A DNA stretch of 64,000 nt from Bartonella sp. ML70XJBT.G (GTDB lineage Bacteria; Pseudomonadota; Alphaproteobacteria; Rhizobiales; Rhizobiaceae), in NCBI RefSeq assembly GCF_028618575.1, contig NZ_JAQITA010000007.1:1-64000 (forward strand). The letters run 5' to 3'. Every line of letters starts with the position of its first letter. The stretch's first letter is position 1. The notes below the pieces were generated by a model. It made no database searches. It was given only the letters and a program-made list of their open reading frames with translations, and was not told the DNA's origin. The translations under genes were made by a program, and so were the position numbers. Positions 1-64,000 of the stretch are shown in pieces.

Positions 1-27
1 AAGCGCTTTAAGGAACAGCGCTTGTGA
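1..27 (+). CDS. C-terminal tail of an upstream gene (partial)
   Basis: Frame 1 reads KRFKEQRL and then TGA at 25-27. The stop overlaps the GTG start of the next gene (GTGA at 24-27), the arrangement of translationally coupled genes. In phage lysis cassettes the gene just before the spanins is often the endolysin, so this could be the end of a lysozyme. Eight residues are too few to identify it. Confidence 0.45.
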   Translation, partial: KRFKEQRL

Positions 28-251
28 TTTATTGGTTGAAAAGAAATCTGTCTCTTCTGTTAACGGCTATAGCCGTTTTTTTTATCGCTTTGGCGAAAGC
101 CTTTCATGTTGGCAAGCAAAGCGAGCGTCACAAGCAGGTAGAGACAGCCTTAAAGAGAGCGAGAACACGTCTTGAGGTTGAAAATGAAGTTAATCAAAAA
201 AGTGATTCTGGTGTGCGTGCTGCTCTGTCTCGTTGGGTGCGCAGCAAATAG
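24..251 (+). CDS. Rz-like inner-membrane spanin (phage lysis)
   Basis: This is a 75-residue protein with a short basic N-terminus, one hydrophobic segment at about residues 8-27, and then a charged helical region rich in Lys, Arg and Glu. It ends in an 'RAALSRWVRSK'-type tail that resembles small Rz-like proteins of alphaproteobacterial phages and gene-transfer agents. That topology fits an i-spanin, which links the inner membrane to an outer-membrane lipoprotein at lysis. The GTG start overlaps the previous stop. The next gene, a small lipoprotein, begins inside this one in the +1 frame, as in Rz/Rz1 pairs. It is short for Rz, and the assignment rests on topology and context. Confidence 0.55.
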   Translation: MIYWLKRNLSLLLTAIAVFFIALAKAFHVGKQSERHKQVETALKRARTRLEVENEVNQKSDSGVRAALSRWVRSK

Positions 252-399
252 GTCTGTTTCTTGTGTTGGTTGGTTGCCCATTTATTTGGATAAACAAGAT
301 GTTCAGGTCATCAGTCCCAATCTAGCAAGAGATATTTTAAAGCATAATCAACAGGGAGCGCAGGTATGTGGTTGGAAAGATGTCCAAGAAAACAAATAA
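184..399 (+). CDS. Rz1-like outer-membrane spanin lipoprotein
   Basis: This is a 71-residue protein read from the ATG at 184. It has a basic start (MKLIKK), a hydrophobic segment and the lipobox LVGC with the lipidated Cys at residue 19, followed by a short mature part with two more cysteines. It overlaps the preceding Rz-like gene by 68 nt in the +1 frame. A nested lipoprotein behind a one-TM protein is the signature of two-component spanins, which fuse inner and outer membranes in the last step of phage lysis. An in-frame alternative start exists at 172. The mature part has no recognisable domain. Confidence 0.55.
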   Translation: MKLIKKVILVCVLLCLVGCAANRSVSCVGWLPIYLDKQDVQVISPNLARDILKHNQQGAQVCGWKDVQENK

Positions 400-595
400 C
401 ACAAAACAACTGACAGAAACGGAACAACAGCTCCTTCATGAGATGATAGAGACGTACCAAGGCATAAAGATGATGTCACGTATTATGAAGTGGATTGCCC
501 TTATTGTCTTCATGTTTGTAATCGATTTAGCTCGTTTTATGGAGGCGCTAGAAAATAGTCTCTCCCACGTGAAAAAATGGCTCACGAAGAGTTAG
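380..595 (+). CDS. small single-TM phage-type protein
   Basis: This is a 71-residue protein from the ATG at 380; an in-frame GTG lies at 368. It has a polar, Thr/Gln/Glu-rich N-terminus, one hydrophobic helix at about residues 37-52 (IMKWIALIVFMFVIDLA), and a short amphipathic basic tail. It overlaps the end of the lipoprotein gene by 20 nt, so it appears to be the third member of the same lysis-type operon. Size and topology would suit a holin or antiholin accessory, but no sequence motif decides this. The cassette ends here: the next feature is tRNA-Thr on the other strand. Confidence 0.45.
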   Translation: MSKKTNNTKQLTETEQQLLHEMIETYQGIKMMSRIMKWIALIVFMFVIDLARFMEALENSLSHVKKWLTKS

Positions 596-746
596 AGAAA
601 TAGCAAAAAAAGACCTCGGAAAGGAGTTCTGATTCGCAATAATTGAGAGGTACATTGAGAATCCTATTCCCTCGTTTTTATTGTAGCCCCCCTCACTTCA
701 AAAGATACGAGCAAAAGCAACAACTTATTTGTACCATAAAATGCAA

Positions 747-822
<76 letters not shown>

Positions 823-1031
823 ATAACCATGTAAGGAGGTAGCACAAACTCACAAAAAGGAAAATAGAAAATTATCAATTTTACTGCATATTTTAAAAAC
901 TTTTATCATAAATTATAAAATAATCAGTTCCTTTATTTTCTCACGACCCTTTACAACGATGTTGGATGTTATTTCCATATATGAGACTTCCTAGGGAAGT
1001 AGTGATAAGAGTTTATCCTTTTGTTATCAGA

Positions 1032-2390
1032 TTATGAATCCGGAGAAGTCAACTGCTTAGAAAGATATTTTTCTAGCCAATGAATATTATAATTACCATC
1101 TGCAACATCTTGATTGTTAATGAGGTCGCGAAAGAGAGGTAATGTTGTTTTGATTCCATCGACCACAAATTCATCTAAAGCACGTCGTAAACGCATCATG
1201 CATTCTAAACGGGTTCGTCCATGAACAATTAGTTTTCCAATCATGCTATCATAATAAGGAGGTATTCGATAACCTGAATAAGCACCTGAATCAACGCGAA
1301 TTCCTAAACCTCCAGGGGTATGAAAATGTGTAATCGTTCCTGGTGATGGTGTAAAGGTAAGGGGATCTTCCGCATTAATACGACATTCAATAGCATGACC
1401 AGAGAAGCTAATATCTTCTTGTGTAACTGAAAGTTTGTTGCCTGATGCAATATGAATTTGTTCATGAACTAAATCTATGCCTGTAATGGCCTCAGTTACA
1501 GGATGTTCAACTTGTAAACGCGTATTCATTTCAATAAAGTAGAATTCGCCATTCTCATAAAGAAACTCAACGGTACCTGCTCCGCGATATTCAAGTTGTG
1601 CACAAGCATTTGCTACAATGTCACCAATTTTTTTTCGTTCTATTTCATTCAGTGCAGGCGAAGTCGCTTCTTCCCATATTTTTTGATGACGCCGTTGAAG
1701 TGAACAATCGCGCTCTCCTAAATGAACAGCATTTCCTGCACCATCACCTATAATTTGAATTTCAATATGACGAGGCTTTTCCAAGTATTTTTCAATATAA
1801 ACTGCATCATTACCAAAAGCCGCTTCTGCTTCCGAACGAGTTGTTTTGAGAGCTATAGCAAATTCTTGTTCTGAATGAACAACTTTCATACCGCGTCCAC
1901 CACCACCAGCAGAAGCCTTAATAATAACCGGATAACCAATTTCATTCGCAATGCGCAGAGCATCCGCTTCTTCGCTGACAGCTCCATCTGAGCCAGGAAC
2001 TACAGGAATTCCAAGTTTTTTAGCGGTTTTCTTTGCTTCGATTTTGTCACCCATGATTCGAATATGCGCAGCGGTTGGGCCAATAAATGTGATATGATGA
2101 GCTTCTAAAACATCAGCAAATTTTGCATTCTCAGAAAGAAAACCATAGCCAGGGTGGACAGCATCAGCTCCTGTAATCTCGCACGCAGCAATAATTTGAT
2201 GAATACTCAAATAAGAATCACGCGCTGGGGGAGGACCTATACAAACACTTTCATCAGCAAGACGAACATGCATTGCATCAGCATCAGCAGTGGAATGAAC
2301 AGCTACGGTTTTGATACCTAGTTCCTTGCAAGCCCGTAAAACGCGAAGAGCAATTTCTCCTCGATTAGCAATGAGGATTTTTCGAATCAT
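1032..2390 (-). CDS. accC: acetyl-CoA carboxylase, biotin carboxylase subunit
   Basis: This 452-residue protein carries out the ATP-dependent carboxylation of biotin on the carrier protein AccB, the first half-reaction of malonyl-CoA formation for fatty-acid synthesis. The N-terminal biotin carboxylase fold starts with [11 protein letters not shown]. The ATP-grasp glycine-rich loop [12 protein letters not shown] lies at about residues 158-169, and the catalytic stretch [14 protein letters not shown] is near residue 290. Length is normal for the family. It sits 14 bp downstream of accB, in the usual accB-accC order. No missing motif was seen. Confidence 0.97.
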
Positions 2391-2404
2391 AGTTGCCTCT
2401 CGCT

Positions 2405-2893
2405 TTATTCAACAACAATAAGTGGTTCGCCAAACTCAACGGGTTGGCCATCTTTTACAAGAATACTGGTCACCGTGCCTGAGCGTGGTGATGGAATTTG
2501 ATTCATCGTTTTCATTGCCTCAATGATAAGTAATGTTTGCCCCTCAGAAACATTCTGTCCTACTTCCACAAAAGGTTGAGCTCCTGGCGAAGGCGCAAGA
2601 TAGGCTGTTCCAACCATTGGAGATGTTACTGCATCTTTAGATTTATCTTCTTTTATAGGAGTGGTAGATATCGGAATAGGAGGCGAAGTTACAGAAACTG
2701 TAGGGGAAACAGGGGCATAAATTGTTTGTTCAGGTGGTGTTGAAATATTATGGCGTGAGACACAAATACGAAGTCCACCCTGTTCGAGCTCAATGTTCGT
2801 TAAATTTGTATCATTTAAAATTTCAGCAAGGTCGCGAATAATTTTTGTATCAATTGCGGTATGTTTTGCCGCGCCTATCTTTTTTGTTGCCAT
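2405..2893 (-). CDS. accB: acetyl-CoA carboxylase biotin carboxyl carrier protein
   Basis: This 162-residue protein carries the biotin used by AccC and the carboxyltransferase. The N-terminal domain is followed by a Pro/Thr/Ser-rich linker (about 50-80). The C-terminal biotinyl domain contains EAMKTM with the biotinylated Lys128. I chose the ATG at 2893 because AGGAG lies about 11 nt upstream; the frame is open 12 codons further. In many relatives aroQ precedes accB, but here the upstream gene is a DsbA-like gene and no aroQ is present. Confidence 0.96.
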
Positions 2894-3143
2894 TTTATTT
2901 CTAACTCCTTGATCAATGAAGATCGCCAATTATTTAATTGCTTATGACTGAATATCTCTAGACTACGGATGACCTTTTGAGGGCTTTTAAAAACTATCTA
3001 CTTTTTTAGAATTACATTTTGTCATCTTAAACCGGTATTTGCTACGCGAAGTTGCATTTATAAGTCTGTTATCCAAAAAAAAAGCATAAAATCATTTCAT
3101 TGACAGTATTCTATATAAAAGTGTCGAGGTAGAGAAACGATAT

Positions 3144-4016
3144 TTACGGTATATTTTTTATGGCTTCTTTTAACATATCTTGGCTTACGGCTCCGATAAA
3201 TACTTTATCACCAATGATATAAGAAGGCGTACCTGTAATATTGAGCTGAGAGGCAATTTGAATATTTTCTTTAAAAGGATTTTTAAGATTAGGATCTTTT
3301 ATTGCATCGCGCAATTTTTTTTCATCTGCTCCTAACGAAACTGCTATTTTTATGGCTTTAGCTTCATTTGCACGACTCTCACTGGTTAAAAGTGCTTTAT
3401 GAAACTGAGGATATTTTTCTGGAAATTGTTTCCGAAAAGCATGGGCAACAGTGTGTGCTGCCATAGAATCAGATCCTAAAATAGGCAAATCTTTAATGAC
3501 GACTCGTAAATCTGGGTATTCTTTTATTAAGTTTTCTATGTATGAATAGGACATCTTACAATATCCACAATTGTAATCAAAAAAATCAATCAGCACTCTT
3601 TTACCATTTGGATTTCCCAAAATAGCATCATGAGGGGAGTGAAAAATTTCTTTTTTTAAAAAGTTAATGATTGAAGCTTGTGTTTGTGCGTCTTGCGCGC
3701 TTTTCTTTTCCAGCTTTTCTTGGAGAATGAGCTGCATTTCAATCATAATTTCTGGATGCGTGAGTAAGTAATCCCTTACAATTTTTTGAATATCATGATT
3801 ATCAATCTGTGGTGTAATTTTTTCTTTGAGTTTAGATAAAAAAGAAGGATCTTCTAGAAGTTGTGTTTTAAGTTTTTCTGCGCTTAAATAATTTGCTGTT
3901 TTATTGCTGGATGTTGCATTTGATAGAGAAGATGAAAAGGTTAAAAGGCCCAACAGGATTATTGCTAAAAGTCTAGCAATGAACGTTGTCTTTGAATGTT
4001 GAGACTGATGGATCAT
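3144..4016 (-). CDS. periplasmic DsbA/Com1-like thiol oxidoreductase
   Basis: This 290-residue protein has a signal peptide (hydrophobic residues about 12-31), then a helical, Glu/Lys-rich N-terminal region (about 45-120) like the oligomerisation domain of ScsC/Com1-type proteins. The thioredoxin-fold domain follows, with the active site CGYC at 150-153 and the cis-Pro loop TGTP at 261-264. It is expected to oxidise or isomerise disulfides in periplasmic or outer-membrane proteins. Both active cysteines are present. It stands alone, about 250 bp upstream of accB. The exact class (oxidase or isomerase) cannot be set from sequence. Confidence 0.88.
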   Translation of the reverse strand: MIHQSQHSKTTFIARLLAIILLGLLTFSSSLSNATSSNKTANYLSAEKLKTQLLEDPSFLSKLKEKITPQIDNHDIQKIVRDYLLTHPEIMIEMQLILQEKLEKKSAQDAQTQASIINFLKKEIFHSPHDAILGNPNGKRVLIDFFDYNCGYCKMSYSYIENLIKEYPDLRVVIKDLPILGSDSMAAHTVAHAFRKQFPEKYPQFHKALLTSESRANEAKAIKIAVSLGADEKKLRDAIKDPNLKNPFKENIQIASQLNITGTPSYIIGDKVFIGAVSQDMLKEAIKNIP

Positions 4017-4348
4017 TTATATACGCCTTCATATTTCTATTATAATACTTAAAGTCAAAGTCTGTGAAAACTCTTGCTTATATGCAATATAAGCCCCCAA
4101 CTATAGCATATATCTAGTAGGTTGCAGAAAAAACATCAACTTTTTTCTCTAAGAAGATTTCATATGATGCACATTTACGATGATTATGTTCTTTAAAGAT
4201 TGAAATTTCCTTTCTTTTTATCTGGGTTCATTTATGATGATGTCTAAAATATTTATACATGTTTCTTATGAAAAAAAGCACGTTGATAATCCTATGAAGA
4301 GCATTTTACTCGTACTTTAATTCAGTACAGTAGAATGAATTAAAGTGA
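4017..4348. other. divergent intergenic region, dsbA-like / glpD
   Basis: This is 332 bp of A+T-rich DNA between two divergently read genes, so it should hold both promoters. An imperfect inverted pair AATTCA...TGAATT (about 4319-4341) lies just before glpD and could be an operator. No coding sequence or RNA gene was recognised. Confidence 0.4.
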
Positions 4349-5863
4349 ATGATGAAAAGTAAAATTATGAAAACCATGATGCATTATGATTTGTTTATCA
4401 TTGGTGGAGGAATAAACGGGTGTGGGCTGGCAAGAGATGCAGCTGGACGCGGGTTTAAAGTGGGATTAGCGGAGATGAATGATCTTGCTTCGGGAACCTC
4501 AAGTGCATCGACAAAGCTTATTCATGGTGGCCTTCGTTATCTTGAACATTATGAGTTTAGACTGGTTCGTGAAGCGTTAAAAGAACGAGAAGTTATCTGG
4601 CATATGGCTCCACATATTGTGCGTCCTTTACGCTTTCTTCTCCCCTATCATGAAGAATTGCGTCCTGCTTGGATGTTGCGTTTGGGACTCTTCATTTATG
4701 ATTATTTGGGAAACTGGAATCAAAAATTATGGCGCAGTAAAACGGTTCATTTTTCAAAAGATTTTCCTGCTACACTTAAGGAAAAATATCGTAAAGGCTT
4801 TGAATATTCTGATGCAAGAGTAGACGATGCGCGTTTGGTCATTACTAATGCTCGTGATGCTGAGAAGCACGGAGCCGATATCAAAGTACGCACAGAAGTT
4901 CTTTCTTTAAAGAGAGAAGGAAAAAAATGGCTGATCATTCTTCGAAATAAATTAACTGGTAAAGAATATTGTGTGACAGCTTCTTATATTGCAAATATGG
5001 CAGGTCCTTGGATTAATCATATTCTGACAAATGTATTAGACTATAAAGAAAGTCCTCCCGTACGGCTTGTTAGGGGGTCTCATATTCTGATTCCTAAGCT
5101 TTATGCCCATGATCGTGCTTATATCTTTCAAAACGGTGATGGACGTATTCTCTTTTCTATTCCATATCAAGAAGAGTTTACATTGCTTGGAACAACAGAT
5201 TGTGATTATCAGGGTGATCCTGCTCATGTTCATATTACAGATGCAGAGATTGATTATATCTGTGCAGCGGCGAGTGAATATTTTATTCAACCCATATTGC
5301 GTGAGAATATTGTTTGGACCTATTCTGGTGTTCGTCCACTCTATGATGATGGCGCTTCAAAGGCACAAGAAATTACACGTGATTATGTTTTAAAAGAAAT
5401 GGGTACAGAAAATGTGCCACGGATTCTTAATCTTTATGGTGGTAAGATTACAACTTATCGCAAATTGGCTGAAGATGCGATGAAATTTGTTGAAAAAGCT
5501 CTTGGGACAAAGGGAGCAGCGTGGACAAAAAATTCAACGCTTCCAGGGGGTGATTTTCCCTATGATAGCTTAAAGGCAATTGAAAAGAAAATCGCTCTTT
5601 TGTTTCCAGGCTTAGATGCTTTTACATATCGTAGACTTGCACGTTCTTATGGTTCAGAAGCATTGGTGATATTTGCAAATGGCAAAGCAGATAAAGGAAA
5701 AAATTTTGGACATGGACTCTATGAAATAGAAGTCAAATGGTTAATGGAAAAGGAATGGGCAAAAACATCTGAAGATGTGTTGTGGCGCCGTTCAAAACTT
5801 GGACTTTTATTTAATGAGAAAGAGATTCAGATTCTTTCTACTTATATGCAAAGCCAAAAATGA
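4349..5863 (+). CDS. glpD: glycerol-3-phosphate dehydrogenase (aerobic, FAD)
   Basis: This 504-residue flavoprotein oxidises sn-glycerol-3-phosphate to dihydroxyacetone phosphate at the membrane and passes electrons to quinone. The N-terminal dinucleotide-binding motif DLFIIGGGINGCGLARDA is followed by the family signature TSSASTKLIHGGLRYLE. A C-terminal DAO-C domain follows LYGGKITTYRKLAEDA (near residue 370). No glpK, glpF or glpR is adjacent, so it is a single-gene unit. The start is uncertain: ATGs lie at 4349, 4352 and 4370, and none has a strong ribosome-binding site. Confidence 0.95.
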   Translation: MMKSKIMKTMMHYDLFIIGGGINGCGLARDAAGRGFKVGLAEMNDLASGTSSASTKLIHGGLRYLEHYEFRLVREALKEREVIWHMAPHIVRPLRFLLPYHEELRPAWMLRLGLFIYDYLGNWNQKLWRSKTVHFSKDFPATLKEKYRKGFEYSDARVDDARLVITNARDAEKHGADIKVRTEVLSLKREGKKWLIILRNKLTGKEYCVTASYIANMAGPWINHILTNVLDYKESPPVRLVRGSHILIPKLYAHDRAYIFQNGDGRILFSIPYQEEFTLLGTTDCDYQGDPAHVHITDAEIDYICAAASEYFIQPILRENIVWTYSGVRPLYDDGASKAQEITRDYVLKEMGTENVPRILNLYGGKITTYRKLAEDAMKFVEKALGTKGAAWTKNSTLPGGDFPYDSLKAIEKKIALLFPGLDAFTYRRLARSYGSEALVIFANGKADKGKNFGHGLYEIEVKWLMEKEWAKTSEDVLWRRSKLGLLFNEKEIQILSTYMQSQK

Positions 5864-6571
5864 ATTTAACAAAATTTAATAATAATTTCAATTTGTTAAA
5901 AAGTTTATTTATAGTGTTTTATAGATTCTCCTTAAGGTTTGTATATAAAAAATGTTTGTGCATATTAAAAATATAAAATAATGAAATTAAATGAGATATT
6001 CAGAGGCAAAGTTTGCCTGTAGATTCTATGAAATGAAGTACATTCATTAAAGAGGAATTGATCTGATTAAGTGTATGGGGAAGAGGTATTTTATCTCTTG
6101 GGCGATGGAGAAGATTGGGTATTATGTATGCTATTTATGATGCCATAAATGGAAAAATCTTATAAAAAAAAGGCATAATGATACATTCTATAATATTTTC
6201 ATTTATCATTCATTAATTTTCAAATAGCTGACAGATTATACTAGATAATGTCCGTATAATCCTTAAAAAAAGCCTATGCGTGGTAAGGAGAACCGTTCAA
6301 ATCAATTTTTATTATAATTTTATATTTTATAACATTTGTTGCATGGACATAATATCTGAAATGCTTTTTTAAAAAAGCAGTATATTATGTTCCTTTTTTA
6401 TATTTGTTTTGGCCAAACTTTTAGATCAGTTATAAAAAGTAATAAGATAGAGGATGTGTTTCTCTCTTTTTATGTCTCGGTAGAGAGAATAAAATTTCTA
6501 TGTAGTAGGAAAAAATGGCAATTTTATCTTATGATGACAAGCACTTAGTGAAGAAGAGAGAGTAGTTGCTT
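5864..6571. other. long A+T-rich intergenic region before dusA
   Basis: About 700 bp with no ORF that looks coding on either strand. It holds the large near-palindrome annotated separately (6347-6390) and a small GGCAAA/TTTGCC inverted pair near 6006. It may be a decayed gene, but I could not recognise any protein remnant. Confidence 0.4.
6347..6390. repeat. two-tier palindrome
   Basis: The outer arms ACATAATAT (6347-6355) and ATATTATGT (6382-6390) enclose a perfect 16-bp palindrome GCTTTTTTAAAAAAGC (6363-6378). The plus strand continues with a T-rich run. It could be a terminator-like hairpin, a cruciform or a protein-binding site about 180 bp upstream of dusA. Confidence 0.6.
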
Positions 6572-7555
6572 ATGATATTTTATGGTCCTCCTTCATCAGT
6601 AAAATTTGCTGTAGCACCCATGTTGAGTTGGACAGATCAGCATTGCAGATTTTTTTATCGCCTTTTAACAAAAAAAGCTCTTCTTTATACTGAAATGATT
6701 GTAGCGGATGCTGTTATTCATGGTGCTCGCAAACAAATATTGGCTTTGAATCATGAAGAACATCCCGTTGCCTTGCAATTAGGAGGAGCAGATCCAAAAA
6801 AATTGGCACAAGCTGCACGAATTGCTGAAGAATTTGGTTATGACGAAATAAATCTCAATGTTGGTTGTCCCTCAAATCGCGTTCAATCCGGTGTATTTGG
6901 TGCTTGTTTGATGTTGCATCCTGATGTTGTAGCAAATGCTGTGGAAGCAATGAAACAAGTGGTTACGATACCTGTCACTATCAAATGTCGCGTTGGTGTG
7001 GATGAGCAAGATGAAGAATTCGCTTTAGATGTTTTAGCCAATCAAGTTTGGAATGCTGGATGTGATGCTCTCTGGATACATGCACGCAAAGCATGGTTAC
7101 AAGGATTAAGCCCGAAAGAAAATCGCAATATTCCCCCACTCAATTATGAACGAGTTTACAAACTGAAACATAAGTATCCAAATAAATTCATTGGAATAAA
7201 TGGGGGAATTAAATCTATTTCTGAAATTAAAGAGCATTTAACTTTGTGTGATGCAACTATGGTTGGACGACAAGTCTATCATGATCCAGCTTTATTAAAA
7301 CAGGTTGATTTTGAAATATATGGCGAACTGCACAGCGATCTGAGTGATAGTGATCTGATTGAAGCTATGTGTGATTATGCTGCTCGACATATCGCATTAG
7401 GAGGACGACTTTCTCATGTGACACGTCATATGATTGGTTTGTTTCATGGTAGGGATGGAGCACGTCGATGGCGACAAATATTATCCAATGATGCAACAAA
7501 AAATGATGCGGGCATCCATGTTTTGAAAGAAGCTTTTTCTGCCCTCACTTCATAA
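6572..7555 (+). CDS. dusA: tRNA-dihydrouridine synthase A
   Basis: This 327-residue FMN enzyme reduces uridine to dihydrouridine in the D-loop of tRNA. The N-terminus KFAVAPMLSWTD is the DusA-type start, and the catalytic Cys99 lies in NLNVGCPSNRVQSG. The barrel has FMN-phosphate segments such as NGGIKS and MVGRQVYHDP, and a C-terminal helical domain contains HVTRHMIGLFHG. I prefer the ATG at 6572; a TTG two codons earlier is in frame behind GAGAGAG. It is an isolated gene. Confidence 0.95.
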   Translation: MIFYGPPSSVKFAVAPMLSWTDQHCRFFYRLLTKKALLYTEMIVADAVIHGARKQILALNHEEHPVALQLGGADPKKLAQAARIAEEFGYDEINLNVGCPSNRVQSGVFGACLMLHPDVVANAVEAMKQVVTIPVTIKCRVGVDEQDEEFALDVLANQVWNAGCDALWIHARKAWLQGLSPKENRNIPPLNYERVYKLKHKYPNKFIGINGGIKSISEIKEHLTLCDATMVGRQVYHDPALLKQVDFEIYGELHSDLSDSDLIEAMCDYAARHIALGGRLSHVTRHMIGLFHGRDGARRWRQILSNDATKNDAGIHVLKEAFSALTS

Positions 7556-7946
7556 CAGTTTACAGATGAGTTTATGTTAACACTCGTTTCTCTTAAAGTT
7601 TTCCTGTGTCCTGAAGGTTTTTGAAAGTTCAGATTATGCATTTTAGAAAGCTATCATCCTTATATAGAGAGGATGTTGCACGCTAAATAATCTATTCGAT
7701 ACATGTGTCTTCGTATGGAAATAGCTTAAGACTATAATATAAAAATATACAGTAACATATTGATAATATTTTATAATCTATTATTTTAATGAGCCTTCAG
7801 TTTGTGAGCAAATTAAGCGGTAAATAATTTTGCAAATCATCTTTAATATTTTTAAAACACTGCTTTTAAAAAACCAATAAATTATTCATATCCTGTATAT
7901 ATGACGAGATTCCCATAAAATATTGTCAATTTGAAAAGGTATCTTC
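7556..7946. other. intergenic region dusA-cobT
   Basis: This is 391 bp of A+T-rich sequence. No coding region, tRNA or clear hairpin terminator was seen. It should contain the cobT promoter. Confidence 0.35.
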
Positions 7947-8954
7947 ATGACTGTTAGTCCATTTGATGATTTTCGTGCTTTACTCACAAATTTACCTAGT
8001 GCTGATGCGTTTTCTATAACTTTGGCAAAAAAACGGCAAAACAAATTAACAAACTCTCAAGGAACTCTAGGGAAATTGGGAGATATTGCCGTTTGGTATG
8101 CAGGATGGAGAGGAACAGAAAAGCCTATGATAAAACGGCCTCTCGTTGCTATTTTTTCTGGAAATCATGGTGTTACGGAGGAAAATATTACTCCATTACC
8201 GCAATCTATGACACAAAAGAGGGTACAAAATTTTGCAACGGGTGGTGCTGCTATTAATCAAATTTGCATCGCTTATGATCTTGGTTTGAAGATATTTGAT
8301 TTAGCACTGGAATATCCGACAATGAATATTGCCAAAGATGCTGCAATGGATGAGCGTAGTGCAGCTGCGACAATGGCATTTGGAATGGAATCCATTGCTG
8401 GTGGAACAGATCTTTTATGTATAGGTGAAATGGGTATTGGCAATACAACAATAGCTTCAGCTTTATGTTTAGCATTATTTGGTGGAGATGTTGAGGAATG
8501 GACAGAAAGTGCTATGGGATCGGATGGAGAGTTTTATCAGCGTAAAATAGCGACGCTCAAGACAGCGATCTCTTTACATAAAGATCATTTTCATGATCCT
8601 TTTGAAATAATGCGTCGATTAGGAGGACGTGAAATCGCTGCTATGGTTGGAGCTATTTTGGCTGCAAGAATGGAAAAAATTCCGGTTATTTTAGATGGTT
8701 TTGTAGCGACAGCAGCTGCAGCAATCCTTTATAAAATGCATCCGAGTGCTCTTGACCATACTCTTGTGGGACATATTTCTTCTGAAGTGATGCATCATAA
8801 ACTTTTAGAAAAAATTGGCAAAGAACCCCTTCTAGATTTGAAAATGCGCCTTGGCGAAGGGACAGGTGCAGCTATGGCAGCAGGCATCGTCAAGGCTGCT
8901 GTTCTGACACATACACAAATGGCGTTTTTTGAAAAAGAGAATTTAACCGCCTGA
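7947..8954 (+). CDS. cobT: nicotinate-nucleotide-dimethylbenzimidazole phosphoribosyltransferase
   Basis: This 335-residue enzyme activates lower-ligand bases by transferring phosphoribose from nicotinate mononucleotide to dimethylbenzimidazole, giving alpha-ribazole phosphate for cobalamin assembly or remodelling. Visible motifs are SGNHGVT, TGGAAINQI, GEMGIGNTTIASAL, ILDGFVATAAA and the C-terminal LGEGTGAAMA, which carries the catalytic Glu (residue 304). All are intact. No other cobalamin gene lies nearby, which suggests salvage or remodelling and not de novo synthesis. In the Rhizobiales literature the same enzyme is often called CobU. Confidence 0.94.
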   Translation: MTVSPFDDFRALLTNLPSADAFSITLAKKRQNKLTNSQGTLGKLGDIAVWYAGWRGTEKPMIKRPLVAIFSGNHGVTEENITPLPQSMTQKRVQNFATGGAAINQICIAYDLGLKIFDLALEYPTMNIAKDAAMDERSAAATMAFGMESIAGGTDLLCIGEMGIGNTTIASALCLALFGGDVEEWTESAMGSDGEFYQRKIATLKTAISLHKDHFHDPFEIMRRLGGREIAAMVGAILAARMEKIPVILDGFVATAAAAILYKMHPSALDHTLVGHISSEVMHHKLLEKIGKEPLLDLKMRLGEGTGAAMAAGIVKAAVLTHTQMAFFEKENLTA

Positions 8955-8981
8955 GGGATGATTATGTATTTACACAAGCCT

Positions 8982-9473
8982 TTAAGAATCTTGTTCACTG
9001 GTCTTTTCTTGTAATTTTATGTAATTGAGTGGAAGTTCTGTGGTATATTTAATCTGTTCCATGGCGAAAGAAGAGGAAACATCACGGATATCAATTTGAG
9101 CAATTAATTTTTTATAAAAAAGATCATAAGCTTCAATATTGGGAACAACAACACGTAATAAATAGTCAATATCCCCACTCATCCGATAAAATTCAATGAC
9201 TTCACGAAATTCCTGTACAATTTTTGAAAAACGCTTAAACCATTCATGGCTATGAGTGTTTGTACGAATAGAAACAAAAACAGTAACATGAGCATTTACT
9301 TTTTCTGGAGAAAGGACAGCAACACGACGCTGGATAACACCATCCTCTTCAAGTTTCTGAATCCTGCGCCAGCAAGGTGTGGTTGAAAGTCCAACTCTTT
9401 TGGCAATATCAGCAACAGAGAGCGTCGCATTTTCTTGCAAAAGATGGAGGATTTTTCGATCAAGACGATCCAT
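8982..9473 (-). CDS. Lrp/AsnC-family transcriptional regulator
   Basis: This 163-residue protein has an N-terminal AsnC-type winged helix (about 1-60: MDRLDRKILHLLQENATLSVADIAKRVGLS is its opening helix-turn-helix region) and a C-terminal ligand-binding RAM domain, with GDIDYLLRVVVPNIEAYD around residues 100-120. Members sense amino acids and act locally or globally. It ends 27 bp from the convergent cobT gene and follows the uracil-DNA glycosylase gene on the same strand. The effector cannot be read from the sequence. Confidence 0.92.
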   Translation of the reverse strand: MDRLDRKILHLLQENATLSVADIAKRVGLSTTPCWRRIQKLEEDGVIQRRVAVLSPEKVNAHVTVFVSIRTNTHSHEWFKRFSKIVQEFREVIEFYRMSGDIDYLLRVVVPNIEAYDLFYKKLIAQIDIRDVSSSFAMEQIKYTTELPLNYIKLQEKTSEQDS

Positions 9474-9494
9474 ATTTTTTTCTCGATATTCAGT

Positions 9495-10130
9495 TTATAA
9501 AAATTTACGCACCAAGCTACGCAAATACACAACAAGCTCATCATTAAACCATGGATTTTTTTGTAACCAAGAAGTGTTTCTCCATGAAGGATGAGGTAAA
9601 GGCATAACATTATAGCCTCGTGGTTGACGTATGGAAAGAATATTTCTCCAATCATTGACGGTTGCTGAAACAGTTTTATGCTTTAATTCTGTAATATGCC
9701 ACTTTTGTGCATAACTTCCAATAGCAATTACAAGCTTTATTTGTGGCATCGCTTGAAATATTTTCTCATGCCATATCTCACGACATTCACGTCTTGGTGG
9801 CAAATCAGAGTTATTTTTATCGTAACCTGGAAAACAAAATCCCATAGGAACAATAGCGAAGAGAGATCTATTATAAAACTCTTCTTTCGAGACATTCAGC
9901 CAATAACGTAATCTTTCACCAGAGCGATCATTAAAAGGGATAGAAGTTTCATGGACACGCAACCCAGGTGCTTGACCTGCGATTGCAATTAAAGCCCTAT
10001 CGGATAAATAAACAACGGGATTTGGTTCATGAGGAAGAGGAGGGAGATAACATGGTTGTTGCGTACAAATACGACAAGAATAAATTTGCTTTTCAAGTTT
10101 GATAATTTGGTTACAATGTTGTTGCTTCAT
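9495..10130 (-). CDS. uracil-DNA glycosylase superfamily protein (Fe-S type)
   Basis: This 211-residue protein belongs to the family 4/5-like uracil-DNA glycosylases (COG1573). Motif 1 is GQAPGLRVHETSIPFND (52-68) and the late motif is MPLPHPSWRN (176-185). Four cysteines (C19, C22, C99, C116) have the spacing expected of the family's [4Fe-4S] cluster. It should excise uracil or related lesions from DNA. An in-frame TTG lies two codons upstream, and neither start has a clear ribosome-binding site. It sits between the Lrp gene and a nuclease gene on the same strand. Confidence 0.87.
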   Translation of the reverse strand: MKQQHCNQIIKLEKQIYSCRICTQQPCYLPPLPHEPNPVVYLSDRALIAIAGQAPGLRVHETSIPFNDRSGERLRYWLNVSKEEFYNRSLFAIVPMGFCFPGYDKNNSDLPPRRECREIWHEKIFQAMPQIKLVIAIGSYAQKWHITELKHKTVSATVNDWRNILSIRQPRGYNVMPLPHPSWRNTSWLQKNPWFNDELVVYLRSLVRKFL

Positions 10131-10160
10131 GGGCAAATAGGGAATTGAAAAGTATTTTTC

Positions 10161-10715
10161 TTATTCTGTTCGTGGATGTGCTTTTCGCCATTCTCTCGGT
10201 CGTTGAAAATTGAACTGCCATATTCCTTTTTTTTTCTTTTTAGCTTCCTGCTCTTCTTTAGGGTAATCATAATAACTTACAGCCCAGCCATTCCGTACAA
10301 GCGTTGCATTGATATTGCTGCCTTGTTTTGTTTTGCATGTTGCAAGAATACGGCGGTATTTATCTTTTTTATGCCAATAACATCTAACGGGTTGATTGGC
10401 TATAAGTCGTTCTAAATACTTTTTTGCTTCAAGTCCACATGGATAATGTGCTTCCTTTTTACCGCAAAATTGGTGGAGTTCAGGGGCGTCAATTCCTGCA
10501 AGCCGAATCATGATAGAAGAAATCATGATTGAGTCGCCATCAATAACAAATGCTTGACCTTCAATAGACGTTTTTGAAGAAAAATTGTCTTTTTGAGGAA
10601 GCACTTGAATGTATTTAAAATAAATTGTTATAATGAGCACAGCAATAAAAATATTAAAAACAATAATTTTGAACTTAATGTTTTTTTGATCAAAAGAGAA
10701 AAACTTTTTTTTCAT
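10161..10715 (-). CDS. membrane-anchored SNase-like nuclease
   Basis: This 184-residue protein has an uncleaved N-terminal hydrophobic anchor (about 15-36) followed by a staphylococcal-nuclease fold. The catalytic set is visible: Arg71, Asp76 and Glu79 in IRLAGIDAPELHQ, and Arg121/122 in YRRILATC, matching SNase R35, D40, E43 and R87. The domain therefore probably faces the periplasm and degrades DNA or RNA with Ca2+. Two or more cysteines (84, 93, 112, 127) may form disulfides. I chose the ATG at 10715 over the TTG three codons upstream. It lies 30 bp upstream of the glycosylase gene. Confidence 0.88.
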   Translation of the reverse strand: MKKKFFSFDQKNIKFKIIVFNIFIAVLIITIYFKYIQVLPQKDNFSSKTSIEGQAFVIDGDSIMISSIMIRLAGIDAPELHQFCGKKEAHYPCGLEAKKYLERLIANQPVRCYWHKKDKYRRILATCKTKQGSNINATLVRNGWAVSYYDYPKEEQEAKKKKKGIWQFNFQRPREWRKAHPRTE

Positions 10716-11077
10716 GAAATTCAAGAAACTGCTATTATAACATGTTTTATTGAGTGAGAATTTCCTATAAGTTCTGCGCGAATTTCCATTTTCTTGATAA
10801 AAATATCACTCTATTCTGATGGAAATATTTTGTTATCGTCATGCATTTTATATCTTGATTACATATCAAAATAGACCAAAGATAATACCATGATAAGATA
10901 TTATTATAGTGCAGATAGGCAATCAAAAAATAAATCAACCCATTCCGTAAAAATGCATAGTTTACAGATAGATTTCTTTCTTTAATTAAAAAACAAAAAA
11001 CACTCTCCAAAAATAATTTTGAAGAGCAAAAAATACTTTTAGGGTTTAGAAATTATCAGTTAAACAATATAACCCAC
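10716..11077. other. intergenic region between nuclease gene and rpmG
   Basis: This is 362 bp of A+T-rich sequence. One open frame on the minus strand (10765-11010) has a composition like translated noise and no ribosome-binding site, so I do not call it. It probably holds the terminator of rpmG and the promoter of the nuclease gene. Confidence 0.35.
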
Positions 11078-11245
11078 TTATTTAATTTTTGTTTCTTTAA
11101 ATTCGACGTGCTTTTTTACAACTGGATCATATTTACGTTTGCTCATTTTATCTGTCATTGTACGACTGTTTTTCTTCGTCACATAGAAAAAACCAGTATC
11201 TGCAGTTGATAAAAGCTTGATCTTAATGGTTGCTGCCTTAGCCAT
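11078..11245 (-). CDS. rpmG: 50S ribosomal protein L33
   Basis: This 55-residue protein begins [18 protein letters not shown] and contains [20 protein letters not shown], the family core. It is the alphaproteobacterial zinc-free form, since the CxxC pairs are absent. L33 is a small protein of the large ribosomal subunit near the E site. The gene is short but complete, with ATG at 11245 and TAA at 11078-11080. Upstream on the same strand is a decayed transporter gene. Confidence 0.95.
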
Positions 11246-11261
11246 AGTTTAAGATTCCTAT

Positions 11262-12060
11262 TTATATTATATCGAAAAACAATATTGCCTTATTCTTAAA
11301 ATCTATTTTTCCTATAATCAGATTTTTCAGCAACACTACGGATGTTCTAAAAAAAGTCAAGAGCTGATTAATTTTCTGATAAGTTGTACAAACACTAAAA
11401 TTAACTATAAACCCAAAAAACCAATTGATAGCTACTGAAAAACCAAAGAGGAGGAACGATATCCATAGTTTGACTGATAAGACTGGTCCCATAAATATAT
11501 CATAATAAAAATCTAAGCAAAGTGAACGTGAAGCTTGTTCATGTCCTTTTAAAAGCCTACCAAGATGTGCGCGTTCTATTGTGTCTAGAGCGGCAGATAA
11601 ACTTCAAAAGAGAAAGAGGGCGAATATCAAAAGCCATTGGTGTTTTGTTATCCGTAGTATTATAAAAGCTCCCCCAAAATCTAAGACGGCACTGCCTAGG
11701 ATAACTTCGATCTTTTGCATAATCGCTTATAATACCGTCTAGATTAACAGGAAAATATTACCAAGTGCGCGCGTTGCCATAAAGTGTGCAACCTCTTTTT
11801 CGCTATATCCTATAGATAAATTAAAGAGTCTTATAAGAATCCACCTATTTGGACAGCTCGGTAAATAAGGACTGCCATCACTGATGCTTGGGAACATGAA
11901 AAAGATAGAGAGTGTGTTACCTCAGCTGATTCCTTTAAACTTTAGGATTTATTTCCATGCTATGAGAATTGGTATAAAAATACAATAAGAATACAGCCCG
12001 TCATAAAAGATGTTCCCCCCTGTGCTCCCACCTTTGCTAGCAGTTTAGGATTTCTTACAA
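11262..12060 (-). pseudogene. decayed MFS-type transporter
   Basis: No long ORF survives, but the minus strand reads in pieces as a multi-TM transporter. Around 12050-11960 the remnant reads RNPKLLAKVGAQGGTSF; around 11820-11760 it reads GYSEKEVAHFMATRALGNI; around 11700 LGSAVLDFGGAF; and around 11600-11450 ERAHLGRLLKGHEQASRSL followed by hydrophobic segments. In-frame stops and frame changes interrupt these pieces. The repeated TM and loop pattern is like major-facilitator proteins, and related genomes carry an MFS gene beside rpmG. Boundaries are approximate, and the family call is by eye. Confidence 0.5.
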
Positions 12061-12768
12061 ATTTTACTATAATAGTATAAATGAAAATATTAAGGCATGC
12101 TTTTTAACTGAAGCACAACCGTTGTTTTAAAATTCTGATAGGATAAAAAGAATTGTTATCGTCAAATGTAATAATCTTAAAATAAATCAGATTCATATGT
12201 TGAAAAAATAGAATCCTAAAAACGCAAAGTTCCTATGATCATCTTTATCAAGATTGTTTGAAGAATACCTCGCTATCAGGTGATTCGAGTAGTAAAGATG
12301 GCCGCAAGAATTTTAGCAATTCTACCAATTATTTTGCTATAGTTGATGGCTCTCTTTAAAAGACCTTTTTTCTATCATGAGAAATAAAACAATTTATATT
12401 TCCAATGCTATCCAACAGTGCTACAGATTGTAATAGCTGCAACGATTGCACATAAAGAATTATTTATGAGGGTTCAAATTTTTTATCCTGTAGATGGCTT
12501 AATTATACCTTTAATTATGAAGCGTAAGAAAAAGCTAATTTGGAATAAAAAAATACAAACCTATTTTTTGTCAATTTTTCATTTATTTAATACAGAAAGT
12601 TCTTTCAAATTTTTATCTGAAGGTTATAGAGCGTTTCTTCTTTTTTAATGAGCAATATGCTGTTATTTTATCAATAATGTGTAATTTGAGGAAAATAAAA
12701 TAACTATCAAATTTCTCTCACGAGTTTTTAAAATCTTTTAAATAAAAATGATAATAATTGGTTTTCAT
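12061..12768. other. non-coding decayed region
   Basis: About 700 bp upstream of the transporter remnant and downstream of rnr. No credible gene was seen. The open frame at 12418-12648 on the plus strand is Lys/Phe/Leu-rich with no start signal and looks like chance. Probably this is the decayed 5' end of the transporter or of a neighbour gene. Confidence 0.35.
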
Positions 12769-15057
12769 TTAGTTAAGATTTTTTCTTCTATAAAAAGCAT
12801 GTCTTTGTTTTTTCGTTATAAGTTTGTTTTTATGGTAAGATCTCGATGAAAAAGCTATTGGACGAGGTTCTGTTAAGAGCTCAAAGCATAAAGCACCAGC
12901 AAAAGGCTGTACCGTTATAAGTTTTACCTCTACCATATCACTGAGTTGATAGCCTTTGTGACTGTGCTTTCCCACAAGAGTGTGTTGTACTTCATCAAAA
13001 TAATAATAATCATTTTTAAGTGTCGTAATATGCACAAAACCATCTGTATTAAGTTTATCGAGTGAGATAAAAAGTCCAGCTTTTGTAACACCAGAAACAC
13101 GACCTGTAAAAGTACAGCCTATTTTGTTGGTTAAATAATGTGCGACAAGTCGATCAACGGTTTCTCTTTCAGCTACCATTGCACGGCGTTCATATAAGGA
13201 AATTTGCGTGGCAATTTCCGCAAGATTTTGTTCTTGTGTTTTTGTTAATTGGTCATTGCCTAATTTTAGGGCTTTAATGAGTGCGCGGTGAATAATAAGA
13301 TCAGCATAACGGCGAATGGGTGATGTAAAATGTGTATAGTTATGTAAGTTTAAACCAAAATGACCAATATTTTGAGGATTATATTCTGCTTGAGATTGTG
13401 TGCGTAAAATAACTTGATTGACCAACTCCTGTTGTTTTGTATCCATAACTTTTGCTAAAATATTATTAAGGCGTGCTGATGTAAGCTCTGCACCCCTAGA
13501 GAGTGATATTCCTAAACTTTGTAGAAAACTTCGTAGTATTTCTTGTTTTGCAAGAGAAGGTTTATCATGGATACGATAGATGAGGGGTTGGTGATGTTCT
13601 TTTAATGTTTCAGAAGCGGAAATATTTGCTTGTATCATGAATTCTTCAATCAAACGATGTGCTTCTAAATGGTGTTCACTGACAACATCTTTAATACATC
13701 CATTTTGATCAAGAATAATCTTTTTTTCTGCTATTTCTAATTCCAACGGTTGTCGACGATTCCGTGCGATTTTGAGGCACCTATAAGCGTCCCATAATGG
13801 TTGTAAAACATTCTCGAAAAAGGACGCAGTTTTTTTATTTATATTTCCCTCAATTGCTAATTGCACTTCTTGATAAGAAAACTTGGCGACTACACGCACC
13901 ATAACACGGTGAAAACTGTGTTTTCGTTTGTTTCCATTTGCATCAAAAATCATCCGAACGGCCAAAGCTGGTCTTTCTTTTCCTTCACGTAGAGAACATA
14001 AATCATTAGAAATGCGTTCTGGCAGCATTGGCACAACACGATCAGGAAAATAAACAGAATTCCCTCGTTTTAATGCTTCTTTATCTAAAGGGCTTCCTGT
14101 TTTGATATAATAAGAAACATCTGCAATTGCGACGACAATAATCCATCCATCAACATTGGCAGGATCTTGATCTTTTGTTGCATAAACAGCATCATCATGG
14201 TCTTTTGCATCAAGTGGATCAATTGTAACAAGCGGTAATTGCCGCCAATCTTCACGATTTTCTCTGTTGGCAGGTTTGATATGTTTGACTTGCTCAAGCA
14301 CATCTTTAGGAAAAATATAAGGAATGCCTTTTGAAAGAAGCGCAATCATTGAGAGTGTTTTTTCACTGTCAATATGCCCTAAAACACTCTTTATTTGTGC
14401 AGTTTTTAATCCATAACCGGTATTCTTTTTAATTTCAACTTCAACAAGGTTTCCTGCTTCTATCTTCATATTTGAAGTTATATCAGAGCCCTCAATAATG
14501 AGTTCGTCCGCTTTCCGCTCTATCGGATCAAGTCGCCAGTGGTTCTTTTTCAACTCTCGTACAATACCAAATATGCTCTTTGGTGACACCTCAACTTTAC
14601 GAATAATTCGCCCTGTATAAGAGAATTTTTGAGATGTCTTCGTTCGAAAAATTTTTACAAGAATATGATCTCCAACCCCAATGCTTACCCCTTTTATGCG
14701 ATGGGAAGAGTGTATTTCAATATTTGGTTTTTGATCATCTTCCCATTCAACAGGTTGCGCAATCAAACTGCCATCTTCATCGCGTCCACTAATTTTTACT
14801 AAAACAACTGGCGGCAATTTTCCTTTGTTTATTGCTCTTTTACGCTGTTTTGATATGAGGTTTTGATCTTTCAGTTCACGTAAAATAACTCTTAGCCAGA
14901 TACGAGAATCGCCTTTTAAGTTAAAAGCTTTTGCGATTTCTCGTTTACTTGATTGGTCAGGATTCTCATTCATAAAGGAAAGGATTTCTGCTTTGCTGGG
15001 CAGCTTTTCCATATTGAATGATTGAAAATATTTTGTTTTTTTTTCGCCTTGAGCCAA
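12769..15057 (-). CDS. rnr: ribonuclease R
   Basis: This 762-residue 3'-to-5' exoribonuclease degrades structured RNA. It has an N-terminal winged-helix region (about 15-75), cold-shock-like OB domains, the RNB catalytic domain with the Asp cluster in TIDPLDAKDHDDAVYA (about residue 280), a C-terminal S1 domain (FTGRVSGVTKAGLFISL, about 650) and a basic tail. The listed start is a TTG 3 nt after the topA stop. An ATG at 15012 also keeps the winged helix but has no nearby ribosome-binding site. The adjacent spacing suggests co-transcription with topA. Confidence 0.95.
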   Translation of the reverse strand: MAQGEKKTKYFQSFNMEKLPSKAEILSFMNENPDQSSKREIAKAFNLKGDSRIWLRVILRELKDQNLISKQRKRAINKGKLPPVVLVKISGRDEDGSLIAQPVEWEDDQKPNIEIHSSHRIKGVSIGVGDHILVKIFRTKTSQKFSYTGRIIRKVEVSPKSIFGIVRELKKNHWRLDPIERKADELIIEGSDITSNMKIEAGNLVEVEIKKNTGYGLKTAQIKSVLGHIDSEKTLSMIALLSKGIPYIFPKDVLEQVKHIKPANRENREDWRQLPLVTIDPLDAKDHDDAVYATKDQDPANVDGWIIVVAIADVSYYIKTGSPLDKEALKRGNSVYFPDRVVPMLPERISNDLCSLREGKERPALAVRMIFDANGNKRKHSFHRVMVRVVAKFSYQEVQLAIEGNINKKTASFFENVLQPLWDAYRCLKIARNRRQPLELEIAEKKIILDQNGCIKDVVSEHHLEAHRLIEEFMIQANISASETLKEHHQPLIYRIHDKPSLAKQEILRSFLQSLGISLSRGAELTSARLNNILAKVMDTKQQELVNQVILRTQSQAEYNPQNIGHFGLNLHNYTHFTSPIRRYADLIIHRALIKALKLGNDQLTKTQEQNLAEIATQISLYERRAMVAERETVDRLVAHYLTNKIGCTFTGRVSGVTKAGLFISLDKLNTDGFVHITTLKNDYYYFDEVQHTLVGKHSHKGYQLSDMVEVKLITVQPFAGALCFELLTEPRPIAFSSRSYHKNKLITKKQRHAFYRRKNLN

Positions 15058-15060
15058 AAT

Positions 15061-17649
15061 TTATGTCTCTTTTCTTTTGGAAGGAGTTTTTTTTGTTGTT
15101 ACCTTTTTACTGGTAGCCTTACCTGTTGTTTTTTTCTGAGATGCTTTAGCTGATATAAGTTCTAACGCTTCTGAAAGTGTTACACTAATTGGTTCTTTAT
15201 CTTTTGGCAATGTTGCATTAATTTTGCCCCAATTAACATACGGACCATAACGTCCATTGCGTACGGTGACAGTTCCTCCATCAGGGTGTTCTCCTAATGT
15301 TGCGAGTGCTGCCGATGTTGTTCTGCTGCGTGTTGTTTTATTTTCTTGTTTTTCGGCCAATACTGTAACAGCACGATTGATGCCAATATCAAAAACGTCA
15401 TCTGCATGAAGAAGGGGAGCAGACTTACCATCATGCGTAAGGTAGGGGCCATAGCGTCCGATAGTTGCTGTAATCATTTTGCCTGTTTCAGGATGGGTAC
15501 CAATTTCACGGGGTAGGGATAGTAAAGCTAAAGCTTTATCAAGTGTGATATTTTCTGTCTGCCATTCTTTTGGTAGTCCTGCACGCTTGGCTTCTTTGTT
15601 TTCACCAAGTTGAATATAGGGACCAAAACGACCCTTGCGAAGAGAAATATCTTTTCCTGTTTGAGGATCGACACCAAGCATAACAGGTTCATCATTCCGA
15701 ATGACTTCATTCTCTTCTCCAGTATCTGTGCCAAGTTGGCGTGTATATTTGCATTCGGGATAATTAGAGCAACCAACAAATGCACCATAACGCCCTAGCT
15801 TTAAGGATAATTCACCGTTTGCACAAAGGGGACAAGAACGAACATCACTTCCGTCTTCACGGACAGGAAAAGCAAGAGGAGCTAATGTCACGTTTAAAAC
15901 ATCAAGGACATTGGTTATACGGAGTTCTTTAATATTGCTAATAGACGCATTAAATCCATCCCAAAAATCGCGCATGACATCTTTCCAAGAAAGTTTTCCA
16001 TCCGATATAAGGTCGAGTTTTTCCTCAAGGTCTGCTGTGAAACTATATTCTACATAGCGATTAAAGAAATTTTCAAGAAAGGCTGTAACGATACGTCCTT
16101 TAGCATCAGGAATAAGCTTTCGTTTATCAATGATAATATATCCGCGATCACATAATGTGGACAACGTAGAAGCATAGGTTGAAGGACGACCAATTCCCAG
16201 CTCTTCAAGCTTCTTAATTAAGGACGCTTCAGAATAACGGGGAGGTGGTTCTGTGCTATGTTGTATGGCTTCGACTTTTTCTTTTTCAAGTGCTTCACCA
16301 GTGTTTATTTGTGGCAAACGTGTTGTTTCATTTTCTTCACTGTTTTCTTCTTCCCGTTGATCCGTGTAAACAGAAATAAAGCCATCAAAACGAATAACAG
16401 AACCTGTTGCACGTAAATTGGCATGGTTTTCTCCTTGCTGTGCTTCAATTTCAACGGTTGTACGTTCAATTTCAGCAGAACACATTTGACTGGCAATAGC
16501 GCGCTTCCAGATTAACTCATAGAGCTTTGCCTGATCGCTATCGAGGAAACTTCGTACTTGATTGGGAGTACGTTGAAAATCTGTGGGGCGGATAGCTTCA
16601 TGCGCTTCTTGTGCATTTTTGGCTTTTGTTGAATAAAAACGCGGTTTTTCAGGGACATAATCACTGCCAAAAGATTCATGAATGACTTTTCGTGCTGAAT
16701 CAATGGCTTCTGGCGCTATTTGCACACCATCGGTACGCATATAGGTAATAAGCCCCGCCGTTTCACCATTAATTTCAACACCTTCGTAAAGTTTTTGAGC
16801 AATTTGCATAGTGCGAGAAGCTGAAAATCCTAATTTTGAAGAAGCAGCTTGCTGTAAAGTGGATGTTGTAAAGGGGGGAGCAGGATTTCTTTTTGTCGGC
16901 TTTGCTTCAACACTGAGGGTACGATATTTTGCTTTCTCCAACATAAGGCGAATTTGATCTGCTTGTTCTTCAGATTTAATATCAAGTTTGCCAATCTTCC
17001 TTTGATTAAACATTGTTAATCTTGCTTGAAAGCGATCATTTCTGATGGTCTTTAAGTCTGTTGTAAGAGACCAATAATCCTCTTTAAGAAAATGTTCTAT
17101 TTCTGCTTCACGATCACAAATAATACGCAAGGCAACAGATTGAACACGACCAGCAGAGCGTGCACCGGGAAGTTTACGCCACAAAACAGGTGAGAGCGTA
17201 AAACCAACAAGATAATCAAGAGCACGACGTGCAAGATAAGCATCTACAAGAGATGTATCAATATCCCGTGGATTGTTCATCGCATCAAGCACAGACTTTT
17301 TGGTGATAGCATTGAAGACAACCCGTTTAACAGGTTTATCTTTTAAAACTTTTTTTTGACGAAGAACGTCCAAAATATGCCACGAAATAGCTTCTCCTTC
17401 TCTATCAGGGTCGGTTGCTAAGATGAGGCTATCAGCTTCTTTCACTGCTTTTGCTATTTCATTTAAACGTTTTGCTGCAGCAGAATCTATATCCCATTTC
17501 ATAGAAAAATCTTGATCAGGCAGAACGGAACCATCCTTTGCAGGCAAATCACGAACATGTCCAAATGATGCTACGACCTTGTATTGAGATCCGAGATATT
17601 TATTAATTGTCTTTGCTTTTGCTGGCGATTCAACGATAACGATATTCAT
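15061..17649 (-). CDS. topA: DNA topoisomerase I
   Basis: This 862-residue type IA topoisomerase relaxes negative supercoils. The N-terminal Toprim domain has IVESPAKAKT and DPDREGEA (80-86). The catalytic Tyr303 lies in LITYMRTDG. One four-cysteine zinc module follows (CPLC...CSNYPEC), then several C-terminal topoisomerase repeats (GRYGPY, GRFGPY) and a Lys-rich tail typical of alphaproteobacterial TopA. It is followed within 3 nt by rnr. The ATG is at 17649. Confidence 0.97.
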   Translation of the reverse strand: MNIVIVESPAKAKTINKYLGSQYKVVASFGHVRDLPAKDGSVLPDQDFSMKWDIDSAAAKRLNEIAKAVKEADSLILATDPDREGEAISWHILDVLRQKKVLKDKPVKRVVFNAITKKSVLDAMNNPRDIDTSLVDAYLARRALDYLVGFTLSPVLWRKLPGARSAGRVQSVALRIICDREAEIEHFLKEDYWSLTTDLKTIRNDRFQARLTMFNQRKIGKLDIKSEEQADQIRLMLEKAKYRTLSVEAKPTKRNPAPPFTTSTLQQAASSKLGFSASRTMQIAQKLYEGVEINGETAGLITYMRTDGVQIAPEAIDSARKVIHESFGSDYVPEKPRFYSTKAKNAQEAHEAIRPTDFQRTPNQVRSFLDSDQAKLYELIWKRAIASQMCSAEIERTTVEIEAQQGENHANLRATGSVIRFDGFISVYTDQREEENSEENETTRLPQINTGEALEKEKVEAIQHSTEPPPRYSEASLIKKLEELGIGRPSTYASTLSTLCDRGYIIIDKRKLIPDAKGRIVTAFLENFFNRYVEYSFTADLEEKLDLISDGKLSWKDVMRDFWDGFNASISNIKELRITNVLDVLNVTLAPLAFPVREDGSDVRSCPLCANGELSLKLGRYGAFVGCSNYPECKYTRQLGTDTGEENEVIRNDEPVMLGVDPQTGKDISLRKGRFGPYIQLGENKEAKRAGLPKEWQTENITLDKALALLSLPREIGTHPETGKMITATIGRYGPYLTHDGKSAPLLHADDVFDIGINRAVTVLAEKQENKTTRSRTTSAALATLGEHPDGGTVTVRNGRYGPYVNWGKINATLPKDKEPISVTLSEALELISAKASQKKTTGKATSKKVTTKKTPSKRKET

Positions 17650-17912
17650 AATTTTACCTGAATGTTGAAATAAAAACTTTTCTATAATCCTCTTTCACGC
17701 GAATAGCTAATGGCAATTGGTGAAGAGCACATAAAAAAACATTTGTCATACAAAAAACATTAATATTGTACAACTTGTAATTGTTATTGTTAAAATACAC
17801 CCTATATGGAATTGTAAGATTTATTTATACTGTTAATACAAAAACATATAGCAAAATACGAAGATAACATCTGTTGAGAAGTAGGAGGGAAAATGCTCAA
17901 GGATAGAGAATT

Positions 17913-18119
17913 ATGTTTATAAATCATTTAAAAGTTATCCAATATATTACAGATATGTCCAAACAAATGAATCAGATGGCACGTCAAGCACACAGTCCAC
18001 TTTTAGCATTACTTTTGGATATGGTTGCCAAAGAAGGGCAAAGCATTATTAATAGTGCTGAGGCTCTTGGGGAAGATCCAAACTCGACAATGACACATAA
18101 CCACCAGCATGTCGAGTAA
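17913..18119 (+). CDS. possible small helical protein, unknown function
   Basis: This is a 68-residue ORF with an ATG and AAGGA about 11 nt upstream. The predicted protein is largely helical: MSKQMNQMARQAHSPLLALLLDMVAKEG is its amphipathic core, with a short acidic/His-rich tail. Small proteins of this general shape occur in Rhizobiales, but I do not recognise the family. Its 3' end overlaps the convergent dprA gene by 71 nt, which lowers confidence. It lies between two minus-strand genes (dprA and topA). Confidence 0.4.
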   Translation: MFINHLKVIQYITDMSKQMNQMARQAHSPLLALLLDMVAKEGQSIINSAEALGEDPNSTMTHNHQHVE

Positions 18120-19287
18120 GCTTTCCAGCAAGCTCAAGCTCAACCAGCAAGAGGTAGAGATTTGGGAGTGCAACACCTGAATGGGTGCTGAGTGTATCTA
18201 AATCAATGGGTGTTGTGGAAAGAGCGGAGAGAACAGTGGCGCGTTCTTTATCATCTCCAAAGCAAGAGGGGTTGTCGTATTTTTCATGAGGTGTACTAAA
18301 ATTGTCCTTTTCAAATTGTAGGGAGACTGTTTCCTCTTCTTCAAAAAAATTGAGTTGGGAATTTGGAGGAGGTACTATTAACGGTGTAAGCATTTCTATG
18401 ATATCAGAGGGGTGCGTAGTGAGTTGAGCTCCGTCCTTGATGAGATTGTTTGTACCAACAGATCTTGGATCAAGTGGAGAGCCAGGAATGGCAAAAATCA
18501 ATCGTCCCATTTCAGCGGCTTGACGTGCGGTAATTAAGGACCCTGATCGCAATGCTGCTTCCACCACCAAGAGACCAAGTGATAAACCTGCAATGATACG
18601 GTTTCTTCTGGGAAAATCAATAGCACGTGGCTTCCAAGCAAGGGGCATTTCACTGATGATTGCACCACCGTTAGCGATAATATCTTCGTAGAGTTTTTTG
18701 TTTTCAGGAGGATAAATGTGATCAATTCCACCAGCCATTACCGCAACTGTTCCTGTTAAGAGACTTGCCTGATGTACAATGCTATCAATTCCACGAGCGA
18801 GTCCAGAAATTGTTGTAAAGCCAGCATCTCCAAGAAAATGCGTAAATTGAGCAGCAAGTTTTTTTCCAGCCGCTGAGGCATTTCGAGATCCTACAATGCC
18901 AACAGAAGGTTTTTGAAAAATTGAAACATTCCCTTTTATGGCAATAAGAGGTGGTGAAGCTTCTGTCACCTTAAGAAAGGTTGGATAATCCGGTTCTCCT
19001 ACACCGATAAAACGAATACCCAACCTTTCGGCTTCTTGCATTTCTTTTTCAGCTTCTTCTATTGTTGTTATGCGAATAGATGTAGAAAGACCACCTTTTC
19101 TACTGAGTTCAGGAAGTGCTGCGAGAGCATTTTCTGCTGTTTTATAATGATCAATGAGACTGCGAAAACTCACGGCTCCTATATTCTCACTACGCAATAA
19201 TCGTAACCAATTTAGACGTTGACGATCAGTGAGCAGAATTCCTTTACTTATCTCCTTTTTGCGTACCAATCTTGCTTTCTTTCCCAA
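18049..19287 (-). CDS. dprA: DNA-processing protein DprA
   Basis: This 412-residue protein protects incoming single-stranded DNA and loads RecA during transformation. It has an N-terminal helical (SAM-like) region and a Rossmann-like core with [16 protein letters not shown] (about 130) and [12 protein letters not shown] (about 225). The segment [15 protein letters not shown] follows, and a C-terminal winged helix ends in [11 protein letters not shown]. The start is unclear. The listed TTG lies 44 nt inside plsY. The family start ([11 protein letters not shown]) follows AAAAAGGAG at the end of plsY, but no ATG, GTG or TTG is in frame at normal spacing there. Non-canonical or coupled initiation is possible. 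Confidence 0.92.
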
Positions 19288-19888
19288 TGAATAATCTACC
19301 GATATTTGCGTAATGTTTTATATATACAAATACGCTCATCGCTATCAGCATACAATAAAAATGAGAATCCGAAAAATAAAAAGCAAATATTGGAGTTATC
19401 ACCACGGCCATAAGTGCAGATAAAGAAGAATAGCGTGTGAGTAGGAAAATCCCCATCCATACAACAATGAAAACAATTGCTGTTGGCCAGTAGACTCCTA
19501 AGCAAACACCAAGATAGGTTGCAACGCCTTTACCACCTTTAAATTTTAACCATATGGGAAAAAGATGTCCCAAAAAAGCAAAAAAACCAGCTAGAGAAAT
19601 AATGAGACTATTTTCTGTTGGATCATTTAAATATTTTATAACAAGAATAACAACAGTTCCCTTCAACATATCGCAAAGAAGTGTCAGTGCGGCAATTTTT
19701 TTATTTCCTGTCCGTAGAACATTCGTAGCTCCAATATTTCCAGAACCAATTTTTCTTACATCACCAAGCCTAGCCAATCGTGTAAAAACTAGTCCAAAGG
19801 GGATCGAGCCAACGAGATAGGACATGAAAAAAATAAACCATGGAGTGAACTGGAAAAGTGTTTCACCTTCATTCATGAAAAATCTCAT
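19244..19888 (-). CDS. plsY: acyl-phosphate:glycerol-3-phosphate acyltransferase
   Basis: This 214-residue integral membrane enzyme makes lysophosphatidic acid from acyl-phosphate, the first step of phospholipid synthesis. Family motifs are [14 protein letters not shown], the [12 protein letters not shown] loop (about 50) and [11 protein letters not shown] (about 120), with several hydrophobic helices between. The ATG overlaps the pyrC-like stop (TAATG) and is preceded by CAGGAAA, so I keep the longer start over the ATG at 19876. It overlaps the presumed beginning of dprA. Confidence 0.96.
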
Positions 19889-21189
19889 TAAATTTCCTGA
19901 TTAAGTTTAAAGATTGATTGTCCCTTAACAAAGGTTTGGAGAACGCGCCCTTGAAAGCGTGCCTTTTCAAAAGGTGTATTTTTCGAGCGTGAATACAACC
20001 TTTCTGTAGAAACAACCCACGGTTCTTCAAGATCAACCAAAATAAGATCTGCATAAGCACCTTTTTTAAGTGTTCCTCCATGAAGTCCAAAGAGTTTAGC
20101 TGGTGCTGTCGATAAAAGTTCAGTGAGTCGTAGAAGAGATATCGTCTGATCATGATAAAGGCGTAAAGCCGCACTTAATAAAGTTTCCATACCAATGGCA
20201 CCTGAAGATGCTTCACTAAATGGTAAATGTTTTGTATCAGCATGTTGAGGATCATGAGAAGAGACAATAATATCCACTGTCCTATCTTTTATTGCTTCAA
20301 TCATTGCTATACGATCTTCTTCCGTACGCAGTGGAGGCATAAAACGGAAAGAAGTATGATAGTCACCAATATCATTTTCATTAAGAGATAAATGATGAAT
20401 GGATACACCGGCTGTAATCTTCTCGCTGCGTTGTTTGCCTAAGCGAAGTGCATCGGCAGAGAGGGCTGTCGATATTTGGGCAGCGTGATAGCGTGTTTGT
20501 GTTAATGCTGCTAGTCGTAAATCTCTTTCGAGTGGGATAACTTCTGCTTCGCGAGGGATACCAGAGAGCCCTAGCCAACTGGCGAGCAGTCCTTCATTCA
20601 TAACACCTTTTCCTGTAAGCTCCTTATCTTGTGTTTCATGCATCAAGAGAACATCGAGGTCGCGAGCATAAGTCATTGCACGTCGCATAACAGATGAACT
20701 TTGCAGTGTCTTTTTTCCTTCACTAAAAGCAATTGCTCCCGCATCTTTTAGCAAGCCAAATTCAGTTATTTCTTGTCCATTGAAACCTTGCGTAATCGCA
20801 GCAACGGGATAAATATTAACTGATGACATTTCCTGTGCTGTCCGCGTAATGAATTCAACAAGTGCTCTATTATCAATAATTGGATTTGTATCTGGCATCA
20901 TAAGAAAGGAAGTAATGCCACCTGCTGCTGCTGCTTGACTTGCTGTGGCAATGGTTTCACGGTCTTCATTTCCTGGTTCCCCAACAAAAACACGCGCATC
21001 AACAAGTCCAGGAAGAATTGCTTTGTTTTGTGCATTAATAATTTCTGCATCATCAGGAACTCCTTGATTTAAGGCTTCCTTTCCAGCAACTGTAATCCGT
21101 CCATTTTCAATAATAACTGTACCCATTTCATCGATTGTGCGTGACGGATCAATAATACGAGCATTTTGAAAGACAATTGGCTTTGTCAT
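19888..21189 (-). CDS. pyrC: dihydroorotase-like protein, probably catalytically inactive
   Basis: This 433-residue amidohydrolase-fold protein is homologous to class I dihydroorotase, but the metal ligands are missing. The usual HxH in 'DLHVHLREPG' is [10 protein letters not shown] here (Arg66, Phe68). The later His of 'HVST' is Gln in AAQIST (237-241), and the Asp of 'TDHAPH' is Ser in SSHDPQH (310-316). The ATG overlaps the pyrB stop by 4 nt. Non-catalytic PyrC-like subunits that assemble with aspartate transcarbamoylase are known in Pseudomonas (PyrC'), and this is probably such a partner. A catalytic dihydroorotase would then be encoded elsewhere. Confidence 0.88.
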
Positions 21190-22142
21190 TTTTTTTCTCC
21201 CCAATGCTGAAGACGTGAAGCCAATAAGGCTTCCATGACAGCCATACGCACAGCGATTCCCATTTCTACTTGTGTATGAATCATACTTTGTGGTCCATCT
21301 GCTATATCCGATGCGATTTCTATACCACGGTTTATTGGACCTGGATGGAGAATAATGCAATCGTTTTTAGCATAAACCAAATTTTCTTTATGCAAGCCGA
21401 AATAATGAAAATACTCACGAATCGAGGGAATAAACGAACCTGTCATACGTTCATGTTGTAAGCGAAGCATCATGATAACATCAGCATCTTTAAGGCCTTC
21501 TTTCATGGAGTTAAAAACCTCAACACTCATATCAGAAATTCCTGTAGGTAAGAGTGTGGAAGGAGCAACAACACGAACTCGCGCTCCCAAAGCATTGAGA
21601 CTTAGGATATTGGAACGCGCAACACGTGAATGCAAGATATCTCCACAAATTGCAACCGTTAATCCTTCAATACGACCTTTTGTTCTTTTGATTGTCAAGG
21701 CATCTAAGAGAGCTTGGGTTGGATGTTCATGGGCACCATCACCTGCATTAATCACACAACAATCAACTTTTTGTGCTAACAAAGCAGCCGCTCCAGCACT
21801 ACTATGGCGAATAACAAGTATATCTGGTTTCATTGCATTGAGAGTTGTGGCTGTATCAATCAATGTTTCCCCTTTTTTTACAGATGAATTACTGATAGCC
21901 ATATTCATCACATTTGCTCCCAATCGTTTGCCGGCTAATTCGAAAGAGGATCGTGTTCGTGTGGAAGCTTCAAAGAAGAGATTAATTTGAGTCCGTCCAT
22001 ATAATAGAGATTTTGTTTTATCAATTTTTTCAGAAAGAGTAACATTTGTATCTGCACGATCAAGTAATGTAGACAGGTCTTGTATACTCAAACCTTTGAT
22101 ACCTAAAAGATGTTGATGGGGGAAAAAAATATTTTGAGTCAT
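21186..22142 (-). CDS. pyrB: aspartate carbamoyltransferase catalytic subunit
   Basis: This 318-residue enzyme joins carbamoyl phosphate and aspartate in pyrimidine synthesis. The carbamoyl-phosphate site is [12 protein letters not shown] (about 60), followed by HPTQALLD (about 140), MMLRLQHER and [11 protein letters not shown] near the C-terminus. All catalytic stretches are intact. Its stop overlaps the start of the inactive dihydroorotase homologue, so the two subunits are probably made in a fixed ratio and assemble together. Confidence 0.97.
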
Positions 22143-22269
22143 AGCATTCTTTTCTATCTCTCTCTAAACAGATTAAGTGAGCATTTGTTTGAATATGATA
22201 AATGTTTTTTAACTGCAAAAAGACAATTAGTCTATTAGTCTATGATATGAATGATTTGAATAATGGAAT

Positions 22270-23904
22270 ATGCCTATGAAAGCTGTATTTGTGCAAAATG
22301 CCCGTCGAAAAAATGCGTTTCTCAGTGATACGCTGATGTTTCGTATTGCTTCTAGTTTGCCTAAATTTTTATTAGCAAGTTTTGAAGAAATAGGAGATTT
22401 TGTCGCAAGTCGTGAAGCATGGGAGTTTGTCTCTTTGGCGAATCGTTATCCTCCAATCTTGCGCTATAACGATGAATGGGGAAAACAGGTAGAAAAACTA
22501 GAGATACATTCTTCTTATCAGGATCTTCAACAATATGCTAGACAGGCTGGTTTGGTTACATCGCTTTGGGAAAACTCTACAGCAGAAAATGGCGTACGCT
22601 ATCAAGCACGTGCTATTCGCTTGGCTTTATCTGCTAGTTTGGAAACAGGGCATTTGAATGAGGTCATTATAACAAGTGCAACTATTGCAGTCTTAATTAG
22701 CGATGTTGAGCTTTTTAAAAAATGGCAAAATTTACTCTTATCACGACAATATGATTTATCCTCAAAGCCTATTCATAGTAAAAAATCGGCTTCACTTACT
22801 TGCGCTTTTGATGATGTTGAACAAGGAGAAAAATACGCTTTCAATTTTCCCAGTGTTAAGAAAATTTCTTTTGATGAAAAAATGGGGCGTGATTTGTATC
22901 GTTTAAATGTTGTCAAAACTAATGTTATTAATCCTATAGTGGATGGGTATCTTGTAAGTGCAGAATTAGACGGTCATTTAAGCTGCTTTTTAGTGCCACG
23001 TATCCAAGAAAATGGCGCATTAAATGGAAACATTAAAATTCGTCATTTGCTGCAACGTTCTGGAGAAACTTTAACACCAGAAGGTGTTGTTGATTTTCAA
23101 GGGAGTTATGGTTGGCTATTGGGAAATATAGGAGAGGGACTTAAAGTCATTAAAGATATCGAAACGATGATGCGTTTTGATCAATCTGTTGTATCAGCAG
23201 GTGTTTTGCGTGCAGCACTTCAATTTGGCATAGATTTTTTCCGGCAAAAAATGCCAGATCAGCCTTTACCATCCTTAACAGAACGTATTTTTGCAGATAT
23301 TGCACTGGATATTGCTGCCGCACAAGCATTGGTTTTACGTTTAGCCCGAGCCTTTGATAATGCTGCAAATGATCGCTCTGAAGCAGCTTTTGCACGAATC
23401 ATGACGCCTATTATTGCTTATCATGTGAGCCAATTAGTTATACCTATTATTGGCGAAATTATTGCACAGCTTGGTATCGAGAGTTTTATAGAGGGAAATC
23501 CATTATCGCAAATGTTGTGTAATGGGCCTGCACGAATTGTGAGAAATATTTCTGCTAATCAATTGGTAAAAGATGCAATTCTCATAGCTGAAAAAGCACC
23601 GGGGTTGTTTCAGAAATTGTTAGAAAAAATTGCTCTTGATATTGGTCCTGCTGGACCAAGAGCGATTGAGATCATTAAATCTGCTGTAGAGATGGCATCG
23701 GCAAACGAGGGGGCTGGAAGATTTTTTGTTGAACAAGTAGCGTACGCAGCAGCAGCAGCAGCATTACATTCTACAGATATAGAGCATGTCGCAAATGCCT
23801 ATATGGAAAGTCGCCTTGGCGGGCAATGGAGATCTTCCTATGGAATGCTTATTGCACGATACAATGCGGGACATTTGCTCAATGTTCTTTATCCCTCCAT
23901 ATGA
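22270..23904 (+). CDS. AidB-like acyl-CoA dehydrogenase-fold protein, divergent
   Basis: This 544-residue protein aligns along its whole length with the AidB branch of acyl-CoA dehydrogenases. Conserved stretches include [20 protein letters not shown] (49-67), LSCFLVPR (237-244), [10 protein letters not shown] (281-290), [17 protein letters not shown], and VLRLARAFD (355-363). Segments that hold FAD in AidB are not conserved: the MTEKQGGSDV equivalent reads [13 protein letters not shown] (175-187), the GHKWFFS equivalent reads VVKTNVI, and the WEGSGN equivalent reads LCNGPAR (416-422). It may bind no flavin and have a structural or DNA-binding role. It overlaps ruvX tail to tail by 16 nt. Confidence 0.72.
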
Positions 23905-24368
23905 TGAAGACTTTGTAGTCTATTGAGAGCACCTTGCAATATGAATGCAGCAGCAACCGAATCAATGCGACGTGCTCTTTTAGCACGCGATACGTCCATT
24001 TCTAACAGAGAGCGTTCTGCGGCAACCGTTGATAAACGTTCATCCCAAAAAATAAATGGAATTTCTGTATGTGCTTTCATATTACTTACAAAGGTTCTGG
24101 TTGCTTGAGCGCGAGGACCATTGCTCCCATCCATGTTAAGAGGTAAGCCAATGACAATAGCCCCCACATTTTCACCATCAAAAATTTTTATAAGTGTGTG
24201 CGCATCTCTTAAAAATTTTTTTCGTTGAAGTACAGGACGCGGATTTGCAAAAGTTAATCCCATATCAGAAATCGCAATGCCAATCGTTTTGGTTCCTAAA
24301 TCTAAACCTGCTATCGTTTGCCCAGGTAAAAGATGGTTCATAACTTCATTGATGTTCATAATGTCCAT
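23889..24368 (-). CDS. ruvX: RuvX/YqgF RNase H-fold pre-16S rRNA nuclease
   Basis: This 159-residue protein has an RNase H-like fold, with the first catalytic Asp in [15 protein letters not shown] (about residue 22), [14 protein letters not shown] in the middle and [12 protein letters not shown] (about 110) supplying further acidic residues. Homologues trim 16S rRNA precursors and were first described as Holliday-junction resolvase-like. Starts at 24368 or 24359 are both possible. It is convergent with the AidB-like gene and divergent from gatC. Confidence 0.94.
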
Positions 24369-24505
24369 AAAATTTATAATTTAGGTCTTTTCGTACTTCA
24401 GGTTCATAGTTATAGTCTCTTTGCATTATCAATGTTCTTGCGCTTGCAAACTTAGCCTTGTATAGCCAATAATAAAGATCAAAATAAAAAACAGAAAGGC
24501 ATAAT

Positions 24506-24793
24506 ATGTCTGTTGATCAAGAAACAGTCAAGCGAGTAGCGCATTTAGCGCGTATTGCTATCCATGAGGATGAAGTACAGCGTATAACAAAAGAACTCAA
24601 TGCCATTTTAGGTTTTGTGGAACAATTGAATGAAGTTGATGTCAGTCGTGTTGAACCATTAACGTCCGTGACACCAATGACTTTACGAACGCGTGAAGAT
24701 AATATCACAGATGGGAATAAAGCAGCAGATATCGTAGCAAATGCACCTGTTACGGAAGACAATTTTTTTCTTGTCTCAAAAATCGTCGAATAA
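24506..24793 (+). CDS. gatC: aspartyl/glutamyl-tRNA amidotransferase subunit C
   Basis: This 95-residue small subunit stabilises the GatCAB complex, which converts Glu-tRNA(Gln) or Asp-tRNA(Asn) to the amide form. It has the typical start ([17 protein letters not shown]), the VEPLTSVTP turn (about 52-60) and a C-terminal extended segment ending [10 protein letters not shown] that wraps GatA. AGAAAGG lies before the ATG. gatA follows after 24 nt; gatB is not in the window. Confidence 0.96.
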
Positions 24794-24817
24794 TTTTTTC
24801 TATTAAAAAACTTGAGC

Positions 24818-26305
24818 ATGAATATGACTGATTTAACAACTTTTACAATTGCACAAGCCCGTGATGCTCTCATCAAAAAACAGTTCACAGCAATTGAATT
24901 AACAGAAGCTTATTTAAAAGAAATTGAATTGGCTAATCCAACTTTGAATGCTTATGTCACAATAACAGCAGAACAAGCAAAAAAAATGGCAACTGAATCA
25001 GATAGCCGTTTGGCGAGAGGGCAGGGAGGAAATTTAGAGGGAATACCACTGGGAATTAAGGATCTTTTTGCTACACGAGGTGTCCATACACAAGCCTGTT
25101 CTCATATTCTTGATAATTTTAAACCATCTTATGAATCAACGGTGACTGCTAATTTATGGCGAGATGGAGCCGTTATGTTAGGAAAGCTTAATATGGATGA
25201 ATTTGCTATGGGTTCATCCAATGAGACCTCATATTATGGTCCAGTTATGAGTCCGTGGAGAAAAAAAGAATCCAATGAAAAGCTCGTGCCAGGTGGTTCT
25301 TCAGGGGGATCTGCAGCTGCTGTTGCAGCGCGGCTTTGTGCTGGTGCGACAGCAACAGATACAGGTGGTTCAATACGCCAACCTGCTGCATTTACTGGAA
25401 CAGTGGGGATTAAACCAACTTATGGACGTTGTTCACGGTGGGGAACCATTGCTTTTGCTTCCTCACTTGATCAAGCCGGACCTATTGGGCGAGATGTCCG
25501 CGATTGTGCTCTTCTACTTCAATCAATGGCTTCTTTTGATGAAAAAGATTCTACCTCTGTTAATTTACCTGTTCCTTATTATGAAAGTTACCTTGGTCAA
25601 TCAATCAAAGGAATGAAAATTGGTATTCCAAAAGAATACCACTTGGAAGGAATGTCTCCTGAAATTATTGAGCTTTGGCAAAAAGGAATGAATTGGCTAA
25701 AAGAAGCAGGTGCTGAAATACACAATATTTCATTACCTCATACAAAATATGCCTTGCCTGCTTATTATATTGTAGCTCCTGCAGAAGCGTCTTCTAATTT
25801 AGCGCGTTATGATGGTGTTCGTTTTGGTTTGCGCATACCGGGAAAAGACATTATTGAAATGTATGAAAATACCCGTTCTGCAGGTTTTGGTGATGAAGTT
25901 AAACGGCGTATTTTGGTTGGTACTTATGTCCTCTCATCGGGTTATTATGATGCCTATTATCTTAAAGCTCAAAAAGTGCGAACACTTGTGAAACGTGATT
26001 TTGATCAATGTTTTGCTTCTGGTGTTGATGCTATCCTCACACCTGCAACCCCAACACCAGCTTTTGGCATCGCAGATGAAACAATTAAAAATGATAGCAT
26101 AGCAATGTATCTCAATGATATTTTTACTGTGCCAGTTAATATGGCTGGTTTACCAGGAATCTCTATTCCTGCTGGTCTCTCATCAGATGGTTTGCCTCTA
26201 GGCTTGCAATTGATTGGCAGACCTTTTGCTGAAGAAGTTCTTTTTCAAATAGCCCATATTATAGAACAAGCGGTTGGAACCTTTAGTGCTGAAAAATGGT
26301 GGTGA
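24818..26305 (+). CDS. gatA: aspartyl/glutamyl-tRNA amidotransferase subunit A
   Basis: This 495-residue glutaminase subunit of GatCAB releases ammonia from glutamine for tRNA amidation. The amidase triad is complete: Lys81 in GIKDLFA, cis-Ser161 in [11 protein letters not shown], and nucleophile Ser185 in [10 protein letters not shown]. ATGs at 24818 and 24824 and a TTG at 24812 are in frame; I use 24818. A strong hairpin directly after the stop ends the gatC-gatA unit. Confidence 0.96.
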
Positions 26306-26312
26306 TAATTAA

Positions 26313-26346
26313 AAAAGCATTTCTCCCACATCAGAGAAATGCTTTT
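26313..26346. terminator. bidirectional hairpin terminator gatA / livF
   Basis: A perfect 13-bp stem, AAAAGCATTTCTC (26313-26325) with GAGAAATGCTTTT (26334-26346), and an 8-nt loop lie between two convergent genes. The A and T ends of the stem provide U-runs in both directions. Confidence 0.85.
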
Positions 26347-26380
26347 GAAAAGTATAACCTCTTTTTTCCAATTTAGAGTT

Positions 26381-27091
26381 TTATCCACCAAGATAGGCTT
26401 CTTTGACACGTGGGTCAGAAAGCATGATTTTTCCTTTACCGTGAAATAAAACATGCCCTACCTCTAGAATATAAGCGTAATCCGCAATAGAAAGTGCTGC
26501 AAATGCATTTTGTTCAATGAGAAGAACCGTTTTTCCCATGTCATTGATCTTTCGGATGATAGAAAAAAGTTCCTTTACAAGAAGTGGGGCTAACCCCAGA
26601 GAGGGTTCATCTAATATTATCATCTCAGGATTGCTCATGAGTGCACGGCCCACAGCCAGCATTTGTTGTTCACCACCGGACATCGTTCCCCCCAATTGCT
26701 TTGCTCTTTCACGCAAGCGCGGGAAAAGTTCAAATACCCACTCGATGTCGCGCGCAATCCCCGACTTATCATGACGGATATAAGCGCCTAGATGGAGATT
26801 TTCTAAAACAGTCAGATGAGGCATAATACGTCGTCCTTCAGGACTAAGAGCAATCCCTAAGCGTAAAATTTTTTCTGGTGACTCTTTAATAATTGATGCG
26901 CCCTTATAGGTAATCTCTCCATGAACAGATCGATTGAGTCCTGTAATAGAACGTACAATGCTGCTTTTCCCTGCTCCATTAGCACCTATTAAAGTAACTA
27001 TACTTCCTTTTTTTATAGACATCGAAAGATTTTGAATAGCTTTAATGGCACCATAATGAACGTGAAGATTTTTGATTTTAAGAATATCCAT
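26381..27091 (-). CDS. livF: branched-chain amino-acid ABC transporter, ATP-binding protein LivF
   Basis: This 236-residue ATPase is one of the two cytoplasmic motor subunits of a Liv-type importer. It has Walker A GANGAGKSS, signature MSGGEQQ and Walker B MIILDEPSLGLAP, typical of LivF. The start at 27091 (MDILKIKNLHVHYGA) overlaps the end of livG by 14 nt; the frame is open further upstream but that part is not LivF-like. It is the last gene of livK-H-M-G-F, and the shared terminator follows it. Confidence 0.95.
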   Translation of the reverse strand: MDILKIKNLHVHYGAIKAIQNLSMSIKKGSIVTLIGANGAGKSSIVRSITGLNRSVHGEITYKGASIIKESPEKILRLGIALSPEGRRIMPHLTVLENLHLGAYIRHDKSGIARDIEWVFELFPRLRERAKQLGGTMSGGEQQMLAVGRALMSNPEMIILDEPSLGLAPLLVKELFSIIRKINDMGKTVLLIEQNAFAALSIADYAYILEVGHVLFHGKGKIMLSDPRVKEAYLGG

Positions 27092-27860
27092 AAACATCTC
27101 CGCCAAGATAAGCTTCAATAACTTTAGGGTTGTTACGAATTTCATCTGGAGTGCCATTGGCAATGGCACAGCCATATTCCATTACCCAAATATATTGGCA
27201 AAGCCCCATAACAACTTTCATATCGTGTTCGATAAGCAGAATCGTAAGATCAAAATCTTTTCGCACTTTTGCTATGAACTTTCTAAGATCTTCACTTTCC
27301 TGTGGATTCATACCAGCAACTGGTTCATCAAGAAGAAGTAATTTTGGTTTTGTTGCTAACGCGCGTGCAATTTCTAAACGCCTTTGTACACCATAGGGCA
27401 GGGTCGTTGCAGACTGATTGGCAAGGTGATCAAGTTGTAACCGCTCAAGAAGTTCCATAGCGTTCTTATGGATTTCTCTTTTTTCTTTTATTGCATTTGG
27501 AAAAAACAAAGCTGAAGAAAACCATGGATACTTTTGTCGAACATGTGCTCCTACCATAACATTTTGCAAAACTGTTAATCCTGAAAAAAGACGAATATTT
27601 TGAAATGTTCGTGCAATATGACGTCTACAGATAATATAAGGAGGAGATCCAGAGACTTTTTGTTCATCAAAAAGAATAGTCCCACTTGTGGGCGCATAAA
27701 ATCCTGAAATCATATTAAAAACGGTGGTTTTTCCAGCACCATTTGGACCAATTAATCCAGTAATTGTTCCCCGCTTGATTGCCATATTCACATTATTGAC
27801 AGCAACCAATCCACCAAAACGCATCACGATATCATTGAGTGAAAGAATAACGTCGTTCAT
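27078..27860 (-). CDS. livG: branched-chain amino-acid ABC transporter, ATP-binding protein LivG
   Basis: This 260-residue ATPase partners LivF. It has Walker A GPNGAGKTT, the LivG-type region around residues 60-120 (ARTFQNIRLF), an altered signature TLPYGVQRRLEIARAL, Walker B LLLLDEPVAGMNP and the LivG C-terminal AYLGG tail. The start overlaps the livM stop by 4 nt and its end overlaps livF, showing tight coupling. Confidence 0.95.
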   Translation of the reverse strand: MNDVILSLNDIVMRFGGLVAVNNVNMAIKRGTITGLIGPNGAGKTTVFNMISGFYAPTSGTILFDEQKVSGSPPYIICRRHIARTFQNIRLFSGLTVLQNVMVGAHVRQKYPWFSSALFFPNAIKEKREIHKNAMELLERLQLDHLANQSATTLPYGVQRRLEIARALATKPKLLLLDEPVAGMNPQESEDLRKFIAKVRKDFDLTILLIEHDMKVVMGLCQYIWVMEYGCAIANGTPDEIRNNPKVIEAYLGGDVYGYS

Positions 27861-28915
27861 AGCTTTCCTTCATTATTAGAGAGCTTCTTGCGTGTTAAGA
27901 AACTATAAATCCCATTCCATGAGAATTCACGTTGCCCTAGCAAACCTTTTCTCCAAAATAAGATAATGACGAGCAATAAAAGAGAAAAAATAACCATTCG
28001 AAGGCCTGGTGTCTCTGGAATATGTATAAAACCTAAGTCAAAAGGGCTTTCAATAATACGAAGCCACTCAAGCATGACTGTAATAATAATGCTACCAATA
28101 ATGCTTCCTGTAATTGAACCAAGACCACCAGCAACCACAATCATCAAAATATTAAAGGTAAGAAGGAAGTTGAACATTCTTGGATCAATTGTTGAAATAA
28201 GAGCAGCCATCAATGCTCCTCCTATACCTGCAAAAAATGCACCAACCGTGAAGGAAAAACTACGGTAAAAAAAGGAATTAATCCCCATTGTTTTGGCGGC
28301 AATTTCATCATCACGAATAGCACGCAAAACATTCCCTGTATTGCTTCGCAATAAGAGAATAATAAAGGTCACTGTAAATGCTAACCAACCATAGTTCCAC
28401 CATAATGTGGCATTTTGAGGTATCCCTTTTATTCCCAAAGAGCCATTTGTTAAGGAAGTGGCATTTGTAATAACAATGCGAATAATTTCTGCGAATCCCA
28501 AGGTTGCAATCCCAAGATAATCACCACCAAGACGCAAAACAGGCAGAGCAATCAATAAACCGACGATAGCAGCGCACACACCACTTACAATAACAGCTAG
28601 AAAAAAAGGCAACTGCAGATGATGTAATGGCTCAGCTATGGGGTCAAGAATCCACATCATTTCTTTCTGTTCAGGAGAAAGAAGTAAAATTGCACAGACA
28701 TAAGCACCAACAGCCATAAAGCCAGCATGTCCAAGAGAAAACATCCCCGTAAAACCGTAAATCAAATTAAGTGAGATCGCTAATATCGCATTAATAGCAA
28801 TAAGATTGATGATACGAAGTGTGTAATCATTAAAATGGTTATCAGCATAAAACAAAAAACCAATAAGACCTAAAATGCTGATACATGAGAGAAAATTTGT
28901 CACTGATTTTACCAT
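27857..28915 (-). CDS. livM: branched-chain amino-acid ABC transporter permease LivM
   Basis: This 352-residue multi-span membrane permease has about nine hydrophobic segments and the family stretches LNLIYGFTGMFSLGHAGFMA (about 50-70) and GGDYLGIATLGFAEI. RAIRDDEIAAKTMGIN is the coupling-helix (EAA-like) loop that contacts the ATPases. It overlaps livH by 1 nt (TAATG) and livG by 4 nt. Substrate is inferred from family; some Liv systems take other amino acids or urea. Confidence 0.93.
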   Translation of the reverse strand: MVKSVTNFLSCISILGLIGFLFYADNHFNDYTLRIINLIAINAILAISLNLIYGFTGMFSLGHAGFMAVGAYVCAILLLSPEQKEMMWILDPIAEPLHHLQLPFFLAVIVSGVCAAIVGLLIALPVLRLGGDYLGIATLGFAEIIRIVITNATSLTNGSLGIKGIPQNATLWWNYGWLAFTVTFIILLLRSNTGNVLRAIRDDEIAAKTMGINSFFYRSFSFTVGAFFAGIGGALMAALISTIDPRMFNFLLTFNILMIVVAGGLGSITGSIIGSIIITVMLEWLRIIESPFDLGFIHIPETPGLRMVIFSLLLLVIILFWRKGLLGQREFSWNGIYSFLTRKKLSNNEGKL

Positions 28916-29991
28916 TAGATCTTCTCCTGACTTTTTTTACCCATCAAGCCTGTAGGCATGATTAATAAAATCAGAATTAATAAAATAAAAGCAAAGGCAT
29001 CTCGATATCCAGATAATGCAGGGAAAAACGCGATAATCATAATTTCAATAAATCCAAGTAATAACCCTCCCAACATTGCTCCTGGAATTGAGCCAATACC
29101 TCCAATAACAGCAGCGATAAATGCTTTAAGCCCAGGAAGCACACCCATATAAGGATGGATCTGAGGATAGCGTAGTGACCACATAATGCCTGCAATAGCA
29201 GCAAGTGCAGAGCCTATTCCAAATGTAAATGCAATGACTTTATTGACAGAAACTCCCATCAAACGCGTTGTTTCAATATCATGGGAGATTGCACGCATAG
29301 CAAGACCTGGTTTCGTTTTATGGATAATCCATAGCAGTAAAATAATAAGAATAAACGAGACAGCAGGAACGATGAGAGACATGGGAGAAATTCTAATAAC
29401 TTTACCTGCTCCTGATTCTAAATGCCATAGCAACGGTATTACAAGAAAATCGGGTTGTTTCACACCCTTCGGGACTCCACTAAAGAGTACAGTAGCAAGA
29501 TTTTCAATAAAAAAGGAAACGCCTATTGCTCCGATAAGTGCCGAAATACGCGGAGCATGGCGTAAAGGTTTATAGGCAAATTGATCAACAGTAATGCCCA
29601 CGGCGCTTGTAATAAAAATTGCAAAACAAAGAGCTAAAAACCAAACTGGCGTAAAATCTTGAGGAGAAATTTTAAAGTAATAAATGAACCCAAAAGTCAG
29701 AATTGAAAAAAGAGCGATCCAATAAATTGGGGGGCGTTTTTTGAATCCTATGAACACCGAGTAATAAATAAAAACAGCGAGTAACAAAAGAAGGAAAGCA
29801 GCCCAAGCAGGCATAAAGCTAATGGTGGAAAAGAAAACAAAATACGCTCCCAGCATAAAGATATCACCGTGAGCAAAATTAATAAGCCTCAGTATGCCAT
29901 AGACCATGGTGTAACCAATAGCGATAAGTCCATAAAGAGATCCTAATGCCAGTGCATTAAAAAAATACTGGATGAACATTTCAGTGCTCAT
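28915..29991 (-). CDS. livH: branched-chain amino-acid ABC transporter permease LivH
   Basis: This 358-residue permease begins with the LivH hallmark NALALGSLYGLIAIGYTMVYGILRLINFAHGDI (first TM region, residues about 12-45). The coupling loop MRAISHDIETTRLMGVSVN is central, and GGIGSIPGAMLGGLLLG lies near the end. Extra hydrophobic segments around 65-135 make it longer than E. coli LivH, as in many alphaproteobacterial members. It pairs with LivM to form the channel. Confidence 0.93.
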   Translation of the reverse strand: MSTEMFIQYFFNALALGSLYGLIAIGYTMVYGILRLINFAHGDIFMLGAYFVFFSTISFMPAWAAFLLLLLAVFIYYSVFIGFKKRPPIYWIALFSILTFGFIYYFKISPQDFTPVWFLALCFAIFITSAVGITVDQFAYKPLRHAPRISALIGAIGVSFFIENLATVLFSGVPKGVKQPDFLVIPLLWHLESGAGKVIRISPMSLIVPAVSFILIILLLWIIHKTKPGLAMRAISHDIETTRLMGVSVNKVIAFTFGIGSALAAIAGIMWSLRYPQIHPYMGVLPGLKAFIAAVIGGIGSIPGAMLGGLLLGFIEIMIIAFFPALSGYRDAFAFILLILILLIMPTGLMGKKSQEKI

Positions 29992-30110
29992 CTCTCATCC
30001 TTCCACATTTGTTAATTCATATAGGATAAAATAGAAAAATCCCAAATTTGAGTTGAGAACAGAATCCTCAACTCATACTTAATATTTTAGTTAGAAAAAT
30101 CTCTCACTTT

Positions 30111-31238
30111 TTAAAAAGCGGGTTTAACCTCATCTAAATAGACACGTTTCCCATCCTTTATTTCAATGATACCAATAGGAATTTTAGGATTATGATTTTG
30201 ATCCATAGACATCTCACCAAAGGGCGTTTGAAAATCTTTTAATTGGGTAAGTGCAGTGGTGATTTTTTCCCGATCCGCACTACCAGCATCTTCAATAGCT
30301 TTCATGAACATCATATAACTTGTATACCCCAAAACAGAATTGATATTGGGTTCTTGATCAGGATAAGCTGTTCTCCACTCCTTGGTAAATTCCTGCGCAG
30401 CTGGGGACATATTGGGCATATTTTCACTGTAGGGGAGTGTTGTATGTAAGAAGCCTTCTGCAGCTTTTCCTGCAATGGCAACGGTTTCTGGATTATCCAT
30501 AGCATCCCCACCCATGATTCTAAATTTTGCACCGAGCTCACGCGCTTGTTTTATGATGATCGCACCTTCAGAAAAGTACGATGGAATAAATAAGATATCA
30601 GGCTCCTGCGCTATAATCTGTGTAAGAACCGCTGAAAAATCTTGATCTCCAGAATTATAGTTCAAATTTGAGATAACTTCACCACCTAATTTTTTAAAAG
30701 CACGTGTAAAATAACTGGCAAGACCAATCGCATAATCGCTTGATATATCTTTAAGGACAGCGGCTTTCTTTGCATGTAAATTTTGACTTACATAAGTCGC
30801 AATACCAGCTCCCTGATAAGAATCAATGAAACAAGTGCGGAAAGAATATTTTTTACCCTGTGTAACAAGCGGATTTGTTGAGGATGTTACAACAGTTGGA
30901 GTCTTCGCTTTTTCAGCTATTTCACCTCCAGACAACGAGAGTGAAGAGCCATAACTACCAATGATTCCATTCACTTCTTCACTTGCAGTCAATCGCATAA
31001 CAGCATTTGCGGCTTCAACTTTATCAGATTTATTATCAATAATAATAAGTTCCACTTTACGCCCCAATATCTCTGGAACTTTTTTATGTGCCAATTCTAT
31101 GCCTTTAATTTCGAGTTGTCCTCCAAATGCATTTTGACCACTTAACGGAAGATAAACACCAATTTCTATAGGCTCACTCGCATAGGCACTTACGACAAGT
31201 GTCGTAAAAAATGCGAGCGTAGTGAGAATTCTCTTCAT
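30111..31238 (-). CDS. livK: branched-chain amino-acid ABC transporter, periplasmic binding protein
   Basis: This 375-residue Leu/Ile/Val-binding-type protein has a signal peptide (cleavage after SAYA, about residue 20) and a type I periplasmic-binding fold (IEIGVYLPLSGQNAFGG, VVTSSTNPLVTQGKKYSFRTCF, LNYNSGDQDFSAVL). It delivers the ligand to LivHM. It is the first gene of the five-gene operon, with a 119-bp gap before livH. The 302 bp upstream should carry the operon promoter. Confidence 0.93.
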   Translation of the reverse strand: MKRILTTLAFFTTLVVSAYASEPIEIGVYLPLSGQNAFGGQLEIKGIELAHKKVPEILGRKVELIIIDNKSDKVEAANAVMRLTASEEVNGIIGSYGSSLSLSGGEIAEKAKTPTVVTSSTNPLVTQGKKYSFRTCFIDSYQGAGIATYVSQNLHAKKAAVLKDISSDYAIGLASYFTRAFKKLGGEVISNLNYNSGDQDFSAVLTQIIAQEPDILFIPSYFSEGAIIIKQARELGAKFRIMGGDAMDNPETVAIAGKAAEGFLHTTLPYSENMPNMSPAAQEFTKEWRTAYPDQEPNINSVLGYTSYMMFMKAIEDAGSADREKITTALTQLKDFQTPFGEMSMDQNHNPKIPIGIIEIKDGKRVYLDEVKPAF

Positions 31239-31540
31239 TACGCACTTTCCTTGATTTTAATTGTGATCTTTTCACCTTATCTTGAACTTCTTCATCATGC
31301 AAGTTCCACATGCGTGAAAATATCATTGTGTGAAAAACTTTTATATTTCTTGCCACAAGTGCTTAATATTATCGAATATAGGCTTAAACAGTTGTGTAAA
31401 TATTCCAGTTATCTTCTTAAGAGGTATGACAATATGGGGAAATCTTATCTTGGGACTTGCGTGTTGATATAAGAGCAATGTTTACTAAAATATAGAGAAT
31501 CAATATCGTACAATTTACAGCTACAGGATCACGTTTTATT
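31239..31540. other. divergent intergenic region livK / cold-shock gene
   Basis: This is 302 bp between divergent genes, so it is expected to hold both promoters and any Liv-operon operator. I see no coding sequence and no clear hairpin. The part just before the cold-shock gene lacks a strong ribosome-binding site. Confidence 0.35.
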
Positions 31541-32116
31541 ATGACGAGTAAGGATACATTAAAGGATTATTCCCTATCTGAAGACAGTGTAAGTACTTGT
31601 GGTGAGATTATTGAAATTAGTGGTGTCATTAAGTGGTTTGATGGTAGTAAGGGCTATGGATTTATTGTTCCTGATTTGCCTCATTTTCCCGACATATTGT
31701 TGCATGTCACGGTAATGCGTAGGGATGGTTTTCAAACAGCTTTAGAAGGAGCTAAAGTTGTCTGTGCTGTGGAAAAAACTGAACGGGGGTTAAAGTGTGT
31801 TCAGGTGAAATCGATAGATTGTTCTTCAGCCACTCATCCATCAGAGATTCCAGCCCGTACTCATGTTATTGTTACTCCAGAAAGTGGTCTAGAGCGTGCA
31901 ATTGTCAAATGGTTTAATCGTGATAAGGGATTTGGTTTTCTAAGCCGTGGGCAAGGAACAGAAGATATTTTTATTCATATGGAAACGTTGCGCCGTTTCG
32001 GTTTAGCAGAGCTTCGTTCTGGTCAAGTTGTTCTTGTGCGTTTTGGTAAAGGCGAAAAAGGTTTGATGACAGCAGAAATTTATCCAGACATAGGGATTCC
32101 ATTTTCTACACATTGA
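31541..32116 (+). CDS. double cold-shock-domain protein
   Basis: This 191-residue protein has two nucleic-acid-binding cold-shock domains. The first (about 27-92) has RNP1 KGYGFI and RNP2 DILLHV; the second (about 119-187) has RNP1 KGFGFLSR and RNP2 DIFIHM. A charged linker lies between them. Tandem CSD proteins are typical of Rhizobiales and act as RNA chaperones or regulators. The first RNP1 is slightly altered relative to KGFGFI. DUF192 and hydrolase genes follow on the same strand after a 243-bp gap. Confidence 0.93.
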   Translation: MTSKDTLKDYSLSEDSVSTCGEIIEISGVIKWFDGSKGYGFIVPDLPHFPDILLHVTVMRRDGFQTALEGAKVVCAVEKTERGLKCVQVKSIDCSSATHPSEIPARTHVIVTPESGLERAIVKWFNRDKGFGFLSRGQGTEDIFIHMETLRRFGLAELRSGQVVLVRFGKGEKGLMTAEIYPDIGIPFSTH

Positions 32117-32359
32117 ATTACGCTTATGACGTTACGCTGTCTTTTTTAGATTTAGAGAGATATATCGTTGTATAAATCTAAGTAGAAAGAGCGTGTAAAG
32201 CTAGCATCACTAGGAAGTTGTTTATAAAGCTGTCAATAAAATAAAGTAGATTACCGATATTGCATTGAGGGTAAGAACCAATTCTTTTTATTTTTTAAGT
32301 TCTGTTACTCTTTTTTTTTATGCAACCAAGTTGAAAAGTTACCTTTGGTGGAGATAAAA

Positions 32360-32872
32360 ATGTTAAGGACTTTTGGAAGAGGGTGCGTTGTTGTATTCAT
32401 GCTGTTTTTTATGGTAAAAGCAAATATAGTTGAAGCAAAGAAACCCATAGAGATTCCTGTTCATCCGATTCCTTTAGAAATACAAACAGAGCAAGGTGTG
32501 GTCTCTTACGAGGTAGAGATTGCTTTTACGCCATCTCAGGCGAGCGCTGGTTTAATGTATCGCACTGATTTTCCACGTAATCGTGCAATGCTCTTTAAAC
32601 AGCAGGACAGTGAAAAAGATAAGCAAAAAATTTTTATGTGGATGGCAAATACGCCTTTGCCTTTAGATATGATTTTTTTTAACAATGAGGGAATTATCGT
32701 ATCCATTGTAGAAAAAACCACCCCATTTTCAACGAATACTATTTCATCAGAGGTACCTGCAACTTTCGCACTTGAGGTTAATGCTGGTGAAGTTTCTGAA
32801 AAACAGATAAAGAAAGGGCAACGGGTTCTTCACCCTACAATTTGTGGAAAATGCGAAAGCGATACAAAATGA
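32360..32872 (+). CDS. exported DUF192-family protein
   Basis: This 170-residue protein has a signal peptide (about residues 1-26, ending NIVEA) and one DUF192 domain. Recognisable stretches are GLMYRTDFPRNRAMLF, MWMANTPLPLDMIFFNNEG and ALEVNAGEVSEKQIKKGQ. The function of DUF192 is unknown; such small beta-rich proteins are periplasmic or secreted. The ATG at 32360 has GGAG 7 nt upstream. Its stop overlaps the start of the hydrolase gene (ATGA). In relatives a cold-shock gene is often the upstream neighbour, as here. Confidence 0.9.
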   Translation: MLRTFGRGCVVVFMLFFMVKANIVEAKKPIEIPVHPIPLEIQTEQGVVSYEVEIAFTPSQASAGLMYRTDFPRNRAMLFKQQDSEKDKQKIFMWMANTPLPLDMIFFNNEGIIVSIVEKTTPFSTNTISSEVPATFALEVNAGEVSEKQIKKGQRVLHPTICGKCESDTK

Positions 32873-33654
32873 CAGCGGAAGATATCCGTTTTTTTGAATA
32901 TGATGGTTTGCGTTTTGCTTATCGAGAAGATGGGCAGGGGGTGCCTGTTTTGTTGATACATGGTTTTGGCTCTTCTGCACGGGTGAATTGGTATGCAACG
33001 GGCTGGTTTCATACCCTTACTGAAGCAGGATATCGTGTCATTGCTCTTGATAACCGTGGACATGGGGATTCAGTTAAAAGTTATGATCCTCACTTTTATA
33101 CACCTCAAGCTATGGCTTACGATGCGATGAGATTGTTGCAGCATTTGGGATTATCTAAAGCGCATGTTATGGGATATTCTATGGGAGCGCGCATTAGTGC
33201 ATTTATGGCTCTTTTGTATCCAACATATGTGCATAGCGTTATTTTTGGCGGTTTAGGTATTGGTATGGTGACGGGAGCAGGAAATTGGGAACCCGTTGCT
33301 GAGGCTCTTTTAGCAGAAGATCTTTCTACCATTACCAATCCGCGTGGTTTGATGTTTCGCAAATTTGCAGATCACACCAAGAGCGATAAACGTGCTTTGG
33401 CTGCTTGTATTATCACATCAAAACAAGAATTAACAGCATCTGAGATTTACAAAATTAAACAACCTGCCCTTGTTGCTGTTGGTTCACTCGATGAAATTAG
33501 TGGTGAAGCAGAGCCATTAGCAGCTTTATTGCCCTGTGGTGAAGCTCTATCAATTCCTCATCGAGACCATATGCTTGCTGTGGGAGATAAAGTCTATAAA
33601 AAAGGCGTTATCGATTTTCTTTCTCGCTATCCTATCGTTGAAAAGAATTTATAA
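32869..33654 (+). CDS. alpha/beta hydrolase
   Basis: This 262-residue alpha/beta-hydrolase-fold protein has oxyanion-hole motif HGFGSS (31-36), the strand DNRGHGDS (61-68), nucleophile Ser104 in GYSMGA, acid Asp208 in GSLDE and His234 in HRDHM, a complete catalytic triad. The substrate is unknown; the fold covers esterases, lipases and C-C hydrolases. It has no signal peptide, so it is probably cytoplasmic. It is translationally coupled to the DUF192 gene by a 4-nt overlap. Confidence 0.9.
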   Translation: MTAEDIRFFEYDGLRFAYREDGQGVPVLLIHGFGSSARVNWYATGWFHTLTEAGYRVIALDNRGHGDSVKSYDPHFYTPQAMAYDAMRLLQHLGLSKAHVMGYSMGARISAFMALLYPTYVHSVIFGGLGIGMVTGAGNWEPVAEALLAEDLSTITNPRGLMFRKFADHTKSDKRALAACIITSKQELTASEIYKIKQPALVAVGSLDEISGEAEPLAALLPCGEALSIPHRDHMLAVGDKVYKKGVIDFLSRYPIVEKNL

Positions 33655-34270
33655 GCTTTAGAGTTTGTAAAAATATCTTATGTTTTTCTTGGATGAGGTA
33701 AAAAACTTGTCTAAACATTTGGCTATTTGTGGTGTGAATTTTTATGAAAAACTGTAAGAATAACAATTAAATTTTATGCGTGTATTTATCTATTTATAGA
33801 GAAAAAGCCTCCTTTTTATGGATTAACTGATTTTGTTCTAGAAAGTCGTTCAAGAGAAGTTGTTTTATTATTATAATAAGGTTGTTTATAAACAAAGTCA
33901 CTGTATACAAGAGGAAAGTGCTTTTGTTTTACATGATCTCTTTTTAATAGAAAAAATATACGTTTCCATTCATATTTTGTCCGAATATGTCTGTAAACAC
34001 AGGTGTTGAAATTGGGGATAAGATAGAAATTATTTAAAATTCATGGTTTTCTAACCATTTTTTTACTTTTTAATCTATACGGTTATATTAAGAATGAAAA
34101 GCACCTTTTAGTAAAGGTGCTTTCGTTAATGTGTTAAGATAGTGCTATTGTGACTATACGTAATATAAATAAAAATGGAAACTGAGATTTACTATCTTTA
34201 CAGAATCTTAGGAGTGCCTTATTTGCCCTTCAGGATTTAATTTAAGAGTCTCAAAAGACAGGAGAGCATA
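33655..34270. other. intergenic region with hairpin, before the DUF3126 gene
   Basis: About 616 bp, A+T-rich, with no credible ORF. In relatives a serine acetyltransferase gene (cysE) often precedes the DUF3126 gene; I see no remnant of it here. The only structure seen is the hairpin at 34098-34123. Confidence 0.35.
34098..34123 (+). terminator. terminator-like hairpin
   Basis: AAAGCACCTTT (34098-34108) and AAAGGTGCTTT (34113-34123) form a perfect 11-bp stem with a 4-nt loop, ending in TTT. It could end a transcript from the hydrolase gene or an unannotated small RNA; the distance from the hydrolase stop is about 440 nt. Confidence 0.6.
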
Positions 34271-34483
34271 GTGAATGCTGATGAAATAAAAAAACTTGAT
34301 AGTTATTTTAAAAATATATTCCAAAATTCAGCATTGCAAGTGAAAGCACGGCCTAAAAAGGATGATTCTTGTGAGGTTTATATTGGGAATGAGTTTTTAG
34401 GTATTATCTATCGAGATGAAGATGAGGATGAACTATCCTACAATTTCTCAATGGCTATATTAGATATTGATTTAGGAAATTAA
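34271..34483 (+). CDS. DUF3126-family protein
   Basis: This 70-residue acidic protein starts at GTG with AGGAG about 6 nt upstream. The family core RPKKDDSCEVYIGNEFLGIIYRDEDEDE (27-54) and the C-terminal SYNFSMAILDIDL match the small alphaproteobacterial DUF3126 family, whose function is unknown. No signal peptide or TM segment is present. It is convergent with radC, separated by about 47 bp. Confidence 0.87.
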   Translation: MNADEIKKLDSYFKNIFQNSALQVKARPKKDDSCEVYIGNEFLGIIYRDEDEDELSYNFSMAILDIDLGN

Positions 34484-34530
34484 TTCCTCATGAATAATTG
34501 GGGGGGAATTTCTCTTCAGTTTAATATGAT

Positions 34531-35325
34531 TCATATCAGTTTTAATGCTTTAAAGCTTGTGTATTCGTTTCGCGCTATAATAAGATGGTCATGAATAATA
34601 ATGCCTAGTGCATTTGCTGCATCTTTTAACATATGTGTCATTGTTATATCTGCTTTAGAGGGGGTTGCATCACCAGAAGGATGATTATGTACGAGGATAA
34701 GACTTGATGCGGACAATTCTAAAGCGCGAGAGATAACTTCACGCGGATAGACGGGCGTATGATCAATAGTTCCAGTTTGTTGCACTTCATCAGCAAGTAA
34801 ACCGTTTTTTTTATCAAGAAATAAGATACGAAACTGTTCGCGTGTTTCGTGAGCCATAACAGCTTTACAATAAGCTAATACTTTATCCCATGATGAAAAA
34901 ATATCACGTTTAAACAATTCTGCACGAGCAAGACGCCCAGCAACGTCTGAAATAATTTTTAAGTCAATTGCAGTTGCTGGACCACAGCCTGGAATCTCTT
35001 GAAGTCGGTGAATATCAGCTCCCAATACATCAGCTAATGAGCCAAACCGCGCTATTAAGTCTTTAGCTATTGGTTTTGTATTCGCTCGAGGTATGGTGCG
35101 GAAAAGGAGTAATTCAAGATATTCATAATCTTCAATAGCATTTCCTTTTGATTTTAAATAGCGTTTGCGAAGACGTTCACGATGTCCTTGATAGTGCTTA
35201 TGTATCTGTGCGTTTTTCTGAATCTTTTTACTTTTTATTTCTGCTATTGGACTGAGTGGGGAATTTGATGTCAGTGCAAAGTGGTCACCTTGGTTGTCTC
35301 CCTTTTTTGTGATTTTTCTAGCCAT
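34531..35325 (-). CDS. radC: RadC/MPN-family JAB-domain protein
   Basis: This 264-residue protein has an N-terminal helix-hairpin-helix region (IPGCGPATAIDLK, about 111-123) and a C-terminal MPN domain with a complete JAMM metal motif: His213 and His215 in HNHPSGDATPS, then Asp226. It was named for DNA repair, but the biochemical role of RadC remains unsettled. The N-terminal 45 residues are basic and low-complexity. It lies 17 nt after map on the same strand. Confidence 0.93.
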   Translation of the reverse strand: MARKITKKGDNQGDHFALTSNSPLSPIAEIKSKKIQKNAQIHKHYQGHRERLRKRYLKSKGNAIEDYEYLELLLFRTIPRANTKPIAKDLIARFGSLADVLGADIHRLQEIPGCGPATAIDLKIISDVAGRLARAELFKRDIFSSWDKVLAYCKAVMAHETREQFRILFLDKKNGLLADEVQQTGTIDHTPVYPREVISRALELSASSLILVHNHPSGDATPSKADITMTHMLKDAANALGIIIHDHLIIARNEYTSFKALKLI

Positions 35326-35342
35326 GATATTTCTACATTTAT

Positions 35343-36173
35343 TTAACTACTTGAGCTTGGAATATAAAAAATATTCTTAGGAGATTGTGTAAAAATTTCG
35401 CACCCTTCATGTGTTACACCAATTGTATGTTCGTACTGTGCACTAAGGGATCTATCACGTGTAACGGCAGTCCAGCCATCAGAGAGAATCTTAACTTGGG
35501 GCTTTCCAAGATTAATCATTGGCTCAATGGTAAACATCATACCTTGTTTTAGTTCTATTCCTTCACGAGGATTTCCATAATGAAGAATATTAGGTGCATC
35601 ATGAAAAAGCTGCCCAATTCCATGTCCGCAGAAATCTCTTACAACTGAGCACCGTTCCGATTCTGCATAGTGTTGAATGGCTGCACCAATATCACCTGTG
35701 GTAGCACCAGGTTTGACTACCGAAATGCCTCTCATAAGACTTTCATGGGTTATTTTGAGCAAGCGTTCCGCAGCACGTCTGATTTTTCCAACAGGATACA
35801 TACGGCTTGAATCTCCATGCCAACCATCGAGAATAAAAGTCACATCAACGTTAACGATATCACCTTCTTGCAAGGGTCTTTTATTGGGAATACCATGGCA
35901 TACAACGTGATTGATGGATGTACAGCATGAATGGCTATATCCATGATAATTGAGATCAGCAGGAAGAGCACCACGCTTGGCACCAAAAATAAATACAAAA
36001 TCATCAATTTCTTGCGTAGTAACACCTGGTTTAATAATATCCATGAGTGCATCGAGGCATTCCGCAGCAATACGACCAACTTCACGCATTTTCGTAAAAG
36101 CATGCTCATCAAAAATACGGATTTGCCCGTTAAATTTTAAGGGCATTTTATTATATTCAATATAATCAGTCAT
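35343..36173 (-). CDS. map: methionine aminopeptidase type I
   Basis: This 276-residue pita-bread-fold enzyme removes the initiator methionine from nascent proteins. Visible metal-ligand and substrate motifs are NYHGYSHSCCTSINHVVCHGIPN, NVDVTFILDGWHGDSSR, DFCGHGIGQLFHD and FTIEPMI, with the final Glu in YEHTIGVT. The N-terminus is extended by about 20 residues compared with E. coli. It overlaps sfsA by 8 nt. Confidence 0.96.
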   Translation of the reverse strand: MTDYIEYNKMPLKFNGQIRIFDEHAFTKMREVGRIAAECLDALMDIIKPGVTTQEIDDFVFIFGAKRGALPADLNYHGYSHSCCTSINHVVCHGIPNKRPLQEGDIVNVDVTFILDGWHGDSSRMYPVGKIRRAAERLLKITHESLMRGISVVKPGATTGDIGAAIQHYAESERCSVVRDFCGHGIGQLFHDAPNILHYGNPREGIELKQGMMFTIEPMINLGKPQVKILSDGWTAVTRDRSLSAQYEHTIGVTHEGCEIFTQSPKNIFYIPSSSS

Positions 36174-36882
36174 TGTTTTTTCTGTTTTCTATTTTCACTC
36201 GATGAATCGGAAAAATGCCTTCTACACTTACGTGGCATTTTATGGCATAAAATTCTACTCCTGATTTTAATGCTAACTCAAATTTACGTCCATAGGTTGG
36301 ATCAAGGTCATGGCAAATCGTAAAAGCTGAGCAATCTTCCCGTTGAATGACATAAAGCATAGCGGCTCGTTTCCCTTGTTGCACAATTTTTATGAGTTCT
36401 TCAAGATGACGTGTACCTCGTTTTGTTACGGTATCAGGAAATTCTGCTAATCCTTTTTGGCGAATAAAATGGACATTTTTAACTTCTAGATAACAATCAG
36501 GAAGAATGCCATCACGCAGCAGAAAGTCAATCCGTGATTGCGTCCCATAACATTGTTCTTTCAAAATTGTTTTGTATGCGCTTAATTCGGGTAGTAGCCC
36601 TTTTTGAATTGCTTCTAATGCAAGTTTGTTGGGTAAAGTCGTATTAATGCCAACGAGAGTATTATTTGTCTCAACGATTTCTAATCGGTATGCGTATTTT
36701 CGTTTGGAATTATTATGATATGAAAGCCAAACATTAGAGTTTTGCATTGTTAACCCAAGCATCGACCCTGTATTAGGAACTGATACCGTAAAGATCTGTT
36801 GATTATCCCATCTCACATCAGCAAGAAAACGCTTATAACGACGGATAAGTTTTGCAGGAAAAAGTTTGGGAATAAAGAGCAT
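36166..36882 (-). CDS. sfsA: SfsA-family DNA/sugar-fermentation protein
   Basis: This 238-residue protein of the SfsA family has an N-terminal OB-like region (RRYKRFLADVRW, VPNTGSMLGL) and a C-terminal nuclease-like fold (RIDFLLRDG, CYLEVKNVHFI, FPDTVTKRGTRHLEEL). E. coli SfsA binds DNA and affects maltose metabolism genes; the PD-(D/E)XK-like residues (Asp near 118, Glu-x-Lys in LEVKN) suggest a nuclease ancestry. It forms an operon with map and radC. Confidence 0.92.
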   Translation of the reverse strand: MLFIPKLFPAKLIRRYKRFLADVRWDNQQIFTVSVPNTGSMLGLTMQNSNVWLSYHNNSKRKYAYRLEIVETNNTLVGINTTLPNKLALEAIQKGLLPELSAYKTILKEQCYGTQSRIDFLLRDGILPDCYLEVKNVHFIRQKGLAEFPDTVTKRGTRHLEELIKIVQQGKRAAMLYVIQREDCSAFTICHDLDPTYGRKFELALKSGVEFYAIKCHVSVEGIFPIHRVKIENRKNND

Positions 36883-37186
36883 ATTTTTTAGAAGGCATAA
36901 TTTTTAATTCAACTTAAATTATGATTTAGAAATGTTATAGCGCATTAAAAAATGTTCCGCTAGCCTTACAGGAACTTACATATCCACTTTAAGACCTAAA
37001 AAACAAAGTTTGTTTTTATTTGCACAATTCATTATTAATCCTTTTCATCATAAACTCTACGTGAAAAGATAATATTGCCCCCAATTTGTTGTGAGAAAGG
37101 TTATCTCTTGGAATATTTCTTCTAAAAAAGGTTGCATTGAAAAAAGTCAACTGTAGGAGCATAATGTACAAAATTAGGTAAGATTG
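36883..37186. other. divergent promoter region sfsA / trmJ-like
   Basis: This is 304 bp between divergent genes. It is A+T-rich with several T-runs. No gene or strong hairpin was seen. It should hold the promoters of the sfsA-map-radC and trmJ-murI units. Confidence 0.35.
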
Positions 37187-38023
37187 ATGGCTGGAACTAA
37201 TAAGAATCGTGAGAATTTAACAAACGGGCCAATAATTATTTTAGTTGAACCGCAGCTGCCTGAGAATATTGGTATGGTAGCAAGAGCAATGGCGAATTTT
37301 GGGCTCTCTAAGCTTCGGTTAGTTAAACCTCGAGAAATATTTCCAAATGAAAAAGCCAGAGCGGCAGCAAGTAAAGCCGATCATGTTATTAATGATACAG
37401 TTGTTTTTGAGAAATTGCCTGATGCGATTGCAGACTTGCATTATGTTTTTGCTACAACAGCACGTGAAAGATGTGGTTTTAAACCAGTAAAAAGTGCTGT
37501 TGAAGCAGCCAGTTTGTTACGTCAGAGTGAGAATCTTGGGCATAAAACAGGTATTTTATTTGGACGAGAGAGATGGGGATTAGAAAATGATGAAATTAGT
37601 CTGGTTGATGAAATTATTACTTTTCCAGTTAATCCTGCTTTTGCATCCCTCAATATTGCACAAGCGGTTTTACTTATGTCTTACGAATGGATGAAATCAG
37701 GTTTGGAAAATGTAAGCGATACGGCTTTTCGTGCCGCAGAAATGGAGCCAGCAAATAAAGCAACATTTCATGGTTTTTTATCTCAATTAGAAGAAGCTTT
37801 GGATGTCCGTGGATATTTTAGGCCTCGAGAACGTAAAGAGGTTATGCTTGCGAATCTGCGTTCTGTTTTTACACGTGCTCATTTTAGTGAATCTGAGGTT
37901 CGCTTGCTACGAGGAATTATCTCTTCATTGGATCATTTTTCTCCTCAATTTCCACGAGGAATCGCTGCACCCCTAGAGCGTCAGCGTACAAAATTAAAAA
38001 CAGGTGTGAAAACGGATGGATAA
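37187..38023 (+). CDS. SpoU-family tRNA/rRNA methyltransferase (TrmJ-like)
   Basis: This 278-residue SPOUT methyltransferase has the three knot motifs: motif 1 PQLPENIGMVARAMANFG, motif 2 GILFGRERWGLENDEI, motif 3 LNIAQAVLLMSYEW. This pattern fits TrmJ, which 2'-O-methylates position 32 of tRNAs. The C-terminal part is a helical extension with VRLLRGIISSLDH. The ATG at 37187 follows an in-frame TTG. It overlaps murI by 8 nt. Exact RNA target is an inference from family. Confidence 0.9.
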   Translation: MAGTNKNRENLTNGPIIILVEPQLPENIGMVARAMANFGLSKLRLVKPREIFPNEKARAAASKADHVINDTVVFEKLPDAIADLHYVFATTARERCGFKPVKSAVEAASLLRQSENLGHKTGILFGRERWGLENDEISLVDEIITFPVNPAFASLNIAQAVLLMSYEWMKSGLENVSDTAFRAAEMEPANKATFHGFLSQLEEALDVRGYFRPRERKEVMLANLRSVFTRAHFSESEVRLLRGIISSLDHFSPQFPRGIAAPLERQRTKLKTGVKTDG

Positions 38024-38828
38024 GCGACCTGTTCTTTTCTTTGATAGTGGCATTGGCGGTTTAACAGTGTTGAGGGAAGTACGTGTCCTTGTTCCTGAAA
38101 TGCAATTTATTTATGTTGCTGATGATGCCGGATTTCCTTATGGAAATTGGGAAGAAAATGTTCTCAAAAGTCGCATTTTAAAGGTTTTTACAAATCTTTT
38201 AGCTCTCTATAATCCTGTCCTATGTGTTATTGCTTGTAATACTGTTTCTACGCTTATGATGACAGATTTACGAGAGAGATTTCCTCAGATTCCTTTTGTA
38301 GGAACTGTTCCTGCAATTAAATCAGCAGCTGAACAAACAAAATCTGGTTTTATTTCAGTATTAGCTACTCCTGGAACAGTTAAACGTGCTTATACATATG
38401 AATTAATCAATTCTTTTGCTACTCAATGTCATGTTCAGCTTGTTGGAAGTGAAAAACTTGCTGGATTTGCTGAAGATTATTTACGTGGAAAGCCTATAGA
38501 TTTAGAAGAATTACGCCATGAAATCCTTCCGTGCTTTGTTGAGAAAAATGGCAAATATACTGATATTATTGTTTTAGCTTGTACACATTATCCTTTTTTG
38601 CTTCACTTTTTTCGTGAACAAGCATTATGGCCAGTAAAATGGATTGATCCAGCAAAAGCTATCGCCAAACACACAAGATCATTACTACCGGAAAGAGTAA
38701 ATCCCCCAAATATAAAGAAACATAAAGACTTTGCTTTATTTACATCGCAAAATATCACTTCTTCAACAGAACGCTTGTTAAAAAGATTTTGCTTAAATAT
38801 CATGAAAGGAGTTGACTTTGGGATATAA
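38016..38828 (+). CDS. murI: glutamate racemase
   Basis: This 270-residue enzyme makes D-glutamate for peptidoglycan. Both catalytic cysteines are present: Cys74 in ACNTVST and Cys189 in ACTHYPF. The N-terminal FFDSGIGGLTVL and ADDAGFPYG motifs are normal. It is translationally coupled to the methyltransferase gene upstream. rpsD follows after about 180 bp. Confidence 0.96.
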   Translation: MDKRPVLFFDSGIGGLTVLREVRVLVPEMQFIYVADDAGFPYGNWEENVLKSRILKVFTNLLALYNPVLCVIACNTVSTLMMTDLRERFPQIPFVGTVPAIKSAAEQTKSGFISVLATPGTVKRAYTYELINSFATQCHVQLVGSEKLAGFAEDYLRGKPIDLEELRHEILPCFVEKNGKYTDIIVLACTHYPFLLHFFREQALWPVKWIDPAKAIAKHTRSLLPERVNPPNIKKHKDFALFTSQNITSSTERLLKRFCLNIMKGVDFGI

Positions 38829-38876
38829 GATTAATAGAAGTTCTTTTAGCTTTTTCTCTTGAGAAAATGGCATGAA

Positions 38877-38907
38877 TTGACGTGTCCCGTGGGTAACTTT
38901 GCATATT
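38877..38907 (+). promoter_or_regulatory. possible rpsD promoter
   Basis: TTGACG (38877-38882) is a good -35 element. The best -10 candidate is CATATT (38902-38907) at a long 19-nt spacing, about 105 nt upstream of rpsD. The spacing makes this a weak call. Confidence 0.3.
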
Positions 38908-39011
38908 AATGTTAAAGATATCCTGTCAGTCTTTTATTTGAAGGCAGAGGAGGGCGCGTTTCCTTGAGATCTTATATTGAGATCTTGTTTTCTATTTTAA
39001 AAGGAAATGCG

Positions 39012-39629
39012 ATGAGTAAACGCGAAACAACCAAGTATAAAATTGACCGCCGAATGGGAGAAAACATTTGGGGGCGTCCGAAATCTCCTGTAAACCGTCG
39101 TGATTATGGTCCAGGTCAACACGGACAACGCCGCAAAGGGAAGCTTTCTGATTATGGTGTGCAGTTGCGCGCTAAGCAGAAATTAAAAGGGTTTTACGGT
39201 GATATCTCAGAAAAGCAGTTTCGTAAAACTTATGCAGAAGCTGCTCGTCGACGTGGTGATACTGGTGAAAATCTTATCGGACTGTTGGAATCGCGTTTAG
39301 ATGCTGTTGTCTACCGTGCAAAATTTGTGCCAACCATCTTCGCTTCTCGCCAATTTATTAATCACGGTCATGTCAATGTGAATGGTCGGCGTACCAATAT
39401 TCAATCATATCGTTGTAAACCAGGGGATGTTATTGAGGTTCGTGAGAAATCAAAACAGCTTGTTTTGGTGTTGGAATCTGTGCAGTTAGCAGAGCGCGAT
39501 GTGCCTGAATATATTGACGCAGATCATAAACAGATGAAAGCAACCTTTACACGTGTTCCTGCTTTTGCAGATGTTCCTTATGCTGTGCAAATGGAGCCCA
39601 ATTTGGTTGTTGAGTTTTATTCTCGTTAA
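39012..39629 (+). CDS. rpsD: 30S ribosomal protein S4
   Basis: This 205-residue protein is a primary 16S rRNA-binding protein of the small subunit. It begins [20 protein letters not shown], contains the rRNA-binding N-terminal domain ([16 protein letters not shown]), and the S4 domain around [16 protein letters not shown] and [22 protein letters not shown] lies before the ATG at 39012. It is a monocistronic gene, as usual in Rhizobiales. Confidence 0.98.
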
Positions 39630-39720
39630 ATTCTCTATAGGGAATGTTGCTCTCTTGCTTTTGATTATATGCTCAAAATTTGCTTTATAAGTCCTTAAAG
39701 CTAATGAATAGTTCTTATAG

Positions 39721-39778
39721 ATGGTGCTATATTAAGTTTATTGTTATATTTTATAACAATCGGCTTTTATAGCACCAT
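39721..39778. repeat. nested double palindrome
   Basis: An outer 11-bp inverted repeat, ATGGTGCTATA (39721-39731) and TATAGCACCAT (39768-39778), encloses an inner 9-bp stem ATTGTTATA (39740-39748) / TATAACAAT (39752-39760) with a 3-nt loop. Both stems are perfect. It lies between rpsD and ttcA and may be a terminator, a mobile-repeat relic or an RNA element. Confidence 0.7.
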
Positions 39779-39882
39779 TTATTTTACAGCTCAACGGAAT
39801 ATCGGTTTATACTGTGTAACCTCTGTTGTTGTCTCTGTCATTCTTATAGAACAAGCTCTTTATTGTGCAGGATTATGATATT

Positions 39883-40776
39883 ATGGATAATATTTCAGTC
39901 GAATATCAAGCAATGCAAGAGAATGTAGAGAAAGCTGATCTTTTAGCAAGAAAAATCACATCAGCAGCTGGTGATGATTGTCATCCGATATTTCGAGCAG
40001 CTCCTTCAACTGTAGAATTTAATAAACTGCGTAAACGGCTTTTACGTCATATACGGCAAGCATTGGATGATTTTTCCATGCTTTCTTCAGGAAAAAAATG
40101 GCTTATCGCTTTATCAGGTGGAAAAGATTCTTACGGTTTACTCGCGCTTCTTTTGGATTTAAAGTGGCGCGGTTTTTTGCCTATTGAAATTCTAGCTTGT
40201 AATCTTGATCAAGGACAACCAGGTTTTCCAAAACATATTCTCCCAGATTTTTTGACCTCTTATCAAATTCCATATCGCATTGAGTATCAGGATACTTATT
40301 CCATTGTTACAGATAAATTGACAGAGACACAAACATATTGTTCGCTTTGTTCGCGGTTGCGGCGTGGTAACTTATACCGTATTGCACGTGAAGAGGGATG
40401 TTCTGCATTAGTTCTTGGACATCATCGTGATGATGTTTTAGAAACGTTTTTTATGAATTTATTTCATGGTGGCCGATTAGCAGCTATGCCTGGGAAACTT
40501 CTAAACGATGAAGGAGATCTTTTTGTTTTGCGTCCTCTTGTTTATGCTGCTGAAGAAGATATGGACAAATTTTCACAAGCAATGCAATTTCCTATTATTC
40601 CCTGCAATCTTTGTGGTAGCCAAGATGGTTTACAACGCGGCGCCATGAAAGAAATGTTAAAAGATATCGAAAGAAGAATGCCAGGACGTAAAGATACTAT
40701 GATTCGTGCTCTTACAAATGTTCGTCCAAGTCATTTGCTCGATAAAAATATTTTTGATTTCAATAGCTTATTATAA
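39883..40776 (+). CDS. ttcA: tRNA 2-thiocytidine biosynthesis protein TtcA
   Basis: This 297-residue ATP-pyrophosphatase-type enzyme thiolates cytidine 32 of tRNAs. The PP-loop SGGKDS is at 78-83. The CxxC pairs [11 protein letters not shown] (about 150) and PCNLCGSQ (about 250) bind the [4Fe-4S] cluster. [18 protein letters not shown] is the conserved central motif. The ATG at 39883 has AGGA about 10 nt upstream; a GTG lies six codons earlier. The target C32 is also near the site of the TrmJ-like methyltransferase encoded about 2.7 kb upstream. Confidence 0.95.
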
Positions 40777-40814
40777 ATCTGAATTTTTTAGCACACGAAC
40801 TCTAAGCCTTCTCT

Positions 40815-42128
40815 TTAAACTGCAATACCATAGAGATCATAGGAATCTGATTTTTCGATTTTGACAGTGACAAATTCACCGACACGGAGGGGGCGTCGTG
40901 ATGATATATGTACAACACCATCTATTTCTGGAGCATCATATTGGCTACGGCCTTTAGCAACTTTTCCTTGACTTTCATCAATGAGAATTTGAAGCCTTTT
41001 TCCGATTTTTTTCTTTAAAAGACGGGTGGAAATTTGTTGTTGTTTTGCCATAAAGCGATGCCAGCGGTTTTCTTTCACTTCTTCAGAAATACTTTCTAAT
41101 CCCAAATCATTTGCAACAGCGCCTTTTACTTCTTCATATTTAAAGCATCCAGCACGTTCAATTTTTACTTCTTCCAGCCATTCGAGGAGTATATTAAAAT
41201 CTTCATTTGTTTCGCCTGGAAAACCAACAATAAATGTTGATCGTAAGGTGAGATCTGGACAAATTTTTCTCCAGTTTTCAATTCTACGATTTGTTTTTTC
41301 CATAACAGCAGGGCGTTTCATATTACGTAAAACAGTTGGTGATGCATGTTGAAAAGGAATATCTAAATAGGGAAGAATTTTTTTTGCAGCCATGAGCTCA
41401 ATAATTTCATCCACATGAGGATAAGGATAGACATAATGCATGCGTATCCAAATTCCCATATCACCCAATTCGCGACAAAGATCAAAAAATTTGGTTTTTA
41501 CGGTGCGGTCTTTCCAAGGACTTTCGAGATATTTAAGATCAATACCATAAGCACTGGTATCTTGTGAGATAACCAAAAGCTCTTTTACACCTGCCTGTAC
41601 AAGTTTTTCGGCTTCACGAAGAACTTCATTGATAGGGCGTGAAATAAGATTACCGCGCAGAGTAGGGATGATACAAAAACTACATCGATTAGAACATCCT
41701 TCAGAAATTTTTAAGTAGGCATAGTGGCGAGGTGTTAAGCGAATACCTTGCGGGGGGACTAAATCAATAAAGGGATCATGAACAGGAGGAATTGCTGTAT
41801 GAACAGCTTCTATAACACTTTCATAGGCTTGTGGCCCTGTAATGGCCAATACGTGAGGATGTGCTTGACGAATAACATCAGGATCAGCACCAAGACACCC
41901 CGTTACAATAACTTTTCCATTTTCTTTGAGAGCTTCATCAATATTGGCTAATGATTCATTTCGAGCCGAATCAAGAAACCCACAGGTATTTACGATAACG
42001 ACATCAGCTCCTTGATGTTTGCGTGAAATTTCATAACCTTCAGACCGGAGTCTGGTAATAATTCGCTCAGAATCTACCAGTGCTTTTGGACATCCGAGGG
42101 AAACAAAACTAATACGAGGTACTGCCAT
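40815..42128 (-). CDS. rimO: ribosomal protein S12 methylthiotransferase RimO
   Basis: This 437-residue radical-SAM enzyme adds a methylthio group to an Asp of ribosomal protein S12. The N-terminal UPF0004 domain has the three Fe-S cysteines in [22 protein letters not shown] and TGCLGADP. The radical-SAM CxxxCxxC is [13 protein letters not shown], and a C-terminal TRAM domain follows. The RimO-type SLGCPKA start distinguishes it from MiaB. It ends convergently with ttcA, 38 nt apart. Confidence 0.96.
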
Positions 42129-42368
42129 TAATCAATCCTGCAATTTTATAATGATGCGGTTTTATTTGCTGTTTTTACTTTAATATAAAGAATAAAAAGT
42201 CTTTTTATTTTTGATACATATGCAATAAGATGCTTTAAAAAATATCTATTTTTTTTCTTAAAGAACTTTATTGAGTATATATGTATTATTACTGAGTATA
42301 GTGCAATAACAAAACGAGCAAATCATTTTTTTCTCAACGTATAAACGTATCAGTAGTTTTTTTATCTT

Positions 42369-43082
42369 TTAATATTTGCGAATAAGTCCGATAAGTTTAC
42401 CTTGTATCTGCACACGCTCAGATCCATATATGTGTGTTTCGTAGTGAGGATTTGCCGATTCTAACGCAATAAAGGCTCCTTTACGTCTATAACGTTTTAA
42501 AGTTGCTTCTTCTTTATCGATGAATGCGACAATAATTTCACCTGATGTTGCTGTACTTTGGCATTTAACAATTATAGTGTCTTTATCAAGAATACCAGCC
42601 TCAATCATAGAATCATCTCTGACTTCTAAAGCATAGTGCTCACCCGAGCTAATCATATCTTGTGGTAAAGAAAGGGTATCTATTTGTTGTAATAAAGCGG
42701 AGACAGGTATACTTGCAGAAATGCGGCCCATAATGGGTATAGTGACGTTCTTTTTTTCTTCTGTCTCAAAATTTTCAACATCAGTAAAGTTTTGTGATAT
42801 TTTTCTTTTATTTTTCTCTATAATACTGGGAGAAATTTTACGCGCTAGAGAAAGATTAAATGTTATTTTATCGGGAAGTCGTATCACCTCAACGGCGCGG
42901 GCTCGATTTGGCAAACGACGTATAAAACCTCGTTGTTCTAAAGCTATCATAAGCTTATGAATGCCAGACTTTGAAGAAAGCTCCAACGCAATTTTCATTT
43001 CATCAAAGGAGGGAGGAATGCCAGTTTCTTTCATATGATTATGAATGAACAACAGTAGTTCATATTGTTTACATGTTAGCAT
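42369..43082 (-). CDS. lexA: LexA SOS repressor with altered cleavage site
   Basis: This 237-residue repressor has a winged-helix N-terminal domain ([20 protein letters not shown], 21-40, and [17 protein letters not shown]) and a C-terminal S24 self-cleavage domain. The catalytic Ser158 (DDSMIEAG) and Lys196 (ATLKRYRR) are present. The scissile bond, Ala-Gly in almost all LexA proteins, reads Ala123-Ser124 here ([13 protein letters not shown]); the codon is AGT at 42711-42713. No GTTC-N7-GTTC box occurs in the roughly 350 bp upstream. Length is normal for Rhizobiales LexA. Confidence 0.94.
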
Positions 43083-43819
43083 TCAATATTCCAATCATAA
43101 GAATACAAATGAGAGAAAGTAAATATAAAATATATTTTTTATAACTATTATACATTTTTAGATAAAATTAAAATATTATGTTTTAATTTACTTTAAAAAT
43201 AATTTCATTAAATTTAATATATTATCTCTAATATAATATAGAATATTATATTTACTACTATTTACTGAATAAAAAATGTTTTAAATATGTTTTACTATTT
43301 TAAATGAAAAATATCCGCGTAAAATAAATTCTGTAATTAATTTAAGGAAAAAAGTTATCTCTCTTTCAAAAATACTTTTAGGTATATTGTAATTTCTATC
43401 ATACAGAATTCAAATAAATAGTATTCTGCTCAATTTAACAGAGATGGTCATTTATCACCATTATTTCAAGATGATTTCCTTCTCAGGAAGAGGGTATAAA
43501 CCTCCCTTACGATGAAAGTATTTTTTCTTTTGCTCTATCCATCAATTCTACAAGGAATCATAGCTTTGTCTGTTTGTTATTTTTTTGATTCTTTATTCAC
43601 TCCAGTTGACTGTTTTTGTACATTTACCGTTCTTTTTATTATTTTGAAATATGCCCTTTTTCGTATTGTAAAAGTTATGATGCATTTTATCTTGATCATT
43701 TTTTCTTTTATTCAAATTTAAAACAGGGGAAAAATTGTATTCGCAGTGATGAGAAAAGGAGAAAAAACAGAAAAGTATTGATAACTAAACCGAATAATAA
43801 TATTTTTTTTCGAAAGGTG
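43083..43819. other. A+T-rich intergenic region upstream of lexA
   Basis: About 740 bp, very A+T-rich. I see no GTTC-N7-GTTC SOS box near lexA and no credible gene. An open frame at 43512-43721 is hydrophobic and Phe-rich, has no ribosome-binding site and no recognisable family, and is probably chance. Confidence 0.4.
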
Positions 43820-43848
43820 TTGACCAAATGAAAAGTCAACCGTATGTT
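43820..43848 (+). promoter_or_regulatory. tRNA-Lys promoter
   Basis: TTGACC (43820-43825), 17-nt spacer, TATGTT (43843-43848), placing the transcript start about 30 nt before the tRNA. A 6-bp inverted repeat GTTGAC...GTCAAC (43819-43840) overlaps the -35 element. Confidence 0.6.
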
Positions 43849-43883
43849 TCTCTCACTTTCGACACGCGAAATGGCTTGTGTGG

Positions 43884-43959
43884 GAGCGCGTAGCTCAGCT
43901 GGTAGAGCAACTGACTTTTAATCAGTAGGTCCAGGGTTCGAATCCCTGCGCGCTCACCA
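43884..43959 (+). tRNA. tRNA-Lys (anticodon TTT)
   Basis: This is a complete cloverleaf: acceptor GAGCGCG/CGCGCTC, D arm GCTC...GAGC, anticodon stem ACTGA/TCAGT with loop CTTTTAA (anticodon TTT), T arm with GGTTCGAATCC, and encoded CCA. Length is 76 nt with CCA. Confidence 0.96.
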
Positions 43960-45183
43960 AATTATAGCTTATATAAAAGTTCGAAAACTTTGCTTCCTTT
44001 TTCTTATAGTCTGAAGTTTTTTTTATTTATTGTTCATTATTTTCTACCCGTTGTATGGGTATAGAAAGATCCTCTGCTGCTCTTCTATCCAGACGCATCG
44101 CATTGATTTATGAAGATAGTTCATTGTTTTCCATGCTAAATGAGAGAGTTTTATACCATTCTGTTATTCCAAAACTGTTGATATTCAATGAAACAAAATC
44201 ATTTGCTTGCAGGTTAAAAGCGGGATCAGCATGTGGATAAAGCTATTAAGAAAAGACGTCAATGTCTCTTATGAAGAGTTTCAGGTGCCAAAGGCTGTAG
44301 CAATAGCAGAGGCCAACAAATATAATGATTGCTGCGTTCAAACAAAAAATGCTTTCAGTTTGTGATGCGGTAGCTCCGGCATTGGCTGTACATATTTATG
44401 TTTATTTTCTCAAACCGTGTGCTGATTTTTCTTATTCCAACTATACTATACGCTTTATAAAACAGAGTACAAAACTTTCTTTAACAAGCTTATGTCTTGC
44501 TTTTCCGCAAATGAATATTTTCACCTATGAGAGTCATTTATAAGGGTTCTGCTCATTCCGGTAAAATAGGCAAAAAAATATTTGCTTTAAATTGGCTCTT
44601 TTCTGTCTTGGGATGAATGATATTCTCTTTGATTTTTTCCCGCCGATACGAACGCTGTCACGACAGAGCAAGCCTATGTAAAAAAGAATATCAATCTATA
44701 CACACTCATGGGAACCATGTGACCAATATTGATTACATTTTCAATACCTTCTTCTGTCCATGGTAGAAAATCTTCTGGATTAAAGAATTTTAGTGGTTAT
44801 ATGTTAGAAGTCGAATTTTTGTCTAATAAAGCATTATCAACCGCTAAATTACAATGCCCCTTTAAACGTATAAGAATCATTCTACTTCTTCATCAATTAT
44901 ATGGTGGTATCATATTTTTGATGAACATATTGATTTCTTTATTTTTTATATCCATTATTTCTATTTTGATGACATTGCATTTCTTTTTTGCAAATCATAA
45001 AAACATTAATAATCTATTAATGTTTTTATGAAATGTATTAATTTCTTGATAAATGGTAAATTTTTAGGATATGGTAAACGCGCGAGGGGAATCATCTGAA
45101 AATGTGAATTTCCCTATCGCATAGAGAAAGTGCGGTGTGATTTTTTGCAGTAAATACTCAATTAGAAATAAGCGGGCTGACAA
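43960..45183. other. 1.2-kb gene-free region after tRNA-Lys
   Basis: No intact gene was recognised. Short open frames on the plus strand (for example 44055-44240, 44231-44365, 44325-44543, 44729-45031) have protein-like stretches but no start signals and no family I can name, so this may be a decayed gene or island beside a tRNA. It ends in the perfect hairpin at 44996-45030, upstream of the rlpA-like gene. Confidence 0.4.
44996..45030. repeat. perfect 16-bp-stem hairpin
   Basis: CATAAAAACATTAATA (44996-45011) and TATTAATGTTTTTATG (45015-45030) form a perfect 16-bp stem with a 3-nt loop. The stem is A/T-rich, and no long U-run follows on either strand, so it is not a standard terminator. It lies about 150 bp upstream of the RlpA-like gene. 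Confidence 0.75.
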
Positions 45184-46068
45184 ATGCTTTTAAATAGCAA
45201 AGAAAAGTTTACTTTCATTCTTAATTCAACATTTCAATTTCTTTCTATCATTGTTGTATCTCAGTTATTGGTATCTTGCTGCGCAAGCGAAACAGCACAT
45301 TTTGTCATAAAAAGTTTTTACAATAAGAGAGCTAGTGAGGTAAAAACTACCGTTCTTCCTAATCCTAACAAAAATTCCAGTGGGCAAAATCAATCAAAAG
45401 AAAAGAAAAATGGACGAGCTGTTGTCGGTAAACCTTACCAAATAAAAGGAAAATGGTATTATCCGCAAAATGACCCAACCTACAAACGTGTTGGAGAAGC
45501 ATCATGGTATGGTTCAGATTTTCATGGGCGTTTAACCGCAAATGGTGAGATCTATGATATGAATCTCTTGACTGCAGCTCATCCCACAATGCCATTGCCT
45601 AGTTATGCTCGTGTTACGAATCTCCAAAATGGATCTTCCATCATTGTTAGAGTGAATGATCGTGGTCCTTTTATGAAAGATAGAATCATTGATTTATCAA
45701 AGCAAGCTGCGGAGATACTTGGTTATGCAAATGCAGGTGTAACAAATGTTAAAGTGGAATATATTTCTGAGGCACCTATTGGTCATTATGATGGTGCTTA
45801 TTTAATGGCTTCTTACACATCAGGGAATGATGTTTCATCCTCATTAGCATTAGCGGATCTTTCAAAAGACAAAGAAAAGATCGTGCTTGAGAGACTTGAT
45901 GCTGATCTGCAAAGACGATTGGAGCAAGCTATCAGTAAACAAAAACAGTCCAATAAGACTTTTTCAGTAAAATTACCGGAAAGTGGTCCAATTTTGCTTA
46001 GTAAGCCAACGCTTTTTGAGCAAGTGGCTTTTATAAACAAACCAATCAAAAAAGTAAGAGTTAACTGA
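45184..46068 (+). CDS. rlpA: RlpA-like septal-ring lipoprotein
   Basis: This 294-residue lipoprotein has a signal peptide with lipobox LVSC (Cys32), a linker rich in Lys/Asn, and the double-psi beta-barrel domain (about 100-195: GEASWYGSDFHGRLTANGEIYD, TAAHPTMPLPSYARVTN, VRVNDRGPFMKDRIIDLS). RlpA proteins are lytic transglycosylases of denuded peptidoglycan at the division site. The C-terminal SPOR domain seen in many RlpA proteins is absent and replaced by a low-complexity tail. The next gene encodes a DacF-like protein, so both are cell-wall genes. Confidence 0.88.
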   Translation: MLLNSKEKFTFILNSTFQFLSIIVVSQLLVSCCASETAHFVIKSFYNKRASEVKTTVLPNPNKNSSGQNQSKEKKNGRAVVGKPYQIKGKWYYPQNDPTYKRVGEASWYGSDFHGRLTANGEIYDMNLLTAAHPTMPLPSYARVTNLQNGSSIIVRVNDRGPFMKDRIIDLSKQAAEILGYANAGVTNVKVEYISEAPIGHYDGAYLMASYTSGNDVSSSLALADLSKDKEKIVLERLDADLQRRLEQAISKQKQSNKTFSVKLPESGPILLSKPTLFEQVAFINKPIKKVRVN

Positions 46069-46376
46069 TTACAGCTCTTTATAAAAAGAGTGATGTTTGT
46101 TTTTGATATGTTTTCAGATGATAAATGATCAAAACTGTTTCATTATAAATAACTTTTTAGTTTAAATGAAAAAGGGCGCTTTTTTATTGTATGAAATAAA
46201 GGGGGGCTTTTAATGCGTAAAATTCAAAATAAACCCTAGGTGAAAGATGAACATGAAAGTATAGCCTATTGATTTATTTTTATGATGCTGAGCAAAAGTA
46301 GAGACCTGTTTTCATTCTGTGATCGGATTATCCATTTATCGAAAAACAAATCTTTTCTTGTAGAGGAAGATTCTTT
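46069..46376. other. intergenic region rlpA-dacF
   Basis: This is 308 bp. A short AAAAAG/CTTTTT hairpin (near 46170) could be a weak terminator for the rlpA-like gene. No gene was seen. Confidence 0.35.
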
Positions 46377-47570
46377 ATGCTGCTTCTAAAGATGGGAGAA
46401 GCGGTTATGCGTATGGCATTAAGGGTTTTGTTCACCCTACTGGAGATATTGATAGTGGACGGGTGGGGGAGAGCACAGGATTTTCAAAATTCTGCATCAC
46501 AGTTAATGTTCATAGATAATGACACAGATACAATACTTTTTGAAAAACAAAGTGATCTTGCGTTTTTCCCAGCTTCGTTAACAAAATTGATGACTGCTGA
46601 AGTCATATTTCACCAATTAAAAGAAGGTTTATTAAGCAGTACACAAAAATTTAAGGTGAGTGAAAATGCATGGCGCAAAGGTGGAGCACCTTCTGGTACA
46701 ACCACTATGTTTGCAAAAGTAAAGACAGAAATTAGTGTTTCTGATCTTTTACGTGGTCTCATTATTGTCAATGGAAATGATGCTGCCATTATCCTTGCTG
46801 AGGGCATAGCGGGAAATGAGGCTAATTTCGCAAAACTGATGAATCAGAGAGCCAAAATACTCGGACTATCGCATAGTCATTTTGTTAATGCGACAGGGCT
46901 TCCTGAGGAGGGACAATTTGTGACATTGCGCGATATGATGACATTAGCACGTCATATTGTTCGTGAATATCCCGATTATTATACACTTTACCGCGAACCT
47001 CATTTTACGTGGAATAATATTTTTCAACGTAATAAAAACCCTCTTATTTTTAAAGAAATTGGTGTAGAAGGATTTGGTTTTGGCTATAGTAAAAATGAAG
47101 GTTTTTCAATGATTGTTTCTATTTATAGCAATCATCGACGTCTTTTTTTAGCAATAAACGGTTTGCAAGAAGGTAAAGGCCATACAAAAGAAGTAGAACG
47201 TATTCTTCAATGGGGAATGACAGCTTTTGATCTTCAAACAATTTTTACCAAAGGAGAAACCGTTGGCCATGCTTCTGTTTATGGTGGAGTGCAAAATTCT
47301 GTTTCTCTTATTGTTAAAGAGCCGGTAAGTTTTATGCTTTCGAATGAAAAAAAGATGAATATTAAAGCAAAAATTAAATATCATGGTCCATTAAAAGCTC
47401 CTATCCTTTTAGGACAACCGGTCGGTGTTCTGCAAATTTTAGAAGATAAAAGGATTCTTCTCGAAAAACCTGTTTTTGCTGGAAACAATGTTCAGGAAGG
47501 AAGCTTTTTGGCAAAAGTCAGAAATGCATTCTATGAAATAACAATTGGATGGTTACGGAAATATTTATAA
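46377..47570 (+). CDS. DacF-like serine carboxypeptidase homologue with degenerate motifs
   Basis: This 397-residue penicillin-binding-protein-type D-Ala-D-Ala carboxypeptidase homologue has a signal peptide (a second start at 46407 begins closer to it). The nucleophile motif SLTK (67-70, in FFPASLTKLMTAEV) is intact. The second motif, usually SGN, reads NGN (132-134 in IIVNGNDAAI). The third, usually KTG, reads GFG (234-236 in EGFGFGYS). The C-terminal PBP5-type beta domain is present. Loss of motifs 2 and 3 argues against normal carboxypeptidase activity. The gene heads dacF-tmk-holB-metG-tatD, the usual order in relatives. Confidence 0.85.
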   Translation: MLLLKMGEAVMRMALRVLFTLLEILIVDGWGRAQDFQNSASQLMFIDNDTDTILFEKQSDLAFFPASLTKLMTAEVIFHQLKEGLLSSTQKFKVSENAWRKGGAPSGTTTMFAKVKTEISVSDLLRGLIIVNGNDAAIILAEGIAGNEANFAKLMNQRAKILGLSHSHFVNATGLPEEGQFVTLRDMMTLARHIVREYPDYYTLYREPHFTWNNIFQRNKNPLIFKEIGVEGFGFGYSKNEGFSMIVSIYSNHRRLFLAINGLQEGKGHTKEVERILQWGMTAFDLQTIFTKGETVGHASVYGGVQNSVSLIVKEPVSFMLSNEKKMNIKAKIKYHGPLKAPILLGQPVGVLQILEDKRILLEKPVFAGNNVQEGSFLAKVRNAFYEITIGWLRKYL

Positions 47571-47601
47571 TACAGGCTTACTTAAGGATAAAGGTTTATC
47601 G

Positions 47602-48246
47602 GTGTCAGGCTATTTGATCACATTTGAAGGGGGGGAGGGTGCAGGAAAAACAACGCAAATTTCTTTGCTTGCTGAGTTTCTCTCGAGTAAAGGTTATGAT
47701 GTTATGACAACACGAGAACCTGGCGGAACAGCAGGTGCTGAAGCAATTCGATATGCTTTGTTATCAGGGAAGGCGCAACAATATGGTCCTTTCATGGAAG
47801 CTGTTTTGTTTACAGCTGCACGCGCAGACCATGTGAGTGAAGTGATTGCGCCTTCTTTACAAAAAGGCAAAGTGATCTTATGCGATCGTTTTATTGATTC
47901 CACACGAGTTTATCAAGGACAGAATGATAAGGTAAGCTCTTCTATTCTTTCTGTTTTAGAATGTATAGCGCTTAATGGAATAATGCCTCATCTAACATTT
48001 TTATTAGATATATCAGCAATATATGGTATGAAACGAGTAAAAGTGCGAAGAAAGGAAACTGAAACGATTGATTATTTTGAAAAAGATAATTTAGAAATTC
48101 AAGAGCAACGGCGCCAAGCTTTCTTACAATTAGCAAAACAGGAGCCTCATAGATTTCGTGTGATTGATGCTACAGATGCAGTGGAAACTATCGCACAGAA
48201 AATAAAAAATATTTGTCATCAGCTATTGTTGGATCAACTTTCATGA
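47602..48246 (+). CDS. tmk: thymidylate kinase
   Basis: This 214-residue kinase phosphorylates dTMP to dTDP. It has P-loop FEGGEGAGKTT (about 8-18), the DR(Y/F/H)-type motif LCDRFIDSTRVYQG and TREPGGTAGAE. I chose the GTG at 47602 because AAAGG lies 8 nt upstream and it matches the family start (SGYLITFEGG); the frame is open 19 codons upstream inside the dacF-like gene. Its stop overlaps holB (ATGA). Confidence 0.96.
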   Translation: MSGYLITFEGGEGAGKTTQISLLAEFLSSKGYDVMTTREPGGTAGAEAIRYALLSGKAQQYGPFMEAVLFTAARADHVSEVIAPSLQKGKVILCDRFIDSTRVYQGQNDKVSSSILSVLECIALNGIMPHLTFLLDISAIYGMKRVKVRRKETETIDYFEKDNLEIQEQRRQAFLQLAKQEPHRFRVIDATDAVETIAQKIKNICHQLLLDQLS

Positions 48247-49298
48247 GTGATGTAAATATTTTGCGTCAATATGACGATATCGATACAATTTTATCCTCTT
48301 CACAGAATCATATGATCTTTGGTCATGAGGATGCTCGTCATTTTTTGGCACAAATGCGTGAGGAGTGGCGTTTACATCATGCTTTATTATTTGAAGGAGA
48401 ACGTGGTATTGGAAAAGCCACATTAGCATTTCACCTTGCTTGGAATATTTTAAGCTCTCAAAAGGGTAAGTTTTTACAACCAGAGCATAATTCCATTACA
48501 TGGCACAAAATGACGCAAGGGTGTCATCCTGGACTTTTATACATTTCACGTCGCTTCGATTTAAAAACACAAAAGTTTAAAACAGGGATACTCATTGATG
48601 ATATTCGTGATGTTATGCATTTTTTAAATCAAACATCACAAGACAATGGATGGCGTATTGTTATTATTGATCCCGCAGAAGATATGAACAGAAGTGCGGC
48701 GAATGCAATTCTTAAAACGCTTGAAGAACCTCCTGCGAAAACTTTATTCATTCTCATCACACACTCTTCAGGAAGATTGCTTCCAACCATTCGCTCACGA
48801 TGCCAACAGATTTCTTTACGACCATTGTATGATGATGAGATAAAAAAAGTCATTACACATATTTTTTCAAATCAAGATTTACCTGATGAAGAAACTCTTC
48901 AAATGATTATTCAAAGAGCCAAAGGAAGTGCTAGAAAAGCTGCTTTACTTCTTTGCCATGGTGGTTTTGAAATTGTTAAAACTCTTGATACTCTCTTGGA
49001 GCAATCTGTTTGTAATCCAACTGTTGTACACACTCTTGCACAAACCCTTTCCTCTCTTTCTTCTATGATTCAATTTCAACAATTCTGTGATGAAATTCTT
49101 GATAAAATTCAAAAAAAAGCTATCATGCTTGTTGAAAAAGGAGAGTTAACTCTCTCAAAAAAATGCGCACAACTGTGGTTGGAGATTCATCAAGAAATAG
49201 GGGAAATACAATCTTTTAATCTTGATAAGAAGCAGTTCATTATTAACTTGCTTTTTAAAGTGCATAAGATCATGCATGAGGGTGAGCTTTTTCCGTGA
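48243..49298 (+). CDS. holB: DNA polymerase III subunit delta'
   Basis: This 351-residue clamp-loader subunit is AAA+-like. It has a modified P-loop region GERGIGKATLAFHLAWN (about 55-70), sensor-type stretches such as RIVIIDPAEDMNRSAANAILKTLEEPPAKTLFIL and the arginine-finger SRC motif (RSRCQQISLRPL, about 190-202). Length and C-terminal collar region are normal for rhizobial HolB. It overlaps tmk by 4 nt and is 63 nt from metG. Confidence 0.94.
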   Translation: MSDVNILRQYDDIDTILSSSQNHMIFGHEDARHFLAQMREEWRLHHALLFEGERGIGKATLAFHLAWNILSSQKGKFLQPEHNSITWHKMTQGCHPGLLYISRRFDLKTQKFKTGILIDDIRDVMHFLNQTSQDNGWRIVIIDPAEDMNRSAANAILKTLEEPPAKTLFILITHSSGRLLPTIRSRCQQISLRPLYDDEIKKVITHIFSNQDLPDEETLQMIIQRAKGSARKAALLLCHGGFEIVKTLDTLLEQSVCNPTVVHTLAQTLSSLSSMIQFQQFCDEILDKIQKKAIMLVEKGELTLSKKCAQLWLEIHQEIGEIQSFNLDKKQFIINLLFKVHKIMHEGELFP

Positions 49299-49361
49299 CA
49301 ATGTAATTAACAAGCGTTATGTCAAGGTATCTTTTTTATAGTGTTTTACAACGAGTATGAC

Positions 49362-50921
49362 ATGCATGACACATATTACATAACAACTCCCATTTTTTAT
49401 CCTAATGGTACTCCACATATTGGGCATGCTTATAGTGCAATTGCAAGCGATGTCTTAGCCCGTTTTCAACGGTTAGATGGGAAAAATGTATTTTTTCTCT
49501 CTGGTACGGATGAGCACGGCTTAAAAATGCAACAAACAGCAGCAGCGTTAAATATGACACCTCAGCAACTCGCAGATCGTAATAGTGCTATGTTTCAAAA
49601 AATGCTTACAGTCTTAAATTGTTCTCATGACGATTTCATTCGTACAACAGAAGAGCGCCATTATAAAGCTTGTCAAGAAATTTGGAAAAAAATGGAAGCA
49701 AATGGCGACATTTATCTTGGTCGTTATAGTGGTTGGTATTCCGTTCGCCAAGAAGCATATTATGAAGAGAAAGAGACTGAAGTTGGAGAAGACAACATTC
49801 GTCGTGAAAAAGAGTTAGGCTCTCCAGTTGAATGGAACGAAGAGGAAAGTTATTTTTTTAGACTTTCCCGTTATGAAAAGATCCTTCTTGAATATTATGA
49901 AAAACACCCTGATTTTGTTGCTCCACTTGAACGGCGTAACGAAGTTATCAGTTTTATCAAATCGGGTTTAAAAGATATTTCTATTTCACGGACAAGCTTT
50001 AATTGGGGCGTTGCAGTTCCAAATAATCCAAAGCATGTGATGTATGTTTGGGTCGATGCGCTTACCAATTATCTCTCAGCAATTGGTTTTTTTGATGAAA
50101 ACGCGACAAAACGCCATTTTTGGCCTGCAAATGCGCATATCATTGGAAAAGATATTCTTCGTTTTCATGCCGTCTATTGGCCAGCATTTTTAATGTCTGC
50201 TGGAATTGAATTGCCTAAGCATATTTTTGCTCATGGTTTTTTGCTCAATCGTGGTGCAAAAATGTCAAAGTCCATTGGAAATGTCGTTGATCCTTTTGAA
50301 CTCGTTGATCACTATGGTCTTGATCAGTTTCGCTATTTTCTGCTTCGTGAGGTACCATTTGGACAAGATGGCAGTTATAGCCATGAGAGTTTTGTAAATC
50401 GCATTAATGCAGACCTTGCTAATGATCTTGGGAATTTAGCACAGCGTTCCTTATCTATGATTGCTAAAAATTGCCATGCAAAAGTTCCTATACCAGCGGT
50501 TCTTTTAAGCCAAGATAAACAACTTTTAGAACAATCTCTTCAAGCGCTTGAGCTTGTGCGTGAAGCTATGTCTTCTTACGAGATGCATTTAGCACTTTCC
50601 GCTATCTTTTCAATCGTAGCAGATGCTAATCGCTATTTTGCGAGTGAACAGCCTTGGAGTTTACGGAAAAATGACCCAGAACGGTTTTCTACAGTTCTTT
50701 ACATAACGGTAGAAATCTTGCGGCAAATAGGAATTATGCTTTTGCCTTTCATACCACACTCAGCAGCCAAACTTCTCGACAGCCTTGCCATTCCTGAAAA
50801 TCATCGGTCATTGTATCATATCAGTCATGCAAAAATTCAAGAAGGCCTTGATCTTCCACCGCCAGAACCAATCTTTCCCCGTTATATTTTGCAGAAAGAT
50901 GAGAAACATCATGCTCATTGA
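49362..50921 (+). CDS. metG: methionyl-tRNA synthetase
   Basis: This 519-residue class I synthetase has the HIGH-type motif [10 protein letters not shown] (about 18) and KMSKS (AKMSKSIGN, about 305). The connective peptide region ([16 protein letters not shown]) has no zinc-binding cysteines, the MetG2-like form typical of Alphaproteobacteria. No C-terminal tRNA-binding (EMAP-like) domain is present. The ATG at 49362 is preceded by ACGAG; a GTG is in frame seven codons earlier. The end overlaps tatD. Confidence 0.96.
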
Positions 50922-51684
50922 TACACATTGCCATCTTGATTTTGAAGATTTTTCACAAGATTTGGATGGGGTTATCCAACGGGCTTTAGATGCTGATATT
51001 AAACGTATGATAACGATTTCAACACATGTTCGTAAATTGGATAAGCTTTTAGCAATTGCGCAGACTTATGATCAGGTGTTTTGTTCCGTTGGAACACATC
51101 CCAATAGTGCCAGTGACGAACAAAATATTACAGCTGAAGAGCTTATTCACCTCTCAAAGCATCCTAAAATTGTTGCATTTGGGGAGGTCGGACTTGATTA
51201 TCATTATGATTATTCCTCACCAGAAGAGCAAAAGAAAGTTTTTCAAGAACATATCATCGCTTCTCGAGAAACCCAGCTGCCTCTTGTTATACATTCACGC
51301 AATGCTGATTCAGATATGGAAAAAATATTACGCGAACAAATAAAAGAAGGGGCTTTTCCATTTGTACTTCATTGTTATTCCTCTGGAATGCAATTGGCTC
51401 GTGCTGGCATTGAACTTGGTGGTTATCTTTCTTTTTCAGGTATTCTGACTTTCAAAAATGCTCTTGAAATCCGTGAGGTAGCCAAAATTGTACCTCAAGA
51501 CTATTTATTGGTGGAAACAGATGCACCATTTTTAGCCCCTGTTCCTCATCGAGGGAAAACAAATGAACCCTCTTTTGTACGCTATACAGCGGCTATTTTG
51601 GCTGAAACGATTGGTTTAAGCCTTGAAGAAGTCGCTCAGATTACAACACACAATGCTTTTCGTTTATTTAGCAAAATGAAATAA
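50911..51684 (+). CDS. tatD: TatD-family metal-dependent DNase
   Basis: This 257-residue TIM-barrel hydrolase has its metal site in IDTHCHLDF at the start, Glu in [11 protein letters not shown] (about 90), the downstream His in VIHSRNA and LHCYSSG, and Asp in [11 protein letters not shown]. Homologues are 3'-exonucleases involved in DNA repair or RNA quality control. The start at 50911 overlaps the metG stop by 11 nt; an ATG four codons earlier is possible. Confidence 0.95.
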
Positions 51685-51694
51685 GGCAAAAGCT

Positions 51695-52504
51695 ATGTTT
51701 GATCGATACCGTTTCACAATATTAGGCTGTGGTCCCTCTCCAGGAGTACCGCGCCCTAATGGTGATTGGGGAGCTTGTGATCCTCATAACCCTAAAAATG
51801 AACGCTATAGAAGTGCTCTGTTAGTGGATCGCATTAAACCATCAGGAAAAAAAACAACAATTGTTATTGATACTGGTCCAGACTTTAGATCACAAATGAT
51901 CAATGCCCGCGTAAACCATCTTGACGCTGCACTTTATACGCATTTTCACGCAGATCATATTCATGGTATTGATGATTTACGCAGTTATGCACTCGCACAA
52001 AAATGTTTAATCGATATTTACGCAGATAGTTTCACACTCAAACATTTGAAAAATGCTTTTGGATATTGTTTCCAAGCTCCAAAAGGTTCGTCTTATTCAC
52101 CTATTTTAAAAGAACATCTCATCAATGAAGATAGTCATTTGACAATTCACGGGCAGGGTGGAACGATAATTGTTAATACGCATTTACAATGTCATGGTAA
52201 TATTCATTCTTTAGGTTTTCGTATTGGTAATGTTGCTTACTGTACAGATGTTAGCAAATTTCCTGAAAAAACATTACCAAAACTCATGAACTTGGATGTT
52301 CTCATTATTGAGGCTCTCCAATTTGAAGCGCATCCAAGTCATCTGTCTGTTGATCAAGCATTACAATGGATAAAATATTTACAGCCAAAACAAGCTATCC
52401 TCACACATATGGATAGATCGCTTGATTACAATAAGGTGGTAAACTCTGTTCCACCGCACGTTACACCTGCATACCAAGGACTTATTTTTGAAACAGATGT
52501 ATAA
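51695..52504 (+). CDS. metallo-beta-lactamase-fold hydrolase (PhnP-like)
   Basis: This 269-residue hydrolase has the zinc-binding HFHADHIHGIDD (about 85-96), the start FTILGCGPSPGVPRP and the Asp and His in YCTDVSKFPE and LTHMD. It resembles PhnP/RNase Z-type phosphodiesterases. In many Rhizobiales it is the gene after tatD, as here (10 nt gap). The substrate is unknown; a cyclic-phosphate phosphodiesterase function is possible but not proven. Confidence 0.9.
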   Translation: MFDRYRFTILGCGPSPGVPRPNGDWGACDPHNPKNERYRSALLVDRIKPSGKKTTIVIDTGPDFRSQMINARVNHLDAALYTHFHADHIHGIDDLRSYALAQKCLIDIYADSFTLKHLKNAFGYCFQAPKGSSYSPILKEHLINEDSHLTIHGQGGTIIVNTHLQCHGNIHSLGFRIGNVAYCTDVSKFPEKTLPKLMNLDVLIIEALQFEAHPSHLSVDQALQWIKYLQPKQAILTHMDRSLDYNKVVNSVPPHVTPAYQGLIFETDV

Positions 52505-52617
52505 ATCGAGAAACTCCATATTTCCTGTTAACTAAAACCTTCTTGAATAGTCTTATCTTTCCTTTACTTCATTTTTGTCTTATTTTTGTTCTTTTTATGT
52601 TAAAAGTGAGGTTTCTT

Positions 52618-52977
52618 ATGTATAGATGGTCTACGCGGGCAATATGTATTATGATTTCAGCGATTTCCTTATCAGCATGTGGGGGGCGTCTAGAAAAAAA
52701 TATTTCAGTTACAACAATACATGATAGTGCAATGAGTTGTGCTGATATTCAACGAGAGTTTTATGCTAATAAACGTCAGATTAATGACACTATTATAGAG
52801 CGTTCTAAAGCAAGAGGTAAAAATGCAGCTTTAGCTGCAACGGGTGTTATATTTTTACCTGCTTTGTTTTTTATAGACGCAAAGTCAAGTGAAAGCAATG
52901 AAATTTCGGCTTTAAATAACCGAAATGCTGTTTTAAGTGATCTTGCACATATGAAACGTTGTAAATTAGTACAGTAA
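52618..52977 (+). CDS. small lipoprotein, unknown function
   Basis: This 119-residue protein has a signal peptide with lipobox LSAC (Cys21). The mature part has a conserved-looking SCADIQREFYANKRQINDTI segment and a hydrophobic stretch (about 75-92, AALAATGVIFLPALFFI), then a polar tail ending in KRCKLVQ. Two further cysteines (about 42 and 115) may pair. GAGG lies about 7 nt before the ATG. A strong terminator follows. Rhizobiales have small lipoproteins with this AD-IQ-E layout, but no function is known. Confidence 0.7.
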   Translation: MYRWSTRAICIMISAISLSACGGRLEKNISVTTIHDSAMSCADIQREFYANKRQINDTIIERSKARGKNAALAATGVIFLPALFFIDAKSSESNEISALNNRNAVLSDLAHMKRCKLVQ

Positions 52978-53007
52978 TTCTTTTATTTTATTATACATAT
53001 TGTTTTT

Positions 53008-53049
53008 TAGCTTTAAGTAATTTTCTTTTTTTACTTAAAGCTATTTTTT
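53008..53049 (+). terminator. intrinsic terminator of the lipoprotein gene
   Basis: TAGCTTTAAGTAA (53008-53020) and TTACTTAAAGCTA (53031-53043) form a perfect 13-bp stem with a 10-nt T-rich loop, followed by TTTTTT on the plus strand. This is the clearest rho-independent terminator of the window. Confidence 0.85.
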
Positions 53050-53262
53050 AAACTATGCAAATTTAATAAATAAATTAAATATGCCTTATTATTGACATAA
53101 TTTTGTTTAAAAGAAGAAATATGCGACATAAATATGATAATGTATTTAAAGTAGGGGTCACATTGTTTTTTATTTGGCAACGATCTTTGATCTTTTTTTA
53201 TCGTGATCATATTATCGCATAATATATATTATGGAACTTTTAAGTGGAAAGGGCATATTTTA

Positions 53263-53373
53263 ATGACAACAGCAGTAGCAGTTTGGGGAGCAGCCTCAAC
53301 ATTAATATGGATATTTTCTTCATTAAAAAAAATGACTAGTATTTGGGATTTGTGGTGGGTACTTTTTTCTTAA
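53263..53373 (+). CDS. possible small membrane protein
   Basis: This 36-codon frame encodes a hydrophobic, Trp-rich peptide (four Trp; first half MTTAVAVWGAASTLIWIF). AAAGGG lies about 8 nt upstream of the ATG. It sits between a terminator and the hairpin at 53401-53422, which would fit a self-contained small gene. No family is recognised, and chance cannot be excluded at this length. Confidence 0.35.
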   Translation: MTTAVAVWGAASTLIWIFSSLKKMTSIWDLWWVLFS

Positions 53374-53400
53374 AAAATTTTGGACTTTAAGATTTACAAT

Positions 53401-53422
53401 CGGACCAGTTATTTCTGGTCCG
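53401..53422. terminator. GC-rich hairpin between the small ORF and the DUF6163-like gene
   Basis: CGGACCAG (53401-53408) and CTGGTCCG (53415-53422) form a perfect 8-bp stem with a 6-nt loop, stable for this A+T-rich context. No strong U-run follows on either strand. It may be a terminator shared by convergent transcripts. Confidence 0.55.
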
Positions 53423-53448
53423 AGAGCTTGAATCGCAATGTTTTTTAT

Positions 53449-53856
53449 CTAATCGTCTTTTGTACGATTTCTTTTTAAAAAGATCATTATTTGTAGTATT
53501 ATAAAAATGAGAAATAATATTCCATGAAATAGCAGTACAAAAGATTGATTAATAGAATTAGAATAGTACATCGTTAATATTTCGGTCAGTGCTGCAATGC
53601 ACCATAGAACAATTCCCCATAGTGAATACATCCAAAGCCCAATTAAGGCGATGGGATAAACAATAGCTAATGTGGCAGATGCGAATTGCCAGTGCCATGG
53701 CATAAGATCAAAACGCCATAAAGTGTTTGGAAATACACCAACAAGACATATCCAATAAAAAATACTTAAGCTTAAGCAAATGAGCGCTAAAAATCGCAAA
53801 TAACATTTATAAATTAAATAGATTCTTGAAATCTGTTTTTGAGGATGCGTTTTCAA
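53449..53856 (-). CDS. DUF6163-like four-TM membrane protein
   Basis: This 135-residue protein has four hydrophobic segments (about 20-40, 55-75, 78-98, 105-128) with a basic N-terminus and basic/acidic C-terminus. Size, topology and position beside an enoyl-CoA hydratase-family gene match a small Rhizobiales membrane family (DUF6163); the function is unknown. The start is a TTG that overlaps the stop of the upstream gene (TTGA), so translation is probably coupled. Confidence 0.65.
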   Translation of the reverse strand: MKTHPQKQISRIYLIYKCYLRFLALICLSLSIFYWICLVGVFPNTLWRFDLMPWHWQFASATLAIVYPIALIGLWMYSLWGIVLWCIAALTEILTMYYSNSINQSFVLLFHGILFLIFIILQIMIFLKRNRTKDD

Positions 53857-54899
53857 AATAATAATTCTTTTTCAATAGGTTTGAAGTAAGCATCTATCAT
53901 TTCATCTGTTACATGTGAAAGTTTGTCTGGTTGCCATTTCGGTGTTTTGTCCTTATCAATCAACATTGCACGTATTCCTTCATAGAAGTCATGAGAATTA
54001 ATCATATGATGCGCAATACGATTTTCAATTTTTATACAATCTTCCAAAGTTTGAGGTGGATTTTGTTTCATTTGTTGCCAAATAACTTTTAAACTTGTTG
54101 GAGAGCGTGACTGTAGAATATCGTAACATTCTTTAGCAAATAAGACACCTTCATTGCTTTTTTTTTGAAGCAATTCAAGACATTCCTCCAAAGTATGTGC
54201 ACCAAAACACGTATTGATAATACAGCGTATTTCATGACTTGTTTCATAGTCCTTTCTCATTGCCCGCTCATCTAAAACTAATTTTGGATCTCCTTGTTCA
54301 ATAATTGCTTTTCTAATATATTCTAATTCACTTTCAGGAACAGCATGTGTTGCTAATTTTAAATTTAAGCAATCTCCCCATTTTATGCCTGCTCCGGTCA
54401 ATGCAAGATAAATGCCAAAGTGATCGGGAAGAGATGGTAAAAAAAAGCTTGCACCGACATCTGGAAAAAATCCAATAGCACCTTCAGGCATAGCAAAAAG
54501 TGTATTTTCTGTAACAATTCGATGTGAACCGTAGAGAGAAATACCTACCCCTCCTCCCATCCAAATACCATTCAAAAAAGAAATATAAGGTTTGGGAAAA
54601 CGTTTAATATAAGCATTTAAGCGATATTCATCGCTAAAATATTGGTAAGAAGAGGCTTTTTTTCCCATATGGTAAATTTCTACAACATCCCCACCAGCAC
54701 AAAAAGCACGCCCCTCTCCTTCAACTAAAATACAAAAAACCTCATCATCTGTTTCCCATGTGCTAAGAGCTTTTTTAAGAGCCAAAACCATTCGCCCATT
54801 AAGAGCGTTTAATGCTGAAGGACGTGTAAGTTTTATAATACCAGCATGCCCCTCTTTTGTAAAAGAAATGTCATCACCTGCTCCAAAATCAATTTGCAT
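53853..54899 (-). CDS. 3-hydroxyisobutyryl-CoA hydrolase / enoyl-CoA hydratase-family protein
   Basis: This 348-residue crotonase-fold protein has the oxyanion-hole stretches GEGRAFCAGGDV (about 62-73) and NGIWMGGGVGISLYG (about 109-123), then the HIBCH-type FAMPEGAIGFFPDVGASFFL (about 135-155) and the C-terminal extension KNPP/EDCIKIENRIAHH. This pattern fits 3-hydroxyisobutyryl-CoA hydrolase of valine catabolism rather than simple enoyl-CoA hydratase. No other valine-degradation gene is nearby; the Liv importer is encoded 24 kb away. Confidence 0.88.
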   Translation of the reverse strand: MQIDFGAGDDISFTKEGHAGIIKLTRPSALNALNGRMVLALKKALSTWETDDEVFCILVEGEGRAFCAGGDVVEIYHMGKKASSYQYFSDEYRLNAYIKRFPKPYISFLNGIWMGGGVGISLYGSHRIVTENTLFAMPEGAIGFFPDVGASFFLPSLPDHFGIYLALTGAGIKWGDCLNLKLATHAVPESELEYIRKAIIEQGDPKLVLDERAMRKDYETSHEIRCIINTCFGAHTLEECLELLQKKSNEGVLFAKECYDILQSRSPTSLKVIWQQMKQNPPQTLEDCIKIENRIAHHMINSHDFYEGIRAMLIDKDKTPKWQPDKLSHVTDEMIDAYFKPIEKELLF

Positions 54900-54936
54900 C
54901 TTATTCCCGTTCTAAAATATCTATTTTATTGTTTTA

Positions 54937-55737
54937 TTATACTTTTTTTCCTAATTGGGGAAATAATTGCATGATGGCACCAATACAATATATATAAATT
55001 CCTGTAATTGAAATTCCTATCTTAACCCAATATGGAGCTTCTAATTGGTAAAAAAATGCGGCACCTGCAAAGGAACACCATAAAAGAAAAATAGGAAAAT
55101 TAAGCTTACGCAAACGGACAACTCTCACTGGATGGATAAAATAAATTGGTAAAAAAGATATGATCGCCGATAAAGCAATAAGGGTAAAAGTGATCCACTC
55201 TCCAGGCCTTAAAACAAAAAGTGTAAAAACCATCATATTCCAAACAACAGGAAATCCTTTGAAAAAATTTTCTTTTGTTTTCATTCCAGTATCTGCGTAA
55301 TAAATAGCTGATGAAATGACAATAATTGCACTCAATAAAAATGATAATCCTGAACCTATTAAACCGCTTTGATAAAGGGCAAAAGCTGGAATTAAAACAT
55401 AAGTGACGTAATCAATAATATTATCTAAAAGCTCTCCAGACCATGTTGGAAGTACGTATTTAACGTCAAGTTTGCGTGCAATTGGACCATCTATACCATC
55501 AACGAGGAGCGCAAGCCCAAGCCAACAAAACATAGCAGTCCATTCTTTTTGAGATGCGGAGATAAGGGAAAGAAATGCCAAAAATGATCCTGACGCTGTT
55601 AGTAAATGAACAGAAAAAGCTTTTGCTTGTGGCATCGTTACTTTTTTGTGACGCAAGAGATCAGCATTTTTTTTGATTTTTTTTGTTAGCTTACGTTTCA
55701 AAGTTTTCTTATCCTCGTCTCTTAAATTTTCATCCAT
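54937..55737 (-). CDS. pcs: phosphatidylcholine synthase
   Basis: This 266-residue CDP-alcohol phosphatidyltransferase condenses choline with CDP-diacylglycerol to make phosphatidylcholine in the inner membrane. The signature DG-x2-AR-x12-G-x3-D-x3-D is complete (DGPIAR, then GELLDNIID, about 85-115), with the 12-residue spacing typical of Pcs. Several TM segments follow. The N-terminal 30 residues are very basic (KKTLKRKLTKKIKK), longer than in other Pcs proteins. Choline must come from the host. Confidence 0.93.
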   Translation of the reverse strand: MDENLRDEDKKTLKRKLTKKIKKNADLLRHKKVTMPQAKAFSVHLLTASGSFLAFLSLISASQKEWTAMFCWLGLALLVDGIDGPIARKLDVKYVLPTWSGELLDNIIDYVTYVLIPAFALYQSGLIGSGLSFLLSAIIVISSAIYYADTGMKTKENFFKGFPVVWNMMVFTLFVLRPGEWITFTLIALSAIISFLPIYFIHPVRVVRLRKLNFPIFLLWCSFAGAAFFYQLEAPYWVKIGISITGIYIYCIGAIMQLFPQLGKKV

Positions 55738-55918
55738 CTACCAACACGCCATTTTTACCCATTGCATAATTTATCGTAAAAAAAAATCATAAAAAGGTTA
55801 CTTTTTTATATCGTATTACTTATTACATAATATAATAGAAGGCTTTCATACAATAAAAAGAGATTGTTGATTTAGAAAAGTTAAAATATTTAGTAAATGG
55901 AAAAAGGCTCAAGTCGTT

Positions 55919-57145
55919 GTGACATTTGAAAAAAACGATTACAAAAACATCGCTGTTATTGGTGCTGGCCCAATCGGTATGTTAGCAGCACTTCTTCTTG
56001 CGCAGAAAGGCTATTCTGTTTATCTCGTTGGGCCACCTGCTCATGCAGATGAATTACGGACTACTGCTCTTATGATGCCGGCAGTCCGTATGCTGCAAAA
56101 ACTTAATATCTGGAATGTTCTTAAAAGTCATGCAGCGGCTTTATCTTTCATTAGAATTATAGATATCACTTCTAGGATTGTGCATGCTCCTAGCGTCAGT
56201 TTTTCTTCTGCTGAAATTGGTGAAGAGGCTTTTGGTTATAATATCCCTAATGTAGAGTTGAACAACGCTTTAATGACTGCCGTTGAACATATGCCCAATA
56301 TTATAAGATTTGTTTCTTTAGCAAAATCTTTTCAACAAAAAAACGATTATGTTCGTATTACGCTCGCAGATGATAAAATTATTCAAACATCGCTTGTTGT
56401 TGCTGCTGATGGACGCCACTCTCTCGCACGAGCAGCTGCGGGTATTGGTATTAGAGAGTGGGACTATCCACAAAAAGCTCTTGTTCTCAATTTTTCTCAT
56501 GATTTTTCTCATCAAAATACATCAACTGAATTTCATACAGAATATGGTCCATTTACCCAGGTTCCACTACCAGGAAAAAAATCCAGTCTTGTATGGGTTG
56601 TTCGTTCTTCTCATGCGGAAGAATTGTTAAATATGGAAGCAACAGAAATTGCAAAAATAATCGAAGAGCAGATGCAATCAATGCTTGGAACACTCAAATT
56701 AGAAACACCAATTCAAGCATGGCCTCTTTCAGGACTTATCTCTCACCGTTTTGCTGCCAACCAAACAGTTTTAGTGGGTGAAGCAGCCCATGTCTTTCCT
56801 CCGATTGGAGCCCAAGGATTAAATTTAGGATTTCGTGATGTTGAAACTTTGATTAATATTTTACCTAACCAAATATCTGATTTTCATTCTAAAATAATTG
56901 TTGCCCATTATAATAAATATCGTCGACCTGATATATTGATCCGAAGTGGATCTGTTCATATGCTCAACTCTTCTTTACTTTCTAATAGGCTGCCTATCCA
57001 TATTATGCGGAGCATTGGACTTGGATTATTACGCAACTGCTCACCATTACGTAATTTATTTATGCGAGAAGGAATGTATCCTGGATACGGCTTTAAAGAA
57101 ATTATGCAAACATTCCCAATCAAATCACCTAACCAACTCTATTGA
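55919..57145 (+). CDS. UbiH/UbiF-family FAD-dependent monooxygenase
   Basis: This 408-residue flavoprotein hydroxylase has an N-terminal dinucleotide motif IAVIGAGPIGMLAALLLAQKG (about 11-31), the DG motif AADGRHSLARAAAGI (about 163) and the second FAD motif GEAAHVFPPIGAQGLNLGFRD (about 282-302). These are the three signatures of ubiquinone-biosynthesis hydroxylases. It probably hydroxylates the quinone ring; which position cannot be read from sequence. The start is GTG at 55919 with AAAGG upstream. It is divergent from pcs. Confidence 0.9.
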   Translation: MTFEKNDYKNIAVIGAGPIGMLAALLLAQKGYSVYLVGPPAHADELRTTALMMPAVRMLQKLNIWNVLKSHAAALSFIRIIDITSRIVHAPSVSFSSAEIGEEAFGYNIPNVELNNALMTAVEHMPNIIRFVSLAKSFQQKNDYVRITLADDKIIQTSLVVAADGRHSLARAAAGIGIREWDYPQKALVLNFSHDFSHQNTSTEFHTEYGPFTQVPLPGKKSSLVWVVRSSHAEELLNMEATEIAKIIEEQMQSMLGTLKLETPIQAWPLSGLISHRFAANQTVLVGEAAHVFPPIGAQGLNLGFRDVETLINILPNQISDFHSKIIVAHYNKYRRPDILIRSGSVHMLNSSLLSNRLPIHIMRSIGLGLLRNCSPLRNLFMREGMYPGYGFKEIMQTFPIKSPNQLY

Positions 57146-57682
57146 TATAATCAAAATCAATAATATTTATTAAGAAATAATAATAATATATTTTTTAAGA
57201 ATTACATATAGAAGTTATTAAAACTTTCAGTAACTCTCCTTCTATTGGAAATAATTATTCAATGTATTGATTATATACTGTCATACATAATAATATATTA
57301 TTATAAATAAATTTTTCTGAAAAATGTTTATCAATGAATGTCTTTATTTGATCGCGTAAAAAATAAACGTATCAAATCTCTTTCATAAATAGCGTGTGTG
57401 AAAAGCTTTTGTACAATCACAATTAAGAGATGTCAGAAGATATATTCTACCAGCGTTTATGCAAATCAAATATTAAACATCAGAATTTTTTATTAAAATA
57501 ATAGGCAAAATTTGCTAAATCGCCTCCCCTTTTATAAAAAATAAGAAAAAAACGATTTTCGTTAATTAAGGTAAATTTTGAAAATTTTTCTTCATTAAGT
57601 ATAGCACTTAAAATAAATAGTTTTGGGAACTTGTTGGCAATACAACGGTTAATGAAGTGTTGTTTCAAGAGATGGTAATAAG
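57146..57682. other. intergenic region with A/T palindrome
   Basis: About 540 bp, A+T-rich. It contains the 18-bp perfect A/T palindrome ATAATAATATATTATTAT (57287-57304). An open minus-strand frame at 57480-57668 has no start signal and is not called. No gene was recognised. Confidence 0.4.
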
Positions 57683-58033
57683 ATGAGATTAAGTAAAATT
57701 TTTAAATTAACTATTTTTTTTATAATAATTCTATGTCTCTCATCTATAGTCACTACTTCAATAAGTAAGGTCTTTTATGCTCCTTATTGTAAAGCTTCTA
57801 GATATAGCTTTACGAAAGACATCACCAAACCAGGACAAAATTCATTTACTGCTTTGCAAATTAAAAATTGTCTCATACAAAATGGTTTTACAAACATTAA
57901 ACGATTGCGTCTCGATGATAAAGGTATTTGGCGTGCTTTAGTAGAATTTAAAAGGAAGCTTTTTCTCATATCAATCGATTATTCTGGAACCATAAGCATT
58001 CAAAATAAAAGAAAAGAATATGATTCATTTTAA
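57683..58033 (+). CDS. exported PepSY-like small protein
   Basis: This 116-residue protein has an N-terminal signal or anchor (about 8-29) and a small alpha/beta domain. The second half (IKNCLIQNGFTNIKRLRLDDKGIWRALVEF...) has the helix-strand-strand pattern of PepSY-like periplasmic domains. Two cysteines (about 36 and 64) could pair. The next gene starts 14 nt before its end. Family assignment is by pattern and is uncertain. Confidence 0.55.
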   Translation: MRLSKIFKLTIFFIIILCLSSIVTTSISKVFYAPYCKASRYSFTKDITKPGQNSFTALQIKNCLIQNGFTNIKRLRLDDKGIWRALVEFKRKLFLISIDYSGTISIQNKRKEYDSF

Positions 58034-58331
58034 AATTTATAGTAATATTGACTCTCATCACTATAAGAGAATTTTTTTTAAAAAAATTTGGAATTTCCTC
58101 AAAGAGCCTGCTTTTATAGGAAGTTTAAACGGTAGTTTATCAGGAGCAGTCGCTGCAATTCTCGCAACTTATGGTTATATTGCTCTGCCAGGATTTGGTC
58201 CAATTATTACAATGGGTATAGGTATAGCATTTTTCATTGGAATGATAATAGGCGCAATGATAGGATCAATAATAGGTGTTTGTGTCGGTGCATTTTATGC
58301 TTTTATGGAATATTTATATAAACCACAATAG
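58020..58331 (+). CDS. glycine-zipper membrane protein
   Basis: This 103-residue protein has a basic N-terminus, then hydrophobic helices from about 33 to 95 that are rich in Gly and Ala (GSLNGSLSGAVAAILA, GIAFFIGMIIGAMIGSIIGVCVG). The regular Gly spacing is a glycine-zipper pattern, common in small inner-membrane or pore-like proteins. The ATG lies inside the upstream gene by 14 nt, suggesting a two-gene unit. No function is recognised. Confidence 0.6.
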   Translation: MIHFKIYSNIDSHHYKRIFFKKIWNFLKEPAFIGSLNGSLSGAVAAILATYGYIALPGFGPIITMGIGIAFFIGMIIGAMIGSIIGVCVGAFYAFMEYLYKPQ

Positions 58332-58725
58332 TTATTTCTCTTACGACTTTCATAAACGTATTGTTATGAAATCTGCATCATATTATGAATATTGTAAGAG
58401 CAAAGTCATTTAAAAAGTTTCCTATTTGATTTCTCACAATATCTTAAAAAGTCTATTTTTTTAGAAACACCTCTTGAAGAAATGTAGATGGAATATAGTT
58501 ATCATTCTATAAAAGCTGTATTATTTTGATAAGTAGGAGTAATCCTTTAAAACATACTAGTGTATAAAAAGAGCCATTTAAAACCTAGAGTATTTTTTCA
58601 TTTATTATACTTTTTAAGAGTATAATAATACGATTTAAAGAAAATATTTAAATACAATAATATATTATCAAGTATAGCTGCGCTTTTATATTTAATGTGT
58701 AAAATAAAAGTATAAAAGGTGCTGT
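58332..58725. other. intergenic region upstream of sodC
   Basis: This is 394 bp, A+T-rich, with no gene or strong hairpin recognised. The sodC ribosome-binding site AAAGG lies about 7 nt before its ATG. Confidence 0.35.
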
Positions 58726-59247
58726 ATGAATAAAAAACGCTTTCTCTTATCCTCACTGATGCTTTTGGCTTATCATTCTGTTGCATTAGCAGATTCTATG
58801 CAAGTCAAGATTTATGAACTAGAAAAGAACGACATAAAAAAGCCTATTGGTATGATGGAAATTGAAGAAAATAGTCATGGTTTAATCTTTACACCCAATT
58901 TGTCTGGCTTACCAGAAGGTTTGCATGGTTTTCATCTCCATGACAACCCTTCATGTGATATGAAAGATGGTGTTGTTGGTGCTACTGCTGGTGGACACTA
59001 CGATCCTGAACACACCGATAAACATCTTGGTCCGTATAATACTTATGGTCACTTAGGCGATTTACCAGCACTTTATGTTGATGATAAAGGGCAATCAACA
59101 ATGAGCGTTCTTGCCCCACGAATTAAAAATCTCTCTGAAATTAAAGGACATTCATTAATAATTCATTTGGGCGGAGATAACCAATCAGATCATCCATTAC
59201 CGCTTGGCGGGGGTGGTGCGCGTTTAGCATGTGGTATTATTGAATAA
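58726..59247 (+). CDS. sodC: periplasmic Cu,Zn superoxide dismutase
   Basis: This 173-residue enzyme has a signal peptide (about 1-22, LADS cleavage region). Copper and zinc ligands are visible: GFHLHDNPSC, AGGHYDPEHTDKHLGP, GHLGD and the C-terminal IIHLGGDNQSDHP. The GGGGARLACG motif contains the structural Cys. It removes superoxide in the periplasm, including that made by host phagocytes. The gene is single, with its own terminator, and points toward the suf operon. Confidence 0.96.
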   Translation: MNKKRFLLSSLMLLAYHSVALADSMQVKIYELEKNDIKKPIGMMEIEENSHGLIFTPNLSGLPEGLHGFHLHDNPSCDMKDGVVGATAGGHYDPEHTDKHLGPYNTYGHLGDLPALYVDDKGQSTMSVLAPRIKNLSEIKGHSLIIHLGGDNQSDHPLPLGGGGARLACGIIE

Positions 59248-59256
59248 ATAAACCTC

Positions 59257-59285
59257 TTACAGGCTATTTAAGTCTGTAAATTTTT
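59257..59285 (+). terminator. sodC terminator
   Basis: TTACAGGCT (59257-59265) and AGTCTGTAA (59271-59279) form a 9-bp stem with one G-T pair and a 5-nt loop, followed by ATTTTT. It sits 10 nt after the sodC stop. Confidence 0.75.
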
Positions 59286-59745
59286 AAAAAAGATAGAAAA
59301 GCTTATTTTTATTTTTGATATATGAGTGATCTAAATGTTTTCAATTAATCTGCCAATGCAAACAAAATATTTTTGCTAGTCGAGCCAAAAGCTTTTCCTT
59401 TTAGAGGCTGTTTTTGTTACTCTAAAGCAATATACACAGCTCATAAAAGGGCTCCTTTTAAGGGCTTAACAAATGCATTTTCAAAATGTAATGGGCAGTT
59501 TTATAGCTAATTAAGAGTCAGAGAGAAATAAATAAAAAATTGAGAATGATAAAAACCTAGAAATATATTCTTATGAAAATTGATCCCAATCGAACTGGCG
59601 TATCTCACGAGTTTGATAAAACTGATAAATAAGTTTAATATAATGAGAGAAGTCTTTGTTTTCCTCTATAATCTATTAGCGATATCCCAATTAATTTTAT
59701 TGTGCTCATTTATAAATACACTAAATTATATTACCTTAACAGTGT
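59286..59745. other. convergent intergenic region sodC / sufT
   Basis: This is 460 bp. In many relatives a sufA (HesB-type) gene follows sufT; none is intact here. On the minus strand an ATG near 59700 opens a 24-codon frame beginning MSTIKLIGISLIDY, then stops; this could be a sufA remnant, but no GxCGCG motif was found. Confidence 0.35.
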
Positions 59746-60147
59746 TTAGTACCATCCAACAGCAATTTGTGCTTCTTCTGACATACAATCAGGTGTCCAT
59801 GGTGGATCAAATGTCATGGTAACTTCAACATGCGAAACACCTTCAACTGCACTTACCGCATTTTCTACCCAACCTGGCATTTCTCCAGCAACGGGACACC
59901 CTGGTGCTGTGAGTGTCATTTCAATTTTTACTGAACGATCATCTTCAATATCAATACGATAAATTAATCCTAGCTCATAAATATCAGCAGGGATTTCCGG
60001 ATCATAAACCGTTTTTAGAGCAGCAATAATATCATCCGTCATACGATCAATTTCATCTGCTGGAATTGCTGATATGTAAGACTTGTCATTTTTGCTTACA
60101 TTTCCAACAGACTCTGTAGAATGATGCTCTTCAATTGTTTTAGCCAT
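59746..60147 (-). CDS. sufT: SUF-system maturation factor SufT (DUF59/MIP18)
   Basis: This 133-residue protein has a Ser/Asn-rich N-terminal extension and a MIP18/DUF59 domain (about 35-125): KTVYDPEIPADIYELGLIYRI, EMTLTAPGCPVAGEMP, EVTMTFDPPWTPDCM. SufT helps mature Fe-S proteins after cluster assembly. The conserved Cys in APGCP is present. Its ATG overlaps sufS by 8 nt. It is the last intact gene of the operon. Confidence 0.92.
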   Translation of the reverse strand: MAKTIEEHHSTESVGNVSKNDKSYISAIPADEIDRMTDDIIAALKTVYDPEIPADIYELGLIYRIDIEDDRSVKIEMTLTAPGCPVAGEMPGWVENAVSAVEGVSHVEVTMTFDPPWTPDCMSEEAQIAVGWY

Positions 60148-61384
60148 TAAAAAATATCCTTGCTTTTTCTAATGCTTCCACTAATTGGTCAATGTCTTCA
60201 TAATTACTATACATAGCCAATGATGCACGGCAAGCGGATGTCAAACCAAAATGTTGTAATAAAGGTTGTGCACAATGCGTTCCTGCACGGATAGCAACAC
60301 CTTGCCTGTCAACAAACATAGCGATATCATGGGCATGTATTCCTTGCATTTCAAAAGATATAATAGCTCCTTTATGAGGAGAATGTCCGTAAATACGTAA
60401 CGATTTAACTGTTTCAAGTCTTTCATGGGCATAGGATAAAAGTTTTGCTTCATGGGCGTGAATAGCGTTTCTGTCTTTCTGCTTTATATAATCAATAGCA
60501 GCAGCTAATCCAACAGCTTCAGCTATGGGAGGAGTCCCCGCTTCAAAGCGATGAGGAGGAGCATTATAAAGAACCTTATCAATGGTTACATCCTCAATCA
60601 TCTCCCCTCCCCCTTGAAAAGGATGCATTTCCTCTAGCCTCAATTCCTTGCCATAAAGCACACCTATACCTGTAGGACCATAAAGTTTATGACCCGTAAA
60701 GACATACCAATCACAATCAAGATTTTGCACATCAACGGTTAAATGTACTGCCCCTTGAGAACCATCAACAAGAACAGGAATGGCATTTTGATGTGATAAC
60801 TTAATAATTTCTTGAACAGACGGCACGGTTCCTAATACATTAGACATATGCGTAATAGCAACAAGTTTTGTTTTATTCGTTAAAGCTTTTTGAAAATCTT
60901 CAATATGGAGCACACCATTCTCATCAACGGGCACGAAGACGAGCTTAATACCTTTCTGTTCACGAATAAAATGCCACGGAATAATATTAGAGTGATGCTC
61001 CATAATGGTGAGAATAATTTCATCACCTTCATTTAATTGAAACATCCCCCAACCATAAGCAACAGTATTAATAGCTTCCGTAGCACTTTTCGTAAAAACA
61101 ATTTCCTTTGCTGTTTTAGCGTTTAAAAACGCACGAACTGTTTCACGAGCATTCTCATAACATTGCGTCGCTGCATTCGATAAAAAATGCATTCCTCGAT
61201 GCACATTTGCATAACGACATCGATAAAAATTATCCATCGCATCAAGCACAAATTGCGGTTTTTGAGCAGATGCTCCACTGTCAAGATAAGCTAACCGTTT
61301 ACCATAAACATTACATTGTAAAATAGGAAAATCACAGCGAATTTCTTCTACGTTATAATTTAATACTGGTATGTCACTTTCCAT
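60140..61384 (-). CDS. sufS: cysteine desulfurase SufS
   Basis: This 414-residue PLP enzyme takes sulfur from cysteine for Fe-S cluster assembly. The PLP Lys233 is in FTGHKLYGPTG and the catalytic Cys371 in AGTHCAQP. The active-site loop pattern is that of type II desulfurases. It lies between sufD and sufT and is 9 nt from sufD. It needs a sulfur acceptor (SufE or SufU); none is in the window. Confidence 0.96.
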   Translation of the reverse strand: MESDIPVLNYNVEEIRCDFPILQCNVYGKRLAYLDSGASAQKPQFVLDAMDNFYRCRYANVHRGMHFLSNAATQCYENARETVRAFLNAKTAKEIVFTKSATEAINTVAYGWGMFQLNEGDEIILTIMEHHSNIIPWHFIREQKGIKLVFVPVDENGVLHIEDFQKALTNKTKLVAITHMSNVLGTVPSVQEIIKLSHQNAIPVLVDGSQGAVHLTVDVQNLDCDWYVFTGHKLYGPTGIGVLYGKELRLEEMHPFQGGGEMIEDVTIDKVLYNAPPHRFEAGTPPIAEAVGLAAAIDYIKQKDRNAIHAHEAKLLSYAHERLETVKSLRIYGHSPHKGAIISFEMQGIHAHDIAMFVDRQGVAIRAGTHCAQPLLQHFGLTSACRASLAMYSNYEDIDQLVEALEKARIFFNG

Positions 61385-61393
61385 TATTTTGCC

Positions 61394-62659
61394 TTAAACA
61401 TTTTTTTCTAGCCATTCGCCAATCATATTCTTCAAAACAGTTTGGATATTTTCTTGTTTAATCTCATCAATAAACTCAGAGATAAACCCTTTAATCAGAA
61501 GTGCACGAGCTGTTTTAAAAGGAATACCGCGTGCCATAAGATAAAAAAGATAATCATGATTGATATTGGCGACTGTCGCACCGTGACCACATGCAACATC
61601 ATCAGCAAAAATCTCTAGTTCAGGCTTTGCATTAAATTCTGCTTCATCTGAAAGAATGAGACTATTACAGGCCATGCGTGCATCGGTTTTTTGGGCTTTT
61701 TGAGCAACACGTATTATGCCTTGAAAAACACCAACTGCTTTATCTGTTACCACATTGCGTACAATTTCTGTTGAGGTTGATTTTTCTTCAACGTGGCGAA
61801 CATTCATCGTAAGATCGCTATGCGTCTCTCCTGATAATAAATTGATGACGCGTAATTGAAAGTTAGAATCTTCTCCTTGTAACTCAACATCAATTTCCTG
61901 ACGATTAAGTTGACTGCCTATATTAATTACATAAAGTGATAATTTTGCTCCTTGCTCAAGAACAGCACGAAACCGGCCAAACTGTGTAGAATGAAAACCA
62001 CGATTGCGAATAAGGATCCATGTTACATCACTCCAAGCAGCAACATGTAGCGAAAATATTGAACTGACAAAACTCTCTTTATCATCGCCAATCTCACGTT
62101 CAACAAACACAGCTTGACTGTTTTTGCCCATTTTTATGTCCGAAAAAATATGCGATTGTCCACCCATTTGGATATTTTGCAATTCAATGGGAACAGTTAA
62201 CTTTGTATTTTCAGGAATGTGAAAAAGCCAACCATCCGTAACAAAAGCGGTATTTAATTGTCCAATAAAGTCTTCATCCGAAGTGATTTGATCTATTTTT
62301 ACTTCATTTTCTTTTAAGGCATCAGCAAGCCGCTTTATGGTCATATTTGCCACATTTGGCTGTGTCGCTGTTTTTCCATTTTTAATAGAAAAAACAGTAC
62401 TTTCTGGAAGTAATGCATCAATGTATTGCTCATCCGTATTTGTTGGTAAAAAATCACTCACAGATTTCAAGAGTGTGCGCAGATTAGTATAATGCCAATT
62501 TTCGATTTTGCGTGAAGGAAGACGTGTGATTTGAAACAGTTCAATCGCTTTTTTGCGAACCGCCCGCACACTCTTATCACCAGGTAAATTGTTTATAGAT
62601 TGATTGAAATGATTGAGTATCTCCTTTTCAACCGCTATCAATTCTTGTTGTGCGCTCAT
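61394..62659 (-). CDS. sufD: Fe-S assembly scaffold SufD
   Basis: This 421-residue beta-helix protein is the partner of SufB and SufC. The C-terminal core has the conserved CGHGATVANI (Cys357, His359), which matches the SufB-SufD interface residues needed for cluster formation. The N-terminal half is a divergent helical region. It is 12 nt downstream of sufC. Confidence 0.94.
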   Translation of the reverse strand: MSAQQELIAVEKEILNHFNQSINNLPGDKSVRAVRKKAIELFQITRLPSRKIENWHYTNLRTLLKSVSDFLPTNTDEQYIDALLPESTVFSIKNGKTATQPNVANMTIKRLADALKENEVKIDQITSDEDFIGQLNTAFVTDGWLFHIPENTKLTVPIELQNIQMGGQSHIFSDIKMGKNSQAVFVEREIGDDKESFVSSIFSLHVAAWSDVTWILIRNRGFHSTQFGRFRAVLEQGAKLSLYVINIGSQLNRQEIDVELQGEDSNFQLRVINLLSGETHSDLTMNVRHVEEKSTSTEIVRNVVTDKAVGVFQGIIRVAQKAQKTDARMACNSLILSDEAEFNAKPELEIFADDVACGHGATVANINHDYLFYLMARGIPFKTARALLIKGFISEFIDEIKQENIQTVLKNMIGEWLEKNV

Positions 62660-62671
62660 ATTACAATAACC

Positions 62672-63427
62672 TCAAGCTGCTTCATTAATAAGGTCAGCAT
62701 ATCCATTTTGTTCCAAATAAAGCGCTAGTGATTTATCTCCGCTTTTAATAATTCGTCCTTTATAGAGAACATGTACCGTATCAGGAATAATATAGTTCAG
62801 TAGACGTTGGTAATGGGTAATGACTAAAAATGAACGTTGTGAATCTCTGAGTTTATTAACACCATCTGCAACAATTTTTAGTGCATCAATATCTAAACCA
62901 GAATCTGTTTCATCTAAAATGCAGAGTCTCGGCTTAAGAAGTGCCATTTGTAAAATTTCAGCACGCTTTTTTTCTCCCCCTGAAAAACCAACATTTAATG
63001 GACGTTTTAGCATATCCATATCTATATCAAGTTTTGAAGAAGCTTCTTTAACACATTTTATAAATTCAGGAATTTTAAGTTCTGCATCACCGCGTGCTTT
63101 TCGTTGAGAATTCATCGCAACTTTTAAAAACTCCATCGTTGCTACTCCAGGTATTTCCATTGGATATTGAAAAGCAAGAAAAACACCATAGGTTGCACGC
63201 TCTGCTGGATCCATTTCTAAAAGTGATTGCCCATTATAAAGGATATCGCCTTCTATGACTTCGTAATCATCACGACCTGCAAGTAAATAAGACAAAGTTG
63301 ACTTTCCAGCTCCATTTTGTCCCATGATAGCAGCAACTTCACCATCTTGAACGGTCAAGTCTAACCCCCGAATAACTTCTGTATCGGTTCCAACAATACG
63401 CGCACGCAAATTTTTTATTTCTAACAT
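62672..63427 (-). CDS. sufC: Fe-S assembly ATPase SufC
   Basis: This 251-residue ABC-type ATPase powers the SufBCD scaffold. Walker A GQNGAGKST, signature GFSGGEKKR, Walker B CILDETDSGLD are all intact, and the SufC-type EIPGVATMEFL region is present. The gene follows sufB by 52 nt. SufC is soluble and no permease is involved. Confidence 0.97.
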   Translation of the reverse strand: MLEIKNLRARIVGTDTEVIRGLDLTVQDGEVAAIMGQNGAGKSTLSYLLAGRDDYEVIEGDILYNGQSLLEMDPAERATYGVFLAFQYPMEIPGVATMEFLKVAMNSQRKARGDAELKIPEFIKCVKEASSKLDIDMDMLKRPLNVGFSGGEKKRAEILQMALLKPRLCILDETDSGLDIDALKIVADGVNKLRDSQRSFLVITHYQRLLNYIIPDTVHVLYKGRIIKSGDKSLALYLEQNGYADLINEAA

Positions 63428-63479
63428 AATGAAATCCTGTTCCGACTCTTTTAGACCAAAGATGCCTTTAGCTCACCGA

Positions 63480-64000
63480 TTATCCCACACTACCTTCAAG
63501 GCTGATGCCAATGAGCTTTTGTGCTTCAACGGCAAATTCCATGGGAAGTTTTTGAATAACTTCTTTTACAAAACCATTCACAATTAATGCGATAGCTTCT
63601 TCTTCAGGAATGCCACGCTGCATAACATAAAAAAGTTGATCATCAGAAATTTTTGATGTTGTCGCTTCATGTTCAAATTGCGCTGTCGCATTTTTTGCTT
63701 CAATATAAGGGACCGTATGAGCACCACAATCATTGCCAATTAACAAACTATCGCATTGCGTAAAATTACGTGCATTTTGTGCTTTTCGATGTGCTGTTAC
63801 TTGTCCACGATAAGTGTTATTTGAAAAACCAGCAGAAATGCCTTTAGAAACAATACGACTGGAGGTATTTTTACCTAAGTGGATCATTTTTGTACCGGAA
63901 TCGATTTGTTGATAACCGTTTGCAACAGCAATAGAGTAAAATTCTCCACGTGAGTTATTACCACGTAGCAAACAAGATGGATATTTCCAAGTAATCGCAG
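63480..64000 (-). CDS. sufB: Fe-S assembly scaffold SufB (C-terminal part)
   Basis: The reading frame runs off the window end at 64000, so only the last about 173 residues are seen (from [22 protein letters not shown]). The SufB core motifs are present: [22 protein letters not shown], the cluster-assembly Cys region [20 protein letters not shown], and [21 protein letters not shown]. It heads sufB-C-D-S-T. Its start and promoter lie outside the window. Confidence 0.96.

Follow-up and report, generated by a model that had tools for sequence, protein, structure and literature searches.

LexA of the E. coli mutant lexA3, in which Gly85 is changed to Asp, cannot be cleaved, and in coliphage 186 LexA controls the antirepressor Tum. 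Self-cleaving SOS repressors have been defined by an Ala-Gly (or Cys-Gly) scissile bond (PMC8565304, available part of the text). The LexA proteins of Synechocystis sp. PCC 6803 and Anabaena sp. PCC 7120 have an altered or inactive cleavage site, and reportedly neither gives SOS regulation of the E. coli type (PMC4759255). In Bartonella, the run-off-replication (ROR) cassette has been described as an exonuclease, a 390-bp gene, a 1059-bp initiator-like gene and a Twinkle-like helicase (PMC3610622, PMC2697382). Its link to the gene transfer agent is described as having arisen with the mammal-associated radiation, and disrupting the ROR origin or some ROR genes is described as abolishing transfer (PMC6899734). 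As far as the available parts of these papers go, regulation of ROR and the gene transfer agent was named as a future avenue in 2009 (PMC2697382), and control of the gene transfer agent by ppGpp was called elusive in a 2019 review (PMC6899734).

Here we analysed a LexA encoded in a 64,000-nucleotide stretch (the window) of Bartonella sp. ML70XJBT.G, genome G000 in our set. Its altered residue is the same P1' Gly that is changed in lexA3. However, lexA3 is a mutant in a full SOS regulon and its Asp is charged and larger than Ser, whereas the Ser of Bartonella is natural, clade-wide and found with a dismantled regulon. Like the LexA of Synechocystis and Anabaena, the Bartonella protein has an altered site and probably stands outside SOS regulation of the E. 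coli type. Unlike these Bartonella LexAs, of which 45 of the 46 from the later-branching clade keep both catalytic residues, the Synechocystis protein has also lost its catalytic Ser, and the available part of the source describes no gene-transfer-agent link for either Synechocystis or Anabaena (PMC4759255).

The ROR/brr cassette and the gene transfer agent of Bartonella are a known system, and we found a shared LexA box inside the phage-derived cassette, which amplifies DNA for the gene transfer agent. As in coliphage 186, this box stands before a small phage gene that is set against a phage repressor. In Bartonella, by contrast, the phage is a domesticated replication cassette, and the antirepressor activity of the small gene is putative. 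The candidate link between LexA and the ROR cassette is what we add here. None of the words LexA, SOS and repressor appears in the main text of the review PMC6899734, and SOS and repressor are also absent from the PLoS Genetics papers PMC2697382 and PMC3610622. Among the papers listed that join Bartonella with LexA, SOS, recA or mitomycin C, a set without most subscription papers, none treats Bartonella LexA by title and the first part of its abstract. At the same level, literature joining Bartonella, LexA and run-off replication dealt with the gene transfer agents of Rhodobacter and Caulobacter and with a Corynebacterium prophage.

Judging from sequence comparison, we think it probable that the window encodes a genuine LexA no longer belonging to the SOS response, that its cleavage is impaired or slowed, and that it mainly represses the ROR cassette. 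What LexA now governs may be gene transfer rather than DNA repair.

The scissile bond in the window and across Bartonella

The window LexA matches the equivalog family TIGR00498 over residues 2-236 with 161.6 bits (cut-off 110.95). Alignment to PDB LexA chains identified an N-terminal DNA-binding domain and an S24 peptidase domain with its Ser-Lys dyad. A predicted structure had a mean pLDDT of 50 and was set aside. Features of the locus are given in Table 1; the name rimO is our assumption from the sequence of that gene, made without a family search. The roughly 1.6 kb upstream of lexA (43083-44728) contain no ORF of at least 80 codons.

Table 1. Features of the lexA locus, in window coordinates.
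Feature	Position	Strand	Basis
lexA, LexA repressor, 237 aa	42369..43082	-	ORF list; TIGR00498 match; one match in genome
Codons 121-126 (I S A S I P), scissile bond Ala123-Ser124	42705..42722	-	Sequence; alignment with 59 other intact Bartonella LexAs
Ser124 codon AGT (P1'; plus-strand ACT)	42711..42713	-	Gly in 97/97 LexAs outside the genus
Asp156 codon, two residues before the nucleophile	42615..42617	-	Gly in 97 LexAs outside the genus; Asp in 40/46 later-clade Bartonella
Catalytic Ser158 codon, kept	42609..42611	-	Later-clade alignment
Catalytic Lys196 codon, kept	42495..42497	-	Later-clade alignment
N-terminal DNA-binding domain, residues 1-68, most constrained part	42879..43082	-	dN/dS among 29 Ala-Ser LexAs
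Site of the lexA promoter LexA box in relatives (TTGTAGAACattaataGAAC); here aatgtataatagttata, no exact box	43140..43157	-	Promoter scan and alignment
rimO (presumed), neighbour downstream of lexA, synteny anchor	40815..42128	-	ORF list; flank comparison

The scissile region reads GRISASIPV, so the bond, Ala123-Ser124, is neither Ala-Gly nor Cys-Gly. A sequence-only reading of this DNA had pointed to the Ala-Ser bond and to the retention of catalytic Ser158 and Lys196. It was right about the residue, encoded by AGT, and both catalytic residues are present. Its premise that Gly is expected at this place also stands, since all LexAs examined outside the genus have Ala-Gly. These comprise 47/47 from the same family (47 of 192 matched genomes, 27 of them from the first set of loci outside the genus and 20 added) and 50/50 from other alphaproteobacteria (50 of 160 matched genomes, the 30 best and 20 ranking lower among the full-length matches). 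The reading was incomplete in that the change is clade-wide, and it comes with a Gly156-to-Asp change and with lost LexA boxes and Y-family polymerases. Where Ala-Gly in close relatives would have spoken against the reading, the closest relative carries Ala-Ser. The LexA of Bartonella sp. ML69XJBT, a separate assembly, is 95% identical and has the same ISASIPV.

We also considered whether Ser124 could be a sequencing or assembly error, as this is a draft genome of 84 contigs with a contamination estimate of 9.29%. However, the same residue is found in 28 other genomes, seven of them assembled in one or two contigs. We rejected an error, the chance of which is negligible.

A tree built from recA and lexA DNA, with the site codons excluded, separates an early-branching clade of fourteen genomes from a later clade of fifty-seven. 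We take the later clade to be mammal-associated; its members include B. taylorii, vinsonii, phoceensis, tribocorum, koehlerae, doshiae, washoeensis and melophagi. All fourteen early-clade LexAs have Ala-Gly. Across the sixty intact Bartonella LexAs, the P1-P1' pair is Ala-Ser in 29, Ala-Gly in 23, Thr-Gly in 4, Ala-Ala in 2, and Ser-Gly and Ala-Asn in 1 each; 29/60 are thus Ala-Ser and another 8/60 have some other departure from Ala-Gly. Only small residues substitute at P1 and P1'. The P1' states require at least six changes on the recA and lexA tree and four on the lexA tree, counts that are rough because 17 of the 68 inner branches are weak. In the other LexAs examined this bond does not vary, and the naturally occurring Ser, Ala, Asn and Thr forms are a set with which the specificity of LexA self-cleavage could be probed.

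Cleavage-domain changes, gene loss and selection on lexA

The scissile bond is not the only part of the cleavage domain to have changed. In 40 of the 46 intact later-clade LexAs, Asp replaces Gly156, which lies two positions ahead of the nucleophile (GDSM), and P2 is Ser or Gly in 21/46. Ser158, the residue type lost from the Synechocystis protein, is kept in 46/46, and Lys196 in 45/46, the exception being Arg. That exception, in genome G033 (L033), has an intact Ala-Gly bond and LRRY for LKRY. Among 106 positions that are invariant in the 47 outgroup and 14 early-clade LexAs, 49 vary among the 46 later-clade proteins and 57 are unchanged, so the retention of Ser158 and Lys196 says little. Position 124 changed six times on the tree, against a mean of 1.49 for the formerly invariant positions. 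It is not the fastest of these, as five of the 106 exceed six changes, and six changes are reached by 60 of the 237 LexA positions.

Glycine is favoured at the third place of type II turns. In LexA, a type II beta-turn has been described at the cleavage-site region (PMC10020695), and Ser at the Gly place should therefore make the cleavable shape harder to reach. Like the Gly156-to-Asp change beside the nucleophile and the single Lys196-to-Arg change, this tells against a LexA that is tuned and still cleavable. Under that explanation, a variant of our preferred one as regards cleavage, Ala-Ser, Ala-Ala and Thr-Gly bonds would be cut slowly, giving rare stochastic relief in a small number of cells, and DNA damage would act weakly through RecA on ROR. 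In its favour, the retained dyad and the small P1 and P1' substitutes look as if some cleavage were still wanted, and induction of the gene transfer agent is given as up to 15% in culture (PMC6899734). We regard such tuning as conceivable but somewhat doubtful. The sequence-only reading had allowed for a LexA that is cleaved slowly or not at all. For the Ala-Ser protein non-cleavability is putative, and slow cleavage is possible, given the presence of Ser158 and Lys196. By counting two residues back from Ser149, we take Gly147 of lambda CI to be the equivalent of Gly156. A Gly147-to-Asp CI is described as defective in cooperative interaction (PMC3708714).

Across the seventy-one Bartonella genomes, lexA is intact in 60, broken in 3 and without a match in 8. 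All of the broken and missing cases fall in the later clade (46 intact, 3 broken, 8 missing). The broken genes are those of G011, G039 and G031 (L061, L062, L063); G039 and G031 are draft assemblies, and their breaks could therefore be assembly errors. In G043 (L324), lexA has been cleanly deleted, with continuous flanks that are 85-92% identical to the intact sister locus in G015 (L041). Five genomes (G002, G007, G008, G047 and G048) have no close rimO orthologue, their best matches being 32-33% identical. Four of the five also have no lexA, which suggests loss of the whole locus, though G048 keeps lexA. G032 also carries, at G032:C2:12644-15000 (L064), what is left of another LexA-like gene, diverged and interrupted by stops; its site, VAASQP, is also Ala-Ser.

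Selection on the intact genes was examined in the twenty-nine Ala-Ser LexAs, whose mean pairwise dS is 0.48 and overall dN/dS 0.147. By region, dN/dS is 0.062 for residues 1-68, 0.244 for the linker and 0.164 for residues 113-237; recA in the same genomes gives 0.026. LexA is not neutral, and it is DNA binding that selection guards most. For the C-terminal domain, dN/dS is 0.131 in nine later-clade Ala-Gly LexAs, 0.164 in the Ala-Ser LexAs and 0.214 in the eight others. No sharp release of selection therefore coincides with Ser, and the link between the cleavage site and relaxed selection is weak. The early-clade values rest on thirteen close pairs and were left out of this comparison.

These figures bear on simple decay, in which SOS is disappearing, lexA is no more than a relic, the cleavage site has changed neutrally, and the ROR box described below is kept for another reason (as a promoter, an operator for a phage-type repressor or a replication element). 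The eight missing and three broken genes fit this account, as do the losses of LexA boxes and Y-family polymerases reported in the next section. An intact frame is nevertheless kept in 46 of the 57 later-clade genomes, and the dN/dS values of the Ala-Ser genes, lowest in the DNA-binding domain, speak against a relic. We consider simple decay unlikely and continue to favour a LexA that has left SOS and acts on the ROR cassette.

Loss of the SOS regulon in the later clade

We take GTTC-N7-GTTC to be the alphaproteobacterial LexA box, an identity borne out by its occurrence before lexA, recA and uvrA in the early clade. The exact box precedes lexA in 14/14 early-clade genomes, in 1/46 later-clade genomes with an intact gene (G048; for two of the 46 the upstream sequence ran to only about 145 and 230 bp) and in 0/3 with a broken one. 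Eroded versions of the lexA-promoter box are present in other later-clade genomes. Before recA, it is found in 12/12 early-clade genomes whose upstream region was long enough (not G062, with 119 bp, or G057, with 55 bp) and in 0/56 later-clade genomes (G041 was left out). The corresponding figures for uvrA are 7/7 and 0/20, leaving out G047, in which there was no start motif. The Y-family polymerase domain PF00817 occurs in 4/4 early-clade genomes versus 0/17 later-clade genomes, and four of the eight early-clade Y-family polymerase loci also carry an exact LexA box. The recA gene itself is present in 71/71 genomes.

In the genome of the window, there is no exact box in the 350 bp before lexA or in the 420 bp before the conserved recA motif. 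The two boxes by which an SOS repressor is recognised, at its own gene and at recA, are thus both missing here. With neither an Ala-Gly bond nor SOS operators (canonical motif, three genes only), this LexA is in that respect of the Synechocystis type. The suggestion in the sequence-only reading that SOS control may differ in this organism agrees with these results: as far as sequence can tell, the SOS circuit does differ.

The recA box is lost in 56/56 later-clade genomes but Gly124 survives in 14/46 later-clade LexAs, so the decoupling of recA is probably older than the change to Ser. The Ser change probably followed the loss of the regulon. It is the missing regulon, rather than Ser124, that most clearly takes LexA out of SOS. 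LexA operators at recA, lexA and uvrA, together with the translesion polymerases, were presumably lost at or near the root of the later clade. The cleavage machinery would then have drifted, with Gly156 going to Asp and Ala-Gly to Ala-Ser, Ala-Ala, Ala-Asn, Thr-Gly or Ser-Gly, and several lineages have lost or broken lexA itself. On this order of events, the genus would offer, step by step, the natural dismantling of a global stress regulator: its regulon goes, its cleavage site goes and here and there the gene goes too, and one target stays.

At lexA, recA and uvrA, the promoter scan covered the canonical motif alone, and a conventional SOS response with shifted operators, in which repair genes carry a changed motif and the Ala-Ser bond is cleaved normally, would escape such a test. 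Three substitutions in or near the recognition helix (T46I, R43K and E50Q) could shift specificity. However, S37, K38, S39, I41 and L44 are unchanged in 46/46 later-clade LexAs, and the one shared operator that we found is canonical. Shifted operators are very unlikely, and we retain the view that LexA has left the SOS response.

Genome-wide, GTTC-N7-GTTC is rarer than its reversed control in the four later-clade genomes compared: G000 (35 versus 87), G067 (34 versus 66), G005 (29 versus 49) and G001 (21 versus 34). In early-clade G003 it is slightly commoner (103 versus 91). All 35 exact boxes of G000, two of which lie in the window, were examined in context, and three of them (L162, L166, L183) do not lie under an ORF of at least 110 codons. 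This screen is crude: the ROR site, overlain by an unsupported 135-codon ORF, was counted as coding and was recognised only through the recurrence of its 15-mer in G001 and G005. Other G000 boxes under short unsupported ORFs could be intergenic too. A 20-mer present in six genomes of the Ala-Ser clade was also tried as a shared operator; it lies under a long ORF in G017 and G068 and was dropped.

A shared LexA box in the ROR cassette

The operator search took in exact canonical boxes only, and counted them as shared only if the middle seven bases agree. GTTCTCTATTTGTTC is the only exact GTTC-N7-GTTC 15-mer common to G000 (35 boxes), G001 (21) and G005 (29). We searched the genus for it with one base left free, and this base was T in all 40 matches. 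The 15-mer occurs once each in 40/71 genomes, all of them in the later clade (40/57, against 0/14 in the early clade); a reversed-pattern control gave 4 matches in the 71 genomes. By the state of lexA, it is present in 37/46 genomes with an intact gene, 3/3 with a broken gene and 0/8 without one, a distribution that holds only two independent pairs and is confounded by ancestry. The other 9/46 genomes with intact lexA have no exact match. Its invariance in the aligned loci follows by construction, since it was found by exact search, and 40/57 is the fair figure. For neighbouring 15-mers at the offsets compared, the commonest form is mostly shared by 2-12 of the 31 aligned loci, the best elsewhere reaching 21.

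In this genome, the box lies at G000:C5:8191-8205 (L159), on contig C5 and outside the window. Thirty-one of the forty boxes were examined in context (thirty loci and G000), fourteen of them at 18-20 kb. Clusters of exonuclease, phage-type repressor and initiator/helicase genes surround the box in 14/14 of these longer loci. A 129-codon ORF was picked in 12/14, and genes that we presume to be murA-like stand further out in 13/14. Pfam names at the locus in G000 and G001 are YqaJ, DUF1376 and Toprim/AAA. By gene content, the GTTCTCTATTTGTTC locus is the published ROR cassette of Bartonella.

An open ORF of 46-49 codons lies downstream of the box in 31/31 loci (L159, L339-L368). The distance from the start of the box to its ATG is 50-54 bp in 28/31 and 102 bp in 3/31. 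In the half of this small ORF that is free of overlap, pN/pS is 0.33 (27/31 sequences), versus 0.59 and 1.39 in the other two frames. Its other half is convergent with, and overlaps, the 3' end of a 105-codon repressor-like gene. The product of the 105-codon gene matches phage repressors in PHROGs (phrog_3037, E 2e-5) and reaches 16.8 bits against Pfam HTH_3, below the cut-off of 23.

This arrangement suggests how LexA might act on the cassette. Bound to the ROR box, it would silence a promoter from which transcription crosses the small ORF and runs against the repressor-like gene. At low LexA levels, or without LexA, this transcript or the small protein would weaken the phage-type repressor, and the initiator and helicase genes would be released. 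If self-cleavage is slowed or lost, DNA damage would be a weak or absent trigger, and relief would come from rare slow cleavage or from a changed amount of LexA. With Ser at P1' and Asp156, relief driven by RecA should be weak, which fits the description of particle production as restricted to healthy, growing cells (PMC6899734).

The box is present in all three genomes with a broken lexA, and it may therefore serve another protein or act as a promoter; the simple decay considered above gains from the same observation. Against decay, the shared 15-mer has the GTTC-N7-GTTC form of the early-clade lexA, recA and uvrA boxes. Within the reading that we prefer, a LexA that left SOS for the ROR cassette, we put forward a narrower proposal tentatively, as plausible rather than probable. 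LexA, stripped of its regulon and with a weak or dead cleavage site, would serve almost solely to switch a domesticated phage replication origin through which host-adaptation genes are loaded into gene-transfer particles, and would work through the small gene convergent with the phage-type repressor. For the control of ROR, the shared candidate operator thus points to LexA as a candidate regulator, to a defined site of 15 bases and to a small ORF that awaits characterisation.

The small ORF had no match over threshold in Pfam and a faint one in PHROGs, to a family of unknown function (phrog_18181, E 0.004). Residues 3-30 of the small protein weakly resemble the C-terminus of the repressor in the one pair compared (hhalign probability 41%, E 2.7e-4).
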